Positions 1 to 64,000 of a DNA stretch of 64,000 nt are shown here, in pieces. Every line of letters begins with the position of its first letter. Positions within the stretch are counted from its first letter, which is position 1. The stretch comes from Rhodoferax fermentans (GTDB lineage Bacteria > Pseudomonadota > Gammaproteobacteria > Burkholderiales > Burkholderiaceae_C): NCBI RefSeq assembly GCF_002017865.1, contig NZ_MTJN01000002.1, positions 2,728,001-2,792,000 on the forward strand, in the 5' to 3' direction. The position numbers were made by a program, and so were the translations under genes. The notes below the pieces were generated by a model. It saw only the letters and a list, made by a program, of their open reading frames with translations, did not search any database and had not been told where the DNA came from.

Positions 1-241
1 CCCGTGGCTGTCAGCTGGCGGGAGGGCTGGGACAGTGGGCTTGTATGTTAGCGCTGGCCGGGGTGCGGGTTGCGCTCGGCGCCGTCACGTGTCCGGCGGC
101 CCTGGTGGACGGGCGCAGGCCAGGTGCCATTGGATTTGGCTGGATTGCTTTTAAATAAATAGCTGTTAGCCCTTTGGATATAAGGGCTAGAGGCCATTTT
201 GGATTAAATCCTGCGGCAGAGTCTGGCCTGCCAACAGGGGC
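1..241. other. Intergenic stretch downstream of rnfH, no gene seen
   Basis: I see no convincing coding frame here. The stretch is the 3' side of the rnf operon up to the window edge. Its only recognisable element is one copy of the dispersed palindromic repeat (annotated separately). Confidence 0.5.
145..205. repeat. Dispersed palindromic intergenic repeat, copy 1
   Basis: The arms TAGCCCTT (167-174) and AAGGGCTA (182-189) form an 8-bp palindrome. It is preceded by an A/T-rich segment with AGCTG and followed by AGAGGCC. Similar copies lie near 9021, 12714, 14411, 23229, 35625, 54958 and 63417, all in intergenic DNA. This is the type of short repeat I know from Comamonadaceae genomes. Confidence 0.75.
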
Positions 242-511
242 TTACTCGTCGTCCTCAGCATTGCCGCGCAGTGCCGCCGGGTCGGCGGTGATGGGGCGGT
301 AAATTTCCACGCGCTGGCCGGGTTCCAGCCGCGCCTCCAGCGACACGGTCTTGCTGAAAATGCCCACTTTCTGGGTGCTCAGGTCCAGCGATGGAAAGCT
401 GCGGGTGATGCCGCTGAGTTCAATGGCCTCGCGCACGGTGGCGTGTTCGGGCACCTCGATCTCCAGCCAGGTTTGCCGATCCGGCAAGGCGTAGGCGACA
501 CTGACCTTCAT
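242..511 (-). CDS. rnfH: RnfH family protein (UPF0125)
   Basis: An 89-residue small acidic protein of the RnfH/UPF0125 family, which has a ubiquitin-like beta-grasp fold. The family pattern is visible: an N-terminal strand with VAYALPD, a central VGIFSK, and C-terminal RVEIYRPI followed by an acidic tail. It is the last gene of the rnf operon and its start overlaps the rnfE stop by 4 bp. RnfH is often encoded at the end of rnf operons, but its molecular role is not established. The position here suggests an accessory role in Rnf assembly or function. Confidence 0.85.
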   Translation of the reverse strand: MKVSVAYALPDRQTWLEIEVPEHATVREAIELSGITRSFPSLDLSTQKVGIFSKTVSLEARLEPGQRVEIYRPITADPAALRGNAEDDE

Positions 512-1197
512 GATGCGGCGGCCAGGCTGGGTGGTGTTTCTGCTGGCGCGGTTTTGGGCTGTGGTGCCTTTTGGCGTGCGTCCAGTGTGCGTTTGGCGGC
601 AATCATCAGCCCCAGCACAATGAAGCCGCCCGCGGGCAGGATCATCACCAGCGCCCCATCGCCCGGGTACAGGCGCGTCTCCAAAACCCCCATGGCTGGC
701 CCCAACAAGTTGGCTGCACCAGAGAACACCGTGCCACTGCCACCGATCTCACGCAGGGCGCCCATCAGCGTCAGCGCCAGCGTGAAACCCGCGCCCATCG
801 CCAGCCCGTCCAACGCCGACAAAGCCACGCTGTTTCTGCAGGCAAAAGATTCGGCCCGCCCGAGGATCAGGCAGTTCACCACAATCAGCGGAATGAACAA
901 GCCCAGCACCTTGTGCAACTCATGCAACCAGGCGTTCATGGCCAGGTCCACAATCGTCACCAGGGTGGCGATGATCAGCACAAAGGCGGGGATGCGCACC
1001 TCCTCGGTGATCAGGCCGCGTAACAACGCCACCAGCGCGTTGGAGGCAATCAGCACCGCCATGGTGGCCACCCCCATGCCCAGCCCCTGGGTGGCGGCCG
1101 AGGTCACGGCCAGTGTGGGACACAGCGACAACATCTGGCTGAACACCACATTGTTGCGCCACACGCCGTCAGAGATGATGTCGCGAACTTGACTCAT
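508..1197 (-). CDS. rnfE: Rnf complex subunit RnfE
   Basis: A 229-residue integral membrane subunit of the Rnf ferredoxin:NAD+ oxidoreductase. It carries the RnfE/RnfA hallmarks: WRNNVVFSQMLSLCPTLAV near residues 13-31 (the conserved Asn and Cys region), several hydrophobic helices, and ETRLYPGDGALVMILPAGGF near residues 163-182. RnfA and RnfE are homologous and form the inverted-topology membrane core that holds an Fe-S cluster between conserved cysteines. The alanine- and proline-rich C-terminal tail is non-conserved. The gene overlaps rnfG and rnfH by 4 bp each, indicating translational coupling. Confidence 0.95.
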   Translation of the reverse strand: MSQVRDIISDGVWRNNVVFSQMLSLCPTLAVTSAATQGLGMGVATMAVLIASNALVALLRGLITEEVRIPAFVLIIATLVTIVDLAMNAWLHELHKVLGLFIPLIVVNCLILGRAESFACRNSVALSALDGLAMGAGFTLALTLMGALREIGGSGTVFSGAANLLGPAMGVLETRLYPGDGALVMILPAGGFIVLGLMIAAKRTLDARQKAPQPKTAPAETPPSLAAAS

Positions 1198-1865
1198 GGT
1201 TGGGCCTCCTGAAGCAACTCGTCACGGTGCGCAGCAAACAGCCGCAGCCCGTCGCGCACGCCCTTGACCACCGCGCGTGGGGTGATCGTGGCCCCGGCAA
1301 ACTGGTCAAACGGGCCACCGTCCTTTTTCACGGCCCATTTCTCTTCGGGCGGGTCGGTCAAAGACTTTCCGGTGAAGCGGGTGATCCAGTCGGTGCGGCT
1401 CACTTCAATCTTGTCACCCAGACCGGGCGTTTCTGTGTGGTGCAGCACCCGCACACCCAGCAGTTGGCCGTTTTTGTTTATGCCCAGCAGCAGCCGGATG
1501 TCGCCGCTGTACCCGGAGGTGCTGGTCTCAAAGGCAACCCCGGTGATTTGCTTGGCTTGGCGCGCCCGGTACACCAGGACCGGTGCACCATCCACCAGCA
1601 ACTCCAAGGTGTCGCCCGCCGGGTTGTTGTCGTGGATGCTGGCCGGAATCACCTGCTCCAGCGAGTGGCGCAGGTCTTCCAGGGCGCTTTGTTCAATCGG
1701 CGCCTTGGTCAGGCTGTAGGCCACCGTCAGCAACAAGGTGGCGGCCAGCGAGAAGCCTCCCAGCACCACGGCATGTTTGGCCCCGCCAAGCTCCAGGAGC
1801 CTGGCCACACGCTCAGACAAAGAGCCCGGGAGAGCCGGTGAAGCGGTGTGATCGGTGGCATTCAT
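1194..1865 (-). CDS. rnfG: Rnf complex subunit RnfG (flavoprotein)
   Basis: A 223-residue protein with one N-terminal membrane anchor (about residues 31-52) and a periplasmic FMN-binding domain. The covalent FMN attachment motif is visible as FAGATIT at 189-195, with T193 as the expected flavinylation site. ApbE, encoded in the same operon, is the enzyme family that attaches FMN phosphoester-wise to this threonine. ETPGLGD (145-151) is also conserved in the family. Start and stop overlap rnfD and rnfE by 4 bp. Confidence 0.95.
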   Translation of the reverse strand: MNATDHTASPALPGSLSERVARLLELGGAKHAVVLGGFSLAATLLLTVAYSLTKAPIEQSALEDLRHSLEQVIPASIHDNNPAGDTLELLVDGAPVLVYRARQAKQITGVAFETSTSGYSGDIRLLLGINKNGQLLGVRVLHHTETPGLGDKIEVSRTDWITRFTGKSLTDPPEEKWAVKKDGGPFDQFAGATITPRAVVKGVRDGLRLFAAHRDELLQEAQP

Positions 1866-2947
1866 AGGGGTATCTTGGGTTTTTTGGTGTCCAGCGACTG
1901 GCCCCGCCGACTGCGGCCAAACACGCGCGGGCGAAAGCCCCGGTCAATCAGCGGCACCATCGCATTCATCAGCACCACAGCAAAGGCCACCCCTTCCGGA
2001 TACGCCCCGAGCGAGCGGATCACCCAGGTCAGGGCACCAATGCCCGCACCAAACAACAGCTGCCCACTGCGTGACACCGGCGAGGTCACGTAGTCAGTGG
2101 CGATGAAAAACGCGCCCAGCAAAGTGGCCCCGGACAACAGGTGGATCGGCATCGCGGCAAAGCGGCTTGGGTCCAGCGCGTTGGAGACCAGCGCCAGCGT
2201 GGCCAGGGTGCCCAGCATCGCCAGCGGGATATGCCAGGAGATGATGCGCAAGGCCAGCAGCAACAGCCCGCCTGCCAGCAGCAGGCCGGCCGAGGTTTCG
2301 CCCATCGACCCTGGTTCACGGCCTATGGCCAACTGCTCCGGGGGCGGCAGCTGTTCGGTGGTTTTGGCCACCGAGATGCCGCGTGAGTGTTCGGTTTTGA
2401 GCACACCCAGCGAGGTGGCCGCACTCATGTGCTCCGGCAGTGTGCTGTGGCCCGCCACATAGGTCAGGGCCTGGCTGAAGGAGGGGGCGTTGGCGCTGCC
2501 CAAGGGGGCCGGCGCCACCCACACCGTGAGCTGCACTGGGAATGAAATCAATAGCACGATGCGCGCAACCATCGCGGGGTTGAACATGTTTTGGCCCAAA
2601 CCGCCAAACAGGTGTTTGCCCAGCACAATCGCCACCAGCGCGCCCAGAAACCCGATCCACCACGGTGCCCAGGGCGGCAAACTCAGGGCCAGCAACCAGC
2701 CGGTCAGCAGGGCCGAGCCGTCCGCCAGCCGGGCGCGCACCGGCTGGCCCAGCAGCTTCAACATCAGCGCCTCTGCCGCCAAGGCCGTGGCCAGAGTGAT
2801 CACCAACAGAAAAATGGCAGGCCAGCCAAACAGCCACAAGCCGTAAGCAGTGGCTGGCAGCAGTGCCGCCATCACCCACAGCATGGTGCGGCTGATGCTG
2901 TTGACGGTGTGGGTGAAGGGCCCGGCCCGTGTGGCCATGGTGATCAT
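1862..2947 (-). CDS. rnfD: Rnf complex subunit RnfD (flavoprotein)
   Basis: A 361-residue polytopic membrane protein of the RnfD/NqrB family. Hydrophobic helices run throughout. FNPAMVARIVLL lies in the middle, and the C-terminal half contains HLLSGATLLGAFFIATDYVTSP, with the SGAT threonine as the expected covalent FMN site. It would form part of the cation-translocating electron path between RnfG and RnfC. Four-base overlaps with rnfC and rnfG support one transcript. Confidence 0.95.
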   Translation of the reverse strand: MITMATRAGPFTHTVNSISRTMLWVMAALLPATAYGLWLFGWPAIFLLVITLATALAAEALMLKLLGQPVRARLADGSALLTGWLLALSLPPWAPWWIGFLGALVAIVLGKHLFGGLGQNMFNPAMVARIVLLISFPVQLTVWVAPAPLGSANAPSFSQALTYVAGHSTLPEHMSAATSLGVLKTEHSRGISVAKTTEQLPPPEQLAIGREPGSMGETSAGLLLAGGLLLLALRIISWHIPLAMLGTLATLALVSNALDPSRFAAMPIHLLSGATLLGAFFIATDYVTSPVSRSGQLLFGAGIGALTWVIRSLGAYPEGVAFAVVLMNAMVPLIDRGFRPRVFGRSRRGQSLDTKKPKIPL

Positions 2948-4452
2948 GTGGATTCCTCCAGCTGGCTGGCAGGTGTGTCGACCGGCGCGGCGGCGCTGGC
3001 AGCTGCGGCGGCAGCTTTGGCGGCTTTGCGGGCGGCGGCGGCGGCCTTTTTGGCTTCGGCCTCGCGTGCGGCGCGTTCGTTGCGCGCCTGGATCAGGGAC
3101 CGGATGCGGTCCTGCCGCCTTGAGTCGCGGTCCAGCGCACCCAACTGACCTTTGGCGAAGTTGAAGTAATGCGACAGCGGGATGTGGGAGGGGCAGATGA
3201 ACGAGCAGGAGCCGCAGCTCACGCAGTCCTGCAGGCCGATGGCTTGTGCCCCTTGCAGGTCGCCCCGGCGCACCAGCTGCGCCATCTCCAGCGGCACCAG
3301 GCCGCAGGGGCAGGCTGAGACACAGCTGCCGCAGCGGATGCAGGGCGATTCGGCCCCGTCGTTGACCTCGTCGGCGGTGAGCGCCAGCACACCGCTGGTG
3401 CCCTTGACCACCGGCACCTGCACCGAGGGCAGGGGCGCACCCATCATCGGGCCGCCGCCAATGAGTTTGTGTGGCACCGGGTGCAGGCCGCCGCAGAACA
3501 CCAGCAGGTCCTCCACCAGTGTCCCCAAGGGCACATTGATGTTGGCCGGCTCGCGGATGCCGCGCCCGGACACAGTCACCACCCGGCTGATCAGGGGTTC
3601 ACCACTGCGCACGGTGCGGGCCACGGCGCGTGCGGTGGCCACGTTGTGCACCACCACACCAATGTCGGCGGTGAGTTTGCGTGAGGGTGTTTCGCGCCCG
3701 GTGCAGGCCAGCACCAGGTGGCGCTCGGAGCCCATCGGGAAACGGGTTGGCAGGGCCATCACCTTGATCCAGGGCTCTACCCGGGCTGCCTCGCGGATGG
3801 CGGCCAAGGCCTGTGGTTTGTTGCGCTCAATCGCAAACACCACCGACTGCACCTCCAGCGCATAGGCCAGGATACGCACACCGTCGATCACGGCGGCAGC
3901 CTCTTCGCGCATCAGTCGGTCATCGCAGGTCAGGTAGGGTTCACATTCGGCACCGTTGATCAGCAGGGTGTCGAGCTGGTAACGACTCTTCAAGTCAAGC
4001 TTCACCGCAGACGGGAAAGCCGCACCACCCATGCCCACAATGCCCGCAGCTGCCACCCGGCTGTTGAGTTCAGCGGGTGTCACCCCCAGCGGAAAATCGT
4101 CGGTGATGGGTTTGGGCAGTTCGGCCCAGCGGTCTTGCCCGTCGGTGTCAATGACGATGGTCTTTTGCCGCAAACCCGACGGGTGGGGTGCCACATACTC
4201 TTCAATGGCAACCACCGTGCCGGAGCTCGAAGCATGCACTGGCGCCGACAAACCCGGTGCCGCCTTGGCAATCAACTGGCCCTTGAGCACGGTGTCACCC
4301 ACGACCACCACGGGCAGGGCAGGGGCGCCAATGTGTTGCTGCAGCGGCAGGTAGAGCCTGCGCGGCAGCGGCATGGGCACCACCGCTTTTTCGCTGGACA
4401 GTTCCTTGTGGTACTGCAGCTTGACTCCGCCACGAACACGAAAAGACCACAT
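2944..4452 (-). CDS. rnfC: Rnf complex subunit RnfC (NADH-binding Fe-S flavoprotein)
   Basis: A 502-residue peripheral subunit, the NADH dehydrogenase-like module of Rnf. It has a glycine-rich nucleotide and flavin region (GIVGMGGAAFPSAVKL), then two 4Fe-4S motifs: C-IRC-GSC-VSACP near residues 369-380 and C-VSCGSC-SFICP near 407-417. The C-terminus is a long Ala/Lys-rich tail that varies in length between species. In N2-fixing bacteria Rnf is thought to run in reverse, using ion motive force to push NADH electrons to ferredoxin. The gene overlaps rnfD by 4 bp. Confidence 0.96.
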   Translation of the reverse strand: MWSFRVRGGVKLQYHKELSSEKAVVPMPLPRRLYLPLQQHIGAPALPVVVVGDTVLKGQLIAKAAPGLSAPVHASSSGTVVAIEEYVAPHPSGLRQKTIVIDTDGQDRWAELPKPITDDFPLGVTPAELNSRVAAAGIVGMGGAAFPSAVKLDLKSRYQLDTLLINGAECEPYLTCDDRLMREEAAAVIDGVRILAYALEVQSVVFAIERNKPQALAAIREAARVEPWIKVMALPTRFPMGSERHLVLACTGRETPSRKLTADIGVVVHNVATARAVARTVRSGEPLISRVVTVSGRGIREPANINVPLGTLVEDLLVFCGGLHPVPHKLIGGGPMMGAPLPSVQVPVVKGTSGVLALTADEVNDGAESPCIRCGSCVSACPCGLVPLEMAQLVRRGDLQGAQAIGLQDCVSCGSCSFICPSHIPLSHYFNFAKGQLGALDRDSRRQDRIRSLIQARNERAAREAEAKKAAAAARKAAKAAAAAASAAAPVDTPASQLEEST

Positions 4453-4467
4453 GCTGAAACGTCCTCG

Positions 4468-5049
4468 TTATTCGGTTGTCAAAGGGGTGGCCACAGCCGC
4501 TTTGGGCTTGGGTTTGGGCCAATGCCAGGTAGCCAGTGTTGGCAGCACCGGTTTCATCACAATCGCTTGGGTCGGGCACTCGGCCACACACAGGCCGCAG
4601 GCGTAGCAGGCCTCGGGCAGCACCGTGTGCATCTGTTTGGCGGCCCCCACAATCGCGTCCGAGCCACACTTGCGGATGCAGCGGGTGCACCCAATACAAC
4701 GCGCTTCTTCCACCCACGCCACCGTGGGCAAGGCCTCTTCTGAGCCATCCATCACCAGTCGCACACCCAGCAGGTCCGCCACACGTTGTGCGGTGGAGGC
4801 GCCACCGGGTGGGCAGGCACTGGGGGCGGCGCGGCCGTCCACCATGGCAGCGGCGGCCTGTTTGCACCCGGCAAAACCACATTGGGCACAGTTGGAGCCT
4901 GGCAGCAGCGCGGCCACCGCCTCGGCGCGGTCATCCACCGGTGTTGACAAATAACGTGAGGCCACGCCCAGAATCACGCCCAGAACCGTGCCCAGCACAC
5001 CGATGGCGCCCACCGCCTGCGCGGCATGGCTGAGTGCGGTCGCGTCCAT
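4468..5049 (-). CDS. rnfB: Rnf complex subunit RnfB (ferredoxin-like)
   Basis: A 193-residue protein with an N-terminal membrane anchor (about residues 10-30). It then has the RnfB C-X2-C-X4-C segment (CAQCGFAGC) and two 4Fe-4S ferredoxin motifs (CIGCTRCIRKC and CYACGLCVAEC). RnfB is the cytoplasmic exit point to soluble ferredoxin, the likely donor to nitrogenase reductase. Its start codon overlaps the rnfA stop by one base (TGATG). Confidence 0.96.
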   Translation of the reverse strand: MDATALSHAAQAVGAIGVLGTVLGVILGVASRYLSTPVDDRAEAVAALLPGSNCAQCGFAGCKQAAAAMVDGRAAPSACPPGGASTAQRVADLLGVRLVMDGSEEALPTVAWVEEARCIGCTRCIRKCGSDAIVGAAKQMHTVLPEACYACGLCVAECPTQAIVMKPVLPTLATWHWPKPKPKAAVATPLTTE

Positions 5050-5630
5050 CAGTGGCCTCCCAGTCCGGCAAAACCCATGAACGCCAGCGACAAGACCCCG
5101 GCGGTGATGAAACCAATCGGCGCCCCCTCAAAGGCCTTGGGCACCGAGGCCAGGGCCAGGCGTTCACGCAGCCCGGCAAAAATCACCAGCACCAGACCAA
5201 AACCCGAGGCCGCACCAAAGCCGCGCAGCAGGCTGGCGACAAAACCGTGACCGGCCTGGATCGTCAGCAGCGCAATACCCAGCACCGCGCAGTTGGTGGT
5301 GATCAGCGGCAGGTAGACACCCAGCGCCTCGTACAGCGGCGGCGAGATGCGCCGGATCACCATCTCGGTGAACTGCACCACCGCCGCAATCACCAGGATG
5401 AAGGTCATCGTGCGCAGGAAGGACAGGTCCAGCGGCGCCAGCAGCATCGCCTCGGCCACCCAGACAAAACCGGTCGACAAGGTCAGCACAAAGGTGGTGG
5501 CCAGGCCCATGCCGATGGCGGTGTCGATGCGCGAGGACGTGCCCATGAACGGGCACAGGCCCAAAAACTTGGCCAACACCACGTTGTTGACAATGGCAGT
5601 GCTCAGCAGCACAAGCAAAAAGTCGTGCAT
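5049..5630 (-). CDS. rnfA: Rnf complex subunit RnfA
   Basis: A 193-residue integral membrane subunit. The N-terminus [29 protein letters not shown] matches RnfA/RsxA/NqrE, including the conserved Asn pair and Cys; a second Cys lies in [11 protein letters not shown]. About six hydrophobic helices are seen. I place the start at the ATG at 5630, which overlaps the preceding stop as TGATG. A GTG one codon upstream (5633) is the alternative. Confidence 0.95.
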
Positions 5631-6163
5631 CACAGACCTCGCTGCTCAACCACGGGAATGGCCACCCGGCGCAGGGACTGCGCGCCGGACGATGGGCATG
5701 AGGAACCCGATGTACTGCTGGCGCGCCCCAGCACCACCGGCACCAGCGCCTCACGCCAACGCCGCGCCAGCACCCGTGCCGCAGCCACACCCAGCAACAA
5801 ACCTGCCAGCGCCGCGACCACCGCCACCGTGTCACCTGCCGTTTGCAGGGCACTGGCGGCGACCAGCATCGTCAGCAGCGGCAAGGCATAAGCGGTCAGA
5901 GAGGCGCGTGTCAGCGCACGGCGGTCCACCCCCACCAACACCTGGTCACCCAAGGCCAGCAGGGGCTGGCCTGGCCCCAGGTCGCGTGGTACACACCAAC
6001 TGGCGCCGCGTTTGGCCTTGCCACTGCCACAGGCACTTTGGGTGGCGCAGCTGCCACAGGCTGCTGGCGCCTCGGTGGCCAGCCAGACCTGGTCACCGTC
6101 GATACCGACCACGCGGGCCAGGCCCTTGATCAAGGCTTCATCGGGTGGGGTGGGCGTGTTCAT
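5630..6163 (-). CDS. RseC/MucC-family membrane protein
   Basis: A 177-residue protein of the SoxR-reducing-system/RseC family. It has an N-terminal domain with a cysteine-rich [15 protein letters not shown] segment (about residues 31-45 from the chosen start), a beta-rich part ([15 protein letters not shown]), then two hydrophobic helices. RseC-type proteins accompany Rnf/Rsx operons and may help reduce or assemble Fe-S partners. The start at 6163 overlaps the apbE stop as ATGA. An in-frame ATG 16 codons upstream would run into apbE and is less likely. Confidence 0.85.
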
Positions 6164-7212
6164 GACAGCTCGCTGACCTGGCCAGCGTGGTTGATGCAAA
6201 TGGCACGGCAACCCGGTTGGGTGCGCAACAGGGCCAGCCGCGCTGACACATCGGTGCTGGGAATCAGCGCCAGCGCGGTGGACAAGGCGTCACCTTGCGT
6301 GGCTGTGGGCGCCACCACCGTGACACTTTCATAAGCGGGGGCGGTGCGACCGGTGCGCGCATTGATCAGGTGGGTGTAGAGGCCAGCGTCGTCCAGCCGG
6401 GTGCCATAACCACCGGAGGTGGCCACCGCCTGGTCCAGCACCGACAGGGTGTGGATGGCCCGGTTGGGTTCACGCGGGTCAGCCAAACCAATTTGCCAGG
6501 CCGAACCATCGGGTTTGGGCGCCACCGCGCGGGGCTCACCCATGTCGACCAGCATGTGGCTGAAGCCGTGGCTGCGTAACACCGTGCTGCAGCGGTCGGT
6601 GATGAAGCCTTGCGCCACCCCGTTGAGTGACAGCGCCATGCCGGGTCGGGCCAGCCGAACCTGGGAGCCTGTTATCTGCACACCCTGCCAGCCCACCAGG
6701 GCTCGGGCCTGCGCCACCTGGTTTGCGGCCGGTGGCGCGGTGTTGGCGCCGGTCACAAAATGCTCAAAGTACAGGCGCCACAGCGGCTGGATGCTGGGGT
6801 CAAACACGCCCTTGGAGGCCGCCGCCATGGCCAGCGCGGTGCCCAGCAGCGAGACAAATTCGGGTGGCGCATCCTTGAGCCGACCGCTGCGGTTGAGCTC
6901 GGAGATCAGCGAGTCAGCACGAAACAGGCTGAACATGGCCTCCAGCCGGTTCACCTCGGCCAGCGTGGCTGTCAAGGCCGCCTGGGCACGTGTTGTGTCG
7001 CCCCCATGGTGAAGGATCACCGAGGCGGGCGCACCCATGGCCAACCCTTGCCATTGCAGCGGGGCAGCATGGGCGTTTTGTTGAACGCGCCAGGCCACCA
7101 GCGGCACAGCCGCAGCCATCAGCATCAGGCGGCGCCGGGTCAGCAGACCCTGACGGGGCGCAGCAACAGCCTGACTGGCAGCCGTGACAGGGTGTGAAGG
7201 GCGGTGGGACAC
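6160..7212 (-). CDS. apbE: FAD:protein FMN transferase ApbE
   Basis: A 350-residue flavin transferase that attaches FMN to threonine of RnfG and RnfD. The N-terminus has a twin-arginine-like export signal (TRRRLMLMAAAVPLVAW) and the mature protein begins after AHA. Conserved ApbE features are AMGAPASVILHH, SLNGVAQGFITDR, VDMGEPRAV and the late THLINARTGRTAPAY with DALSTALALI (metal and FAD binding). I chose the GTG start because AAGGAG lies five bases upstream. Earlier in-frame starts lie inside nifW and give non-homologous residues. The position between nifW and rnf fits maturation of the Rnf flavoproteins. Confidence 0.92.
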   Translation of the reverse strand: MSHRPSHPVTAASQAVAAPRQGLLTRRRLMLMAAAVPLVAWRVQQNAHAAPLQWQGLAMGAPASVILHHGGDTTRAQAALTATLAEVNRLEAMFSLFRADSLISELNRSGRLKDAPPEFVSLLGTALAMAAASKGVFDPSIQPLWRLYFEHFVTGANTAPPAANQVAQARALVGWQGVQITGSQVRLARPGMALSLNGVAQGFITDRCSTVLRSHGFSHMLVDMGEPRAVAPKPDGSAWQIGLADPREPNRAIHTLSVLDQAVATSGGYGTRLDDAGLYTHLINARTGRTAPAYESVTVVAPTATQGDALSTALALIPSTDVSARLALLRTQPGCRAICINHAGQVSELS

Positions 7213-7246
7213 GGTGACTCCTTGGGGCTGGTCGGGGTGGTGCGCT

Positions 7247-7585
7247 TCAGGCCAGGGCGTGGCGCGGCAGCGATGACTTGAGGCTGTCCAGCGACACATG
7301 CTGGCGGCCGTTGACGTCCTGGAACACCTTGAACACCTTTTCCTGTGCCGGGGTGGACTTGACAAAGTCGTTGTAGGCCTTGACCAGCTGTTCGCGGTAC
7401 GCGGTGTACAAGCCCACTTCGTTGCTCTCGGCCAGCAGGTTCTCTTGGCGGATGTACTGGAAGAAACGTTTGAGGATGTGCAGGCGGCTGACGTTGACCA
7501 CACGCTGCTCAAACGGCACCCCGAAGTAATGCAGGAAGTCCTCGGCCGAGGAGAGGGCTTTGAGCTGTTGAAGAAAGGTTTCCAT
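7247..7585 (-). CDS. nifW: Nitrogenase-stabilizing/protective protein NifW
   Basis: A 112-residue protein matching the NifW family along its whole length: LSSAEDFLHYFGVPFEQRVVNVSRLHILKRF near the N-terminus and YREQLVKAYNDFVKSTPAQEKVFKVFQD in the middle. NifW associates with the MoFe protein and helps protect or mature it against oxygen. It lies 42 bp after nifV in the same operon, the usual nifV-nifW pairing. Confidence 0.95.
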   Translation of the reverse strand: METFLQQLKALSSAEDFLHYFGVPFEQRVVNVSRLHILKRFFQYIRQENLLAESNEVGLYTAYREQLVKAYNDFVKSTPAQEKVFKVFQDVNGRQHVSLDSLKSSLPRHALA

Positions 7586-7627
7586 GGGACGTCCTCCGGT
7601 GTGGCTGTGGGTTATTCATGTGGTGGC

Positions 7628-8785
7628 TCATGCGGCCCGGGCAAAAGCCAGTGGTGTCGGCCGTGCCAAAGACTCCAACAAAAAGCCACGCAACTCGTCC
7701 GCTGTGGCTTCCTGCTTGACACGCATGGCATGGTCGCGGATGCGCCCGAGCAGGCGGGCGGTCAGGGCGTCGTCGTCCAGCACCACCCCCATCTGGGCAT
7801 AAGCCTGGCGCACAGCCTGGGAGCCCGAGTGTTTGCCCAGCACGGTGCGGCGCTGGCGACCTAGCTCCGACGGGTCAAAACTCTCGTAGGTCGAGGCGTT
7901 CTTGAGCAGACCGTCGATGTGGATGCCGGACTCGTGGGTGAATACGGCCTCACCCACAATGCTTTTGTTGAACGCCACCTGGCGACCCGAGGCGCGTGCC
8001 ACCAGGCGCGAGATGGTCACCAGCGCTTGTGTGTCAACGCCGGTGCAAGCGTGGTGCAGGTGGCGCACCCCCATCACCACCTCTTCAAGCGCCGCGTTGC
8101 CAGCACGTTCACCCAGGCCGTTGACGGTGGTGTTGGCATGGGTGGCGCCAGCGCGCAGCGCGGCCAGGGTGTTGGCGGTGGCCAGGCCCAGGTCGTTGTG
8201 GGCGTGGATTTCGATCTCGATGTCGACCGCGTCGCGCAGGCGGGCGATGGCGTCATGGGTGGTGAACGGGTCGAGCACCCCCAGCGTGTCGGCAAACCGG
8301 ATGCGGCTGGCACCACAGGCCTGCGCCCGGCGTGCCACCAGCGACAGAAATTGCGGGTCAGCACGTGAGGCATCTTCGGCACCCAGCGACACCGTGCGGC
8401 CACTGGCCACCGCCTGGCTGATCACCCGCGTGACTTGTTCAAGCGCCCAGTCGCGTGACTGGTTCAGCTTGTGCTGCAGGTGAATGTCTGACACGGGAAT
8501 CGACAGATGGATGATCTCCGCATCACAACGCAGGGCGTTGGCCAGATCGGCCTCGGTCAGGCGGCCCCAGACCATCAGCCGCGCGGGTAACTGGAGGGCC
8601 GCGATGGCGTTGATGCAGGCGATCTCTTCCTCACCCATGGCGGGTATGCCAACCTCCATCTCGGGCACACCCGCTGCTGAGAGCGCGGTGGCAATCGCAC
8701 ACTTCTCGGCCACCGTGAACGCGACACCGGCGGTTTGTTCGCCGTCGCGCAGGGTGGTGTCGTTGATGATGGGGTTCAGAGGCAT
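7628..8785 (-). CDS. nifV: Homocitrate synthase NifV
   Basis: A 385-residue enzyme that condenses acetyl-CoA and 2-oxoglutarate to homocitrate, the organic ligand of FeMo-co. The DRE-TIM metallolyase signature is at the N-terminus ([17 protein letters not shown]), followed by [21 protein letters not shown] and [17 protein letters not shown] (metal and substrate residues). The C-terminal part has GKHSGSQAV. The shorter length and [13 protein letters not shown] distinguish it from the leuA gene elsewhere in this window. It is the first gene of the nifV-nifW-apbE-rnf operon. GGAAG lies before the ATG, and a sigma-54 promoter begins about 16 bp upstream. Confidence 0.95.
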
Positions 8786-8812
8786 GGTGTCGCTTCCTTT
8801 GCCTACCTCTTT

Positions 8813-8827
8813 GCAAGGCTTATGCCA
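8813..8827 (-). promoter_or_regulatory. Sigma-54 (-24/-12) promoter of nifV-rnf operon
   Basis: Read on the minus strand the sequence is TGGCAT-AAGCC-TTGC followed by A. The -24 GG and -12 GC have the required 10-base spacing, and all invariant bases of the sigma-54 consensus match. The predicted transcript start is near 8801, leaving a roughly 15-base leader before the nifV ATG. Confidence 0.85.
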
Positions 8828-8931
8828 TCTGCTTTTGCGCCCTTTTTCAGCTATTTAGCCCGATTGGCGGGCCCGTTTGTCGGTTCTGGGTGGCACTTTC
8901 AGGCCAGCTGGCCGACGGTGCTTGTCGGAAT

Positions 8932-8947
8932 TGTGGTGTTTCGCACA
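8932..8947. promoter_or_regulatory. NifA upstream activator site for nifV
   Basis: TGT-GGTGTTTCGC-ACA is an exact TGT-N10-ACA NifA site. Its centre is about 138 bp upstream of the predicted nifV transcript start, within the usual range for looping to a sigma-54 promoter. Confidence 0.7.
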
Positions 8948-9020
8948 GAGCGTGGCTGCGCAGCAACACGCCGTGGTCCGGCGGAGGATGGGCGCCGGAT
9001 TGCTGCGACTTCCATAGTGA

Positions 9021-9045
9021 CTAGCCCTTGATAAACAAGGGCTAG
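9021..9045. repeat. Dispersed palindromic repeat, copy 2
   Basis: A perfect 10-bp inverted repeat, CTAGCCCTTG / CAAGGGCTAG, with a 5-base loop, followed by AAGGTGATTT. It is the cleanest palindrome of the family in this window. It could form a hairpin in transcripts reading out of the flanking gene. Confidence 0.8.
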
Positions 9046-9090
9046 AAGGTGATTTCATTCGAAAACTGGACCTCAGCCCAACAGATGCGA

Positions 9091-9672
9091 TCAGGTCTGA
9101 CCCTTCTCCACCCACTTCTGGACGGTGGGCGCCTGGTAGCTGGCAAAACGGTCCAGCAGCGCGTCGGGTGTGGGTTCAACCATCAAGGTGCTGCGGTGTC
9201 CTGGCCGGACGAACTGCTCGGCCACCGTGTGGTCCAGAAACGTCGTCAGACCGTCGTAATACCCCGCCACATTGAGCAGGCCGCAGGGTTTGGCATGAAA
9301 GCCCAGTTGCGCCCAGGTCCAGACCTCGAAAATTTCTTCCAGCGTGCCGATGCCGCCCGGCAGCGCAATGAAACCGTCGGACAGGTCGGCCATCAGGGTT
9401 TTGCGCTCGTGCATGGAGCGGGTGACATGTAACTCGGTCAGCCCGGTGTGCTCGATCTCCTTGCGCTTGAGGGCTTCGGGAATCACGCCCACGGCGCGCC
9501 CGCCCAACTGCAGCACCGAGTTGGCGATCAGCCCCATGATGCCCACGCTGGCACCGCCGTAGACCAGACCCAGGTCGCGGTCTACCAAGGCCTTGGCCAG
9601 TGCCCGCGCACCGTCTGCATAGGCCTCAAGTCGCCCGGGGTTGGAGCCGCAATAAACGCAAATATTCTTCAT
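9091..9672 (-). CDS. LOG-family protein (TIGR00730; cytokinin-riboside-monophosphate phosphoribohydrolase-like)
   Basis: A 193-residue Rossmann-like protein. It shows the LOG signature PGGIGTLEEIFEVWTWAQLG and the N-terminal ICVYCGSNPG with VYGGASVGIMG. Members hydrolyse nucleotide monophosphates at the N-glycosidic bond. In bacteria the physiological substrate (AMP, cytokinin-like or pyrimidine nucleotides) is usually not known. It is transcribed alone, and the repeat at 9021 follows its 3' end. There is no obvious link to the neighbouring nif genes. Confidence 0.9.
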   Translation of the reverse strand: MKNICVYCGSNPGRLEAYADGARALAKALVDRDLGLVYGGASVGIMGLIANSVLQLGGRAVGVIPEALKRKEIEHTGLTELHVTRSMHERKTLMADLSDGFIALPGGIGTLEEIFEVWTWAQLGFHAKPCGLLNVAGYYDGLTTFLDHTVAEQFVRPGHRSTLMVEPTPDALLDRFASYQAPTVQKWVEKGQT

Positions 9673-9738
9673 GTTGAGATGCTTAAAAAGAAGGATGGTT
9701 GTGAACCATCGGTGATGTGTATGTGATTATTCGCAACG

Positions 9739-9978
9739 TCAGCCTTGGCGTGACTGTGCCAGGGCGATGGCCGCCTGTATCGCAGCCCGCGCCTGCGGGC
9801 TGTTTTTCCAGCAGGTGGAGCCAACGATGTCGGCGGCTGTTGAAACGATATCCAGCGCGTTGGCTTTGGCCAGATGCGCCAATGATTCAAAGCCCATTTG
9901 CTCCAGCCGGGCGACCACCGTGGGGCCAACCCCTTTCACGGCCAACAAGGCTCTGCGTTCTTCGAGTGGGAAAGGCAT
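9739..9978 (-). CDS. Small helix-hairpin-helix protein (Cdd1-like)
   Basis: A 79-residue protein with a helix-hairpin-helix motif (LLAVKGVGPTVVARLEQMGFESL) followed by CWKNSPQARAAIQAAIA. The layout resembles the Cdd1/'pathogenicity locus' family of tiny HhH proteins of unknown function, which probably contact nucleic acid or protein partners. It is on the same strand as its neighbours, 66 bp upstream of the LOG gene. Confidence 0.7.
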   Translation of the reverse strand: MPFPLEERRALLAVKGVGPTVVARLEQMGFESLAHLAKANALDIVSTAADIVGSTCWKNSPQARAAIQAAIALAQSRQG

Positions 9979-9990
9979 GAGGACGACGCT

Positions 9991-10215
9991 TCAATGTTGT
10001 GACAAGGCCTGCTGCACGCTGGGCCAGATGATGGCTTGCGCCACGATCACCTTCTCGCCATTGAAGGTGGCTGCAGGTGAACCATAAAGCTGGTAACCGA
10101 GCGCCAGCGCCTCACTGACGCGGCGGCAAAACGTCGCGTCATCGGGGCCGGTGAGCAAGCGATAGGTGGGTAAACCGTCAGGTGGTTGCGTGGGTGTGTG
10201 AGGTGTCGGCTTCAT
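9991..10215 (-). CDS. DUF1737 domain protein
   Basis: A small protein of about 74 residues from the chosen ATG at 10215; an in-frame ATG at 10266 would add 17 residues. The core YRLLTGPDDATFCRRVSEALALGYQLYGSPA followed by VIVAQAI is the DUF1737 pattern, a short domain of unknown function widespread in proteobacteria. It ends 12 bp before the HhH gene, so the two may be co-transcribed. Confidence 0.75.
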   Translation of the reverse strand: MKPTPHTPTQPPDGLPTYRLLTGPDDATFCRRVSEALALGYQLYGSPAATFNGEKVIVAQAIIWPSVQQALSQH

Positions 10216-10342
10216 GGGGGATCTTGGGGGCTGAAGCGGCAGTTTGCCAGAAAAGCTGTTGCCCAAGGCTGCCGTGATAGGTGCTACCTAGTTCATAGCT
10301 TCTTGCCCAGACACAAAAAGGGCTGGGGGTTGAAAACGTTAA

Positions 10343-10624
10343 CAAATCTCGGCCAAAACCATTGCCAGCTTTTTCCCACCCGGCACCCGCCTGACGCTGC
10401 CCGAGGGTGGCTTGTCGCTGTGGGTGGAGCTGCCGCAGCAACTGTCGAGCAAACGGGTGTGTGATGCGGCCTTGAAAGAACAGATTCTGGTTAGCCCCGG
10501 CCTGATGTTCTCGAACTCGCTGCGCTTTGACGCCTTTCTGCGCATCAGCTGCGGCTGGACGGTGGACAGGGAGGTGGAGCGGGCACTGACGCGGCTGGGG
10601 CAGATCGTGACGGAGTTGTTGTGA
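10343..10624 (+). pseudogene. Remnant of a MocR-type (GntR-aminotransferase) regulator C-terminus
   Basis: From a TAA at 10340 onward, this frame encodes a C-terminal segment typical of PLP aminotransferase-like MocR regulators: FFPPGTRLTLPEGGLSLWVELP, then VSPGLMFSNS, RFDAFLRISCGW and a final amphipathic helix. There is no N-terminal winged helix, no PLP lysine region and no upstream continuation. I read it as a roughly 94-codon truncated relic. It lies next to the RES module, so it may mark an insertion or deletion boundary. Confidence 0.75.
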
Positions 10625-10990
10625 GTGTTGAGTCGGCCATGGTGGGGAACTGTGCTTGCTAATCGTGGGCCTTGGGCTTTGGATGACCCTAAACTTTTGG
10701 AGTCGCCCTGTCCTCCCTGGATCGATTTCTAGAGATTGATTGCATGACTCAACACGAGGCAAACATCGTGTTCTTTTGCGAGACTGCGGAACGGTTTTCG
10801 GCGAGGGTGGCCGATTGTTTCGCTAGCCTATTTGGGTGTTTTGGGCAGGTTGGCGGTTTTGAACAAGGCCGCGTCGCCCAAGAAGTCCCCAGGAAACTAC
10901 GGAAAGGTTTTAGTGACACGGTGCGACAATAAGGAGCATGTAGTATGATCTCTTTTCTCGCACCGTCAACCCCGTTTTCATGGAGCAGTC
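10625..10990. other. Intergenic region before the RES toxin-antitoxin module
   Basis: This is 366 bp without a gene I can support. Near its right end are a candidate promoter (TATGAT at 10944-10949) and a 9-bp inverted repeat (annotated separately) just before the antitoxin ATG. Confidence 0.5.
10918..10966. promoter_or_regulatory. Inverted repeat operator candidate of the RES module
   Basis: ACGGTGCGA at 10918-10926 is exactly repeated in inverted form as TCGCACCGT at 10958-10966. The arms flank a -10-like TATGAT and lie 24 bp before the antitoxin start. Autoregulatory operators of toxin-antitoxin modules commonly have this layout; binding is inferred. Confidence 0.5.
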
Positions 10991-11743
10991 ATGGCTAACT
11001 TAAAAGGATCAAGCGCCAGATCGGCAGATGGTTCGTTTGTACCGACTGAACGCACTCGCGTAGAGAACACGGCTCTCTACTCACAGATTGCGAAAGGATA
11101 TCCGAGGGCACGCTATGCGAAGGTAGGCGATGAGATTAAAGTGCCAGCGCGGATGTCACTGCTGTCGCCTTTGGATAAGGCTAGATTGAAGGCCAGAAAC
11201 AAGATCGATGCCCACATGCTTACAAAGCTGAAGAAAGACATGGAGGTACTCGGCAGACGTTTGGACGTTCTTCAGAGGCCAGCTGTGGATGATCGCCGGG
11301 CGACAAAAGCCTTGATAGAAGAGACCCCAATTCGAGGCCTGGATCAGGTCAAAGACAAACTGAGGCGAAGGGGCGTTGAAGCTGTTCTCTCTGGTACGGA
11401 ATGGCTCAAGGCCAAAGAAGTGGGGGAACGTGCAGCTCCGCTCGCCGAAAACAAGCATTCGCTGGTCTCACGGTGGCAACAGGCTGGGAAGATCTTTTCG
11501 ATTGAGCGTGCTGGCGTGAAGTACTACCCCAACTACATTTTTGATGCTTTGGGTAACCCGATCCCAGAGGTAGCGGAAGTGCTCAAGAGTTTTGAGGGAT
11601 ACACACCGATTCGCGTTGCATCCTGGTTTGAATCGACCAGCTCCGCAGCAGGCGGCAAGCGCCCGAGGGAACTGCTCAGCAATGAGCCAAAAAGCGTCAT
11701 CGAGTTGGCAAAGGCGCACGTGGAGGGTGCTTTGCATGGCTAG
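10991..11743 (+). CDS. Large antitoxin-like protein with MbcA/ParS-type C-terminal domain
   Basis: A 250-residue protein encoded just before a RES toxin. Its last ~95 residues (SRWQQAGKIFSIERAG, YYPNYIFDALGNPIPEVAEVLK, ASWFESTSSAAGG, RELLSNEPKSVIELA) follow the toxin-binding domain of MbcA/ParS/Xre antitoxins. The first ~150 residues are lysine- and arginine-rich and do not look like the usual Xre helix-turn-helix. It is about 100 residues longer than typical members (about 130-150). The stop overlaps the toxin start by 8 bp. It would neutralise the RES toxin and probably autoregulate. Confidence 0.65.
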   Translation: MANLKGSSARSADGSFVPTERTRVENTALYSQIAKGYPRARYAKVGDEIKVPARMSLLSPLDKARLKARNKIDAHMLTKLKKDMEVLGRRLDVLQRPAVDDRRATKALIEETPIRGLDQVKDKLRRRGVEAVLSGTEWLKAKEVGERAAPLAENKHSLVSRWQQAGKIFSIERAGVKYYPNYIFDALGNPIPEVAEVLKSFEGYTPIRVASWFESTSSAAGGKRPRELLSNEPKSVIELAKAHVEGALHG

Positions 11744-12422
11744 TGCTAAGCCCGTCAGCACCTCTATGGCGAGCATGGCTCCACTGCCGTACCCACCTCC
11801 GAAAAACTCCTTTCGAGAACACTTAGTTCCTGCTGGCATTTGGTATCGAGTCCACAAATACGACGCAAGTACGGGCTTGTACGGGCCAACCCAATTCAAT
11901 GACACAAAACGCGGAAATGCACGCTTTAGCCCTTTGGTCGATAGCACCGGCAAAGTCATCCCGACCATCTATGCCGCCAAGACAGTACGCGGGGCCATTG
12001 CCGAAATCCTTCTGCACGATGTGCCAACGCCATCTACGAACTATCAGCACGACTGGGAGAAGGATAAATCGGGCAATCACCACCTCTCGCGGATTTCGCT
12101 CACGGATTTGAGCCTCGTTAACTTGACCACTCTGGGCTTGCGTGCTGCAGGTCTGACTGTGGCTGAAATTTTTGGCACGGAAAAGCCTGATTACCCACGC
12201 ACCCGAGAATGGGCGTTGCACATCTGGAAGACGATGCCAAAGGCGCAGGGCTTGCACTGGATGTCCGTGCGAGACAACACGTGTGAGGTTGTGATGTTGT
12301 TTGGGGATCGGCTGAAGAGTAACAACATCCAGGATGAAAGGGACTCCAAGCACGTCATTCACTACGAGGCAGAGTTGATGACGTTGCTGGACGATCTGGG
12401 TGCATCGTTAGCGGGAGCCTGA
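11736..12422 (+). CDS. RES-domain toxin
   Basis: A 228-residue RES-family protein from the ATG at 11736. Family features are IWYRVHKYD near residue 36, NARFSPL, and IYAAKTVRGAIAEILLHDV in the centre, corresponding to the Arg/Tyr/Glu active-site pattern of RES toxins. RES toxins such as MbcT cleave NAD+ and arrest growth unless bound by the partner antitoxin. The 8-bp overlap with the upstream gene supports coupled translation. Codon use is less GC-biased than in flanking genes, which fits horizontal acquisition. Confidence 0.8.
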   Translation: MASAKPVSTSMASMAPLPYPPPKNSFREHLVPAGIWYRVHKYDASTGLYGPTQFNDTKRGNARFSPLVDSTGKVIPTIYAAKTVRGAIAEILLHDVPTPSTNYQHDWEKDKSGNHHLSRISLTDLSLVNLTTLGLRAAGLTVAEIFGTEKPDYPRTREWALHIWKTMPKAQGLHWMSVRDNTCEVVMLFGDRLKSNNIQDERDSKHVIHYEAELMTLLDDLGASLAGA

Positions 12423-12897
12423 TGAAAGCCGTCGTCAGGTTATGCGGTTGCGCGCTTTACTCCCATCGTATCGCTGCCTAAATTGGCATCGCACGATTTC
12501 AGCAAAATCAGGGGGGGCACTTTGACGTCAATGCCCGGAATGTCTGCCATCAGGCAAAGAGTATGAGCCAACCGAAATCCGTTTTGGCTCGATGCCTATC
12601 TCAAAAGCCGGGAAACTGATTCACTGTCTTGAATCCAAATCTTCCCCCAAACAACCCGCTCGCCCGGTGTCACGCACACCAAGCTGTCAAAAAACTTCTC
12701 TATTGATAGCTACCTGCCCTTGATTTATATGGGCTAGAGGCAGATTTTGTCCACAAACACCTGAAATCTCACATCCATACGCCGTGCCGTCTTGCTGCGT
12801 GAACAGGTCGTCGCCGTCTGGGTCCAAGCTGGCTTTCCGGTTGTCGTTGGGGTAGGCCGCAGCTACGGGGAATTGGGGGCACTCAAAGCGCCCGCTC
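12423..12897. other. Intergenic stretch with a degraded repeat copy
   Basis: This 475-bp gap follows the RES toxin. It contains a degenerate copy of the palindromic repeat around 12714-12736 (TGCCCTTGATTTATAT then GGGCTAGAGG). No gene or terminator is convincing. A minus-strand frame (12687-12935) overlaps the lysE-like gene and looks like decayed sequence. Confidence 0.5.
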
Positions 12898-13518
12898 TTA
12901 CCGGTTATTGGCCGCCAGCTTGAGCCCAAACCCAATCAGTGCCAAACCGGCCAGCCGGGTCGCTATCTTGCGTGCCGAGGGCAGGGCTTTCAGGCGGGCG
13001 GCCACCACGTTGCCGACCAGAACCAGCCCGGCCTGGTACAGCAGGCTGAGCACAGTGACATGGGCCATCATCACCGCCAGTGTCAGCGCCGAGGCATGTG
13101 GCTGGATGAACAGCGGAAAAAAGGCGACAAAAAACAGGATCACTTTCGGGTTGGTCAGGCTGACGGTCAAAGCTTGCCGAAAGTAGACCCGCGGCGAGCT
13201 TTGTTCTGTCTGGGATGCGTGCGCGGTATTGACCGGCGTGCGCAGCAGTTGCCAGCCCATCCAGCACAGGTATCCCGCGCCAAACCATTGCAAGGCCTGG
13301 AACAGCATCGGATTGGCCTGCATGGTGGCGGCCAGTCCGGCCACGGCGGCGAACATCATGATGAAGTCACCCAGCAGCGTTCCCAGTACGGCGGCCAAAC
13401 CCACCGCGACACCGTGGCGCGCGGTGGCATTCAAGATGGCGATGGTGCCCGCACCGGGAACCAACTGAAAGACAAGCACGGCAAGCACAAAGCTGGTGTA
13501 GTTCTGGATGTCAAACAT
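12898..13518 (-). CDS. LysE-family amino-acid exporter
   Basis: A 206-residue membrane protein from the ATG giving MFDIQNYTS. It has the LysE/RhtB layout of six hydrophobic helices and the early motif VPGAGTIAILNATARHG (variant of PGP). SLTNPKVILFFVAFFPLF lies in the middle. It would export amino acids or related solutes across the inner membrane. It is transcribed divergently from an Lrp-family regulator, the usual arrangement for Lrp-controlled exporters. Confidence 0.9.
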   Translation of the reverse strand: MFDIQNYTSFVLAVLVFQLVPGAGTIAILNATARHGVAVGLAAVLGTLLGDFIMMFAAVAGLAATMQANPMLFQALQWFGAGYLCWMGWQLLRTPVNTAHASQTEQSSPRVYFRQALTVSLTNPKVILFFVAFFPLFIQPHASALTLAVMMAHVTVLSLLYQAGLVLVGNVVAARLKALPSARKIATRLAGLALIGFGLKLAANNR

Positions 13519-13919
13519 GGCAATGAGGCAGATGCAGGGGTTGGGGGAGGGTCGCCTCATCTTAAACCGTCTGCCGGGCAGCGACAAGAATTCACTCTAT
13601 TTGTGATAGCTGAGGGTGTAATGTGGGTGAGGGCTGCAGGGCGATTGGGCTGTGGCTTGTGCGTGCCGCCAAAGCCATCTTGATGATTCAAAGGCCGTGC
13701 CCCGCAGGCAAGGGTGATGCCCGGGGGAGTGTGACTTGCAAGACAGGCCCTTGTGAGGCCCAACTGCGCAACACTGGCTCGTGACCAGCTTGCTGGGTGC
13801 TGTGGATGACAGATGCCTTCAGTGTAGGCCGCAGGCCGGGGCAGAAGATTGCGTTGTTGCCTTGAGTTGCGTTGAATTTGGCATAACATGCCTCAATCAA
13901 ATCCAACATTGGCAGAAAC
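13519..13919. other. Divergent intergenic region between lysE-like and lrp-like genes
   Basis: This is 401 bp without a supported gene. By position it holds the divergent promoters of the exporter and the regulator. I could not define an Lrp box. Confidence 0.4.
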
Positions 13920-14396
13920 ATGAAGATTGACCGTTATGACCAGCAAATCCTCGACATCCTGCAGGCCGATGGCCGCATCAACAACCAGGACCTGGCCGAC
14001 CGCATTGGCCTGTCGCCGTCGCCCTGCCTGCGTCGGGTGCGGGCGCTGGAGGAGTCGGGCCTGATCACCGGTTACCACGCCCAGCTCGACGCCAAAAAGC
14101 TCGGCCTGTCATTGATGGCGTTGATCCATATCTCGATGGACCAGCACACGCCCGAGCGTTTTGCCAACTTCGAGGCCACGGTGAGCCTGCTGCCCGAGGT
14201 GCTGGAGTGCCTGCTGATCACCGGCCAGTCGGCCGACTACCAGCTCAAGGTGGCGGTGCGCGACATGGACCATTACCAGGCCTTGCTGCTCAACAAGATC
14301 ACCCGCATCGAGGGTGTGACCGGTGTGCACTCCAGCTTTGTGCTGCGCCAGGTGGTGAGCAAGGCGGCGCTGTCGGTGGCGAGTGGCGCGCTGTGA
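13920..14396 (+). CDS. Lrp/AsnC-family transcriptional regulator
   Basis: A 158-residue regulator. The N-terminal helix-turn-helix is YDQQILDILQADGRINNQDLADRIGLSPSPCLRRVRALEESGLI, and the C-terminal RAM effector domain includes ADYQLKVAVRDMDHYQALLLNKITRIEGV. It likely senses an amino acid and controls the divergent LysE-type exporter. The leuA gene downstream may also be in its reach, but that is inference. Confidence 0.93.
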   Translation: MKIDRYDQQILDILQADGRINNQDLADRIGLSPSPCLRRVRALEESGLITGYHAQLDAKKLGLSLMALIHISMDQHTPERFANFEATVSLLPEVLECLLITGQSADYQLKVAVRDMDHYQALLLNKITRIEGVTGVHSSFVLRQVVSKAALSVASGAL

Positions 14397-14410
14397 AAGT
14401 GTGTTGTGTC

Positions 14411-14470
14411 GATTGCTATTTTTTAGAGAGCTTTTGGTCCTTATTTGATAAGGGCTAGAGGTCATTTTTG
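14411..14470. repeat. Dispersed repeat, copy 4 (degenerate)
   Basis: It contains GATTGCTATTTTTTAG, then CTTTTGGTCCTTATTTGATAAGGGCTAGAGG. The right arm AAGGGCTAGAGG is well kept; the left arm is degenerate. It lies just after the Lrp gene stop. Confidence 0.6.
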
Positions 14471-14548
14471 CCTCTGGTTTGGATGTGGCGGCGTTGCGAG
14501 GCTCTGCTTCAGGCATTCTTTGCTCAAATGGCGGGTTGATGGAAATAA

Positions 14549-14574
14549 ATTGCTGGAAAAAATGAAAATCAGCA
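14549..14574. promoter_or_regulatory. Inverted repeat upstream of leuA
   Basis: TTGCTG and CAGCAA arms flank an A/T-rich 14-base centre, about 110 bp before the leuA ATG. The AT-rich centre with short symmetric arms resembles Lrp-family sites. This is suggestive only. Confidence 0.35.
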
Positions 14575-14684
14575 ATAAAGTGCCTTAATTGGTTGATTTA
14601 TCGACAAATACGCAATCATTCACCCCGGCTTCAAGCCTACGATAAGCATCACTGTCCGTTATCGTTTCCAGAGGAACTTGCTCC

Positions 14685-16412
14685 ATGTTGTCCAACCCCG
14701 CCACCAAATACCGCGCCTTTCCCACCATTGATTTGCCCAACCGCCAATGGCCCTCGCGCAGCATCACCCATGCGCCCATCTGGATGAGTTCGGACCTGCG
14801 GGACGGCAACCAATCGCTGTTTGAGCCGATGAATGCCGAGCGCAAGATGCGCATGTTCCGCACCCTGTGCCAGGTCGGGTTCAAGGAGATTGAGGTGGCT
14901 TTCCCGAGCGCTTCTCAAACCGACTTTGACTTTGTGCGCACCCTGATCGAGGGTGGCCACATTCCCGACGACGTGACCATCGAGGTGTTGACCCAGTCGC
15001 GGGAACACCTGATCCGGCGAACGATTGAGTCCCTCAAGGGCGCTCGCCGTGCCATCGTGCATGTCTACAACGCCACCGCGCCGGCGTTTCGTGAGATTGT
15101 GTTTGGCATGAGCCGGGATGAGATCAAGGCGCTGGCGGTGTCTTCGGTGCGGCTCATCAAGGACTTGTGTGCGCAGCAGCCGCAGACCGAATGGGTCTTG
15201 CAGTACAGCCCCGAGGTGTTCAGCAGCACCGAGCTGGACTTTGCCTGCGAGGTGTGTGACGCCGTCACCGCCGAGTGGGGCGCGACACCCGACAACAAGG
15301 TCATTCTGAACTTGCCTGCCACCGTCGAGGCGGCCACCCCCAACGTGTACGCCGACCAGATCGAATGGATGCACACCCACCTGGCACGCCGTGACAGCGT
15401 GCTCATCAGCCTGCACCCGCACAACGACCGTGGCACCGGTGTGGCCGCTGCCGAGCTGGGCCTGATGGCCGGAGGCGACCGGGTCGAAGGCTGTTTGTTT
15501 GGCAATGGGGAACGCACCGGCAATGTGGACATCGTCACCCTGGCTTTGAACATGTACACCCAGGGTATTTCCCCTGGCTTGGATTTCTCTGACATCAACG
15601 CCGTGGCCCGCACCGTGGAGCATTGCAACCAGCTGCCGATCCACCCACGCCACCCGTATGTGGGTGACCTGGTGTTCACCGCCTTCAGTGGCTCGCACCA
15701 GGACGCCATCAAAAAAGGTTTTGCCGCCCAGCAGGCTGCCGGGCCGGACGCCTTGTGGAATGTGCCCTACATGCCGATTGACCCGGCCGATGTGGGCCGC
15801 AGTTACGACTCGGTGATCCGTGTCAACAGCCAGAGTGGCAAGGGCGGCGTGGCGTATCTGATGGAGGCCGAATTTGGTGTGGTGATGCCGCGTCGCTTGC
15901 AGGTGGAGTTCTCTGGAGAGGTGCAAAACTACACCGATACCCACGGCGGTGAGATGACGGCGCAAGACATCTGGAAACTGTTCGAGAGCACCTATCTGGA
16001 TGCCCCCAGTGCGTCGATGCATTACGTGGAACACCACCTGTTTGACCATGTCACACCGGGCAGCAAAAACCGTGTGCAAGGCATTCGCATCGGGGTGGAG
16101 GTGAATGGCCAGCCCATGTTGCTCACCGGTGAGGGCAATGGCCCCATCGACGCGGCAGTGCATGCGCTCCAGGGCGCTGGCATCGAGGTGCAGGTGCGCA
16201 GCTACGAAGAGCGCTCCACCCGCGCCAGTGCCCACGCCGGGGACGCTCAGGCTTGCGCTTTTCTGGAACTGGTATCCGGCGCCGGTGGCACGGAGCGGTA
16301 TGGCGTGGGCATGGACACCAACATCGTCACCGCCTCGGTCAAAGCGCTGCTCAGCGGGGTGAACCGGCTGGGTTTGGTGGCTGCGCTTGAGTTGGAGGGT
16401 GAAGCGGCCTGA
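14685..16412 (+). CDS. leuA: 2-isopropylmalate synthase
   Basis: A 575-residue enzyme catalysing acetyl-CoA + 2-oxoisovalerate to 2-isopropylmalate, the first step of leucine synthesis. It belongs to the long LeuA class: [15 protein letters not shown] at the N-terminus, [15 protein letters not shown] as the metallolyase signature, [18 protein letters not shown], and [20 protein letters not shown]-terminal regulatory domain starts around residue 440 (leucine feedback site). Length and motifs separate it from nifV. It follows an Lrp-family gene in the same orientation. Confidence 0.95.
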
Positions 16413-16460
16413 GGGGTGGGCTGAGGTTGCCCTCAGATGGGCAGCTGCGGTGCAAAGACC

Positions 16461-16796
16461 TCAATGCTCCCGCGCATGGTTGCGGGTGTGTTTGGGCAGC
16501 TCGATGGTGATGTCGCTTTCGCCCAGCCTGATACAACAGGACAGGCGCGACTTCGCCTCCAGGCCCCAGGCGTTGTCGAGTTGGTCGTTTTCGTTGTCAC
16601 TGGCCTCGGCCAGCGAATCTGCACCTTTGCGCACATACACATGGCAGGTGGAACAGGCGGCCACCATCTCGCAGGCGTGTTCAATGTGCACACCGGCCTT
16701 GAGCAAGCCTTCGCACAGCGACTTGCCGGGTTTGATCTCGATGTCCAGCCCCTGCGGGCACAGTTCGGGGTGGGGCAGCAGGTGAACGATGGGCAT
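16461..16796 (-). CDS. fdx: ISC-type 2Fe-2S ferredoxin Fdx
   Basis: A 111-residue adrenodoxin-like ferredoxin. The cluster ligands follow C-X5-C-X2-C (CEMVAACSTC) plus a late C in RLSCCIRL. This is the electron donor for Fe-S assembly on IscU, not the nitrogenase donor FdxN encoded elsewhere in this window. It is the last gene of the isc set and converges with leuA. Confidence 0.93.
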   Translation of the reverse strand: MPIVHLLPHPELCPQGLDIEIKPGKSLCEGLLKAGVHIEHACEMVAACSTCHVYVRKGADSLAEASDNENDQLDNAWGLEAKSRLSCCIRLGESDITIELPKHTRNHAREH

Positions 16797-16844
16797 GTGT
16801 GGGGCAGATGGTGTACTGCGTGTGGTGAAACGTATGAGGGGTGT

Positions 16845-18719
16845 TCAGGCCAGGCTGTCCATGGTCTGCCCGGCCAGTGCCTGACTGATCGACGCGTTCA
16901 TGCGCCGGGCGGCAAACTCGTCGGTGGCCGAACTCAGCGCGGTGGTGGCGCGGCGCAGGTCGACCTGAGGTGCTTCGGTCTCCAGCATCTCCGCCACCCG
17001 GTACATGGCCAGTTGGATGGTCTGGATCTCCGCTGCCGACAGCAGCGCGGCGTCCGCGTGCAGTGCGGCTTCGGTGGCGTCGAGCAGGCGCCGGGCATCC
17101 ACCTGCGCCTCGCGCAGCGAGCGCAGTTGCATGTCTTCCTGGCTGGCGCTGATGGCGTCCTGCAGCATGGCCGAAATCTGGGTGTCGGCCAGGCCGTAGG
17201 TGGGTTTGACCTCGATGTGGGCCTCAATGCCGCTGATGCGTTCACGCGCCGTCACCGACAGCAATCCGTCGGCATCAATCTGAAAGGTCACGCGGATGTG
17301 CACCGAGCCCGCCACCGCTGGCGGAATACCGCGCAACTCAAAGCGTGCCAGCGAGCGGCAGTGCGACACGGACTCACGTTCACCCTGCACCACGTGTAAT
17401 GACATCGCGGTCTGGCCGTCTTTGAAGGTGGTGAACTCTTGCGCCCGCGCCACCGGAAGCGTGGAGTTGCGCGGGATGATTTTCTCGACCAAGCCGCCCA
17501 TGGTCTCCAGCCCCAGGGACAGCGGGCACACATCGAGCAGCAGCCAGTCCTCACCACTGCCATTGCCCACCAGCACATTGGCTTGCAGCGCGGCACCAAT
17601 CGCCACCACCTGGTCGGGGTCGATGTCCACCAGAGGCTCGCGCCCGAAGAACTCACTCACCGTCGCGCGCACCATCGGCATGCGGGTGGAGCCGCCCACC
17701 AGCACCACACCGCTGATGGCCTCGATGCCGAGCTTGGCGTCGCGTAGCGCGCGTCGGGTGGCGGCCATGGTGCGCTTGATCAGCGGCTCGCCCAGTTCGG
17801 CAAACTGGGCACGCGACAGGATCGCCTGTTGGGTGCTGCCATCGGCGCTGGTCAGCGACAAGGCCGCTGACTCGTGGTTTGACAAGGTTTCTTTGGCTTG
17901 GCGCGAGGCGGCCAGCAGGCCACGCTGCGCGCCAGGTGGTAAAGCGGCCAGACCGGCAATGCCATGCTGGGTGCAAAACCACTCGGCAATGGCGTGGTCA
18001 AAGTCGTCGCCCCCCAGCGCCGAATCACCGCCAGTGGCCAGCACCTCAAACACACCTTTGCTCAGGTGCAGGATCGAGATGTCAAAGGTGCCGCCACCCA
18101 GGTCGTACACCGCAAAGGTGCCCTCGGCCGCTTTGTCCAGCCCGTAGGCAATGGCCGCTGCCGTGGGTTCGTTGAGCAGGCGCAGCACATTCAGCCCGGC
18201 CAGCTTGGCCGCGTCTTTGGTGCCCTGGCGCTGTGCGTCGTCAAAGTAAGCTGGCACGGTGATTACCACCCCGGCCAGCGGCCCGCCCAAGGACACTTCG
18301 GCGCGTTCCCGCAAGGCCGTCAAGATCTCTGCCGACACCTGCACTGGCGAGCGTTCACCACTCACGGTGTGGATACCCACCATGCCTGGCCCGTCGGTAA
18401 AACGGTAGGGCAAGCCCGCTGCCTGGGTCACGTCGGCCAGGCTGCGGCCCATGAAACGTTTGACCGACACAATCGTGTTCTCGGGGTCGTCGGCTTGGGC
18501 TTCCTGCGCCTCACGCCCGACCACAATGCCGTTGCCCGGCAGATAACGCACCACCGAGGGCAGCAGCAGCGCCCCGTCTTCATCCGGCAGCGCCCGCGCC
18601 TGGGCACTTTGCACCGTGGCAATCAGTGAGTTGGTGGTGCCCAGATCAATGCCCGCCGCCAGCCGGTGCTGGTGTGGTGCGGCGCTTTGACCGGGTTCGG
18701 CAATTTGCAACAAAGCCAT
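16845..18719 (-). CDS. hscA: Fe-S assembly chaperone HscA
   Basis: A 624-residue specialised Hsp70. The nucleotide-binding domain starts with [14 protein letters not shown] and contains [14 protein letters not shown] and [14 protein letters not shown]. The substrate-binding domain follows from about residue 390 ([14 protein letters not shown]). HscA binds the LPPVK motif of IscU, which is present in the IscU encoded upstream. Its J-protein partner HscB is not encoded between the A-type gene and hscA, unlike the canonical isc operon, so it must come from elsewhere or be dispensable. Confidence 0.95.
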
Positions 18720-18769
18720 AAATATTTCTCAGGCGGCTACACGCAGTGAGCAAGCAACGGGGGGGAGCC

Positions 18770-19093
18770 TCATACCGTGAAACTCTCGCCGCATCCGCAA
18801 TTGGCCTTGGCGTTGGGGTTGTTGAACTTGAAGCCTTCGTTGAGGCCTTCGCGCACAAAATCGAGTTCGGTGCCGTCGAGCATGCTCAGGCTGCGCGGGT
18901 CCACAATGACCTTCACACCGTGTTGTTCAAAACAGGCGTCTTCGGGGTTGGTGGCGTCGACAAACTCCAGCCCGTAGGCAAAACCGTTGCAGCCACTGGT
19001 TTTGACGGCCAGGCGCAGACCCAAACCACTGCCTCGCTTGGACAGCGACTTCTGCACATGCCTGGCCGCTGCGGGGGTGAGGGACACACTCAT
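18770..19093 (-). CDS. iscA: IscA Fe-S carrier protein
   Basis: A 107-residue A-type carrier from MSVSLTP. It has the three conserved cysteines in [10 protein letters not shown] and CGCGESF. The upstream in-frame extension overlaps the preceding gene and lacks similarity, so the short start is chosen. It transfers Fe-S clusters or iron to target proteins. It is the second of two tandem A-type genes in the isc set. Confidence 0.93.
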
Positions 19094-19103
19094 GGCAAAC
19101 CTC

Positions 19104-19481
19104 TCAGACTGAGAACGAACTGCCGCAGCCACAGGTGGTCTGGGCGTTCGGGTTGTGGATGATGAAACGTGAGCCTTCCAGGCCCTCCTCAAAGTCGACC
19201 CGCGCACCCATCACATACTGCAGGCTCATCGCGTCCACCACCAGCGTTACCCCTTCGGTGACGGTTTGGGTGTCGTCTGCGGCCACGGTGTCGTCAAAAG
19301 CAAACCCGTAGGAAAAGCCCGAGCAGCCGCCACCTGTGACGTACAGCCGCAACTTCAGATCGGGGTTGCCCTCTTCCAGAACCAGTTCTGCCACCTTCGC
19401 CGCCGCTGCGGGCGTGAATTCGAGCAGGCTGGGCATGTCGCCCACAGACACGGGGCTTTTATTGAGTAAGGCCGCTTGCAT
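19104..19481 (-). CDS. A-type Fe-S carrier (ErpA/IscA-like)
   Basis: A 125-residue HesB/IscA family protein with the cysteine pattern [11 protein letters not shown] and [28 protein letters not shown] at the start resembles ErpA. It is encoded between iscU and iscA, 39 bp after iscU, so this cluster carries two different A-type carriers in tandem. That duplication suggests separate targets, possibly nitrogenase-related. Confidence 0.9.
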
Positions 19482-19520
19482 GGTGAGTCCTTTGCTACAA
19501 AAGTTAAAGTGGGCAAGGGG

Positions 19521-19955
19521 TCAGCGGGTGCTCGAAGCACACGCGACCTGCTCCGACACCAGGGTGGCCGCACCCTCCGGGTGGCGCGCGCGGAAGTCCG
19601 CCACCGCCGCTTTGATCGCGTCTTCGGCCAGGATCGAGCAGTGGATCTTGACGGGGGGGAGCGCCAGCTCTTCGGAGATGTCCGAGTTCTTGATGGCCAG
19701 TGCCTCGTCCAGCGTGCGCCCACGCACCCATTCGGTCACCAGCGAGCTTGACGCAATCGCCGAGCCGCAGCCGTAGGTCTTGAACTTGGCGTCTTCGATC
19801 ACGCCTTGGGCGTTGACCCGGATCTGCAGGCGCATCACATCACCACAGGCGGGCGCACCCACCATGCCGGTGCCCACGTTCTCGTCGTCCGCAGCAAACG
19901 AGCCAACGTTGCGCGGGTTTTCGTAGTGGTCCACCACCTTGTCGCTGTAGGCCAT
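19521..19955 (-). CDS. iscU: Fe-S scaffold IscU
   Basis: A 144-residue scaffold. The three cluster cysteines are C37 (GAPACGD), C63 (YGCGSA) and C106 (KIHCSIL). The HscA recognition motif LPPVK is at 99-103. The C-terminus is about 15 residues longer than the usual 128-residue IscU. It is encoded 30 bp after iscS. As a second or dedicated IscU it could serve nitrogenase Fe-S demand in place of NifU, which is not seen in the window. Confidence 0.95.
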   Translation of the reverse strand: MAYSDKVVDHYENPRNVGSFAADDENVGTGMVGAPACGDVMRLQIRVNAQGVIEDAKFKTYGCGSAIASSSLVTEWVRGRTLDEALAIKNSDISEELALPPVKIHCSILAEDAIKAAVADFRARHPEGAATLVSEQVACASSTR

Positions 19956-19985
19956 GTGTGTTCTCCGGTTATCAGTTGAGGGGGG

Positions 19986-21230
19986 TCAGTGCGCAGCCCA
20001 TTGGATAGAGTTGAGGTCCACACCCGCTTGCACCATGTCCCACAGCGGGCTCATGGCGCGCAGCCGGGTCACCACCTGGGTCACCTGCTCAAGGGCGTAG
20101 TCGATGTCTTGCTCGGTGGTGAAACGGCCAATCGAGAACCGCACCGAGCTGTGCGCCAGCTCGTCACTGCGCCCCATGGCGCGCAACACATAACTGGGCT
20201 CCAGGCTGGCCGAGGTGCAGGCCGAGCCGGACGACACCGCCACCCCCTTGATGCCCATCAGCAGGGATTCACCTTCAACATAGTTGAAGCTCACATTGAG
20301 GTACTGCACCGCACGCTGGGTCTCGTCGCCGTTGAGGGCCACCGCATCCAGCTTCTGGCAACCGGCCCACAGGCGGTCGCGCAGGGTTTTGATGCGGGCG
20401 TTGTCAGCTGCCATGGTCTCGCGCGCCAGCCAGAAGGCCTCGCCCATGCCCACAATCTGGTGCGTGGGCAGGGTGCCTGAGCGCAGGCCGCGTTCGTGAC
20501 CACCGCCATGCATCTGGGCGTCGATCCGCACTCGCGGTTTGCGCCGCACATACAGCGCACCAATGCCCTTGGGGCCATAGATCTTGTGGGCAGAGAGCGA
20601 CATCAGGTCGATGGGCTGCTGCGCCAGATCAATCGGCACTTTGCCTGCGGCCTGCGCCGCATCCACATGGAACAGCACACCTTTGGCGCGGCAGATTGCA
20701 CCAAGAGCGGCCACATCCTGGATCACACCGGTCTCGTTATTGACATACATCACGGAAGCCAGCACCGTATCGGGGCGCAGCGCCGCTTCGAACACCGCGT
20801 GGTCCAACAGGCCGCTGGGCAACACCGGCAGCACCGTCACCTCAAAACCTTCACGCTCCAGCTCGCGCATGCTGTCGAGCACCGCCTTGTGCTCGGTGGC
20901 CACGGTGACCAGGTGTTTGCCTTTGCTTTTGTGGAAATGGGCCGCGCCCTTGATCGCCAGGTTGTTCGATTCGGTGGCGCCCGAGGTCCAGGCGATTTCG
21001 CGCGGGTCGGCATTGATCAGCGCACACACCTGTTCGCGTGCCAGCTCCACCGCCTCGTCGGCCGCCCAGCCATAGGCGTGGGAACGGCTGGCCGGGTTGC
21101 CATAAATTTCGGTCAGGTAAGGCACCATCTTGGCCGCCACACGCCGATCCACCGGGGTGGTGGCCGCGTAGTCCAGGTACACAGGCTGGGCCGAGCGGGT
21201 GGCGGGCTTGGCTTGGCGGGACTCTGACAT
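19986..21230 (-). CDS. iscS: Cysteine desulfurase IscS
   Basis: A 414-residue PLP enzyme that releases sulfur from cysteine for cluster assembly. [13 protein letters not shown] is near the N-terminus, the PLP lysine is in [12 protein letters not shown], and the catalytic cysteine is in [21 protein letters not shown] (group I loop). The ATG at 21230 is chosen: it has GGAG upstream and lies downstream of a sigma-54 promoter at 21266-21280, which an earlier in-frame start at 21305 would overlap. It is the first gene of the isc set and divergent from nifA. Confidence 0.95.
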
Positions 21231-21265
21231 GGGCTGCTCCAAAAAAAGGGTGACAGCCCCCGTCC

Positions 21266-21280
21266 GCAATTTCGGTGCCA
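21266..21280 (-). promoter_or_regulatory. Sigma-54 promoter of the isc operon
   Basis: On the minus strand the sequence is TGGCAC-CGAAA-TTGC, a perfect match to the -24/-12 consensus. The transcript start is expected near 21254, giving a leader of about 24 bases to the iscS ATG. This implies that these isc genes are induced with the nif regulon, not by IscR. Confidence 0.85.
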
Positions 21281-21423
21281 CGCCAAATGGGCGCCTGGCA
21301 GGCACTTTGGGCCTGTGGGTTTGTTGTTTTTGTCAGTTGGCGCCAGTCAAAGCTCTGTGGCCTTGTCATGTTTGTCGTGAACACTCGCCAACACCGCGCA
21401 ACCGGCTGACAAAACCCTCTTGC

Positions 21424-21439
21424 TGGTGCGTTTATTGCT
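21424..21439 (+). promoter_or_regulatory. Candidate sigma-54 promoter of nifA
   Basis: TGGTGC-GTTTA-TTGCT has correctly spaced GG and GC with a good -12 element and a weaker -24 element. It ends 57 bp before the nifA ATG. It would place nifA under NtrC or its own control. TGTTTGTCGTGAACA (21369-21383), a dyad with N9 instead of N10, lies between this and the isc promoter. Confidence 0.55.
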
Positions 21440-21495
21440 AGAACGGGTACCAGGGCCTGTGCAGAGGTACCGCATTGCGTCACACGGAGTTTCAT

Positions 21496-23190
21496 ATGGT
21501 GAACACACAGACAAATGACTCTCAGCGCGAGCTGAATGCGATCTATGAAGTCAGCAAGACCTTGGCGATGTCGCTGGACGTGGCCAAGACCTTTCGCGAG
21601 GCACTCAATTACCTGATGCACGCTTACGATTGGCGGCGTGCCTTTGTGGTGCTGGGCGAAACCGAAGGTGGCTTGCACGGCTTGTGTGCCGTGGGCCTGA
21701 CCCGTGAGGAGCAGCAGCGCCTGCACTTCCAGTCGGGCGAAGGCATCGTCGGGCGGGTGTATGCCAACGGCATCCAGGTGGTGGTGCCCAATGTGCGCAC
21801 CGAGCCGCTGTTCCTGAACCGCACCGGCGGCGCCGACCAGACCCCTGACATCCCGATTGCGATGCTGGTGACCCCCATCAGCGCCGACCGGCGCACCTTT
21901 GGTGTGTTGGCCATCGACTGCCTGAACCCGGGCGAGCAGCGCAGCTTTTCCAACGACCTGCGCCTGCTCAAGATGGTGGCCACCCTGATGGGCCAGGCGC
22001 TGCTGCTACACCGCAGTGTCACGGCCGCCCACGATTCCTTGCAGGACGAAGTGCGCCGCATGAGCAAAGAGCTCAAGCCGCTGCACCAGATCGACCAAGT
22101 GGTAGGCATGTCCAAGCCGATGCAGCAAGTGTTTGAGCAGGTGCACCAGGTGGCGCCGTCGCGTACCACGGTGCTGCTGCGCGGTGAAAGCGGCACCGGC
22201 AAGGAGGTGATTGCCCGGGCACTGCACAACCTGTCGCCCCGCAAACGGGAAGCCTTTGTGCGTGTCAACTGCGCCGCGCTGACCGAGTCGCTGCTTGAGA
22301 GTGAGCTGTTTGGCCACGAAAAGGGCTCGTTCACCGGCGCCCAGGGCCAGCGCAAGGGGCGTTTTGAGATGTCACACGGCGGCACCTTGTTTCTGGACGA
22401 GATCGGCGACATTTCACCGTCCTTCCAGGCCAAGCTGCTGCGGGTGCTGCAGGAGCGCGAGTTTGAGCGCGTGGGTGGCTCCACCAGTGTCAAGGTCGAT
22501 GTGCGGCTGATCCTGGCCACCAACCGCAACCTGGAGCGCATGGTGCAGGCCGGTGAGTTCCGCGCCGACCTGTACTACCGCATCAATGTGGTCAGCATCC
22601 AGCTGCCGCCGCTGCGCGAGCGCCGCGAAGACATCCCCGCCATGGCCAAGCTGTTTCTGGACCGCTTCAACAAGGAAAACGGCCGCAACACCCAGTTCAG
22701 CCCGGCCGCCATGCGCGTGCTCACCAGTTGTTACTGGCCAGGCAATGTGCGCGAGCTGGAGAACTGTGTGGAGCGTACCGCCACCATGGCGCACGACGAC
22801 GCCATCACCAACCTGGCCTTCCCGTGCCAGGGCAACGGCTGCCTGACCCAGGTGCTGCACCACATCGAGCGGCTGGACGCGGTCACCCCGCAACGCATCA
22901 GCGAGATCCCGGTGGTGGAAGGCCCGGTGCCCGCCCGCACGGCGCCGTCTGCACCGGCCGCTGCCGCACCCGACAGCGCCCCGGCCGAGGAGGCGGCCAG
23001 CGCCAGCAGCTCGGCACCTGCCGCCACACCCGACAACGATGGCAAACCCGAGGGTGAACGCGAGCGCCTGATCTGGGCCATGGAGCGCTGCGGCTGGGTT
23101 CAGGCCAAGGCAGCCCGGCTGCTGAAAATATCACCGCGCCAGATGGGGTATGCCTTGCAGAAAAACGGCATCGAGGTGCGCAAGTTCTGA
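21496..23190 (+). CDS. nifA: Nif-specific transcriptional activator NifA
   Basis: A 564-residue sigma-54 activator that turns on nif promoters. It has an N-terminal GAF domain (about 20-165), an AAA+ domain with Walker A GESGTGKE near 229, a GSFTGA sigma-54 contact loop and LFLDEIGD Walker B. The C-terminal helix-turn-helix is within about 520-564 (AKAARLLKISPRQMGYAL). The cysteines are C412, C424, C444 and C449, exactly C-X11-C-X19-C-X4-C, the interdomain motif of the oxygen-sensitive NifA class that works without NifL. The ATG at 21496 has GGAG upstream. It is divergent from the isc operon. Confidence 0.97.
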   Translation: MVNTQTNDSQRELNAIYEVSKTLAMSLDVAKTFREALNYLMHAYDWRRAFVVLGETEGGLHGLCAVGLTREEQQRLHFQSGEGIVGRVYANGIQVVVPNVRTEPLFLNRTGGADQTPDIPIAMLVTPISADRRTFGVLAIDCLNPGEQRSFSNDLRLLKMVATLMGQALLLHRSVTAAHDSLQDEVRRMSKELKPLHQIDQVVGMSKPMQQVFEQVHQVAPSRTTVLLRGESGTGKEVIARALHNLSPRKREAFVRVNCAALTESLLESELFGHEKGSFTGAQGQRKGRFEMSHGGTLFLDEIGDISPSFQAKLLRVLQEREFERVGGSTSVKVDVRLILATNRNLERMVQAGEFRADLYYRINVVSIQLPPLRERREDIPAMAKLFLDRFNKENGRNTQFSPAAMRVLTSCYWPGNVRELENCVERTATMAHDDAITNLAFPCQGNGCLTQVLHHIERLDAVTPQRISEIPVVEGPVPARTAPSAPAAAAPDSAPAEEAASASSSAPAATPDNDGKPEGERERLIWAMERCGWVQAKAARLLKISPRQMGYALQKNGIEVRKF

Positions 23191-23612
23191 GGCTTGGTTA
23201 TTTCTGTTCTTTGAGGAAAACTGGCATCTAGCCCTTTGGGAATAAGGGCTGATAGCTATTGATTACGTAGTATCTTGGGCTCTTGGCTCTTGGGGTCGCG
23301 TGGCGCCAGGCGGGCGGCGGGGTTACCGTTCTCCGGCCCCCTCGCGGGATGCGGTGTTGGTTGGGCGCTTGTTGGGGTGTTGCCGCTGAGGGTGGTGCGC
23401 CGCCAGCCTCATCACGCGAATGGGTTCTGCGCCCGGCAACCCCACCACCCGCCTTCAACTGCTTTGTCTATGAACGTTGATGACGGTTATAGGCTGGTTG
23501 CGGACTTACAAAGCGCTCCAAAGCAGTCTTCAACCTGCAATATGACTGGCCTTCAATGCAAAGTACTGGAAGAACCGGCCAACACCTGTGAGCGTCTTTG
23601 TCGATTGACCTG
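23191..23612. other. Gene-poor stretch downstream of nifA
   Basis: This is 422 bp with no supported gene. It contains a repeat copy (23229-23250) and a long-range imperfect inverted repeat: 23309-23328 pairs with 23434-23453 at 17 of 20 positions, with about 105 bases between the arms. Confidence 0.5.
23229..23265. repeat. Dispersed palindromic repeat, copy 5
   Basis: TAGCCCTTTGGGAATAAGGGCT is followed by GATAGCTATT. It is in the opposite orientation to copy 1. It begins 38 bp after the nifA stop and could act as a hairpin at the transcript end. Confidence 0.75.
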
Positions 23613-23948
23613 CTAGAGCTGCTCACTCCTTGTTCGAAACAGCGTGGGCCCGAGGAAAACAAGTGTCAGTACCAAGGTGCATACCACTATCGCCGATTGA
23701 ATTGAAAGAATACGCGGCCAAAAACTGTTAAAGCCTATGCTATCCCCGGGCAAGACGCCTAGCAGGGACGCAATGTGTGCCTGCACATACGTCGTAACTG
23801 CCATGGCCGGCGCAGTGAGCACTACAAGGAAAAGGCTAGCAGCAATACCAAGTACCGGGTCTATTTGCCGAGCCAGGCCGAGTTCCCAAATCACATCACA
23901 AGTCTCGCAAATCAGAAAATAAAAGGCGGGGAAATACCATGTTTTCAT
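23613..23948 (-). CDS. Hypothetical small membrane protein
   Basis: A frame of about 111 residues from the ATG at 23948 (128 from 23999). Three hydrophobic segments are visible: WYFPAFYFLICETC, VLGIAASLFLVVLTAPAMAV and SAIVVCTLVLTLVFLGPTLF. I do not recognise a family. Base composition is lower in GC than the flanks and matches the neighbouring secreted protein gene, suggesting they arrived together. Confidence 0.45.
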   Translation of the reverse strand: MKTWYFPAFYFLICETCDVIWELGLARQIDPVLGIAASLFLVVLTAPAMAVTTYVQAHIASLLGVLPGDSIGFNSFWPRILSIQSAIVVCTLVLTLVFLGPTLFRTRSEQL

Positions 23949-24030
23949 GATGTGGTGTCTAATAAGGTCGTCCAATAACTTATTCTCTAGTCCAAACAAG
24001 GGTCAAGAGAGAATGACAAATCGACTCAAT

Positions 24031-24585
24031 TCAATTTGGTCTGTTATACGCCTTGCCAATATTTCGTATCATTTCAATAAATGCGTCAAATTCAGGCTTA
24101 AAGTCATTTGGCGTTTTCTTATTTGGGTCCAAATTTACGCACCTCCATAATAAGTACTGCATTTCTGTACTATTCGAAAAGTAAATGGTTATGTTTTCTT
24201 TATTCAGCGCAGTAACAATTAGTGTTTCAGATGTTTCTGACACCTTAGACCCGTCTTGAGTGTTTTTAGAATTGTATTTCTTTTCAGAACCATTATGAGA
24301 AACAAGAAGATATTCTCGCTTTCTTTCGTCACCTGGAAAAGTACCTAAAAATAGCTTGTCGCCGTCGAAATCAAAAATTAAACTTCCTAAGAAGCTGATG
24401 TGATGAAGGAATGAATTTGCTGAGTTTTCGTCTTTGAATGGATGCGTGCTAAGTACAAATTTCTCGGTTGCCTTTGTATCAATTATCCAAGTGCCATTCA
24501 ATATGACGGGGCCGTTTGCGAAAGATGTTACTTGAAAGAAACACATCGTCACCACCAAAGTGGCAATAACCATGAATTTTTTCAT
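24031..24585 (-). CDS. Hypothetical secreted protein
   Basis: A 184-residue protein with a clear Sec signal peptide (KKFMVIATLVVTMCFFQVTSFA, cleavage near residue 23). The mature part has GTWIIDTKATEKF, then beta-rich segments and a C-terminal helix (EFDAFIEMIRNIGKAY). The pattern of a 'GTW...D' lipocalin-like start suggests a small periplasmic beta-barrel or binding protein, but no family is assigned. The gene is strikingly AT-rich compared with the window, a sign of recent transfer. Confidence 0.55.
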   Translation of the reverse strand: MKKFMVIATLVVTMCFFQVTSFANGPVILNGTWIIDTKATEKFVLSTHPFKDENSANSFLHHISFLGSLIFDFDGDKLFLGTFPGDERKREYLLVSHNGSEKKYNSKNTQDGSKVSETSETLIVTALNKENITIYFSNSTEMQYLLWRCVNLDPNKKTPNDFKPEFDAFIEMIRNIGKAYNRPN

Positions 24586-24925
24586 TTTTTTATCTATCCA
24601 AAAGTGTGTTCGAAAAAATCAACGATGGCGATTTATGCCCACATAGTTTTTTTAACATAAATATAACCATACTTAGTGTCATGCCGCAGATGCAACATAT
24701 AGGAAAATATCTGCAGTATAAGATGAAGGTGAAAATATCTTGGAAAGGGTTTACAACCTTGGTCTTCACAGAGTTAAGGCATTTTCATGCCGTGTTAGTA
24801 ATGCCGACAAACATCCAAAAGGGGTTGGTTGATTCTAGGCATCAAAGGGCTCAAAGTTTGAAATTGGAGGCGCTTGTGGTACGACTGCTTTCGCTGCATT
24901 GTGGCGGTCTGTGAGTGACCTGAAC

Positions 24926-24943
24926 ATCCCCCAAATGGGGGAT
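24926..24943. promoter_or_regulatory. Dyad ATCCCCC/GGGGGAT
   Basis: A perfect 7-bp inverted repeat around AAAT, 264 bp before the GGDEF gene start. It resembles the dyads in the dpp/dgc intergenic region (45199, 45252) and is a candidate site for a LuxR/NarL-type regulator. No direct evidence of binding. Confidence 0.4.
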
Positions 24944-25031
24944 ATGACTGTATGACCGCTCTCGCTGCATCTCGGTCGTCGGCCTTTCCTTGCCTTTGGG
25001 CTTCTTTTTCGCGTTCAAACGTCGCTCGCCA

Positions 25032-25108
25032 GCAGGGGGTGGGTAGGGGTGGCGGCCGATTTCTGCGCATTTGGCAGTATGAGGCCGCCGCCCCTACCCA
25101 CCCCCTGC
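25032..25108. repeat. Long GC-rich perfect-like hairpin
   Basis: Bases 25032-25057 pair with 25083-25108 over 26 bp with a single mismatch, around a 25-base loop. The left arm has runs of five, three and four G (GGGGG, GGG, GGGG). There is no T-run, so it is not a standard terminator. It ends 98 bp before the GGDEF-hemerythrin ATG. Confidence 0.8.
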
Positions 25109-25206
25109 CACCCACAACTGTCAAACCCTCTGAGCTAGCCCCGGTTTTCCAAGCCAGAGCGTGATGAACTTCAAATGTCATAGCAGCCTTGCGGGACAAT
25201 AGCTGC

Positions 25207-26796
25207 ATGACAGCTGATATCCACACTTTACTTTTGGTCATTGTTCTAACGGGTACCGTGCTGGCCTTGTCGGTGGCTGTGGTGGCGCATCAGGACCAGC
25301 GTGATGGCATGCGGTACTGGGCTGCCGGGCTGGGGGTACACATTGCGTCTTATGTGTTTCTCAGCCAGGTTGGCAACCTGGGGCAGTTTGCTGGTTTGTT
25401 GGTGGTCATTGTGCTGCGGGCCAGTGCCTGGGCCTTGTTTGCCGAGGGTTTGTTCGAGTTTTACCGGCGGCGCGCACCCCGGCTGCTGATCTGGGGCCCG
25501 GTGGTGGCCGAGACGGTGGCTTTTGTGCTTCTCTTTGAGCTCGCCACCTACCGGTCGCTGGTGGTCAGTTTGATCTCGTTGTTCCAGGGCGGCTTGGTTT
25601 TGCAGCTGATGTTGCAGACCCGTCGCCACACCCCTGGGCGTGGCCAATACTTTCTGATGACCGGGCTGGTGATGGCCATGGCGCTGCTGAGCTTTCGGGT
25701 GCTGGAGGTGATGCGCACCGGCTTGGTCGGGATGCTCGACACCACCGGGAGCAATCCGGTGCAGGTCATCAGTTTGCTGGGTGCGCTGGTGACCCTGATC
25801 CTGCTGTCGATTGGTTTTGTGCTGATGTCCAAGGACCGGTCTGACGACCAGAACCGCCAGCTGGCCACCCAGGATGAACTCACCGGCCTGGCCAATCGCC
25901 GCCATCTGAACCATGTGCTGGCCCAAGAGTGGGCCCGGTTCAAACGCTCGGGTCAGCCGTTTGCCTTGGTGATGATCGACATCGACCACTTCAAGCTCTA
26001 CAACGACCACTATGGCCACCCGGCCGGTGATGCCTGCCTGCGCCAGATTGCGGAGGTGATCCAGTCCGGCATGCGCCGCGCGGGTGATCTGGCGGCGCGT
26101 TATGGCGGCGAAGAGTTCCTGCTGATCCTGCCCAACACCCAGGCCCAGGACGGCCTGCGTCTGGCCGAGGCGGTGCGCCAATCGGTTGAGCAGCTGAACC
26201 TGCCCCACGCCAAGTCGCCTTTGGGTCGGCTGACCGTGAGCTTGGGGGTGGCGGCCATGGCGGACGCGCACTATGTGGACGCGTCGGGCCTGCTCAGTGC
26301 GGCCGACGCCGCGCTCTATATTGCCAAACAGGAAGGCCGCAACCGGGTGCGGTTGGCGCAGACGGGCAAACACACGGCGTCGGCACCTGGCAAGCTGGTG
26401 CAGCTGGTCTGGCATTCAAGTTATGACAGTGGCTACGCGGTCATGGACACGCACCACCGCAAACTGTTTGCCGAGGCCAACGACATCCTGGGGCTGATCC
26501 TGTCCGGGCAGAACGCAGCCAGCCTGGCCGACCGGATGGACGCCTTTGTGGTCGACATCGGGGAGCATTTTCTGGAAGAAGAGGTGCTGTTGTTCCAGTC
26601 TGCTTATCCCGCTGCGGCTGAGCACGCCCAACTGCACCGTGAGCTGCTGGCCCAGGGGCACGCGCTGGTGGCGCAGTTCAAGAGTGGCCGCTTGTTGATC
26701 GGGGATCTGTTTGTGTACCTGACCCAGGAAGTGGTGGCCCGCCACATCTTGTCCGCTGACCGCGAGTTCATCACCTTCCTCCATACCAAGGTCTGA
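25207..26796 (+). CDS. Diguanylate cyclase with C-terminal bacteriohemerythrin domain
   Basis: A 529-residue inner-membrane signalling protein. About six hydrophobic segments lie in residues 5-205. A GGDEF domain follows with active site GGEEF near 300-304 and an intact RxxD inhibitory site (RAGD) before it. A hemerythrin domain occupies about 395-525, with HSSYDSGYAVMDTHHRKLF, GEHFLEEE, HAQLHREL and VARHILSADREF supplying the di-iron His/Glu/Asp ligands. It should make c-di-GMP in response to oxygen or NO at the di-iron site. It is encoded between nifA and nifB on the same strand; a functional link to N2 fixation is inferred from position only. Confidence 0.9.
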   Translation: MTADIHTLLLVIVLTGTVLALSVAVVAHQDQRDGMRYWAAGLGVHIASYVFLSQVGNLGQFAGLLVVIVLRASAWALFAEGLFEFYRRRAPRLLIWGPVVAETVAFVLLFELATYRSLVVSLISLFQGGLVLQLMLQTRRHTPGRGQYFLMTGLVMAMALLSFRVLEVMRTGLVGMLDTTGSNPVQVISLLGALVTLILLSIGFVLMSKDRSDDQNRQLATQDELTGLANRRHLNHVLAQEWARFKRSGQPFALVMIDIDHFKLYNDHYGHPAGDACLRQIAEVIQSGMRRAGDLAARYGGEEFLLILPNTQAQDGLRLAEAVRQSVEQLNLPHAKSPLGRLTVSLGVAAMADAHYVDASGLLSAADAALYIAKQEGRNRVRLAQTGKHTASAPGKLVQLVWHSSYDSGYAVMDTHHRKLFAEANDILGLILSGQNAASLADRMDAFVVDIGEHFLEEEVLLFQSAYPAAAEHAQLHRELLAQGHALVAQFKSGRLLIGDLFVYLTQEVVARHILSADREFITFLHTKV

Positions 26797-26822
26797 GCCC
26801 CTGTACGGCGCTGTGTCAGCTT

Positions 26823-26838
26823 TGTCGCATCACTGACA
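26823..26838. promoter_or_regulatory. NifA site 1 upstream of nifB
   Basis: TGT-CGCATCACTG-ACA is an exact TGT-N10-ACA match. Its centre is about 117 bp upstream of the predicted nifB transcript start. Confidence 0.75.
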
Positions 26839-26876
26839 AGCCGCCCGCAAAGTAGCTCAGGCCGCGCCGGGTCGGG

Positions 26877-26892
26877 TGTGTCACAACCGACA
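26877..26892. promoter_or_regulatory. NifA site 2 upstream of nifB
   Basis: TGT-GTCACAACCG-ACA is a second exact TGT-N10-ACA. It is centred 54 bp from the first site (about five helical turns) and about 63 bp from the start of transcription. Confidence 0.8.
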
Positions 26893-26921
26893 AAACCCAG
26901 CCAAAAACCGGTGTTTTGGCG

Positions 26922-26936
26922 TGGCATGGATATCGC
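26922..26936 (+). promoter_or_regulatory. Sigma-54 promoter of the nifB operon
   Basis: TGGCAT-GGATA-TCGC followed by T has GG and GC at the correct 10-base spacing, and all invariant bases are present. The predicted start is near 26948. This rules out the longer in-frame nifB start at 26876. Confidence 0.85.
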
Positions 26937-26983
26937 TAATCAAACCCCAAGCGGTCACGGTCGATCGCATGAAGGGTTTCTCC

Positions 26984-28576
26984 ATGCCAACAAGCGCGCT
27001 CACCGGTAGCCAACCCGGCACGACCTATGTCAGCATGGGTCAGCTCAAACCTCTGAAGATCAGGCTTGAATCGGCCTCAAACGGTGCTGGCTGCGGTACC
27101 ACCGGTGGGGAGGGCAAGGCCAGTTGTGGCTCGTCCGACGGTCCGCAGGACATGCCGGCCGAGGTCTGGGACAAGGTCAAGAACCACCCCTGTTACTCCG
27201 AGGAAGCCCACCACCACTTTGCCCGCATGCATGTAGCGGTGGCGCCAGCCTGCAATATCCAGTGTAATTACTGCAACCGCAAATACGACTGCAGCAACGA
27301 GTCGCGCCCGGGTGTGGTGTCGCAAAAGCTCACGCCCGAGCAGGCGGTGAAGAAGGTGGTGGCGGTGGCCAGCGCCATCCCGCAGATGACGGTGCTGGGT
27401 ATTGCTGGCCCGGGTGACGCGCTGGCCAATCCGAAGAAGACCTTTGACACCATGCGCATGCTCACAGCGAGGGCACCCGACATCAAGCTGTGTCTCTCGA
27501 CCAACGGGCTGGCCTTGCCCGACCTGGTGGACGAAATCTGCAAACACAACATTGACCACGTGACGATCACCATCAACATGGTGGACCCCGAGATCGGCGC
27601 CAAGATTTACCCCTGGATTTTCTGGAACCACAAACGGCTGACCGGCATCGAGGCCGCTACCGTGTTGCACCAGCGCCAGATGCTGGGCCTGGAGATGCTC
27701 ACCGCACGTGGTGTGCTCACCAAGGTCAACTCTGTGCTGATCCCCGGCATCAATGACCAGCATTTGATGGATGTGAACCGCGAGGTGAAGAAACGTGGCG
27801 CCTTCCTGCACAACATCATGCCGCTGATCTCCGAGCCCGAACACGGCACGGTGTTTGGCCTGACCGGCCAGCGTGGCCCCAGTGCCCAGGAACTCAAAGC
27901 CGTGCAGGATGCCTGCATGGGCGGCGCCAACCTGATGCGCCACTGCCGCCAGTGCCGCGCCGACGCGGTGGGCCTGCTCGGTGAAGACCGCAGCGACGAG
28001 TTCACCCTCGACAAGCTCGACGACATGGAGGACGTGGTCTACGACCTGGAAAAACGCAAGGCCTACCAGGACAAGGTCGAGCAGGAGCGCAGTGCCCAGC
28101 AGGCCGCCAAACAGCAGGCGCTGGCGGCGGCCAGTGCGCTGCAGGCCTCGCAGGACCTCAAGGTGCTGGTGGCCGTGGCCACCAAGGGCGGCGGGCGTGT
28201 CAACGAACATTTTGGCCATGTGACCGAATTCCAGGTCTATGAGGTCTCTGCCGCCAAGGCCCATTTTGTGGGGCACCGGCGGGTGGACCAGTACTGCCAG
28301 GGTGGCGCCGGTGACGACGAGCAACTGCCTTCGGTGGTGCGTGCCATCAACGACTGCCATGCGGTGCTGGTGGCCAAGATCGGCGCCTGCCCGCGTGACG
28401 AATTGATGTTGGCGGGCGTCGAGCCGGTGGACGCTTATGTCGGTGAATTCATCGAAAAAGCCGCGCTTGACTGGTTCAACGACTACCGCGCCCGGGTGGC
28501 CAGTGGCGCCGTGTTGCACCAGCACCGTGGTGACGCCGCCATCCGCCAGGGCGCCTACACCGCACTGGCCGCCTAA
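26984..28576 (+). CDS. nifB: FeMo-cofactor core (NifB-co) synthase NifB
   Basis: A 530-residue radical SAM enzyme that fuses two 4Fe-4S clusters into the 8Fe-9S-C NifB-co. The SAM-cluster motif is C90-X3-C94-X2-C97 (CNIQCNYC), and further cysteines occur in NRKYDC and [10 protein letters not shown]. After a linker (about 360-385) a NifX-type domain follows ([21 protein letters not shown]) from about residue 390. The ATG at 26984 is chosen for its AAGGG 7 bases upstream; 26969 is an alternative. It is the first gene of a 13-gene nif operon. Confidence 0.97.
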
Positions 28577-28611
28577 CTTTTTTCATTAGCCAACCCGACA
28601 GGAGATTAGCC

Positions 28612-28806
28612 ATGACCCACAAGATCAACACCGACATCTGCACCTCGTGTGACGCCTGCGAGCCGGTGTGCCCCAACGCCGCCATCCGCGTCAAGAGTGG
28701 CATCTACGCGATTGACCCCAAGAAGTGCAACGACTGCGAAAGCCACTTTGACGACCCGCAGTGTGTGGCCATCTGTCCGGTGGACGACTGTATCACCGAA
28801 GTCTGA
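28612..28806 (+). CDS. fdxN: 2[4Fe-4S] ferredoxin FdxN
   Basis: A 64-residue ferredoxin with two 4Fe-4S motifs. C10-X2-C13-X2-C16-X3-C20 forms the first, and C39-X2-C42-X8-C51-X3-C55 the second, with the extended loop typical of nif-associated FdxN. It is a low-potential donor to nitrogenase reductase or to NifB. GGAG precedes the ATG. It directly follows nifB (35 bp). Confidence 0.95.
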
Positions 28807-28833
28807 TTCCCTTTCTCTGAAAGCACCCCCGCC

Positions 28834-29238
28834 ATGTTGCCAAACCTCACCGTCACCCCTGCTGCAGCGAAATTCATCAACCGTGTTGTGCGCTTCTCTG
28901 GCCTGGGCACAGGCGCAGGCCTGCGGCTGGCGGTCAAGCCGGGTGGCTGCTCCGGCTACTCCAGCGACTTCAGCGCCCAGCTGGCACCCGCTGCCGACGA
29001 GCAGCTTTGTGAGGTGGGCGGTGTGCGCCTGTTTCTGGCGGCTGAGAGCCGTTTGTTGCTCAATGGCCTGACCATGGATTTCATCGAGACCGCCACCGAG
29101 TCGGGACTGAGTTTCATCGACCCCAACAAGGAGGCCTGCGCCTGCAGCAGCGCGGGCGCCCCTCAGGCGGGTGTGACACACATCAACATCAGCGCGATTG
29201 GCCGGGGTCGCCCGGTGGCGCCTGTGCTGCCGTCCTGA
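28834..29238 (+). CDS. Nif-specific A-type Fe-S carrier (IscA-nif/HesB-like)
   Basis: A 134-residue HesB/IscA protein with GGCSGYSSDF and a C-terminal CACSS replacing the usual CGCG pair. The tail after it (about 25 residues) is extended. This variant motif is typical of A-type proteins placed beside nifB, thought to deliver clusters to NifB. It is a third A-type protein besides the two in the isc set. Confidence 0.88.
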   Translation: MLPNLTVTPAAAKFINRVVRFSGLGTGAGLRLAVKPGGCSGYSSDFSAQLAPAADEQLCEVGGVRLFLAAESRLLLNGLTMDFIETATESGLSFIDPNKEACACSSAGAPQAGVTHINISAIGRGRPVAPVLPS

Positions 29239-29254
29239 CGGCGGCTCCAGCACC

Positions 29255-29818
29255 ATGCCTGCGGACCGCCTGCAGTTTGCCAATGACCTGGCGGCTTTTG
29301 CCGACGGGGTCATTGGTGGCGGCCTGAGCCCGCAGGTGGAGGCACTGATCACCGAGGCAGGGCGTTGCCGCGACAAGCCACAACAGGCCCTGGCTCTGCT
29401 GGAGCAGGCGCGTGCCGCTGCACCCCGCCACCCGGCCCCGGTGATCGCCTTGTATCGCTACTATTTTTATAGTCATCAGCTCAATCAGGCCAAGGGCATG
29501 GGTGAGAATGCCTTGGCCATTGCGCGCACCGCACTGGGGCCAGACTTTGGCGATGTGCCGCCCGGTGACGAGGCCACCCGGCACAACGCTGCGGTGCGTT
29601 TTTACCTGTTCACCCTCAAGGGGCTGGCCTACCTCAACCTGCGCCTGGATGAGCTGGACGAGGCCCGGCTGATGCTGGGTGAGTTGCGCCGCCTGGACCC
29701 GCAAGACCATGTGGGTGCGGCCCTGTTGTGGCATGTGTTGAGCCGCCATGAACACGGCACCCCGCTGGATGCTCCAGCCGACTACCCGCTGCGTGGCTGG
29801 GGGAGTGCCACCCCATGA
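29255..29818 (+). CDS. TPR-like nif-operon protein, function unknown
   Basis: A 187-residue helical protein from MPADRLQF. Tandem helix pairs of TPR type are visible: PQQALALLEQARAAAPRHPAPVIALYRYYFYSHQLNQAKGMGENALAIARTAL, then a second repeat near DELDEARLMLGELRRLDPQDHVGAAL. It is probably a protein-protein adaptor. It overlaps the next gene by 4 bp, so it is co-translated with the LRV Fe-S protein. Similar proteins sit near nifB in other diazotrophs, but no role is known to me. Confidence 0.7.
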   Translation: MPADRLQFANDLAAFADGVIGGGLSPQVEALITEAGRCRDKPQQALALLEQARAAAPRHPAPVIALYRYYFYSHQLNQAKGMGENALAIARTALGPDFGDVPPGDEATRHNAAVRFYLFTLKGLAYLNLRLDELDEARLMLGELRRLDPQDHVGAALLWHVLSRHEHGTPLDAPADYPLRGWGSATP

Positions 29819-30651
29819 GCTTGCTGCTGAGCCCCACCCCCCACACCGAGGCCGCAGACAGCGCACACCTGTCCGACAACGACATCGCGCCACAGGATTG
29901 GCAAGGTGGGCCGATCCACTGTGCCGCGTGCGAGTTTGTGGCGCTGCGCTCTTTGCCACACCGGCAGGGTTGTGCACTGGGTCACGCCTGTATGCAGGAT
30001 GTGTATGCGCGGCGTATTGACCGCTTTTTCCGTTGGCATCCTGAGCTGGCCGATGGGCAGCTGGCGCACCCCTACTTCGAGGTGCGGGCGATTGCGGCGC
30101 GTTATGTCAGTGTGTTCCGGCTGGGTGCCCTGGTGGATGACCCCGATGAAACTGTGCGCATGCAGGTGGCGATGCGCCTGCCATTGACCCAGCTGGCGCG
30201 GCTGGCTGATGACCCGCACCGCGAGGTCCGCATCCGGGTCGCGCATCGGCTGCCGGCGGCTGAACTGGCGCGTGTGCGCCATGACCCCGACTACGGTGTG
30301 CGTGAGCGGGTGGCACAGCGGCTGCCGCTGGCGATTTTGCCCACCATGGTCCATGACCCCGATCGCTCGGTGCGCCTGTGTGTGGCGCAGCGCCTGGCCA
30401 TGCCGGCCCTGCTGCGTATGGTCGACGATGCCGAGCCAGAGGTGCGCCGTGTGGTGGCTGAGCGTCTGCCGGTGCCGCTGTTGTTTCAACTGGTACACGA
30501 CACCGACTGGCGCGTGCGCTGGGAGGTCGCCCAGCGCGCCGATCCCGCGCTGTTACAGCAGCTGCAGGACGACCCGGACGAGGAGGTCCGCGCTGCCGTG
30601 AAGGCACGCTGCAAGGTGGTACGGGTAATTGAGGGGCTTGACCATGGCTGA
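29815..30651 (+). CDS. Leucine-rich-repeat-variant (LRV) protein with N-terminal 4Fe-4S cluster
   Basis: A 278-residue protein of the type first described from Azotobacter vinelandii. The N-terminal cluster ligands are C36-X2-C39, C53 and C59. From about residue 65 a superhelix of about eight 24-residue LRV repeats follows, with recurrent DDPxxxVRxxVAxRLP units such as DDPHREVRIRVAHRLP and HDPDRSVRLCVAQRLA. The function is unknown; the repeats suggest a docking surface, the cluster suggests redox or oxygen sensing. It overlaps both flanking genes, deep inside the nifB operon. Confidence 0.9.
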   Translation: MSLLLSPTPHTEAADSAHLSDNDIAPQDWQGGPIHCAACEFVALRSLPHRQGCALGHACMQDVYARRIDRFFRWHPELADGQLAHPYFEVRAIAARYVSVFRLGALVDDPDETVRMQVAMRLPLTQLARLADDPHREVRIRVAHRLPAAELARVRHDPDYGVRERVAQRLPLAILPTMVHDPDRSVRLCVAQRLAMPALLRMVDDAEPEVRRVVAERLPVPLLFQLVHDTDWRVRWEVAQRADPALLQQLQDDPDEEVRAAVKARCKVVRVIEGLDHG

Positions 30652-31006
30652 CATCAACCGCGATGACGACGAGTTGGAAACCGCCTACCCGCCGCGTTTC
30701 AGTTTTGGCGAGCGGGTGGTCGCGCGTTCGGTGGTGCGCAACGACGGCACCTACCGGGGTTACGACATCGGTGACGTGCTGGTGCACAAGGGCGACATTG
30801 GTTATGTGAACAGCATCAACACCTTTTTGCAGCAGTACTACATCTACGCGGTGGACTTCATCGAGAGTGGTCACCGCGTGGGCATGCGTGCCAAGGAACT
30901 CTGCACCCTGGACAAGTTACCACCCGAGGTGCTGGCGCAATTGGGCGACAAAGCCGCCGCATTGGCCACCCTGGGCTCGGCCCAACCTCTGGAGGACACA
31001 CCATGA
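30644..31006 (+). CDS. nifZ: NifZ (first copy)
   Basis: A 120-residue protein with the NifZ core: PRFSFGERVVARSVVRNDGTYRGYDIGDVLVHKGDIGYV and YIYAVDFIESGHRVGMRAKEL. NifZ helps form the second P-cluster during MoFe protein maturation. The ATG at 30644 overlaps the LRV stop. A shorter NifZ follows immediately. Confidence 0.93.
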   Translation: MADINRDDDELETAYPPRFSFGERVVARSVVRNDGTYRGYDIGDVLVHKGDIGYVNSINTFLQQYYIYAVDFIESGHRVGMRAKELCTLDKLPPEVLAQLGDKAAALATLGSAQPLEDTP

Positions 31007-31296
31007 CTGAATCCAATTTGCCGGGTCTGGAACCGCGTGCCCCCGCCTACGCCTGGGGCCAGCGTGTGATTGCGCTGGACGATCTGGTCAACGACGGCAG
31101 TTATCCCGAGCGTGAACCTGATGCCTTGCTGGCTGCGCGTGGCACGGTGGGGGAGGTGGTCAACATCGGCCACGCACCCGAGCTCAATGAGCCGGTCTAC
31201 CTGGTGCAGTTTGCCGACTGTGTGGTGGGCTGCCTGGAGATCGAGCTGGTACCGGCCCCGCCGGGTCTGCTACCAGAAACCGAGGAGCCGGTGTGA
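31003..31296 (+). CDS. NifZ-domain protein (second copy)
   Basis: A 97-residue paralogue of the upstream NifZ: YAWGQRVIALDDLVNDGSYPE, GTVGEVVNIG, and LNEPVYLVQFADCVVGCLEIEL. It lacks the C-terminal extension. It overlaps its neighbours by 4 bp on each side. Tandem NifZ genes with different lengths suggest distinct P-cluster maturation steps or a heteromer; this is inference. Confidence 0.88.
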   Translation: MTESNLPGLEPRAPAYAWGQRVIALDDLVNDGSYPEREPDALLAARGTVGEVVNIGHAPELNEPVYLVQFADCVVGCLEIELVPAPPGLLPETEEPV

Positions 31297-31643
31297 CCAC
31301 CCACAGCGCGGTCAAGGCGGCGCCCGGGGCCCAGGTGCTGGACCTGATCCAGCTGCGCCTGCAGCGCGCCCTGCGCGAGCGCCAGCGCTATCGTTATGTC
31401 ACACCGCGTGTCACGACCCAAGGCGAGGGTTTTCTGATTCAAAGCCCTTGCTGCTCGCGCCATGTGGACCCGCAGGGTGGGGTAATCGACATTGCCTTGC
31501 TGATGCCCATGACTTGTGGCCACTGGAGCCTGAGTTCGCGCGACCATGCGATCCGTGCCTGGGTGCCGCAGCTGCAAGACCAGCCCTTGGAGGTCTTGCT
31601 GGAGGCGCTGTGTGTGGATACCGAGCGCGTCTTCTGGCTCTGA
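31293..31643 (+). CDS. DUF3024-like nif-operon protein
   Basis: A 116-residue protein starting at a GTG that overlaps the NifZ stop. Its core RERQRYRYVTPRVTTQGEGFLIQSPCCSRHVDPQGGVIDIALL has a CC pair and conserved His, suggesting metal binding, and ends with VDTERVFWL. I place it in the DUF3024-type family found in nif clusters with moderate confidence. Its function is unknown. Confidence 0.6.
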   Translation: MTTHSAVKAAPGAQVLDLIQLRLQRALRERQRYRYVTPRVTTQGEGFLIQSPCCSRHVDPQGGVIDIALLMPMTCGHWSLSSRDHAIRAWVPQLQDQPLEVLLEALCVDTERVFWL

Positions 31644-31662
31644 GGCCACGTCAGTTGCTGCC

Positions 31663-32808
31663 ATGATTTACCTTGACCACAACGCCACCACACCCCTGGC
31701 CCCCGGCGTCATCGCCGCCATGCTGCCGGTGATGACGGGTGTCTGGGCCAACAGCTCGTCACAACACGGCCCCGGGCAAGAGGCCAAACGGGTGCTGGCA
31801 ACCGCCCGTGCCACCGTGGCCCGGGTGCTGGGCTGCAAGCCGGTGGAGGTGATTTTCACCAGCGGCGCTACCGAATCCAACCACCTGGCGGTACGTGGTC
31901 TGCTGGCGGGTGCTGCGCCCGGCCGCCAGCGGGTGTTGTTCAGCCGTGTCGAGCACAGCGCGCACCTGCGTTTGGCCAAGGCCTTGGCGGCAGCCGGTGT
32001 AGAGGTTGATTTTTTCCCGGTGCTGCCCTGTGGCCAGCTCGATCTGGTGGCGGCCAAGGCGATGCTGGGCCCCGATGTGGCGCTGGTGTCCATGATGGCG
32101 GCCAACAACGAAACCGGTGTGTTGATGCCGGTGGCCGAGATGGCTGATCTGGCCCATGCGGCGGGCGCGCTGCTGCACCTGGATGCGACCCAGTTCATTG
32201 GCAAACTGCCTTTTGACTTTGTCCACTTCGGGGCCGATGCGGTGTCGCTGTCGGCCCACAAGTTCCGTGGTCCCAAGGGGGTAGGGGCGCTGCTGCTGCG
32301 TCAGGGGGCGCCGCTGGTGCCGCAAAGCCTGGGCAGCCAGGAGCGCGGTCGCCGGGGCGGCACCGAGAACCTGCCTGGGATTGTGGGCTTGGCCGCTGCG
32401 CTGGATTTACTGGGGGATCTGGCGGACGAGGCGGCGCGGGTGGCCCAGCTGCGCGACAGCCTGGAGGCTGGTTTGCAAAACGCCTTGCCAACCACCCATG
32501 TGTGGTGCCAGAGCCAAGCGCGCCTGCCCGGCACCAGTTATCTGCGTTTTGGCCACCTGTCGGTCGATGTGGTGCTGCAGCGCCTGGAGCGTCTGCATGT
32601 CGCCGCCTCCAGCGGTGCCGCATGTTCCTCGGGCGGCAGTGAGCCCTCCCATGTGTTGCGCGCCATGGGGGTGCCGGACGATGAGGCGCTGGCGGCCGTG
32701 CGGTTCTCTCTGGGTGCCACCACCACGCCGGAGGATGTGGCTTATGTGCTGCGCGAGTTGCCGCCGCTGCTGGCCCCGCTGTTGCAGGACGAACTGACGC
32801 TGACCTGA
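31663..32808 (+). CDS. nifS: Cysteine desulfurase NifS
   Basis: A 381-residue PLP enzyme providing sulfide for nitrogenase clusters. MIYLDHNATTPL opens it, the PLP lysine is in SLSAHKFRGPKG, and the catalytic cysteine is in SSGAACSSGGSEPSHVLRAMG. It is distinct from the IscS in the isc set. Earlier in-frame starts lie inside the preceding gene and are not homologous. There is no nifU next to it here, so the partner scaffold may be the IscU encoded at 19.5-20 kb or a NifU outside the window. Confidence 0.94.
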   Translation: MIYLDHNATTPLAPGVIAAMLPVMTGVWANSSSQHGPGQEAKRVLATARATVARVLGCKPVEVIFTSGATESNHLAVRGLLAGAAPGRQRVLFSRVEHSAHLRLAKALAAAGVEVDFFPVLPCGQLDLVAAKAMLGPDVALVSMMAANNETGVLMPVAEMADLAHAAGALLHLDATQFIGKLPFDFVHFGADAVSLSAHKFRGPKGVGALLLRQGAPLVPQSLGSQERGRRGGTENLPGIVGLAAALDLLGDLADEAARVAQLRDSLEAGLQNALPTTHVWCQSQARLPGTSYLRFGHLSVDVVLQRLERLHVAASSGAACSSGGSEPSHVLRAMGVPDDEALAAVRFSLGATTTPEDVAYVLRELPPLLAPLLQDELTLT

Positions 32809-32848
32809 AGCCCCTGAACCCTTTTCAAACCCACCAGGACCCACACCC

Positions 32849-33076
32849 ATGAAACTCATGATCCGCAAAGACAGCAAAGGCACGCTGACCGGTTATGTTG
32901 CCAAAAAAGACCTGGAGGAACCGATTGTGGCCATGGCCAATCCCGGCATGTGGGGAGGGGTGGTGACCCTGGGCAACGGTTGGCAGTTTGATCTGCCCGA
33001 GATGCCCGCCGACACCCCGCTGCCGATCACGGTCGAGGCGCGCCGCCTGGCCTTGACAGAAGACGCGGGTGATTGA
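32849..33076 (+). CDS. nifT: NifT/FixU family protein
   Basis: A 75-residue small protein with the NifT pattern KLMIRKDSKGTLTGYVAKKDLEE, GGVVTLGNGWQFDLPEM and a basic-acidic tail. Its role in nitrogenase maturation is unclear, and mutants elsewhere have little phenotype. It lies between nifS and a small unknown gene. Confidence 0.93.
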   Translation: MKLMIRKDSKGTLTGYVAKKDLEEPIVAMANPGMWGGVVTLGNGWQFDLPEMPADTPLPITVEARRLALTEDAGD

Positions 33077-33078
33077 CG

Positions 33079-33339
33079 ATGGCAATCACCCAGGACGATT
33101 TACACAGCGCCGCGCAGCTGTTGGCCTCGGCCACCAGTGTGCGCGAGGCAGCAGCCAGCTGGCGCGCCAGCCACCCCGAGCAGCGTGTGGTGGTGGTTGA
33201 TGCGATGGACATGCGGGGTGAAACCGCTGCGCTGCGCTGTGGTGCGCGCAGCATCTACCTGGCCACCTCCAACGGGCATTGCTGGAGCACCACCGCGCAG
33301 CCCGAAGAGGCCACCGCGTTGATCCTGACGCAGGACTGA
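33079..33339 (+). CDS. Small nif-operon protein of unknown function (possibly DUF6129)
   Basis: An 86-residue protein from the ATG at 33079. It is predicted alpha/beta: a helical N-terminus (QDDLHSAAQLLASATSVREAAASW) then RVVVVDAMDMRGETAALRCGARSIYLATSNGHCW. Similar short genes follow nifT in betaproteobacterial nif clusters. I do not know a function. Confidence 0.6.
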   Translation: MAITQDDLHSAAQLLASATSVREAAASWRASHPEQRVVVVDAMDMRGETAALRCGARSIYLATSNGHCWSTTAQPEEATALILTQD

Positions 33340-33347
33340 GCTGCACC

Positions 33348-34508
33348 ATGGACATCGACGTCATCGCCCTGTTTGAGCCCGACTGTGGCGCGCGTGAACA
33401 CGATCTGGTGCGCGCGGTGCTGCAGTCTGGCTGCTGGGGGGACGGCCCGATGGTGCAGGCGTTTGAGTCGGCCTTTGCGACCTGGGTTGGGCGCCAACAC
33501 GCGGTGGCGGTGGGCAGCGGCACCTTGGGCTGCTGGATCAGCCTGCGTGCGTTGGGCATTGGCCCGGGTGATGAGGTGATCTGCACCGCCCACACCTGGC
33601 ACCAGGTGGCGCAGGCCATCACCTTGGCTGGCGCCACGCCGGTGTTTGCCGAGATCAACTACTGGACTGGTTGCCTGAGCCCCGACAAAGCCGCGCTCAA
33701 GATCAGTCCCTACACCCGCGCCATCTTGGCCGGTAACACCAACGGCCACCCAGCGGCTTGGCAGGCGCTGCGCCAGCTGGCAGATGCGCATGGTCTGGCT
33801 CTGATCGAAGACAGCACCGAGGCCTTGGGCTCGCGTTACCAGTGCCAAAGTGTGGGCACGTTTGGGGATGTGTCGGTGTTTGATTTCTCAGTACCCTGCG
33901 CCCTGTGTACTGGTGAGGGCGGCATGCTGGTCACCGACAACGACGCGTTGGTGCATGAGCTGCGTTACCTGCGCCAGCGTCGGCTGGTCGACCGGGCCTC
34001 GGTGTCGGTCGGCGCGCGGGTGCCGCTGCAGGCGGGTATGAGTGAACTCACCGCCGCACTCGGTCTGGCGCAACTGTCCACGCTGGATGATCGGCTGACT
34101 GCGCGCCAGCAGGTGGTGGCCTGGTACCACGAGCAGATGCAAAGTTTTGAAGGCATCAAGCCGCCCTACATCGGGCAGGACGTGGGCGAAGTGCACTGGA
34201 TGCTCTACGTGGTGCACCTGGGTAAACGTTTCTCGGGCAGCACACGCGCCCAGATGATGGATGACCTGCTGTCCTGCGGCATCGAGTCTGCCGCCTACAG
34301 CCACCCGCTGCACCAGCAGTTTTATTACATGAACACGAGCGAGACCACCGGGCAGCCGCGTGGTCTGCTGATCGACACCGAACGTATCGGCGACCGCGCG
34401 CTGGCGCTGCCTCTGCACACTGGGCTGGACGAAGAACAGGTGCAGTACATCGTCAAAACCCTTAAAGATACCGCTTCCAACGTAGGAGCCGGTGCGGCGA
34501 TCTATTGA
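33348..34508 (+). CDS. DegT/DnrJ-family aminotransferase-fold protein lacking the PLP lysine
   Basis: A 386-residue fold-type I PLP protein of the DegT/DnrJ/EryC1/StrS family. GSGTLGCWISLRALGIGPGDEV and AHTWH at about 56-85 are the cofactor-phosphate region, and the PLP-ring aspartate is D155 (EDSTEALGS). Before GEGG (189-192) the family has Lys at the internal aldimine position. Here the segment reads FSVPCALCTGEGG with Cys184 at that place. It may be a non-transaminating PLP enzyme or a PLP-free structural paralogue. It is encoded in the nifB operon between small nif genes and a SIR2-like gene. Substrate unknown. Confidence 0.75.
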   Translation: MDIDVIALFEPDCGAREHDLVRAVLQSGCWGDGPMVQAFESAFATWVGRQHAVAVGSGTLGCWISLRALGIGPGDEVICTAHTWHQVAQAITLAGATPVFAEINYWTGCLSPDKAALKISPYTRAILAGNTNGHPAAWQALRQLADAHGLALIEDSTEALGSRYQCQSVGTFGDVSVFDFSVPCALCTGEGGMLVTDNDALVHELRYLRQRRLVDRASVSVGARVPLQAGMSELTAALGLAQLSTLDDRLTARQQVVAWYHEQMQSFEGIKPPYIGQDVGEVHWMLYVVHLGKRFSGSTRAQMMDDLLSCGIESAAYSHPLHQQFYYMNTSETTGQPRGLLIDTERIGDRALALPLHTGLDEEQVQYIVKTLKDTASNVGAGAAIY

Positions 34509-34719
34509 TGAACACCCCCGTTGCTTGCTCGCTGCGCGTATGCGCTGGGGGACGCAGTCACAGCCTGCGTCACTGCAGGCACGTCCAAACCTGCGCAGGC
34601 AGGTTTGGAGCCGCGGCCTTCAGCCCCCTCAGGGGGGCAATGCCAGCGGCCTGGCAAAGCCAGTTCCGCGGCATTTCTGGCTGAGATGCCTCCCCTGACA
34701 CGACTACTGAAAGTACTTT
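34509..34719. other. Intergenic spacer with hairpin inside the nifB operon
   Basis: This 211-bp gap is the longest in the nifB operon. It holds a perfect 10-bp stem CCAAACCTGC / GCAGGTTTGG around GCAG (34585-34608) and further GC-rich pairing (CCCCCTCAGGGGGG near 34622). No T-run follows. It may attenuate or process the transcript before the SIR2-like gene. Confidence 0.5.
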
Positions 34720-35559
34720 ATGACTGATCTGATCAACGACATTGCCAGCCAACTGGCCACCGGCGCGGTCATCCCCTACATGGGGCCAGAGATGTTGTCC
34801 TTGTGCCAGGACGTGGCGGTGCCGAAAACGCCGTTGGCGCTGGCCGAGAGCATGACGGCCAAGGTCAGCGTGCCGCACAAGATACGCAAGCGCCTGACCC
34901 AAACCGCGCAGTTCATCGAGAACTTCAAACACCGCAAGTCGGTGGTGCATCTGATGAACGAGGCTTTTGCCACCACACCCAGCCCCTCGGTCCTGCAGCT
35001 GGCGCTGGCCAGCAGTGGCGCCAAGCTGTGGGTGGACACTTGGTACGACGACAGTTTTGCCGCCGCGCTGGTGCAGAGCAAACAACCTTGGGTGCAGGTG
35101 CAGGGGCTGTCGCAGTCAGAACATTTTGGCCAATGGACCGGTGCCTATGCGGCCGACGGCACACCGCTGGCTGAGTTATCAGAGGCGCCCGGGCGTCTGC
35201 TCTACAAACCCTGGGGGGCACACAGCCCGGCAGGCAACTATCTGGTGTCGGACAGCGACTATGTCGAGGTGCTGACCGAGATCGACATCCAGACACCGAT
35301 CCCGCCCCAGGTGCAGGCCTGGCGCAGCGGGCGCCACTTTCTGTTTCTGGGCTGCCGTTTTGACGACCAGCTGACCCGCTCGTTTGCACGCCAGATCATG
35401 AAACGCTCCAGCGACCAGCATTGGGCGGTGTTGCCAAACGAGCCGACCCGCATGGAAGCGCGTTTTCTGGCCGAGCAGAGCATCATCCGTATCCCGATGC
35501 CGCTGGCCGAGTTTGCGCCGCTGCTGATCGGCGCGATGCAGCCTAGCGTGGCTGCGTGA
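34720..35559 (+). CDS. SIR2-like domain protein at the end of the nifB operon
   Basis: A 279-residue protein that I assign tentatively to the SIR2-like superfamily. The N-terminal ATGAVIPYMGPEML is the glycine-rich NAD-site-like segment. LWVDTWYDDSF lies in the middle, and FLFLGCRFDDQLTRSFARQIMKRS in the C-terminal third resembles SIR2-like proteins. The classical catalytic HG motif of deacetylases is not evident. Similar genes occur in other nif clusters. Possible roles are NAD-linked regulation or modification of nitrogenase, all untested. Confidence 0.6.
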   Translation: MTDLINDIASQLATGAVIPYMGPEMLSLCQDVAVPKTPLALAESMTAKVSVPHKIRKRLTQTAQFIENFKHRKSVVHLMNEAFATTPSPSVLQLALASSGAKLWVDTWYDDSFAAALVQSKQPWVQVQGLSQSEHFGQWTGAYAADGTPLAELSEAPGRLLYKPWGAHSPAGNYLVSDSDYVEVLTEIDIQTPIPPQVQAWRSGRHFLFLGCRFDDQLTRSFARQIMKRSSDQHWAVLPNEPTRMEARFLAEQSIIRIPMPLAEFAPLLIGAMQPSVAA

Positions 35560-35619
35560 GGCCCTGCGACGCTTTTTGATCCAGCCACACACCGGGCGCC
35601 TCCATCGGGATCATTTTGA

Positions 35620-35680
35620 GAAAATAGGCCTCTGGCCCAATATCTAAAAGGGCTGATAGCTCTGTTTTCTAGAGCATCCT
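35620..35680. repeat. Dispersed repeat, copy 6 (degenerate)
   Basis: It reads GGCCTCTGGCCCAATATC, then AAAAGGGCTGATAGCT and TTTTCTAGAGCATC. The right arm and flanks match the family; the left arm is altered to GGCCC. It lies between the SIR2-like gene and the MFS gene, which converge here, so it may serve as a bidirectional transcript end. Confidence 0.6.
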
Positions 35681-35708
35681 GGGCTGCCTTGTTGCCTGGC
35701 GCCAGTTG

Positions 35709-36923
35709 TCAGGCCTGCATGTGGTCACGGCGTGCCAGGCTTGGGAACAGTTTGAGCCAAGATGCGGCGATCAACACGGTGCCAGCACCTCCCAGCACGA
35801 CGGAGCCCACAGCGCCAAACAGGGCTGCGGTGGCGCCCGACTCGAACTCCCCCAGCTGGTTGGAGGCACCGATGAACATCGAGTTGACCGCCGACACCCG
35901 GCCCCGCATCTCGTTGGGCGTTTCCAGCTGAACCAGGGTGGAGCGGATCACCACACTGACGCTGTCAGCCGCACCGGTCACCACCAAGGCCATCAGTGAC
36001 AGCCCAAAATGGCTGGACAAACCAAACACCAGGGTGGCCACACCAAACACCGCGACCGCCACCAGCAGGTGGCGTCCCACATGCCGGGCCAATGGCCAGC
36101 GCATGATGGCCAGCGACATACACAGGGCGCCGACGGCCGGTGCCGAGCGCAACACCCCCAGGCCGACCGGGCCGGTGTGCAGGATGTCGCGGGCATAAAT
36201 CGGCAACAAGGCGGTGGCCCCGCCAAGCAGCACCGCAAACAGGTCCAGAGAGGTTGCACCCAGGATCACCTTGTGTTGCCAAACAAACGAAAAACCGGCC
36301 AGCACGGTTTGCCAGGTGGTGTTCAGCGGCGCGAGCTGGTGTTGGTAACGCACCGTCAGGGCCAGCACGGCCCCCAACACCAGCAGCACGGCACAGGTGA
36401 CATACACGGTGGTGGCACCGGTGGTGTACAACAGGCCGCCCAGCGCCGGGCCGCCAATGATGGCGACCTGCATGCCGCTGGAGCTCAAGGCCACCGCGCT
36501 TTGCAACAGGTGTTGCGGCACCAGCTGCGGCACCAAGGCTTGTTGGGCCGGCATCTGAAAAGCCCGCGCCACCCCGAGCAGTACCGAGATGCCAAGCATT
36601 AGCTCACGTGAGGCAAGGTGGTATTGGGTGGCAGCAATCAACACCAAAGCCACCATGCCCTGGAGCCCCAGGCAGGCCGCAAAGATGCGGGCACGGTGGA
36701 ACCGGTCGGCCACATGCCCAGCGGGCAGCATCAGCAGCAGGGCGGGCACAAATTGGAACAGCCCGACCAGGCCCAGATCCCAGGCGCTGCTGGTGATGTC
36801 ATACATGTGCCAGGCCACCGCCACCATCAGCATCTGATTGGCGCTGACACCCGCCAGACGGGCGAACCAGAAACGCATGAACGGACCTTGGGAAAACAGC
36901 TTGCGGACGTGGGTTTGAGACAT
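35709..36923 (-). CDS. MFS transporter (enterobactin-exporter/MFS_3-like)
   Basis: A 404-residue major facilitator with about 12 hydrophobic segments, from MSQTHVRKLF. Early FWFARLAGVSANQMLMVAVAWHMYDITSSAWDLGLVGL and PAGHVADRFHRARI are typical of EntS-like MFS_3 efflux proteins. The longer frame upstream is rejected as non-homologous. Its substrate is unknown. It converges on the SIR2-like gene and is divergent from a LuxR-type regulator. Confidence 0.85.
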   Translation of the reverse strand: MSQTHVRKLFSQGPFMRFWFARLAGVSANQMLMVAVAWHMYDITSSAWDLGLVGLFQFVPALLLMLPAGHVADRFHRARIFAACLGLQGMVALVLIAATQYHLASRELMLGISVLLGVARAFQMPAQQALVPQLVPQHLLQSAVALSSSGMQVAIIGGPALGGLLYTTGATTVYVTCAVLLVLGAVLALTVRYQHQLAPLNTTWQTVLAGFSFVWQHKVILGATSLDLFAVLLGGATALLPIYARDILHTGPVGLGVLRSAPAVGALCMSLAIMRWPLARHVGRHLLVAVAVFGVATLVFGLSSHFGLSLMALVVTGAADSVSVVIRSTLVQLETPNEMRGRVSAVNSMFIGASNQLGEFESGATAALFGAVGSVVLGGAGTVLIAASWLKLFPSLARRDHMQA

Positions 36924-37210
36924 GGGTCTGAGCTTACCGTAGCCGCCAGAGGGACCTCTCTGACGATCAGCTGTGGCATGACGCGCTGCCTTGTCCCCAA
37001 AAGGCGGGACCAAAGCTGTGGACAAGCTGCTGAACAACTGCCAGAACCCGCGCCAGGCTTGGCTTGGCGGGGCGTGCTTAAAAACCAGGCAAAGGTCATG
37101 ACGGTGCCCCAAACACCTTGATGTGCTGACAAAGCAGTCGACCGAGTTCAGGGCATGCGAGGTTTTACGGGTGCCTCACCGCCCCGGGGCAGCCACTAAA
37201 CTCAAGTGCC
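36924..37210. other. Divergent intergenic region
   Basis: Divergent promoter region of the MFS gene and the LuxR-family gene. I see no gene in it and no clear operator. Confidence 0.4.
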
Positions 37211-38161
37211 ATGCAAGAACCTTATCGCTCCCAACTGTCTTTGCCATTGAGCACTGCCCTGGTGGCGGCCATGGCCAAAATGACAGATGCCATTGGCAGC
37301 GCCCACTGGTTTGACGCGGTGCTCAATTTGTTGGGCACGGTCTGTGCCATTGATTCCGGTGGTGTGATGGTATACCACCGTGCGCAGCGACCGCGCCGGA
37401 TCGTACATCGCTTCAACCCGCAGGAGCGGGCTCTCCCAGAAGATGCCTACCTGTCCGGGCCGTATGTGTTGTGCCCGAATTACCAGCTGTTTGCCCAGGG
37501 TTGCCCCAGTGGCATCTACTGGCTGCGTGATATTGCCCCCGATGACTTTTACGAGAGTGAGTTCTACCGGGTGTTTTATTCACAGATTGGCTTGTCGGAC
37601 TCGATTGACCTGCTGTGGCGCATCAACGAGGACACGGCGTTGAACATCTTCATCGAGCGCAGCATCCGTCATGCCAAGTTCCAGCTGGAGGACATGGTTG
37701 CCATCAACATGTTGCTGCCGCTGATTTTTGCGTCCGCTGCCAAGCACCATGAGCTCACGGTGGCGACTTCACAACGTGACATCGACACCCTGACCCACCG
37801 CAAGGTGCAGAGCACCATCGAGAACTTTGCCAGTTCGCTGTTGACACAGCGTGAGCGCCAGGTGCTGTTCTACATGATCAGCGGTTACTCATCGGCGCTG
37901 ACCGCGCAGCGGCTCAGCACCACCGAAGGCACCATCAAGATCCACCGCAAGAACATCCACCGCAAGCTCGACATCAGCTCCCAGGCCGAACTGTTCTCCC
38001 TGTTCATCAACTGCATTCCGTATGCGGTGCCTGACGGGCAGGCGGACCCCCTGGAAGCCTACCAAAGCACGCCCCAGTCAAGGCGCAGTGTGTCCTTGCT
38101 GGAGGCTGCACCGCGTGTGCGGGAGCCCCGCACGACCGAAGTGCGGCCCAAAAACGCCTGA
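37211..38161 (+). CDS. LuxR-family transcriptional regulator
   Basis: A 316-residue regulator. The N-terminal ~200 residues are an effector domain I do not recognise. The C-terminal LuxR helix-turn-helix is at about 212-270 (LLTQRERQVLFYMISGYSSALTAQRLSTTEGTIKIHRKNIHRKLDI). Its stop is 4 bp from the converging M81 peptidase stop. It is the best local candidate to control the dpp/M81 and dgcNA operons, whose shared promoter region has two NarL/LuxR-like dyads. Confidence 0.88.
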   Translation: MQEPYRSQLSLPLSTALVAAMAKMTDAIGSAHWFDAVLNLLGTVCAIDSGGVMVYHRAQRPRRIVHRFNPQERALPEDAYLSGPYVLCPNYQLFAQGCPSGIYWLRDIAPDDFYESEFYRVFYSQIGLSDSIDLLWRINEDTALNIFIERSIRHAKFQLEDMVAINMLLPLIFASAAKHHELTVATSQRDIDTLTHRKVQSTIENFASSLLTQRERQVLFYMISGYSSALTAQRLSTTEGTIKIHRKNIHRKLDISSQAELFSLFINCIPYAVPDGQADPLEAYQSTPQSRRSVSLLEAAPRVREPRTTEVRPKNA

Positions 38162-38165
38162 GGCT

Positions 38166-39725
38166 TCAGCGCTTGGCGGGCAGGTACAGCCCTTGCGCGT
38201 GGGCGTTTTTCCAGGCGTTGATGTTGATGTCCTGGTCAAACGGAAACAAGGGGCGTGGCAGGTGTTCAAAGGGCAACTGGGTGTAGTCCAATGTGCACAA
38301 GGCTCCGCTGTCGCAGACGATGACTTCGTCAGCAATGGGCTCGAATGCGGCGCGGAAATGCTGCATCGACTTGAGCGCCACGACATGTTTGTGCTCGGGG
38401 TCGATGCCAAAGGCCTTGAACTGCTGCAGGTCCAGGATCTGGGCGCGCAGGGTCACCACCAGAATCTCGATACCGTCCACCTGCAGCACCGCCGTTGGCC
38501 CCCAGCTGCGTTGCAGGCCATGCAGCATGGCGCCACTACCGACATAGTGGCCGTCGCTGAGCAACTTCAGGGTGCCGCGTAAGGCCAGCGGTGCACCGCC
38601 AAATCGGGCGTCGGTCTTGCCACCCAGCAGCACGTCCACCCTGTCTCCTACCTGGTGCCGCATCAGCTGCTGAACCGTCTCGGGGTCGGTGATCGCGCCA
38701 AAACAGGCCTCCTGCACACCGGCTTGCAGCAAGGCCGCCAGCAGCGCGGTAGAGTCGCCATAGGCGCCACCTCCCGGGTTGTCGGCATAGTCTGCGACGA
38801 TGATTGGCCCCCGGCCCGGCACATGCTGCTGTGCATGCGCCAGGCACAGGGCTGCCGCCTGCTGCACCGTGTGAAACTGGTTGAGCCGGTCGTGCCGGCA
38901 CAACCACATGTCATCGGCCAGTTGCTGGGCAAAGGCGGCATGGGTCGCCATGTCGCCTTGCGCCGTGACCAGGATCGAGGGCCCCACTTCGCTGATGTCG
39001 GCATTGGCAAACCCCCCGTTGACACTGACCGCAAACACATCGGGCTGCGTCTCGTAGTTTCGGGCCAGTACCAGCCGCTGAAGCATCGGGCCGACATCGG
39101 TGCGGCCGCCGTTGACCTCCTCCAGCATGGGCCGCGACACGCGCAAAGTACGCGGCTGGATTTCACCCGCCATTGAGCGTTGCAGGATGTCTGCCGCGTG
39201 CCGTCCTGCCAGGCGCATGTCGGTGTGCGGGTAGGTTTTGAACGCCACCATGATGTTGGCCAGGTCACACATCAGGCGTGTGACATTGGCATGGGGGTCC
39301 AGCGTGATGCCAATCGGCAGTTCGGGGCCAACGATGGCGCGCAGTCGCCGCAGCAACTCTCCTTCGCCGTCGTCACAAAAATCCGTGACCATGGCGCCGT
39401 GCAGCCCGAGCAGGATGCCGTTGAGCTGGTCTTTGTGGGCCAATGCAGCGGCCAGGATCGGTTCACTCAATTGGTCAAACGCGGCACGGGTGACTTTGCC
39501 TCCTGGCTGGGCATGGGCGCTGATGGTATGCAGCACTTGCCAGCCATAGCTGCGCGCGGCTTCCAGAAACCCGCCCAGTTCGGTGTTGTTGTCCTGACGG
39601 GCGCGGATCGCCGCTTCCCCATACAACAAACCCCGTTCCGCAAAACTGGCCAGCGTGGTTGGCAGCGCACAAAACGTGTTGGTTTCGTGCAGCATTTCAG
39701 CGGTGAGAACGGTGAAGGGTGTCAT
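38166..39725 (-). CDS. M81-family metallopeptidase (MlrC-like)
   Basis: A 519-residue enzyme of the M81/MlrC family. Visible features are AEMLHETNTFCALPTTLASF at the start, LHGAMVTDFCDDGEGELLRRLR, DPHANVTRLMCD, and ADYADNPGGGAYGDSTALLAALL: the conserved His and Asp zinc ligands and the DNPGGG motif. The founding member MlrC hydrolyses the Adda-(D-iso)Glu bond of linearised microcystin. Here the gene is last in a peptide-transporter operon opposite D-glutamate catabolism genes, so a peptidase for D-Glu-containing peptides is a good guess. It is cytoplasmic (no signal). Confidence 0.88.
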   Translation of the reverse strand: MTPFTVLTAEMLHETNTFCALPTTLASFAERGLLYGEAAIRARQDNNTELGGFLEAARSYGWQVLHTISAHAQPGGKVTRAAFDQLSEPILAAALAHKDQLNGILLGLHGAMVTDFCDDGEGELLRRLRAIVGPELPIGITLDPHANVTRLMCDLANIMVAFKTYPHTDMRLAGRHAADILQRSMAGEIQPRTLRVSRPMLEEVNGGRTDVGPMLQRLVLARNYETQPDVFAVSVNGGFANADISEVGPSILVTAQGDMATHAAFAQQLADDMWLCRHDRLNQFHTVQQAAALCLAHAQQHVPGRGPIIVADYADNPGGGAYGDSTALLAALLQAGVQEACFGAITDPETVQQLMRHQVGDRVDVLLGGKTDARFGGAPLALRGTLKLLSDGHYVGSGAMLHGLQRSWGPTAVLQVDGIEILVVTLRAQILDLQQFKAFGIDPEHKHVVALKSMQHFRAAFEPIADEVIVCDSGALCTLDYTQLPFEHLPRPLFPFDQDININAWKNAHAQGLYLPAKR

Positions 39726-39734
39726 GGACAGGGC

Positions 39735-40718
39735 TCAGGTTGGCGGATGGTGACAGGCCAGTTCATGGCCGTCCCTCAGTACCAAGGCGGGGCGTTCGCT
39801 GCGACAACGGTCGCTGGCATGGGCGCAGCGTGCAGCGTAGGCACAACCGGGGGGCGGGTTGAAGGCGTCAGGGAGTTCTCCGTTCAGCCGGGTGATGACC
39901 CGCCGCTTGGCCGGGTCTGGCTCGAAGGTGCTTTCCATCAGGGCGATGGTGTAGGGGTGACGCGGTGGTGTGTCGGCGCTGGGTAGCACCTCGACGATGC
40001 GGCCCAGGTACATCACCACAATGCGGTCGCAGAAATAGCGCACCAGCCCCAGATCGTGCGAGATGAACAAATAGGTCAAACCCAGCTCCTGCTGCAGTTT
40101 CTCCAGCAAGGCGATGATCTGGGCCTGGATCGAGACGTCCAGTGAGGCGGTAGGTTCGTCCAGTACCAGGAACGACGGCTGCAGAGCCAACGCCCGGGCG
40201 ATACCAATACGTTGTTTCTGACCGCCGGACAACTGATGAGGATAACTCTGGGCCAGCGACGGATTGAGCCCGACCATGGCCATCAGGCTGTTGATGCGAT
40301 CGGTAGCGGCCGCAGCATGGAGATGTTCCCCCTGTACCTGCGACGGCTCCAGCAAGGCGGCACGGATGGTGTAGCGCGGGTCAATCGAGGAATAGGGGTC
40401 CTGAAACACAAACTGCAGACGCCGGCGCAGGCGGCGCATGGCGCTGGCCGACAGGCTGGCCAAATCCACGCCTTCAAACAGCACCTGACCCTGGTCGGCT
40501 TCCAGCAGCCTCAGCACCAGCCGCGCCAGCGTGGATTTGCCGCAACCAGACTCGCCGACCACACCGGTCACCTGACCACGCGGCACATCCAGACTCACAT
40601 CAGCTACCGCTGTCATGACACGTTTTCGACCAAACAGGCCATTGCGGCTGGTGAAGGTGCGGGTCAGCCCACGTACTTCCAGCAGTTTGGCCGACAGGGT
40701 GGGCGCTGTGTCAGCCAC
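39735..40718 (-). CDS. Peptide ABC transporter ATP-binding protein (DppF-like)
   Basis: A 327-residue ATPase with Walker A GESGCGKST, signature LSGGQKQRIGIARAL, Walker B FLVLDEPT and the oligopeptide C-terminal domain GCAYAARCAHASDRC. I chose the GTG at 40718, which has GGGAG upstream and overlaps the preceding stop by 8 bp. It is the second of two ATPases of the operon. Confidence 0.92.
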   Translation of the reverse strand: MADTAPTLSAKLLEVRGLTRTFTSRNGLFGRKRVMTAVADVSLDVPRGQVTGVVGESGCGKSTLARLVLRLLEADQGQVLFEGVDLASLSASAMRRLRRRLQFVFQDPYSSIDPRYTIRAALLEPSQVQGEHLHAAAATDRINSLMAMVGLNPSLAQSYPHQLSGGQKQRIGIARALALQPSFLVLDEPTASLDVSIQAQIIALLEKLQQELGLTYLFISHDLGLVRYFCDRIVVMYLGRIVEVLPSADTPPRHPYTIALMESTFEPDPAKRRVITRLNGELPDAFNPPPGCAYAARCAHASDRCRSERPALVLRDGHELACHHPPT

Positions 40719-41673
40719 GGCAAGCTCCCTCGGGGAAAAGACAGGCCACCTGGCCAGCGTCGTTTGCTTGCAGCAGCGGTACCTCGCTCTGGCAGCGATC
40801 TTGTGCGTGATCACAGCGTGGGTGGTAACGGCAACCGCTGGCAAAGTCACCCACTCCTGGCACCACGCCTGGAATGCCTTTCAGGCTACCCCGTGCCTGG
40901 CCGGTCTGGGCAATGCAGCCAATCAGAGCCCGTGTGTACGGGTGGGCTGGGCGGGCGAAGATGTTGTGTACCGAGTTGCTTTCGGCCACCCGACCGCCAT
41001 ACAGCACCACCACCTTGTCACAGGCCTGGGCCACCACCCCCATATCGTGGGTGATCAGGATCAGGGCCAGACCCCTCTGGCGCACCAGGTCGACCAGGAT
41101 CTGGATGATCTGGGCCTGGATGGTCACGTCCAGCGCGGTGGTTGGCTCATCCGCAATGATCAGGTCCGGATCACCGGCCAATGCCATGGCAATAACGATT
41201 CGCTGTTTCATGCCACCCGACATTTGGTGCGGGTACTGCTGGTAGACGGTTGCGGCATCCGGAATGCGCAGCTGTGCCAGCAACTCCAGTGTGCGAGTAC
41301 GCGCCTGGGCTGCAGAAAAGCCCAGGTGCAGCAACGCGACCTGGTCAATCTGGGCGCCCACGGTGTGCATCGGGTCGAGCGAGGTCATCGGGTTCTGGGT
41401 GATCAGCGCCAGACGCTGGCCACGCATGGCGCGGTAGGTTCGCTCGTTCAAGCCCACCAGTTCGGTGCCATCAAAGTCAATCGAACCGCGACTGATGTGG
41501 CCGCCGATCAGCGGTAACAGGCCCATGACGGCCATGGCCGTGAGTGATTTACCTGAGCCGGATTCCCCCACCACACCCAGGATCTGCCCCTTGTCGAGTT
41601 CGAGCGTGACGCCATCGAGCGGCTGCAAGCGTCCAATCGAGACACACAGGTGGCGCACAGTCAGTAAGGCCAT
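40711..41673 (-). CDS. Peptide ABC transporter ATP-binding protein (DppD-like)
   Basis: A 320-residue ATPase with GESGSGKSLTAMAVMG Walker A, MSGGMKQRIVIAMAL signature, LIIADEPTTALD Walker B and a cysteine-containing oligopeptide domain at the C-terminus (GCRYHPRCDHAQDRC). It pairs with DppF to drive import through DppB/DppC. Confidence 0.94.
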   Translation of the reverse strand: MALLTVRHLCVSIGRLQPLDGVTLELDKGQILGVVGESGSGKSLTAMAVMGLLPLIGGHISRGSIDFDGTELVGLNERTYRAMRGQRLALITQNPMTSLDPMHTVGAQIDQVALLHLGFSAAQARTRTLELLAQLRIPDAATVYQQYPHQMSGGMKQRIVIAMALAGDPDLIIADEPTTALDVTIQAQIIQILVDLVRQRGLALILITHDMGVVAQACDKVVVLYGGRVAESNSVHNIFARPAHPYTRALIGCIAQTGQARGSLKGIPGVVPGVGDFASGCRYHPRCDHAQDRCQSEVPLLQANDAGQVACLFPEGACRG

Positions 41674-41674
41674 G

Positions 41675-42529
41675 TCAGTTGTCTCTCAAGCGGTTTCGGA
41701 TGTCCAGCGCCTCGATCAGCGCATCGCCGAACAGGTTGATCGACACCACGGTGAAGGCAATGGCCAGTCCAGGGCCAAGGATGGTCCAGGGCGCCAGAAA
41801 GATCTGCGCAGTGCCGCTGCTCATCATCGCGCCCCAGCTGGGTTTGGGTGGTTGCACACCGAGCCCAAAAAAACCTAGCGTGGCCTCCAGAATGATGGCG
41901 TCGCCCATGGCCAACATGCCAGCCACGATCACCGGCGTGATGGCGTTGGGTAGCAGATGCCGAAACAGGATGTGGATGTGCCCGGCACCCAGGTTGACGG
42001 CGGCTTCCACATAGGTTTCGCTCTTGATGCTCATGACCTGGGCACGGGTCAGGCGTGCAAACTGCGCCAGATAAGCAATGCTGATGGCAATCATGGTGGC
42101 CTCCAGCCCGGCGCCGATCAATGCGACAAACATGAGCGCAATGAGCACCTCGGGAAAAGACCATGTCAGGTCCACCACCGCCGAGACCAGACGGTCAAAC
42201 AGACCACCAAAATAACCGGCTGCTGCACCCAGACTCATACCCACCAGCACCGACACGCTGATGGCGGTGATCGCCACCGTGAGTGAGGTACGGGCTCCCA
42301 CGATGATGCGTGACAACACATCCCGACCAAATTCATCGGTACCCAGCCAGTGGGCCCATGATGGGTCCTGGTTGGTGGCAGATAAATTCTGGATGTCGTA
42401 AGCGTAAGGGGCCAGCCATGGCGCGAACAGGGCACCACCCACCACGATCAGGATGCACAGCAGAGACACCCCCCCTCGCCAGGTGCCCAGAGTGCGTGAC
42501 AATGCACTGGATTTGCGCAAGCGGCTCAT
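41675..42529 (-). CDS. Peptide ABC transporter permease (DppC-like)
   Basis: A 284-residue permease with an N-terminal segment, HWLGTDEFGRDVLSRIIVGARTSL (the DppC hallmark) and the EAA loop EAAVNLGAGHIHILFRHLLPNA. About six hydrophobic helices. It overlaps the dppB stop by 4 bp. Confidence 0.94.
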   Translation of the reverse strand: MSRLRKSSALSRTLGTWRGGVSLLCILIVVGGALFAPWLAPYAYDIQNLSATNQDPSWAHWLGTDEFGRDVLSRIIVGARTSLTVAITAISVSVLVGMSLGAAAGYFGGLFDRLVSAVVDLTWSFPEVLIALMFVALIGAGLEATMIAISIAYLAQFARLTRAQVMSIKSETYVEAAVNLGAGHIHILFRHLLPNAITPVIVAGMLAMGDAIILEATLGFFGLGVQPPKPSWGAMMSSGTAQIFLAPWTILGPGLAIAFTVVSINLFGDALIEALDIRNRLRDN

Positions 42530-43473
42530 TTCAGGCTGTCCCGCACACGGGGGTCCAGGCTGGCCTGCACCAGATCTCCGAGCAGGGTGCCCAGCATCAC
42601 GGCCATGGCCAACATCAGCAGGCAGCCTTGCACCACCGGATAGTCACGCTGGTTGAGTGAGGTGATCAGCAGCGAGCCCAAGCCAGGGCGGGCAAACACA
42701 AATTCGATGGTGACGGCACCGCCCACAATCCAGCCAATGCGCAGGCTCAGGATGGTCACCACGGGCAGCAAGGCGTGGCGCAGGACGTGCTGCAGCTGGA
42801 TGCGCCGGTGTGACAGGCCTTTGGCATGCAGCATCAGCACAAAGTCCCGGCGACCGACATCGAGCATCGCGGCGCGGGTCACGCGTGACACCAGGGCCAC
42901 GCCGTGCAGGCCAATGGTCAGTACCGGCAACACCAGGGCGCTCCAGCTGCGGGCACCCGATACTGGAAACCACTCCAGTTGTACCGCAAACACCAGAATC
43001 AACAACAGGCCGAGCCAGAAGCTCGGCAAGGTCGATCCCAGCAGGATCAGCGTCATCACCCCGCGATCAATCCAGCTATCCTTGTAAATGGCCGCCAGGG
43101 CGCCGCTGGCAACACCCACGATGGCTGAAAACGCGAATGCCAGACAACCCAGCAGCAGGCTGTGCGGCAGGTTCTCCTCAATCAACTCGGCCACCGGGCG
43201 ACGCAGGATGATGGCATTGCCTAGATCACCCTCGAGCAGGTTGCGAAACCACACGCCGTACTGGACCAGAAGCGGTTTGTCCAGGCCATATTTGGCGATC
43301 AGTTCGGCCCGTTGTTCAGGAGAGGAGCCGATCTGCACCATGTTGTCGATCGGGTCTCCAGGCACCATGTGGATGATCAAAAAGATGATCATCGACACCG
43401 CAAGAAACACCGGCACCAGCATCAGCAAACGTTTGATCACAAAATTCAGCAAACCGGGATTCCTTGTTGTCAA
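42526..43473 (-). CDS. Peptide ABC transporter permease (DppB-like)
   Basis: A 315-residue permease with N-terminal VIKRLLMLVPVFLAVSMIIFLIIHMVPGDPIDNM and the EAA-like loop LMLHAKGLSHRRIQLQHVLRHALLPVV. It is the DppB partner of the following permease. Six hydrophobic segments are seen. Confidence 0.94.
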   Translation of the reverse strand: MTTRNPGLLNFVIKRLLMLVPVFLAVSMIIFLIIHMVPGDPIDNMVQIGSSPEQRAELIAKYGLDKPLLVQYGVWFRNLLEGDLGNAIILRRPVAELIEENLPHSLLLGCLAFAFSAIVGVASGALAAIYKDSWIDRGVMTLILLGSTLPSFWLGLLLILVFAVQLEWFPVSGARSWSALVLPVLTIGLHGVALVSRVTRAAMLDVGRRDFVLMLHAKGLSHRRIQLQHVLRHALLPVVTILSLRIGWIVGGAVTIEFVFARPGLGSLLITSLNQRDYPVVQGCLLMLAMAVMLGTLLGDLVQASLDPRVRDSLK

Positions 43474-43505
43474 ACAGTGTGATGGCGCATGTCGGTCCGG
43501 TGGGT

Positions 43506-45092
43506 TTACTTGACCTCTATGTCCATGATGGATTGGGTAGCAAGCTTGATGCCACGGATGTTGTCAGGCATTTTCAACCTGGTGGTGCTGTAGGCAAAGC
43601 TCTGGGTTGGCTGGTAGATCGGTGCAAACAGGAATTGCGACATGATGTACTCGTGATAGGCCTTGAAGTTGCTGACCCTTTCATCCCAGGTCTTGGAGCC
43701 TTTCATCGCTTTCGCGTTGAGGGCTTCCCCCTTGGGGTCGTTCCACATCGAGATGTTGGGGTAACCCAGGCGGGTGCCGCTGAAGAACCAGTCCAGGATG
43801 TCGGCGTTCACATAGTCGTAACTGCGTACCGCCAGCTGGTGGTCGGTTTTCTTTTTGTACATGGCGTTGATTGACGCGGCGTCCTGCACCGTAATCTCGG
43901 CATTCACCCCCACGGCTTTCAACTGGGCCTGAATCACCTCGGTCACACGTTTGAACTGGGTGCCGTTCTGGGTCCAGAGTTTGACCGTCAGCGGCACACC
44001 ACCTTTGGCGCGCACCCCGCCCGCACCCATCAGCCAGCCCGCTTCGTCAAGCAGCTTTTTCGACCGATCCGGGTTGTAGCTGATGTTGAATTTGGGGTTG
44101 ATCTTGGACTCCTGCAAGCTGCTGACCAGGAAGTTGTTGGCCACCGCACCGGTGCCACCAAACAGGCTGCTCATGATTTCCTTCTGGTTGACGGCAAGTG
44201 CCACGGCTTCCCGCACCTTGATGTCCGTGAAGGGTTCAACCGAGGTGTTGATCGGCATGTAAAACACCTCGGTGCCAGGCAGCATCACCACCTTGATCGA
44301 CTTCTCGGCCTGCAGTTTGGGCAGGAAGTCGGTTGGCACACTCAGCAGCGCATCCACCCCACCGGTCTTGAGCTCCAAGAAGGCGGTGGAGTCTTCGCTG
44401 ATTTCGCGCAGCGTCAGGTTTTTGATCTTGGCTGGCCCCTGGTTCTTCGATAGGTCCGAGGCCCAGCGGTAGTCTTCGTTGCGCACCAGTTTGGTCTGCT
44501 GGCCAACGGTGAAGCTCTCTAGTTTGAACGGGCCACTGCCAACGGCAGCGGCCACACCAAACTTGTCACCCAGTGCCTCGTAGGACTTCGGTGAAGGTAC
44601 CCCCATGAAACTGGTGGCCAGGTTGAACAGCAGCGCGGGGTCCGGGTTCTTCATGACCAGTTTGACGGTGTAGTCGTCAATGATGACGATCTTGTCAATC
44701 GACTCAGTCATGTAGGCGTTTTCGGTGCCCTTGAACTTGGGCAGCCACCATTCGATCACTTTGGCGTTGAAAGGCTCGCCGTCGTGGAATTTGACCCCCT
44801 TGCGCAGCTTGAAAGTCCAGCTCATTCCGTCAGGTGCCGACTCCCAGGAGGTGGCCAACTGGCCGTGGAAACTGTGGTCGGCATCCTGCACCACCAGGCG
44901 GTCAAAAATCAGGTTGTTTGCGACATTGAGCTTGGTGCCCTTGAGCGGGTTGTAGGTCGGAAAACCGTTTTCACGTGCGTTGATGACAAAGGTCGCGTCC
45001 TGGGCGAACACGGGCGCCGACCCTGCCACAACGCAGACCCCCGCCAAAGCAAGCAACACAACTTTCACCGAGTGGTTTAAACGATTCATCAT
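43506..45092 (-). CDS. Peptide ABC transporter periplasmic binding protein (DppA/OppA-like, SBP_bac_5)
   Basis: A 528-residue secreted binding protein. The signal peptide is VKVVLLALAGVCVVAGSAPVFA with cleavage near AQDA. The family signature ATSWESAPDGMSWTFKLRKGVKFHDGEPFNA is at about 82-112. It would bind short peptides in the periplasm; the ligand cannot be read from sequence. It is the first gene of the dppABCDF-M81 operon and divergent from dgcN. Confidence 0.94.
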   Translation of the reverse strand: MMNRLNHSVKVVLLALAGVCVVAGSAPVFAQDATFVINARENGFPTYNPLKGTKLNVANNLIFDRLVVQDADHSFHGQLATSWESAPDGMSWTFKLRKGVKFHDGEPFNAKVIEWWLPKFKGTENAYMTESIDKIVIIDDYTVKLVMKNPDPALLFNLATSFMGVPSPKSYEALGDKFGVAAAVGSGPFKLESFTVGQQTKLVRNEDYRWASDLSKNQGPAKIKNLTLREISEDSTAFLELKTGGVDALLSVPTDFLPKLQAEKSIKVVMLPGTEVFYMPINTSVEPFTDIKVREAVALAVNQKEIMSSLFGGTGAVANNFLVSSLQESKINPKFNISYNPDRSKKLLDEAGWLMGAGGVRAKGGVPLTVKLWTQNGTQFKRVTEVIQAQLKAVGVNAEITVQDAASINAMYKKKTDHQLAVRSYDYVNADILDWFFSGTRLGYPNISMWNDPKGEALNAKAMKGSKTWDERVSNFKAYHEYIMSQFLFAPIYQPTQSFAYSTTRLKMPDNIRGIKLATQSIMDIEVK

Positions 45093-45379
45093 GACTTCCT
45101 GAAAAGTACCAGGCCGTGTGGGGCATGGCGTGGGGTTGACGAGGGTTACACAGAGGCGTCACAAAGCATAAGTGCATTTGTCAGTCGTGAAGGCGCATCT
45201 ATCCCCAAAGGGGTAGTGTGTCCAGAAGTTGCCCTAGTACCGGACTATCAACTATCCCGCAGGGAGTAGGTGGACCAATAACGCACCATTTCGGGGCTGG
45301 AATGCCTTTATTCTTGTTCCCACCAAGACCCTGGGCGTCTGCCATGGTCAATGCCCCTTTTTGAAGAGACGGACTCCCC
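45093..45379. promoter_or_regulatory. Divergent dppA/dgcN promoter region with two dyads
   Basis: This is 287 bp between the divergent peptide-transport and D-glutamate operons. It contains CTATCCCCAAAGGGGTAG (45199-45216) and CTATCCCGCAGGGAGTAG (45252-45269), two related 18-bp dyads centred 53 bp apart (about five helical turns). They are candidate operators for the LuxR-family regulator of the locus. Confidence 0.65.
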
Positions 45380-46387
45380 ATGCATCAACTCCGAAAACCC
45401 TATCTGTTGTTTCTGGGCGATGTGGCGCTGAAATCTGACGCAAAAACGGCGTTTGGCCTGCGTGACTGGTGCCGCGCTGATGTGCTGGGTGAGTGGAGCC
45501 TGCCCGAGGCCACGGTCAGCCTGGACTTGCCCAGGTTGTCACCCGCCGAGGCGGCTCGCCAAGGCGCCGGGTCCATCGTGATTGGGGTCGCTGCGGTGGG
45601 GGGGGTGTTGCCACCGCAGTGGTTGTCAGAGCTGGAGGCTGCGCTGGAAGCGGGTCTGGACGTAGTGAGCGGTCAGCACTCCCGCTTGAGTTCGTTCCCC
45701 AGCCTGGTGCAGGCAGCCCAGCGCGGCGGCGGGCGGCTGATTGATGTGCGCCACTCGGACCAGAGTTTTCCTGCCGGTACCGGCAGGAAACGCAGCGGCA
45801 AACGGGTGTTGACGGTTGGCACCGACTGCGCCCTGGGCAAGAAATACACCGCCCTGGCCTTGACCCAGGCCTTGCATCAGCTAGGTGCGGCAGCCACCTT
45901 CCGGGCCACCGGTCAGACCGGTGTGATGATTGCCGGTGCCGGGGTCGCCATTGACGCAGTGATTGCCGACTTTGTCGCGGGTGCCGCAGAACAGCTCTCG
46001 CCGGACAACGCGCCCGGCCATTGGGACGTGATTGAAGGGCAGGGCGCGTTGTTCCACCCCGCCTATGCCGGTGTAACGCTGGGCCTGTTGCATGGTTCAC
46101 AACCCGATGCCCTGGTGCTGTGCCACGACCCGTCGCGCGACACCATCGAAACCTACCCCGACTTTCCCATCCCCGATTTGCAGGTGGCGATAGACCGTTA
46201 TGTCGAAGCGGCGCGTTTGACCAACCGGGCGGTGCGCTGTGTGGGCCTGAGCATCAACTCCTCAAGCCTGTCGGATGCCGACTGGGCCAGCTACGCCAGC
46301 GCCCTGTCAACGCGCTTGCAGTTGCCGGTGGTGGACCCATTGCGTGGGGGTGTGGCGGCGCTGGCCCAGGCCTTGTTGCCGCTATGA
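45380..46387 (+). CDS. dgcN: D-glutamate N-acetyltransferase DgcN-like (DUF1611)
   Basis: A 335-residue DUF1611 protein with a P-loop-like GTDCALGKKYTALALTQAL near 148-166, ATGQTGVMIAG and EGQGALFHPAYAGVTLGLLHGS in the C-terminal domain. DgcN of marine bacteria N-acetylates D-glutamate; DgcA then racemises it and L-glutamate is released. The adjacent gene is a DgcA-type enolase-superfamily enzyme with a 4-bp overlap, which strongly supports this pair. The assignment rests on family and neighbourhood. Confidence 0.85.
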   Translation: MHQLRKPYLLFLGDVALKSDAKTAFGLRDWCRADVLGEWSLPEATVSLDLPRLSPAEAARQGAGSIVIGVAAVGGVLPPQWLSELEAALEAGLDVVSGQHSRLSSFPSLVQAAQRGGGRLIDVRHSDQSFPAGTGRKRSGKRVLTVGTDCALGKKYTALALTQALHQLGAAATFRATGQTGVMIAGAGVAIDAVIADFVAGAAEQLSPDNAPGHWDVIEGQGALFHPAYAGVTLGLLHGSQPDALVLCHDPSRDTIETYPDFPIPDLQVAIDRYVEAARLTNRAVRCVGLSINSSSLSDADWASYASALSTRLQLPVVDPLRGGVAALAQALLPL

Positions 46388-47367
46388 TGCACTGTGACAC
46401 CGTCATTGAACACTGGGAGATGATCGAGCCCTTCGAGATCTCGCGCGAAGTCATCACCCACCAGCCGGTCATGATCCTGCGTTTGCAGGACGCATCGGGC
46501 CACCGTGGTTGGTCTGAGGCCGCAGGTATCGACTACGAGGGCGAAACCCCGCAGAGTATGGTGGCGCAGATCGCTGCCCTGCAAGATCGTTTGCACGATG
46601 GGCTCAGCCATGACGAGGTGGCCGAGATGCTGCCTGCCGGTGGTGCCCGCAACGCCCTGGATTGCGCACTGTGGGATCTGCGCGCGAAACAGACGGGTGT
46701 GCCGGTGTGGCAGGCAGCGGGGTTGCCACCCTGGCAGCCGGTCACCACCGCCTTCACCCTGGGCCTGGGCGACGAGGCCACCACCCGGCGTAAGGCCCGG
46801 CAAGCCCGCGCCTACCCTTTGTTGAAACTCAAGGTGGACGCCCAGCGCCACCTTGATGTGGTGCAGATGGTGCGCCAGGAACACCCCAGCGCCCGCATTG
46901 TGGTGGATGCCAACCAGTCCTGGACGGTGGACCTTTTGCGGCAACTGCTGCCTTCGCTGGCCGCCGCCGGGGTCGAGCTGGTGGAGCAACCCCTGCCCAA
47001 GGGGCAGGATGCCGAGCTGGCCGGCTTGTCCTCACCGCTGCCCCTGGCGGCGGACGAATCCTGTACCGATCGCGCTTCTTTGGCGCAACTGCTCGGGCGT
47101 TACCAGTACATCAATATCAAGCTCGATAAATGTGGCGGGCTGACCGAAGGACTGGCATTGGCCGATGAAGCTGCCCGGCTGGGCCTGGGCCTGATGGTGG
47201 GCAACATGTGTGGCAGTTCGCTGGCGATGGCGCCGGCCTTTGTGCTGGCACAGCGTTGCGCCTATGTGGACCTCGATGGCCCCTTGTTACAAAAGAAAGA
47301 CAGCACTCCCCCGATGCGCTACAGCCACGGCGTGATTCAGGCGCCCGAGCCGGCGCTGTGGGGCTAG
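46384..47367 (+). CDS. dgcA: N-acetyl-D-glutamate racemase DgcA-like (enolase superfamily)
   Basis: A 327-residue member of the enolase superfamily, muconate-lactonizing/dipeptide-epimerase subgroup. The catalytic KxK is in LLKLKVD, metal ligands are in VVDANQSW, VEQPLP and ADES, and the second lysine is in NIKLDKCGG. Together with DgcN it would convert D-Glu to L-Glu via N-acetylated intermediates. A plain L-Ala-D/L-Glu epimerase role (ykfB/ycjG-like) is the main alternative and also fits a peptide-scavenging locus. The ATG overlaps the dgcN stop (ATGA). Confidence 0.85.
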   Translation: MMHCDTVIEHWEMIEPFEISREVITHQPVMILRLQDASGHRGWSEAAGIDYEGETPQSMVAQIAALQDRLHDGLSHDEVAEMLPAGGARNALDCALWDLRAKQTGVPVWQAAGLPPWQPVTTAFTLGLGDEATTRRKARQARAYPLLKLKVDAQRHLDVVQMVRQEHPSARIVVDANQSWTVDLLRQLLPSLAAAGVELVEQPLPKGQDAELAGLSSPLPLAADESCTDRASLAQLLGRYQYINIKLDKCGGLTEGLALADEAARLGLGLMVGNMCGSSLAMAPAFVLAQRCAYVDLDGPLLQKKDSTPPMRYSHGVIQAPEPALWG

Positions 47368-47617
47368 CACCGGGGCGTATGTAACGCTGCTGCGCTGACA
47401 TGGCTTGATTCACCTCCGCTTAAACAGCGGGTCTTGCTGCCGTGTCGACATGAACAAAGTGTGCGCCGAGTGCCGCCGCTCGTGTGCTGAATCGACCATT
47501 CCATCGCCTATTCTGCCGCTCCGAATTTAGGCCAACAAGGCCAATTTGGCATTCCTACACTGCGCCGCATCCGAGGTCAGCTTCAACGATCACGGCCATC
47601 AAAAAGGAGTAGTAGTT

Positions 47618-48898
47618 ATGTCCATCAGCAACACCCTAGACGGCGGCACCTTCCGCCCCGTCGCCGCGTCATCATGGACGGCCCACGACAGAACATGGGT
47701 TCTGGGCCTGTTTGCAACCGCCATTGGTGCGGGCACTTTGTTCCTGCCGATCAACGCAGGTTTGGGTGGCATCTGGCCCCTGTTGGTCATGGCGGTCCTG
47801 GCTTTTCCGATGACGTACCTGGCGCATCGTGGTTTGATCCGCTTCATTCTGTCGTCGTCCAAACCTGGCAGTGACATCACCGAGGTGGTGGGCGAGCATT
47901 TTGGCCCGATGGCTGGCAAGCTGATCACGCTGCTCTATTTCTTCACGATCTTGCCGATCCTGTTGCTCTACGGTGTTGGGCTGACCAACACGGTCGAATC
48001 CTTCATGGTGCACCAGATGGGCATGGCGGCTTTGCCACGTGTGCTTCTGTCCTTTGTCCTGACGGCAGGCTTGATCGGTATTGTCTGCGCCAGTGAGCAG
48101 ATGGTGGTGCGTGTCATGGGCTGGCTGGTCTACCCCTTCATCTTTGTTCTGATCGGCCTGGGCTTGTTCCTGGTTCCCGAATGGAATGGCGCGGTGCTGC
48201 AAGGTGTGCCGTCGGCCAGCAAGTTCAGCGTGACGCTGTGGCTGAGTATTCCGGTTCTGGTGTTTTCCTTCAACCACTCGCCGGTGATCTCCCGTTTTGC
48301 GGTGGCACAGCAACTGCAGTACGGCAACAGCGCGGTCAAAAAAGCTGATCGCATTGAAAAGTACGCGGCTTTGCTGATGGTGGTGGTGGTGATGTTTTTT
48401 GTCTTCAGCTGTGTGTTTGCACTGTCTCCAGCCGATCTGTCCGCAGCCAAAGACCAGAACATTTCTATCCTGTCCTACATCGGCAACAAGTTCCAGAACC
48501 CCTACGTGGCCCTGATTGCGCCGATGGTGGCCTTTATTGCGATGTCCAAGTCCTTCCTCGGCCACTACCTGGGCGCACGTGAAGGCCTGAACGGTTTTAT
48601 TGCACAACAACTCGAAAGCCGCAAAAAGTCGGCCAGCACCAAGACCATCAACCGCTACAGCATGCTGTTCATGTTCGTGACGATCTGGGTTGTGGCCACG
48701 CTCAACCCGAGCATCCTGGGCATGATCGAGTCCCTGTGTGGCCCGGTCATCGCGGCCCTGCTGTTTGTGATGCCGATGTACGCGATCCGCAAAGTGCCGT
48801 CGATGCGCAAATATGCCAACAACCCGACCAATGTCCTGGTGCTGTTCATCGGTGCCGTGGCGATGTCAGCGATCTTCTACTCCCTGCTCGGCCTCTGA
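47618..48898 (+). CDS. sdaC: Serine/threonine transporter (SdaC/HAAAP family)
   Basis: A 426-residue transporter with about 11 hydrophobic helices, from MSISNTLDGG; AAGGAG lies upstream. FATAIGAGTLFLPINAGLGGIWPLLVMAVLAFPMTYLAHRGL at the N-terminus and IAMSKSFLGHYLGAREG near the C-terminal third are HAAAP/STP motifs. It would import L-serine by proton symport. It is paired with the serine deaminase gene 93 bp downstream. Confidence 0.92.
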   Translation: MSISNTLDGGTFRPVAASSWTAHDRTWVLGLFATAIGAGTLFLPINAGLGGIWPLLVMAVLAFPMTYLAHRGLIRFILSSSKPGSDITEVVGEHFGPMAGKLITLLYFFTILPILLLYGVGLTNTVESFMVHQMGMAALPRVLLSFVLTAGLIGIVCASEQMVVRVMGWLVYPFIFVLIGLGLFLVPEWNGAVLQGVPSASKFSVTLWLSIPVLVFSFNHSPVISRFAVAQQLQYGNSAVKKADRIEKYAALLMVVVVMFFVFSCVFALSPADLSAAKDQNISILSYIGNKFQNPYVALIAPMVAFIAMSKSFLGHYLGAREGLNGFIAQQLESRKKSASTKTINRYSMLFMFVTIWVVATLNPSILGMIESLCGPVIAALLFVMPMYAIRKVPSMRKYANNPTNVLVLFIGAVAMSAIFYSLLGL

Positions 48899-48991
48899 TC
48901 GTCAACCAACGCTTCCTTTTGCCTTCGCGCCCCAAGCCAACTGGACTGGCGGCGCTGGCAAGAGCCTCCGTTTCAAACTGGAATTCACACC

Positions 48992-50404
48992 ATGATCAGC
49001 ATGTTTCACCTCTACAAGGTCGGGATCGGCCCCTCCAGCTCCCACACCCTTGGCCCGATGAATGCCGCCAGGCGTTTTGTGGATGATCTGCGCGGGCTGG
49101 GCAAACTGGCCCAAGCCACTTCGGTCGTGATCGATGTGTATGGCTCTCTGGCCCTGACCGGGCTGGGCCACAAGACCGATGTGGCCCTGTTGCTGGGTCT
49201 GATGGGGGAGCTGCCGGACACCATTGATGTGGGCGCCATCCCCGGCTTGATCCAGAAGGTGCGCAGCACCCAGCGCATCCAGCTCGGGCTGGATGGCCCC
49301 GAGGTGGACTTCGGGCGCACGGCCATGACCTTCCACCACTCCAACCTGCCCAGGCACGAAAACGGCCTCACCCTGAAAGCCTTTGCCGGAGAGCGCCTGT
49401 TGCTGGACAAAAACTACTACTCGATTGGAGGTGGTTTTGTCATCGAGGATGGCTGCGCCACCAGCGCAGATGACACCGAGGCTGCCGCTCCGTATCCCTA
49501 TACCAATGCCGCGGAGCTACTGGCCCAATGCCGCCGCACAGGTCTGTCCCTGTCTGGTCTGGTGTTGGAGAACGAGCTGTGTCTGCACACCCAGCAAGAG
49601 ATCAGCAGCTACTTTGGCAACATCTGGGCGCGGATGTCCCAGTGTATGGAGCGCGGCATGAAGACCGAAGGTGTGTTGCCCGGTCCGTTTCGTGTGCCGC
49701 GCAGAGCGGTGGCGCTGCACCGGCGGCTGAGCTCGGCCGGACCACTGTCCAAAGACCCGATGAATATCATCGACTGGGTCAATATGTTTGCACTGGCGGT
49801 GTCTGAAGAAAACGCCGCTGGCGGCCGCGTGGTCACCGCACCGACCAATGGTGCCTGTGGCATCGTGCCGGCGGTGCTGGCCTACTACGACCAGTTCATC
49901 CACAAGCTCGACGAAGACAGTTGCAACCGCTTCTTTCTGGCCTCCGCCGCCATTGGTGGTTTGTTCAAACGCAATGCGTCGATCTCCGGTGCCGAAGTGG
50001 GTTGCCAGGGGGAAGTCGGGGTGGCGTGTTCGATGGCGGCGGCCGGTCTGGCCGAGTTGCTGGGCGGCTCGCCCGAGCAGGTCTGCATCGCCGCGGAAAT
50101 TGCCATGGAACATAATTTGGGCCTCACCTGTGACCCGGTTGGCGGGCAGGTGCAAATCCCGTGTATCGAGCGCAATGCGATGGGTGCGGTCAAAGCCATC
50201 AATGCGGCGCGCATGGCGCTGTGTCGTACCAGCGAACCGATTGTTCCCCTCGACAAAGTGATCGAGGTGATGTTTGAAGTTGGCAAAGACATGAATCCCA
50301 AATACCGTGAAACCTCCTGTGGCGGCTTGGCCCTGAAAATGTTGGCACCGATACCTTCGGTGGCAGCTGACCCCGAGCCCGAGTGCATTTGCTGGGCGCC
50401 TTGA
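48992..50404 (+). CDS. sdaA: L-serine ammonia-lyase (Fe-S type)
   Basis: A 470-residue single-chain L-serine dehydratase converting L-serine to pyruvate and ammonia. The beta domain begins MFHLYKVGIGPSSSHTLGPMNAA. Conserved cysteines for the 4Fe-4S cluster are in TNGACGIVPAVL, TCDPVGGQVQIPCIERN and ETSCGGLALKML. It follows the serine transporter, a classic sdaC-sdaA catabolic pair. Confidence 0.95.
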   Translation: MISMFHLYKVGIGPSSSHTLGPMNAARRFVDDLRGLGKLAQATSVVIDVYGSLALTGLGHKTDVALLLGLMGELPDTIDVGAIPGLIQKVRSTQRIQLGLDGPEVDFGRTAMTFHHSNLPRHENGLTLKAFAGERLLLDKNYYSIGGGFVIEDGCATSADDTEAAAPYPYTNAAELLAQCRRTGLSLSGLVLENELCLHTQQEISSYFGNIWARMSQCMERGMKTEGVLPGPFRVPRRAVALHRRLSSAGPLSKDPMNIIDWVNMFALAVSEENAAGGRVVTAPTNGACGIVPAVLAYYDQFIHKLDEDSCNRFFLASAAIGGLFKRNASISGAEVGCQGEVGVACSMAAAGLAELLGGSPEQVCIAAEIAMEHNLGLTCDPVGGQVQIPCIERNAMGAVKAINAARMALCRTSEPIVPLDKVIEVMFEVGKDMNPKYRETSCGGLALKMLAPIPSVAADPEPECICWAP

Positions 50405-50444
50405 CACAAGCCGCTGCCTCACCCGTACCGCAAAGGGTTCCGCG

Positions 50445-52145
50445 TTGAACTTGCAATCGATTGCCTCACTGTCGGTCTTGCTGCTGCAGCAGATGTGCGT
50501 CTATCTGGTGGTGGCATATGCGCTGAGCCGGACACGCTTGTTCATCCCCCTGACCCGGGCCAGCATTCGCTGGCCTCACCGGATCGCCTGTTATCTGATT
50601 TTTTCGGCCTTCTGCATCATGGGGACCTTGCTCGGGCTGCCCGTGGTCAGTGGCAATGCGATCGCCAACACCCCGGCGATTGGCGCGGTGCTGGGCGGTT
50701 TGCTCGGTGGGCCGGTGGTGGGACTGGCGGTTGGCATCACGGGGGGGCTGCACCGCTACACCCTGGGCGGCTCCTTTGGTCTGGCGGCGTCCATCGATAT
50801 CGTGATGCAAGGGCTAGCGGGTGGTCTGACCCACCGCTATTTGATCAAGCGTGGCAAGACCCGGCTGCTGTTCAGCCCCTTGTTGGCAGGTGGGTTGACC
50901 TTTGTCACCATCCTGATCGAGTTGGGCATTGATCTGGCGCTGTCGCGACCCTTCGCCGAGGCGCTGGATATCGTCACCCTGATTGCACTGCCCGAACTCA
51001 TTGCCAACTCCGCCGGTGCGGCGGTGTTTGTCAAGATCCTGCTGGATCGGCGCGACAGCATTGACCGCCAGTCGCGCGCGTTCTCGGCCAAGGCGCTGGA
51101 GATTGCCGCGCATGTGGACGGTGTGTTGCGCGATGGTTTCGACCAGGAAAACAGCATGCGTGTGGCGCGCATCATTTACGAACAAACTGGTGTCGGTGCG
51201 GTGGCCATCACCGACCGCGAGAAGATCCTGGCTTTCATCGGCATCGGTGCCGACCACCATCTGACAGGCACCCCGATTGCGTCGCAGCACACCCTCCACG
51301 CCATCAGCTGCAACGAGGTGATTTTTGCCGACGGCAACGAAGTCCCGTTCCAGTGTTCGCTGAGCCCACATTGCAAACTCGGCTCCTCGCTGGTGATTCC
51401 GCTGGTGGGTGAGAACCGGCAGGTGATCGGCACCATCAAACTCTACGAGCCCAAGACCCGGATTTTCTCTACCATCAACCGCACGCTTGGCGAAGGCATT
51501 GCCAAGTTGCTGTCTAGCCAGATCCTGGACGGACGTTACGAGCGGCAGAAGAGCCTGTTGCTGGAGTCGGAGCTCAAGCTCTTGCACGCCCAGGTGAACC
51601 CGCACTTCCTGTTCAACACCCTGAACACCATCATTGCGATCACCCACGATGACCCCGCCAAGGCGCGCTCCTTGTTGAGTGATCTGGCGGTGTTTCTGCG
51701 CAAGAACCTCAAGCGCCCGACCGAGGACGTGGTGCTGTCCGAAGAAATCGAGCACACCAAGGCCTATCTGGGTATCCAGTTGGCACGCTTCGAAGATCGG
51801 CTCTCGGTCGAGATCGACATCCCCGAGCCGCTGCTGGGTGTGCATGTCCCCGCGTTCACCTTGCAGCCGCTGGTCGAGAACGCGATCAAACACGGTACCG
51901 GGCAAATGATCCGCGTCGGACGGATTTGCATCCGGGCCCATCAGGACGGCCAGGCGATCTTCCTGGTGGTGGAGGACAACGCCGGCCTTTATGATCCCCA
52001 GCCCGGCGGTGGCGGCCTGGGCATGAACATCGTGGATCGGCGCATCAAAAACCGCTACGGTGAATCCTTTGGCGTGACCATGGCTTGTGAGCGCCAGGTG
52101 TCGACCCGAGCCACTGTTCGCATCCCCATGGAGGCTTTGACCTGA
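50445..52145 (+). CDS. LytS/BtsS-type sensor histidine kinase
   Basis: A 566-residue membrane sensor. Five to six N-terminal helices form the 5TM-LYT receptor domain (about 1-200), a GAF-like domain follows (about 225-360), then the kinase with HAQVNPHFLFNTLNTI (phospho-acceptor His) near 380 and LQPLVENAIKHG (N box). The start is TTG at 50445 with AAAGGG upstream. In Escherichia coli BtsS senses pyruvate; here the neighbour makes pyruvate from serine, so pyruvate sensing is plausible. Confidence 0.88.
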   Translation: MNLQSIASLSVLLLQQMCVYLVVAYALSRTRLFIPLTRASIRWPHRIACYLIFSAFCIMGTLLGLPVVSGNAIANTPAIGAVLGGLLGGPVVGLAVGITGGLHRYTLGGSFGLAASIDIVMQGLAGGLTHRYLIKRGKTRLLFSPLLAGGLTFVTILIELGIDLALSRPFAEALDIVTLIALPELIANSAGAAVFVKILLDRRDSIDRQSRAFSAKALEIAAHVDGVLRDGFDQENSMRVARIIYEQTGVGAVAITDREKILAFIGIGADHHLTGTPIASQHTLHAISCNEVIFADGNEVPFQCSLSPHCKLGSSLVIPLVGENRQVIGTIKLYEPKTRIFSTINRTLGEGIAKLLSSQILDGRYERQKSLLLESELKLLHAQVNPHFLFNTLNTIIAITHDDPAKARSLLSDLAVFLRKNLKRPTEDVVLSEEIEHTKAYLGIQLARFEDRLSVEIDIPEPLLGVHVPAFTLQPLVENAIKHGTGQMIRVGRICIRAHQDGQAIFLVVEDNAGLYDPQPGGGGLGMNIVDRRIKNRYGESFGVTMACERQVSTRATVRIPMEALT

Positions 52146-52146
52146 G

Positions 52147-52866
52147 ATGATGACCGCCCTGATCGTTGACGACGAACCCTTTGCGCGGCGCGAGTTGCGG
52201 CGCACCCTGGAGCCATCCAAAGACATCCAGATTCTGGGCGAATGTGGCAATGCCATCGACGCCCTGACCCGCATCCATGTCGACAAGCCGGATGTGGTGT
52301 TTCTCGACATCCAGATGCCGCAAATCACCGGTATCGAGATGCTGGGCATGCTGGACCCGCAGACCATGCCGCAGATTGTTTTTCTGACCGCTTATGACGA
52401 GTATGCGGTGCGGGCGTTTGAGAAAAACGCGTTTGACTACCTGCTCAAACCGGTCACCGCCGACCGCCTGGAGCTGACGCTGGAGCGTTTGCGTAACAGC
52501 TTTTTCAGGCAGGACTTCAGCGTGTTGCCCGAGGCCAACCATTTGCGCCAGATCCCTTGCTTCAGCCAGAACAGCGTGATTTTTGTGAAGGCGAGTGATG
52601 TCGAGTTTGTGGAAGCACGCAGCACCGGTATTTATGTGTCAGACACCGATGGCCAGGAGCGCCCCACCGCCTTGCGCCTGAACATCCTGCAGCAACGCAC
52701 CGGCCTGCTGCGCTGCCATCGGCAGTACCTTGTGAACATCGACCTGGTGCACAAACTGCAATATTTGGAGAGTGGTCTGGCCGAGTTTGTCACGCAACGG
52801 GGTCGCGTCATTCCGATCAGCCGACGCCTGTTGCCCGAGATCAAGGAACGGCTGGGGATCAGTTAG
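52147..52866 (+). CDS. LytTR-type response regulator (BtsR-like)
   Basis: A 239-residue regulator. The receiver domain has LIVDDEPFARRELRRTL and phospho-acceptor Asp near 57 (VVFLDIQMPQITGIEML). The LytTR DNA-binding domain occupies about 135-238 (FVKASDVEFVEARSTGIYV, CHRQYLVNIDLV). It starts 1 bp after the kinase stop, a typical LytSR/BtsSR pair. Confidence 0.93.
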   Translation: MMTALIVDDEPFARRELRRTLEPSKDIQILGECGNAIDALTRIHVDKPDVVFLDIQMPQITGIEMLGMLDPQTMPQIVFLTAYDEYAVRAFEKNAFDYLLKPVTADRLELTLERLRNSFFRQDFSVLPEANHLRQIPCFSQNSVIFVKASDVEFVEARSTGIYVSDTDGQERPTALRLNILQQRTGLLRCHRQYLVNIDLVHKLQYLESGLAEFVTQRGRVIPISRRLLPEIKERLGIS

Positions 52867-52897
52867 GCGGTGGGCCAGACCGCGCCTGGCCACGCGC

Positions 52898-54199
52898 TCA
52901 CGGCAGTTGGGTCAGTAGCTCCAGGGTGGGGTAACCATCGGGCACCAGACCCACGCTGCGTTGGTACGCACGAATGGCGCGGCGTGTGGCCGGGCCCATC
53001 ACGCCGTCGGCGGCGCCACTGTCAAAACCACGGGTGTTGAGTGCGCTCTGCAAAGCCTGCAACTGCGTGCGTGACAGGGCTTGTACATCGCGCGGCCAGG
53101 GGGCTTGTACGCCGGGGCCGCCCGCCAGTTGTTGGGCCAGCAGGCCCACCGCCAGCGCGTAACTGGTGGCGTTGTTGTAACGCAGGATGGCGCGGAAGTT
53201 GGCGCCGACCAGGAAGGCCGGGCCGCGTGCACCGGCTGGCAGAAGCAGCGCACTGTCGGGCAGATCAGGCAAGGGGCCGCCGTCGAGCGACTGCATACCT
53301 TGTTGTTGCCAAGTTGAGCTTGGCTGGCGCAGCTCACCGTCGGCGCTTGCATAGTCGAATCCTGCTGGCAAACGCACCTCGACCGCCCAGGGCTGATTGA
53401 CCTGCCAGCCGGATTTGGCCAGGAAATGGGCGGTGGAGCCCATGACATCGGGCAGGCTGGCCCAGATGTCACGGCGGCCATCACCGTCAGCGTCGATCGC
53501 ATAGGCCAGGTAGTTGGAGGGCAGCAGCTGGGTCTGGCCCATGGCGCCGGCCCACGACCCGATCATCTGGTCGCGTTCAACCTCGTGGTTTTGCAGCATC
53601 TTTAGCGCGGCAAGCAATTGCCCGCGCGCCCAGGGCCCGCGTCGGCCTTCAAAGCCCAATGTGGCCAGTGCATCGATGGTGGGTATGTCGCCCATGAAGC
53701 TGCCGTAGTTGCTCTCCATGCCCCAGATCGCCACCAGGATCTCCGCTGGGACGCCGTAACGGCGCGCTGCGGCCTCGATGTCCGTGCGCGATTGTTCGAG
53801 CTTGTCTTGACCGCGTATCACACGTTGTTTGGACACCGCGTAGTCAAGGTAGTCCCACACCGTCCGGTTGAACTCGGGCTGGGCGCGGTCCAGCTCGATC
53901 ACGCGAGGTACAAAACGAACGGTGTCAAACGCACTGTGCAGCGTGGCTTCGTCGATGCCAGCGGCACGGGCACTGTCGCTGAACTCCGCCACCCAGCGCG
54001 CAAACTGTTGGGCATGAACGTCCAGGTCTGCCGAGGCTGCGTTTGCCGCAGTGGTCTGCTGGGCTGGCGGTGCGGTTTGGGGGTCGGTGGGTTGGGGTGG
54101 CGTGGTGCACGCGGCCAGGCCCAGGCAGGCCAGCACACAGGGGGCGAGCCAGCGTGATGGCAGGGCGCTGCGTGCGATAGAGGGCAAAAAAGTGTTCAT
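52898..54199 (-). CDS. Lytic murein transglycosylase (MltB-like lipoprotein)
   Basis: A 433-residue outer-membrane lipoprotein: signal with lipobox LAAC (Cys31), a Thr/Pro/Ala-rich linker, the MltB catalytic domain with Glu in AIWGMESNYGSFMGD, and a C-terminal peptidoglycan-binding domain (LQALQSALNTRGFDSGAADGVMGPATRRAIRAYQ). It cleaves peptidoglycan glycan strands to anhydro-muropeptides. Released muropeptides are a possible source of D-Glu peptides, though a link to the peptide locus is speculative. Confidence 0.93.
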   Translation of the reverse strand: MNTFLPSIARSALPSRWLAPCVLACLGLAACTTPPQPTDPQTAPPAQQTTAANAASADLDVHAQQFARWVAEFSDSARAAGIDEATLHSAFDTVRFVPRVIELDRAQPEFNRTVWDYLDYAVSKQRVIRGQDKLEQSRTDIEAAARRYGVPAEILVAIWGMESNYGSFMGDIPTIDALATLGFEGRRGPWARGQLLAALKMLQNHEVERDQMIGSWAGAMGQTQLLPSNYLAYAIDADGDGRRDIWASLPDVMGSTAHFLAKSGWQVNQPWAVEVRLPAGFDYASADGELRQPSSTWQQQGMQSLDGGPLPDLPDSALLLPAGARGPAFLVGANFRAILRYNNATSYALAVGLLAQQLAGGPGVQAPWPRDVQALSRTQLQALQSALNTRGFDSGAADGVMGPATRRAIRAYQRSVGLVPDGYPTLELLTQLP

Positions 54200-54226
54200 G
54201 CCCCCCATTGTCGGCCGGGTCAGAAC

Positions 54227-54706
54227 TCAGGGCACACCCGCGCTGACGATCAGGTTGAACACCTCACGCAGCAACACCAGTTCACTCATGGCGCTGCTGC
54301 GCAGCAGGCTGATCGGTTTGAACTCGCCGCCCAGCGCCTCAATGGCTGCCTTGGGGGCGTCGCGGGTGGTGAAACGCAGCAGGTGGATACGTACCGGGCC
54401 GCTCTCTGTGCTGGCCCAGTGGTTGAACTCCTGGACACGTTCCAGCGTGGTGGGATCAAAACCGCAGTAGTCGATCACCGCCTGGCGCACTGCCTGACCC
54501 GAAAACTCGGGCGTGATGATTGCGGGTGAACGCATCGGCACGGCGTCGCCCGGCAGGGCCGAGGGCCACAGCAGGGTCTGGTCCCAGCGCGGGAACAGCA
54601 AAGCCGCGCTGTAACTGTCGAAGTGGGTGAGGATCACCCGGTTGTGGACAAAGAGGTCGGTGAGCGCCATGGGGGTGTGGTCGGCAGGGGTTGTATCAGA
54701 AACCAT
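54227..54706 (-). CDS. Hypothetical protein upstream of mltB-like gene
   Basis: A 159-residue soluble alpha/beta protein without recognised motifs. VHNRVILTHFDSYSAALLFPRWDQTLLWPSALPGD and VRIHLLRFTTRDAPKAAIEALGGEFKPISLLRSSA are its most ordered parts. It lies 27 bp before the transglycosylase, so co-transcription is likely. No function can be assigned. Confidence 0.6.
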   Translation of the reverse strand: MVSDTTPADHTPMALTDLFVHNRVILTHFDSYSAALLFPRWDQTLLWPSALPGDAVPMRSPAIITPEFSGQAVRQAVIDYCGFDPTTLERVQEFNHWASTESGPVRIHLLRFTTRDAPKAAIEALGGEFKPISLLRSSAMSELVLLREVFNLIVSAGVP

Positions 54707-55008
54707 GCTGTAGCCCTTGTGTTATTTGAGTTGAATGCTATGAATTGCGGTGCATACTGCACCGGCGCCGTCTTGCCAGGGTGGCTCGGCGTGGCCCCAT
54801 GCCACAAGCCTGATGCGCAGACGGGGGTGTCAAGCAAGAACTGTGGCAGCGCCGCTTTGTCGGTTTTGTCGCTTGTCACCCATTGACGGGTGCCATCGCT
54901 GGCGTGGTTTAGCGGGCAGGTCTCAGGCGACCATCTTGCTGCGACAAGTGAAGCATATAGCCCTTGTTCAATAAGGGCTGCAGCCTGTTTTTATCGCTAA
55001 ACCAGGCG
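54707..55008. other. Intergenic gap between mod operon end and the hypothetical gene
   Basis: This 302-bp gap holds a repeat copy at 54958-54979 and no supported gene. Confidence 0.5.
54950..55000. repeat. Dispersed palindromic repeat, copy 7
   Basis: TAGCCCTTGTTCAATAAGGGCT (54958-54979) is followed by GCAGCCTG and TTTTTA. It begins 30 bp downstream of the modC stop on the opposite side, so it could end the mod transcript. Confidence 0.75.
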
Positions 55009-56079
55009 CTAACCAATCAGCGCCACCGCCTTGATCTGCACCCACACCTGCTGGCCTGGGGCCAGGCCCAGGCCAGCGGCTGAGCGGTGGGTTAGTCGGG
55101 CGATCAGCGGTGAGTCACCGAGCTTCAGGCGCAGCAGCATCAGCGCCGGGTGGTCATCTGGCGCCAGCTGGTCCACCGTGGCGGGCAGGCAGTTGAGGAT
55201 GCTGGTATCAAACACCGGGTGCAGGGCGACGCTGACATCACGCGCCAGGATACGCACCCGCACCGCGCTGCCCAGGGCGTGGCCACCGTCGCGCACCCAC
55301 AGGCTGCCACCGGGGAACGTTACACGCGCCAGGTGCCAGGTGGCATCACGCTCGGCCACCACCGCATCCAGCACCACACCAGCGTCTTCACCGAGGCGAA
55401 TCGGCAAATCCAGCCGCGCCAACGTCTCACCAAGCGGACCGCAGGCCAGGGCCCGGCCACCTTCAAGAGCGACGATGAAGTCGGCCAGCCGCGCCACCTC
55501 GTCGGGCGCGTGGCTGACATACAGCACCGGAATGTCGAGTTCGCTGTGCAGGCGTTCCAGGTAGGGCAGGATTTCCTGTTTGCGTTGTAGGTCCAGCGCG
55601 GCCAGGGGCTCGTCCATCAGCAAAATGCGTGGGCTCAAGGCCAGGGCGCGTGCGATGCTGACACGCTGGCGTTCCCCACCTGACAGATGCTCGGGCTGGC
55701 GATCCAGCAGGTGAGCAATGCCCAGCAAGGCAATCGCCTGATCCAGGCTGACGCGCGCCGCAGCGTTTGTGCGCTTGAGACCGTAACGCAGGTTGCCCAG
55801 CACCGTCAGGTGTGGGAACAGGCTGGCCTCCTGGAACACATAGCCCAGCGGTCGCTTGTGGGTGGGCAGCCAGTGACTGTCATCCTGCCAGACCTCGCCG
55901 TTGACCCGCAGCTGCCCATGCGGCGCGCGTTCCAACCCGGCAATACAGCGCAGCAGCGTGGTTTTGCCAGATCCTGAGTGGCCAAACAGCGCGGTCACCC
56001 CGCGCGCGGGCAGGTCCAGGTCCACGTCTAGCGTGAAGCCTGGCCAGTCGATGTGAAAACGCGCCTGAATGCCCGCCAT
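55009..56079 (-). CDS. modC: Molybdate ABC transporter ATP-binding protein ModC
   Basis: A 356-residue ATPase: Walker [11 protein letters not shown], signature [15 protein letters not shown], Walker [10 protein letters not shown]-terminal TOBE/Mop domain (about 290-352: [42 protein letters not shown]). The ATG at 56079 lies directly after the modB stop. It may also power the second ModA/ModB pair encoded at 60.6-62.2 kb, which has no ATPase of its own. Confidence 0.95.
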
Positions 56080-56080
56080 C

Positions 56081-56761
56081 TCAGCTTTCTCGGACAGGTT
56101 TGGGCCGCCGCGCGTAGAGCGCCAGCAGCACCACAAACGCAAACACCAGCATCACCGCCGACAGGCGATGGGCATCCACGTACTCCAAAGCTTCGACATG
56201 GTCGTAGATCTGCACCGAGGCGACACGGCTCACGCCCGGGATGTTGCCGCCAATCATCAGCACCACACCAAACTCACCCACGGTGTGGGCAAAGGTCAGA
56301 ATACACGCAGTCATAAAACCCGGCCGCGCCAGCGGCACCACCACGGTGAAAAACGCATCCAGCGGCGAGGCTCGCAAGGTGGCCGCCACCTCCAGCGGTC
56401 GCTCACCAATGGCCTCAAACGCGGTTTGCAAGGGCTGTACCATGAACGGCAGCGAATAAAACACCGAGGCCACCACCAGCCCCCAGAAGGTGAAGGGCAG
56501 CAACCCGAGCCCTAACGTCTGTGTCAGCTGCCCCACCGGGCCGTTGGGGCCCATAGCCAGCAGCAAATAGAAGCCCAGCACCGAGGGTGGCAGCACCAGC
56601 GGCAGTGCCACCACCGCGCTGAGCGGCCCTTTCCACCAGGCTTTGGCGCGCGCGAGCCACCAGGCCAGAGGCGTGCCCAGCAGCAGCAGGATCAAGGTCA
56701 CCGTGCCCGCCAGGCGCACGGTCAGCCACAAGGCTTGTAAGTCATCAGGGGTTAACAACAT
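56081..56761 (-). CDS. modB: Molybdate ABC transporter permease ModB
   Basis: A 226-residue permease with about five to six helices. [29 protein letters not shown] at the start and the EAA loop [25 protein letters not shown], then [18 protein letters not shown] (the ModB signature). It is followed immediately by modC. Confidence 0.95.
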
Positions 56762-56804
56762 GCTGTCAGCTTAGCGCCTTCTCCAGATCGGTCCGACAGA
56801 GGCT

Positions 56805-57371
56805 TCATGTTTCGGGTGAAAAACACTTGGCATGGTCGGCGCATTCCCCACAGCTGGGCGCCGGGCAGAGGTAAATGCCCTCGGTGCTGCAGTAGTGGCG
56901 GTAGATGAATTTTTTCCACTTCATGTCGCCCACATTCAATGCCGCCAGCGTTGGAAATGCCAAAGTCATCAGGCTTGAGAGTTCAGCCCGGTTGGCCAGG
57001 CCCAGGTCCTGCCACAGGTGGTCGCGTCCGCAGCAGGCGCAGGCCACAATGCGCGCCAGCCAAAGTTCAGACACCTGGCTGCCTGCGCGGTGGCCCAGCA
57101 GCAGCTGGTGGATGTCGTCAAGCTCCAGCGAATCTTTGCAGGGGCCGTCTAACAGCGGCATCGGCTCACCCGGAAAGTACGCGTCCCAGAGTGCGGCGAA
57201 ATCCGCCTGTGACAAACCCAGCTTGGCACTCAGCACCCCTTGGTTCAGGGCGCGCCCCACCAGCAGGCTGGCCAGCACCACACGCAGCGGGTCGGCGGCG
57301 GCGGGTGCTGCCGCAGGCCGGGCCAGCAGCTCGGCCATCAGCACGGTGCGGTGATCCAAGGGGGTGTTCAT
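56805..57371 (-). CDS. nifQ: Molybdenum donor protein NifQ
   Basis: A 188-residue protein with the NifQ C-terminal motif C-X4-C-X2-C-X5-C (CPAPSCGECADHAKC) that holds an Mo-Fe-S cluster. NifQ hands molybdenum to the NifEN/NifH complex for FeMo-co. The ATG at 57371 overlaps the modD stop (ATGA). Its place inside a molybdate-uptake operon ties Mo import to cofactor insertion. Confidence 0.95.
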   Translation of the reverse strand: MNTPLDHRTVLMAELLARPAAAPAAADPLRVVLASLLVGRALNQGVLSAKLGLSQADFAALWDAYFPGEPMPLLDGPCKDSLELDDIHQLLLGHRAGSQVSELWLARIVACACCGRDHLWQDLGLANRAELSSLMTLAFPTLAALNVGDMKWKKFIYRHYCSTEGIYLCPAPSCGECADHAKCFSPET

Positions 57372-58204
57372 GGGCGGGCTCCAAACACCACCTGCACATC
57401 CCTGGGTGGTGCCCAGTAGGGTGCGGAGGTCACCAAAAAGTCGGCCCCGGCGGCCACATAAGCGGCTGCGTTGCCAGCGTGGATGCCACCAGCGGCGGCG
57501 AGCAAGGGGCGGGTCGGTCGCTGGATGTCTGCCAAAGCCTGGCGGCAGGTGGACACGGCCTCGGGTGTGAACTTTTCGAGCTGCAACACCTCGGCACCTG
57601 CCTGCGCCCACACCAGCGCCTCACTCACATTGGCCACCTCGACCGCGAGTTTTTTCTCAGGCTGCGCCCGGCGCAGCCGTTCGATGGTTTGTACCGGGGA
57701 CTCGTTCAGATACAGCCGATGCTCGGCAAACACCAGAATGGTTTCCGACAGGCCCAGCCGGTGCAGGATGCCACCACCGGCCCTGACCGCCTTGGCCGAC
57801 AAGGCTTTGGTGCCTGGCACATTTTTGCGGGTGCAGGCCACTGCCACCCCGTTGGCTGCGGCCACGATGCTGGCTGTGGCGCTGCCGATGCCGCTGGCCC
57901 ACTCGACCAAGGTCTGGGCGGTTTTCCAGGCGCGGTGCAAGTCAGCGACCGGGCCGTGTGCTTGCAGCAGCAAGTCACCCGCCTGAGCCGCTGCGCCCGA
58001 CGACAGCACCAGCGTGGCCTGGGCACCTGCGAGTTCAAACAGGCGGCAAGCTTCTTCGGTGCCACACACTGTCATGGCCAAACGCGCATAAAAACTGAGT
58101 TGGCCCATGTAGGTACCGATACCCAGGCTGTCGGTGGTGATGTCGCCAAAAGGCGCATCGTCCTGCAGCAGGGTCTGTAGCTGGGTGTCGTTCAGCGCAA
58201 GCAT
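57368..58204 (-). CDS. modD: ModD (quinolinate phosphoribosyltransferase-like)
   Basis: A 278-residue homologue of nicotinate-nucleotide pyrophosphorylase of the ModD subfamily. DDAPFGDITTDSLGI at the N-terminus and ACTRKNVPGTKALSAKAVRAGGG in the middle are the family motifs. ModD genes occur in mod or anf operons of diazotrophs, but the role in Mo metabolism is unproven. Confidence 0.92.
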   Translation of the reverse strand: MLALNDTQLQTLLQDDAPFGDITTDSLGIGTYMGQLSFYARLAMTVCGTEEACRLFELAGAQATLVLSSGAAAQAGDLLLQAHGPVADLHRAWKTAQTLVEWASGIGSATASIVAAANGVAVACTRKNVPGTKALSAKAVRAGGGILHRLGLSETILVFAEHRLYLNESPVQTIERLRRAQPEKKLAVEVANVSEALVWAQAGAEVLQLEKFTPEAVSTCRQALADIQRPTRPLLAAAGGIHAGNAAAYVAAGADFLVTSAPYWAPPRDVQVVFGARP

Positions 58205-58205
58205 G

Positions 58206-58592
58206 TCAATGACGCGAGAACAGGTCACGCAGCTTGCACAGCGTGGTGGTGATGTCAAAGCGGGTGTCGGCCAGGGCCTCACCCGCCAAAATTTTCTTGA
58301 GGGCGGTTAACGGATCACTCTCGCCGGTCAGCAGCACCTGCGCCCCCCATTTGGCCATGTGGCGGATGTAGCCGTCGCCTGCGCTGGCGGCCACCACCAC
58401 CTCCACGCCATGCAAAGGGTGCGGCCCGTCGTCTTGAAAGTAATGCGGCAACTGAGCCTTGGTGAGCTGGATGTGCTGCGGCTCGGGCAAAGGGGCACCG
58501 GGCTGGCAGTCATAGACCAGCCAGTCGGTGGCTTGCCCGGCGTGGCCGGACACCTGGGTACCGTTGGCCTTGGTGGCAATGGCAATCATCAT
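58206..58592 (-). CDS. NifX/NafY-family cofactor-binding protein
   Basis: A 128-residue protein of the dinitrogenase iron-molybdenum cofactor domain family. It has MIAIATKANGTQVSGHAGQATDWLVYDC at the N-terminus, then the conserved GDGYIRHMAKWGAQVLLTGE and a helical C-terminus. Such proteins carry NifB-co or FeMo-co. Its place between modA and modD suggests Mo or cofactor trafficking. A sigma-54-like promoter lies in the gap upstream. Confidence 0.85.
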   Translation of the reverse strand: MMIAIATKANGTQVSGHAGQATDWLVYDCQPGAPLPEPQHIQLTKAQLPHYFQDDGPHPLHGVEVVVAASAGDGYIRHMAKWGAQVLLTGESDPLTALKKILAGEALADTRFDITTTLCKLRDLFSRH

Positions 58593-58620
58593 GGCCTGAC
58601 ATCCTTGTGAAGTACATCCT

Positions 58621-58635
58621 GCAGCAGCCTAGCCA
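58621..58635 (-). promoter_or_regulatory. Candidate internal sigma-54 promoter before the nifX-like gene
   Basis: Minus strand TGGCTA-GGCTG-CTGC then A: GG and GC are correctly spaced, the -12 is CTGCA instead of TTGCA. No exact TGT-N10-ACA was found close upstream. It would allow NifA to boost nifX-like/modD/nifQ/modBC independently of modA. Confidence 0.4.
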
Positions 58636-58661
58636 GTTTCATGCCGACCATGCGGCGCTTG

Positions 58662-60265
<1,604 letters not shown>

Positions 60266-60428
60266 TCAGGTCGTCTCAGTCAGTTCTTCGTTATGTACCC
60301 AAGCAAACAACGTACCAGACCGTCAACTTCCGCCAATCGTCTGTCATGGCTGCCAAAGACCACTGGCGGTGGCGTAGCCGAGTCGGCATCGTCTCGCCGG
60401 AAGTGTCTGGCAGTTTTCGTCATTGCGA

Positions 60429-60444
60429 TGTGTACTAAGCGACA
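60429..60444. promoter_or_regulatory. NifA site 1 upstream of modA2
   Basis: TGT-GTACTAAGCG-ACA is an exact TGT-N10-ACA, centred about 95 bp upstream of the predicted modA2 transcript start. Confidence 0.65.
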
Positions 60445-60460
60445 TAACGATACCAAAAAA

Positions 60461-60476
60461 TGTCGGGTATGCCACA
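60461..60476. promoter_or_regulatory. NifA site 2 upstream of modA2
   Basis: TGT-CGGGTATGCC-ACA is a second exact TGT-N10-ACA, 32 bp from the first (three helical turns). Confidence 0.7.
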
Positions 60477-60505
60477 CAAATGTCAAATGGAAGTGCCTTT
60501 TTGCA

Positions 60506-60520
60506 TGGCATTCAACTTGC
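60506..60520 (+). promoter_or_regulatory. Sigma-54 promoter of modA2-modB2
   Basis: TGGCAT-TCAAC-TTGC matches the -24/-12 consensus with correct spacing. The predicted start near 60532 sits at the left edge of a ModE-like dyad. Confidence 0.85.
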
Positions 60521-60532
60521 GATGTGACCCTA

Positions 60533-60558
60533 TCGCTATAGCAATGTGGCTATGACGA
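60533..60558. promoter_or_regulatory. ModE-like dyad at the modA2 transcript start
   Basis: TCGCTATAG-N8-CTATGACGA is an inverted repeat with seven of nine paired positions, similar to the CGnTATAT-type ModE box. Located at +1 to +26 it would let molybdate-bound ModE block the NifA-driven promoter. Confidence 0.55.
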
Positions 60559-60622
60559 CACAGCTTGCCCTGGGTGAGACTGCCTGGGTGGGATACCAAG
60601 TGTGTTTGGAGAGCCTTGCCTT

Positions 60623-61492
60623 ATGAAACCTTTGTCCTGTCTGTCTGCGGCGCCCATCGGGCGTGGTCGTAGTCTGTTCAACCCGCGTGCTCCGGCGGCG
60701 CCTGACCGCCCGAACCGGCGCCAGGTCTTGTTGGGTGCAGCCGCTGGTGTCCTGTGGCTAGGACTCGCCCGCAGTGCGTCTGCGCAGGCGCAAGCTGCAC
60801 TCTTGGTGCTGGCCGGTGCCGGGTACAAACGCCCGGTCGAGGCCTTGTGCGCCGCCTTCACCCAGGCCACCGGGCTGGTGGTGGAGCGCAGTTATGGCAA
60901 TCTGCAGCAGATGTTTGCCCAGGCGCAGGCCAGTGGCCGGGTGGACGTCCTGGTGGGGGACGCCAGTTTCATCGACCAGGCGCAGGGCCTGCAGTTGCCC
61001 CGGCGTGTGGCCCTGGGCCAAGGTATCTTGACGCTGGCCTGGCGGCGCCATCTGCCGGTGCCGGATGGTTTGAGCGGCTTGGCGGGGCTGCGGCAGATGC
61101 TGGCGCAGCCGTCCTGGTCGGTGGCTTTGCCCAACCCGCAGCAGGCCGTTTACGGCAACGCGGCCAAACAACTGCTGCAGGCGCAAGGCCTGTGGCAGGG
61201 TCTGCAGGAACGGTTGAAGGTGGTGGCGACGGTGCCGCAGGTCAGTGCCTACCTGAGCTCCGGTGAGATTGACCTGGGTTTTGTGAACCTGACCGAGGCC
61301 CTGGCGGCCAAGGACCTGTTGGGTGGTTTTATCACGCTGCCCAGTGGCGATGGCAGTTATGCCGAGGTGGCCATTGTGGCAGCGATGGCTGAGGCATCAA
61401 AATCGACGCTAGCCCTTACCAATACTCAGCAGTTTGCTCTGTTTTTGGAAACACCTGTGGCGCGCGGCATTTTGCGCCGTGCGGGTTTGTGA
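60623..61492 (+). CDS. Second molybdate-binding protein, ModA-like
   Basis: A 289-residue exported protein. The N-terminus is long (about 60 residues) with NRRQVLLGAAAGVLWLGLARSASA, a Tat- or Sec-like signal. The mature part follows the ModA fold loosely: LLVLAGAGYKRPVEALCAAFTQATGLVVERSYGN, VDVLVGDASFIDQ, YGNAAKQLLQAQGLW, and IDLGFVNLTEALA. It is divergent from the first ModA; the oxyanion specificity is uncertain. The stop overlaps modB2 (GTGA). Confidence 0.8.
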   Translation: MKPLSCLSAAPIGRGRSLFNPRAPAAPDRPNRRQVLLGAAAGVLWLGLARSASAQAQAALLVLAGAGYKRPVEALCAAFTQATGLVVERSYGNLQQMFAQAQASGRVDVLVGDASFIDQAQGLQLPRRVALGQGILTLAWRRHLPVPDGLSGLAGLRQMLAQPSWSVALPNPQQAVYGNAAKQLLQAQGLWQGLQERLKVVATVPQVSAYLSSGEIDLGFVNLTEALAAKDLLGGFITLPSGDGSYAEVAIVAAMAEASKSTLALTNTQQFALFLETPVARGILRRAGL

Positions 61493-62163
61493 ACCTGTCG
61501 CCAGACGCCTGGGCGGCTTTGGTTTTGAGTGGCCGACTGGCCTTGTGGGTGACGCCTGCCTACGCACTGGCCGGGGCCCTGCTGGCCTGGGCGCTGGTGT
61601 TTGGCCTGAAACGCCCGGGCTGGCTCGACGCGCTGGTGACGATCCCGATCGCGTTCCCACCGGTGGTGATCGGTTTTGCCCTGTTGTGGCTGCTCGGGCG
61701 CCAGAGTCTGCTGGGCCAGACGCTGGTCGAACTGGGTGTGGGGTTTGTCTTCAGCTTCCAGGGCCTGTGGCTGGCGGCCTTTATTGCAGGTTTGCCGCTG
61801 GTGGTCAAAACACTGCAGGCGGCCCTGCAAACGCAGCCGCGTGACTGGCATGAAACGGCGTTGACGCTGGGGTGCAAACCCTTTGCTGCCTTCTGGCTGG
61901 TGCATCTGCCGATTGCCCGCAGCGCCTGGCTGACCGGCGTGTTGCTGGCGCTGGCGCGTGGTTTGGGTGAGGTGGGCATCAGCCTGATGCTGGGCGGCAA
62001 CATCCTGGGCCGAACTGAGACGTTGTCGCTGGCGATTTTCAACGCCGTCACCACCGGGGACTACGCGCAGGGTGCGCTGCTGAGCGCGTTGTTGGGCGGC
62101 TGTTGCCTGGGCCTGCTGATGCTGGTGCGTTGGCTGCAACCCAGGCCAAGCCGCTGCGTCTGA
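61489..62163 (+). CDS. Second molybdate-type permease, ModB-like
   Basis: A 224-residue permease from a GTG overlapping the upstream stop. LALWVTPAYALAGALLAWALV, IPIAFPPVVIGFALLWLLG, and the EAA loop ETALTLGCKPFAAFWLVHLPIARS with LGEVGISLMLGGNILGRTETL resemble ModB but are divergent. No ATPase gene follows. It would need to borrow ModC, or another ABC ATPase. Confidence 0.85.
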   Translation: MNLSPDAWAALVLSGRLALWVTPAYALAGALLAWALVFGLKRPGWLDALVTIPIAFPPVVIGFALLWLLGRQSLLGQTLVELGVGFVFSFQGLWLAAFIAGLPLVVKTLQAALQTQPRDWHETALTLGCKPFAAFWLVHLPIARSAWLTGVLLALARGLGEVGISLMLGGNILGRTETLSLAIFNAVTTGDYAQGALLSALLGGCCLGLLMLVRWLQPRPSRCV

Positions 62164-62321
62164 CGGTGCACTCAGGCACTTTATTTTGAGTTTGTTTGTG
62201 TCACATCAAGCTGGCTAGCAGCGTATCCGAGACGTTGTGCTTGCAAAGACCGAACGGGTTGGCACACCATGGGTTGCCACGCCAAATGCGGGCTTTTTTT
62301 ATCAACCAAGAAAGTAGAAAA

Positions 62322-62750
62322 ATGGCTATCAGCGCAAGAAACCTGTTCAAAGGCAAAGTCACCGCCCTCAAAGAAGGCCCGATCCACGCCGAAGTGGAAA
62401 TCACCACCACCGGAGGCGACAAAATTGTGGCCACCCTGACCGAAGCCAGCGTGAGCTCTTTGGGCCTGGGCATCGGCAAAGAGGCGGTGGCGGTGGTCAA
62501 AGCCCCCTGGGTGACCTTGCTCACGGGCACACCGGAGTACCGTTTCAGCGCCCGCAACCAGCTCCAGGGCACGGTCAGCGCCTTGCTCAAGGGGGCGGTT
62601 AACTGCCAGGTGACGGTGGCTTTGCCGGGTGGCTCCACCGTCAGCGCGATGGTCACCAATGCCGCAGCGGCCGAACTCTGCTTGGCTGAGGGCACACCGG
62701 TCACGGTCCTGTTCAAGGCCAGCCACGTGTTTGTGGGTGTGCCGGTCTGA
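62322..62750 (+). CDS. Di-Mop molybdate-binding protein (ModG/Mop-like molbindin)
   Basis: A 142-residue protein composed of two Mop domains: the first starts at ISARNLFKGKVTALKEGPIHAEVEI (residues 3-27), the second at SARNQLQGTVSALLKGAVNCQVTV (about 72-95). Such cytoplasmic proteins store or buffer molybdate. It lies 158 bp after modB2, with a dyad TGGCACACCATGGGTTGCCA and a T-run (62291-62297) in the gap. Confidence 0.93.
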   Translation: MAISARNLFKGKVTALKEGPIHAEVEITTTGGDKIVATLTEASVSSLGLGIGKEAVAVVKAPWVTLLTGTPEYRFSARNQLQGTVSALLKGAVNCQVTVALPGGSTVSAMVTNAAAAELCLAEGTPVTVLFKASHVFVGVPV

Positions 62751-62847
62751 AGGCGTTCACCTCAGCGCCTGCACAAACCCAGCGCCGGGTGGCGCAGGCG
62801 CGTTAACAGCCAGGCCTGGCGTGTGGCGCGGGCCTTCAGGGGCGGGC

Positions 62848-63252
62848 TTAGCGTGGCATGGTGGGTGACAGCACATAACGGGTGTGGACCCCGCCGGGCT
62901 TAATCCGGTCCACCGTGGTGTGACACACCAGCCAGCGGCCATCCAGCAAACGCCAGGCCGTCTGCGACTCGGTGTACACCGGGGCTTCGTAGAACACATC
63001 GTCGTCGTCCGAGCGCAGATCGGTCAGCACAAAGTGCGACGCACAGTAACAAGGCTGCTGGTGTTGGTCGCAGCCGGTGACCCGGCCCGCCCGTAACTCA
63101 TAGTCCTCAAACACCTGAAAGCGCAGCGGCACCACCACCAGCGCCTGCAGCGCAGTCGGTAACTCGTCAGACCAGGCCACCTGGGGCTGGCTGGCAAACG
63201 GGCAGGGCGCATGGACATCGTGAGACGGTTTGACAGCAGGTGCCTGGAACAT
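62848..63252 (-). CDS. Hypothetical protein near cowN
   Basis: A 134-residue protein from an ATG with a strong GGAGG five bases upstream; a longer frame to 63384 lacks this. It has beta-rich segments VVVPLRFQVFEDYELRAGRV, then CDQHQQPCYCASHFVLTDLRSDDDDVFYEAPVYTESQTAWRLLDGRWLVCHTTV. The CxC and two further Cys could bind metal. No family recognised. The nif/mod surroundings suggest an accessory role. Confidence 0.6.
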   Translation of the reverse strand: MFQAPAVKPSHDVHAPCPFASQPQVAWSDELPTALQALVVVPLRFQVFEDYELRAGRVTGCDQHQQPCYCASHFVLTDLRSDDDDVFYEAPVYTESQTAWRLLDGRWLVCHTTVDRIKPGGVHTRYVLSPTMPR

Positions 63253-63384
63253 GCCAACCTCCAACAGGGTTCGGCGGATGGCATGGGCCAGCGCCGGTGG
63301 TGAAACAGGGGTGGGCAGATGGCGCAAAACCGACACGTGCCCTGGTCGCTGTATACAAAAGCAAATAACGCGCCCGAGCCCCAT

Positions 63385-63400
63385 GCTTTGTGAGATTCAC
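63385..63400. promoter_or_regulatory. Short dyad TTGTGAGATTCACAA
   Basis: A perfect 6-3-6 inverted repeat (TTGTGA/TCACAA) about 135 bp upstream of the hypothetical gene at 62848-63252. It resembles CRP/FNR half-sites but with too short a spacer. Confidence 0.3.
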
Positions 63401-63409
63401 AAGTCATTT

Positions 63410-63460
63410 TGGCGCCTAGCCCTTTTGCATCAAGGGCTAAGTGCTCTGAATTGGAGAGTA
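63410..63460. repeat. Dispersed palindromic repeat, copy 8
   Basis: TAGCCCTT (63417-63424) and AAGGGCTA (63432-63439) with a 7-base loop, then GTGCTCTGAATTGGAGAGTA, itself a weak dyad. It lies downstream of cowN. Confidence 0.75.
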
Positions 63461-63546
63461 TCTGGCGTGTTCGGCGTGCACCCAAGGCCGTCGCCGTTGT
63501 GTGACAAAGCCGCCAAAACAGCGGCGCCCAGTTCAGTGCCGGGCGC

Positions 63547-63819
63547 TCAGAAACACTCGGTTTCGAGCTGGTCAAGCCAGGCCAGACCGGTCTCGTCGTG
63601 TCGGGCCTCCAGCAGCTCGCGGATCTGGTTGACAAAACTCGACAGCAGCAACTGGTCGTCGTAACGCATACCTTCGGTGGCGTTGCGGCGCTGGAAGAAA
63701 TAGGCCCAGAATGGGTCGTTTTGCCCCTGGGTGTGGGCCTCGATGCGGGCAATCATGCGGGCGGCCTGGCCGTCGAAATCAATGCCTTTGAAGCTGCGGT
63801 AGCGGTCAACGGTGTTCAT
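63547..63819 (-). CDS. cowN: N2-fixation sustaining protein CowN
   Basis: A 90-residue protein matching CowN: VDRYRSFKGIDFDGQAARMIARI at the N-terminus, NDPFWAYFFQRR, then a helical C-terminus ending in ETECF. CowN protects Mo-nitrogenase from inhibition by carbon monoxide. It starts 6 bp after the end of an upstream same-strand gene and is probably co-transcribed with it. Confidence 0.93.
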   Translation of the reverse strand: MNTVDRYRSFKGIDFDGQAARMIARIEAHTQGQNDPFWAYFFQRRNATEGMRYDDQLLLSSFVNQIRELLEARHDETGLAWLDQLETECF

Positions 63820-63825
63820 GTCAGA

Positions 63826-64000
63826 TCAGATGTTTTTCTTGCCTTGCAGCAGTTTGGCTTTGTCGGATGGGCTGTAGTTGTCAAACAGGCCCTGGGCGGC
63901 GGCAACACGGCGGTGTGCCATACGGATGGCTTCGATCTTGCCGGCCGGGGCAATCGGCGAGACACATTTGGTCAGCGCCACGCTGGCGCAGGCTGGACAG
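63826..64000 (-). CDS. C-terminus of an unidentified gene upstream of cowN (partial)
   Basis: About 57 codons are inside the window; the start lies beyond 64000. The visible C-terminus is CPACASVALTKC followed by a helical segment (KIEAIRMAHRRVAAAQGLFDNY) and a lysine-rich end. The CxxC and third Cys suggest a metal site. It ends 6 bp before cowN, implying one operon. Confidence 0.55.
   Translation of the reverse strand, partial: CPACASVALTKCVSPIAPAGKIEAIRMAHRRVAAAQGLFDNYSPSDKAKLLQGKKNI

What the first reader, a model, noticed from the sequence alone, without database searches (positions are those of the whole stretch)
37211..47367. Import and catabolism locus for D-(iso)glutamate peptides: LuxR regulator, dppABCDF-type transporter, MlrC-type M81 peptidase and DgcN-DgcA
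Seen: a peptide ABC operon ending in an M81 peptidase, divergent from overlapping DUF1611 (DgcN) and enolase-superfamily (DgcA) genes, with a LuxR-family gene at the far end. Known: MlrC, founder of M81, cuts next to the D-iso-glutamyl residue of linearised microcystin; DgcN/DgcA convert D-Glu to L-Glu through N-acetyl intermediates. Inference: the locus imports peptides holding D-(iso)Glu (peptidoglycan or cyanobacterial peptides such as microcystin/nodularin fragments), cleaves them and converts the D-Glu to L-Glu. I know of no description of these three functions as one system.
Basis: partly seen in the sequence, partly recalled or inferred. Interest (0 to 1): 0.85.

Follow-up and report, generated by a model that had tools for sequence, protein, structure and literature searches.

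The report
Swappable D-amino-acid peptide uptake cassette
A Rhodoferax-like bacterium carries, beside one dedicated regulator, genes that appear to import small peptides, cut them and turn the mirror-image amino acid D-glutamate into usable L-glutamate; related bacteria keep the regulator and the D-glutamate enzymes but swap the uptake part, which hints at what a common but poorly understood peptidase family may do.

Summary
The genes are real and correctly placed: luxR, convergent dppABCDF-M81, divergent dgcN-dgcA, in a Rhodoferax-like genome. DgcA passes NCBI's equivalog cut-off; DgcN falls below it (439 of 480 bits).

The locus is modular. In Rhodoferax and kin the slot between luxR and dgcN holds M81-dpp, a lone amino-acid-binding protein, or nothing. 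A sister genome (95-96% identical in the flanks) lacks the M81-dpp block. Two 18-bp palindromes 53-56 bp apart precede dgcN in 10 of 11 loci whatever the cassette. In the sister genome the same palindrome lies before a binding-protein gene elsewhere, so it is probably the LuxR operator.

Of nine related dpp-M81 operons in other lineages, six have D-amino-acid enzymes beside them (DauA-like dehydrogenase, or acetyltransferase plus N-acylamino-acid racemase). A second M81 clade is also dgcN-linked.

Best reading: import and cleavage of D-amino-acid peptides feeding DgcN-DgcA. Microcystin is not supported: zinc ligands are kept, Adda-contacting aromatics are not. D-isoglutamyl specificity is not shown. 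Phylum-wide, M81-dgcN linkage is rare, and generic FAD-oxidoreductase genes are no commoner near M81 than in controls.

The parts
37211..38161 (+). LuxR-family regulator: VqsR-LBD/autoinducer-domain-like sensor plus GerE HTH; a match (one of them a fragment) in all 11 genus genomes that have the >=80% DgcN
38166..39725 (-). M81 zinc metallopeptidase, last gene of the dpp operon; zinc-ligand positions E14, D143, H145, H167
39735..40715 (-). dppF-type ATPase (start approximate)
40711..41673 (-). dppD-type ATPase
41675..42529 (-). dppC-type permease
42526..43473 (-). dppB-type permease
43506..45092 (-). dppA-type family-5 solute-binding protein, first gene of the operon
38116..45304 (.). block without a match in the sister genome's locus (G182, L151), which has about 200 unrelated bases instead; identity 95.9% up to 38115 and 95.3% from 45305
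45199..45216 (.). distal palindrome CTATCCCCAAAGGGGTAG, candidate LuxR operator 1
45252..45269 (.). proximal palindrome CTATCCCGCAGGGAGTAG, candidate LuxR operator 2, 53 bp downstream
45380..46387 (+). dgcN (DUF1611), D-Glu N-acetyltransferase family; 47.9% identical to DgcN of Pseudoalteromonas CF6-2
46384..47367 (+). dgcA, enolase-superfamily N-acetyl-D-Glu racemase; 39.6% identical to DgcA of CF6-2; motifs KLK, DAN, EQP, DES and KLDK present (roles recalled)

Best explanation
The locus is a LuxR-controlled D-amino-acid salvage island. Inferred working: a LuxR regulator with a VqsR/autoinducer-type sensor domain binds two palindromes, about five helical turns apart, between dppA and dgcN and drives both divergent transcripts. 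DppABCDF imports short peptides, or peptide-like molecules, that contain D-amino acids. The M81 zinc hydrolase, which has no obvious signal peptide by eye and so is probably cytoplasmic, cuts them. DgcN acetylates the released D-Glu (perhaps also D-Gln or D-Asp), and DgcA converts N-acetyl-D-Glu to N-acetyl-L-Glu for arginine synthesis or deacetylation. Shown here, by sequence: gene content, recurring order, the shared palindrome pair, co-occurrence, cassette exchange, conserved zinc-ligand positions, and D-amino-acid enzyme homologues beside six of nine related operons. Inferred: substrate, binding and direction of regulation, and M81 specificity. Murein peptides are the likeliest natural source, because they are the commonest D-Glu peptides (general knowledge, not tested).
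For: In 89 genus genomes LuxR accompanies all 11 genomes with DgcN >=80% identical (Fisher 1e-11); M81 >=70% identical occurs in 10, of which 8 have that DgcN (Fisher 1e-7); the genomes are related, so the p-values are descriptive. Slot swap: M81-dpp, SBP_3 or empty between luxR and dgcN. Palindrome pair 53-56 bp apart in 10 of 11 loci; the 11th keeps one perfect and one degenerate copy at 53 bp. G182 has a perfect copy before an SBP_3 gene on another contig. The nine closest dpp-M81 operons found outside the genus have a DauA-like D-amino-acid dehydrogenase nearby in 5 and a GNAT plus N-acylamino-acid racemase in 1. DauA-like genes occur in 4 of 42 M81 windows, 0 of 20 shifted controls and 0 of 20 dgcN windows. 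A second M81 clade is dgcN-linked. Zinc-ligand positions are conserved.
Against: Close M81-dgcN linkage is rare phylum-wide (2 of 79 dgcN places). Over all 42 M81 windows, FAD oxidoreductases of the DAO kind are not enriched (7 of 42, controls 3 of 20). The sister genome lives without M81-dpp. SBP_3 resembles histidine/LAO-binding rather than glutamate-binding proteins, and DauA is named for D-Arg, so D-Glu need not be the common substrate. DppA is not close to any one solved peptide-binding protein; its best hits include NikA. DgcN misses its NCBIfam cut-off. Of the nine related operons L264 and L221 show no D-amino-acid gene and L262 only a distant FAD oxidoreductase; two of the six positives, L220 and L266, are near-identical and so hardly independent.
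Confidence: 0.6

Rival explanations
1. General peptide scavenging: M81-dpp imports and cuts ordinary peptides, and DgcN-DgcA merely share a promoter region and nutrient-responsive regulator with it.
For: dpp-type genes are common beside M81 (permeases in 18 of 42 M81 windows, 1 of 20 controls), only 2 of those 42 windows have dgcN, and generic DAO-kind genes are not enriched there (7 of 42, controls 3 of 20); the cassette is dispensable.
Against: The closest related operons sit near D-amino-acid dehydrogenase or racemase homologues in 6 of 9; the same slot is filled by another uptake protein, which elsewhere carries the same palindrome; M81 is linked to dgcN in two separate clades.
Confidence: 0.2
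2. The imported molecule is not a peptide but an opine-like or other N-substituted amino acid that yields a D- or acidic amino acid after M81 amide hydrolysis.
For: Microvirga M81 relatives sit with an ornithine-cyclodeaminase-family gene, a FAD oxidoreductase and LAO-type binding proteins; DppA has NikA among its best solved hits; SBP_3 differs by eye from HisJ at ligand anchors (D30E, D161N, S70G; anchor numbering recalled).
Against: The dpp-type transporter and the dgcN-S12-TonB-M81 suites look peptide-directed.
Confidence: 0.13
3. Microcystin or nodularin fragment catabolism, as the first reader suggested among options.
For: M81 homology to MlrC (197 bits to 7ylq); MlrC cuts the Adda-Glu bond (PMC4810221, passages read).
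Against: MlrC W59, F67 and F96 align with L34, A42 and H71 (residue roles from PMC9982164, abstract and passages); the window M81 is in a different clade; no S12 (MlrB-type) gene was found at window 28001-50000 with the seeds used.
Confidence: 0.04

Closest known systems
DgcN-DgcA D-glutamate pathway of Pseudoalteromonas sp. CF6-2
   Same: dgcN and dgcA overlap in one operon; DgcN 47.9% and DgcA 39.6% identical; DgcA above the NCBIfam equivalog cut-off
   Different: CF6-2 has a LysR-type DgcR, and the annotated features within 9 kb on each side include a TonB receptor, an amidohydrolase, an M14 carboxypeptidase and an NhaC antiporter but no M81 or dpp; here a LuxR regulator and M81-dpp
MlrC microcystinase (M81) and the mlr cluster
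   Same: M81 family; zinc-ligand positions and several other residues shared
   Different: Adda-contacting aromatics absent, different M81 clade, no S12 gene found in the locus; dpp operon instead
RpiR-dppABCDF-M81 operons on alphaproteobacterial plasmids and in genomes of other classes of the phylum
   Same: same order dppA to M81; M81 53-62% and DppA 53-66% identical in the eight computed
   Different: RpiR regulator in 8 of 9 in place of LuxR; D-amino-acid dehydrogenase or N-acylamino-acid racemase in place of DgcN-DgcA in 6 of 9; annotated only generically in the records seen
LuxR-SBP_3-dgcN loci of other Rhodoferax and kin
   Same: same luxR, palindrome pair and dgcN, with dgcA where the contig reaches
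   Different: a single HisJ/LAO-like binding protein in the slot instead of M81-dpp

Membership tests
DgcN-DgcA D-Glu pathway | DgcA equivalog score above cut-off | tested here: met
   415.6 bits against 400; CF6-2 DgcA scores 412
DgcN-DgcA D-Glu pathway | DgcN equivalog score above cut-off | tested here: not met
   439.2 bits against 480; CF6-2 DgcN scores 493. DUF1611 membership is clear, so DgcN activity is a claim of similarity, not of membership
DgcN-DgcA D-Glu pathway | adjacent overlapping dgcN-dgcA | tested here: met
   DgcA found beside DgcN in 18 of 20 chosen phylum loci (16 of them from one family), 0 of 20 shifted controls
DgcN-DgcA D-Glu pathway | LysR-type DgcR regulator | tested here: not met
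   LuxR-type here; DgcR in CF6-2 is LysR
DgcN-DgcA D-Glu pathway | growth on and conversion of D-Glu | not testable with these tools
   needs bench work
M81 metallopeptidase | both Pfam domains and the zinc ligands of MlrC (E39, D167, H169, H191) | tested here: met
MlrC microcystinase | Adda-contacting residues W59, F67, F96 | tested here: not met
   L34, A42, H71 in the window (by alignment)
MlrC microcystinase | groups with MlrC in a tree | tested here: not met
   separate clades; MlrC has a long branch, so its own place is unsure
Dpp/Opp peptide ABC transporter | SBP_bac_5, two permeases, two ATPases with oligo_HPY | tested here: met
Dpp/Opp peptide ABC transporter | peptide substrate | not testable with these tools
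   best PDB hits are mixed: 5u4o, NikA, YliB and DppA

The most novel reading that the evidence does not exclude
dppABCDF-M81 is a portable uptake-and-cleavage module for D-amino-acid peptides that is plugged into alternative D-amino-acid disposal chemistries (DgcN-DgcA, DauA-like dehydrogenase, or acyltransferase plus N-acylamino-acid racemase), while the LuxR-DgcN-DgcA unit in turn swaps uptake modules. The general role of the M81 family, often annotated as 'microcystin degradation protein', would then be hydrolysis next to D-residues, with MlrC a specialised offshoot.
Probability: 0.35. Interest if true: 0.78.

Novelty: new variant of a known kind. Interest (0 to 1): 0.6.

Why it matters
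M81 proteins are common and often named after microcystin degradation (many hits carry that name), although it is hard to see why most of their carriers would meet microcystin (my inference). The locus gives a concrete, testable role for one M81 clade: releasing D-amino acids from imported peptides. The natural slot swap and the two-site operator candidate offer ready-made genetic controls. If true it would also link D-Glu recycling to peptide uptake, which matters for turnover of cell-wall material.

Tried and rejected
Microcystin as substrate: not supported on residues and tree. A general S12-TonB-dgcN system: S12 occurs in 48 and TonB in 39 of the 79 loci nearest to the query, but in only 3 and 1 of 20 chosen phylum loci (shifted controls 0 and 0); 16 of those 20 are from one family and the profiles were built partly from the 79 loci, so this only says that the association is lineage-bound. 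A claim of widespread M81-dgcN linkage: rejected. FAD oxidoreductases of the DAO kind beside M81 in general: 7 of 42 against 3 of 20 controls, no enrichment; only the narrower DauA type differs (4 of 42 against 0 of 20). SdaC-SdaA as part of the system: they follow dgcA in the window and the sister genome, but other genes follow in the loci looked at. Horizontal-transfer signal in G+C: none clear. SBP_3 as an evident glutamate binder: not supported. A palindrome scan with a 3-base spacer missed the sites; the 4-base spacer found them. A search of 399 order genomes for close M81 relatives (E <= 1e-100) gave only the window and G671 at 46%, whose flank L218 shows no dgcN in the part held. Dropped before counting: two weak DgcN matches (E about 1e-4), and M81 matches at 41% identity or less or fragments under E 1e-100. 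The M81 hit in L104 has a very long branch and is doubtful; it is among the 10 of 79. The first M81 tree held 51 rows; L104 and L156_823 were left out of the second, smaller one (37 rows). In L230 my ORF scan labelled no M81. The LuxR model is of low confidence (pLDDT 66).
Full report
OBSERVATION. The operon runs dppA to M81, convergent with luxR and divergent from dgcN. DgcA scores 415.6 bits against an NCBIfam cut-off of 400; DgcN scores 439.2 against 480. Against Pseudoalteromonas CF6-2, whose record names these genes dgcR, dgcN and dgcA, DgcN is 47.9% and DgcA 39.6% identical. CF6-2 DgcN itself scores 493 and its DgcA 412. The window lies in a two-contig genome of 4.47 Mb. Its DgcN is 98% identical to one in Rhodoferax sp. 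U11-2br.

CONSERVATION IN THE GENUS. In 89 genus genomes, the window's own included, DgcN (E below 1e-60) is in 13, of which 11 are at 80% identity or more, one of these a fragment. M81 at 70% or more is in 10; 28 have any M81 match, and apart from fragments of the close type the next M81 in the list is 41% identical. LuxR is in 14. All 11 genomes with the close DgcN have a LuxR match, one a fragment. Eight of the 10 genomes with close M81 have the close DgcN, and all 10 have LuxR. The three genomes with LuxR but no DgcN (G167, G168, G234) are 88, 80 and 81% complete, and the M81 contigs of G167 and G234 end inside or beside the cassette. The genomes are related, so the Fisher values are descriptive.

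A SLOT WITH EXCHANGEABLE CONTENTS. Reading the contigs, luxR, M81-dpp and dgcN-dgcA lie together in the window, L155, L156, L158 and L159. L153 has M81-dpp-dgcN-dgcA, but its contig starts at M81 and its luxR is on another contig. Four more contigs (L164 to L167) show luxR with M81 and then break. All five dpp genes were labelled by my script in L158 and L159, as in the window; in L153, L155 and L156 one was not labelled, probably hidden by an overlapping ORF. In four other genomes (L154, L055, L056, L047) the same slot holds a single SBP_3 protein of 258 residues (322 as called in L047) in the same orientation. In G182 (L151) the slot is empty. Aligned with G182, the window is 95.9% identical up to 38115 and 95.3% identical from 45305; the 7.2 kb between has no match there, where about 200 other bases lie instead, and G182 has no M81 match at all.

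SHARED PALINDROMES. Upstream of dgcN there are two copies of an 18-base palindrome, consensus about CTAYCCCNNNNGGGRTAG. In 10 of 11 loci both copies are within 2 mismatches and start 53 to 56 bases apart, whatever the cassette; the empty slot keeps one perfect copy and a degenerate one (4 mismatches) 53 bases on. None of 2000 shuffles of the window's intergenic region had such a pair (mononucleotide shuffles, and the pattern was derived from these loci). With one mismatch allowed, G000 has four distinct places, two of which are this pair; the control pattern gives similar total counts per genome, so single sites mean little and the pair is what counts. A partly independent check came from G182. 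Its only other exact match lies about 107 bases before an SBP_3 gene 77% identical to a slot SBP_3, on another contig. The palindrome therefore appears to go with the uptake gene. That LuxR binds it is inferred. The LuxR N-domain resembles the VqsR ligand-binding domain (phmmer E 8.8e-7; Foldseek E 3.4e-9), on a model of low confidence.

WHAT THE M81-DPP OPERON IS ELSEWHERE. In two trees the window M81 forms a clade with its Rhodoferax kin (100/100). This sits in a 19-row clade (100/99) with the four M81s that scored above 540 bits among 42 M81 windows of the phylum and its neighbours (L249, L261, L262, L264) and with the eight best of 64 plasmid records (contexts). Nine of these twelve have dpp genes: five plasmids with all five dpp genes annotated (L219, L220, L221, L224, L266), L264 with five, L249 and L261 with four and L262 with two as labelled by my script. 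RpiR regulators precede 8 of 9. Near the operon, 5 of 9 have a FAD enzyme of the DauA type: L261 gives 319 bits to D-arginine dehydrogenase DauA, and L249, L220, L266 (partial) and L219 (partial) are 46-52% identical to it. L220 and L266 are near-identical. L224 has an acetyltransferase and an enolase-superfamily protein with 428 bits to N-acylamino-acid racemase, in kind the same two steps that DgcN and DgcA perform. L219 also has an 'amino acid deaminase' related to hydroxy-D-aspartate aldolase, an S12 hydrolase and a second FAD oxidoreductase whose solved relatives are glycine oxidases. L262 has only a distant FAD oxidoreductase, and L264 and L221 show none of these. Against the idea as a rule for all M81: DAO-kind genes occur in 7 of 42 M81 windows and in 3 of 20 controls. 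The narrower DauA type occurs in 4 of the 42, 0 of 20 controls and 0 of 20 dgcN windows. The controls are stretches shifted by about 100-110 kb from dgcN loci, mostly of one family, and are not matched to the M81 genomes. Three Microvirga plasmid M81s of the clade sit with LAO-type binding proteins and no dpp; two are annotated, with an ornithine-cyclodeaminase-family gene and a FAD oxidoreductase, and the third was read by my scan only.

A SECOND M81-dgcN LINKAGE. In G062 (L043) and G077 (L044), dgcN-dgcA lie with M81s scoring 346 (L043) and 312 (one of two in L044) bits to the MlrC model, S12 hydrolases, TonB receptors and, in L043, an MFS transporter. Six such M81s form one clade (100/98) on the MlrC side of the tree. 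G310 (L194) adds an S12-TonB-dgcN-dgcA-S12-M81-TonB suite. MlrC and L194 have long branches, so their exact places are unsure. So M81 has come beside dgcN in at least two separate lines.

HOW GENERAL. In 398 phylum genomes, DUF1611 is in 71 (79 places) and M81 in 59 (92 places), at E <= 1e-30; 19 have both (odds 2.6, p 0.003, counts entered by hand). Only the window and G310 have them within 10 kb (read from the coordinates). In 150 family genomes, 3 of 8 strong DUF1611 places, the window included, have M81 within 10 kb. Among the 79 loci nearest to the query, M81 was found in 10, one doubtful. In 42 M81-centred windows (40 of the phylum places, one each for 37 genera plus three extra, with G310 and the window), dpp permeases occur in 18 against 1 of 20 controls, and dgcN in 2, namely the window and G310.

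CATALYTIC RESIDUES. MlrC zinc ligands E39, D167, H169 and H191 (PMC9982164, abstract and passages; PMC4810221, passages, for the last three) correspond to E14, D143, H145 and H167. The last three are kept in all nine window-clade members aligned and E14 in seven, the other two being gapped there. The Adda-contacting W59, F67 and F96 align with L34, A42 and H71. The proposed base E70 is not conserved across the aligned family either. On this evidence the locus is not a microcystinase locus.

LITERATURE. The D-Glu pathway is described by Yu et al. 2023 (not held; seen as a reference and in passages of PMC12363236; PMC10845958 passages). In the held open library, searches for MlrC with D-amino acid and ABC transporter, and for MlrC with D-glutamic acid and racemase, found no paper. 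In the listings of searches (titles and starts of abstracts; 7, 27 and 106 list only part of what matched) I saw none on this combination. That is no proof that it is unpublished.

VERDICT. A real, modular and probably co-regulated locus. The step that would settle it is an assay of M81 on D-residue peptides.

Noticed in passing
window 47612-50404: A serine/threonine transporter (SdaC type) and L-serine dehydratase follow dgcA; conserved at 99% in sister L151 but replaced by other genes in the other luxR-dgcN loci looked at.
   Followed up: partly
L171 4237-5137: In G182 a stand-alone SBP_3 gene has a perfect copy of the palindrome about 107 bases upstream, on a different contig from luxR-dgcN.
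   Followed up: yes
L224 1780-3632: Pseudosulfitobacter plasmid: GNAT acetyltransferase plus N-acylamino-acid racemase divergent from RpiR-dpp-M81, a chemical parallel to DgcN-DgcA.
   Followed up: partly
L156 823-2433: G231 has a second, distant M81 near the same dgcN locus, next to a DUF2817 protein and a TctC-type binding protein.
   Followed up: no
L223 1-11075: The dgcN-dgcA locus of Pseudoalteromonas CF6-2 also lies near a TonB receptor, an amidohydrolase and an M14 carboxypeptidase.
   Followed up: no
plasmid collection: DgcN homologues (E <= 1e-60) occur on 77 plasmid records, 20 of Klebsiella and 12 of Pantoea; 25 of the 77 are typed as conjugative.
   Followed up: no
L172 and L173: The two other palindrome-like sites of the window's genome lie near proteins with the same N-terminal sequence, probably copies of one mobile element.
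   Followed up: no
L061, L162, L045, L160, L161: A different dgcN lineage (about 70% identity): in L061 and L162 with an S12 hydrolase, TonB receptor, M32 carboxypeptidase, MFS transporter and FAD oxidoreductase, in the others with part of these. Genus genomes G221 and G225, which carry only this type, have no LuxR match.
   Followed up: partly
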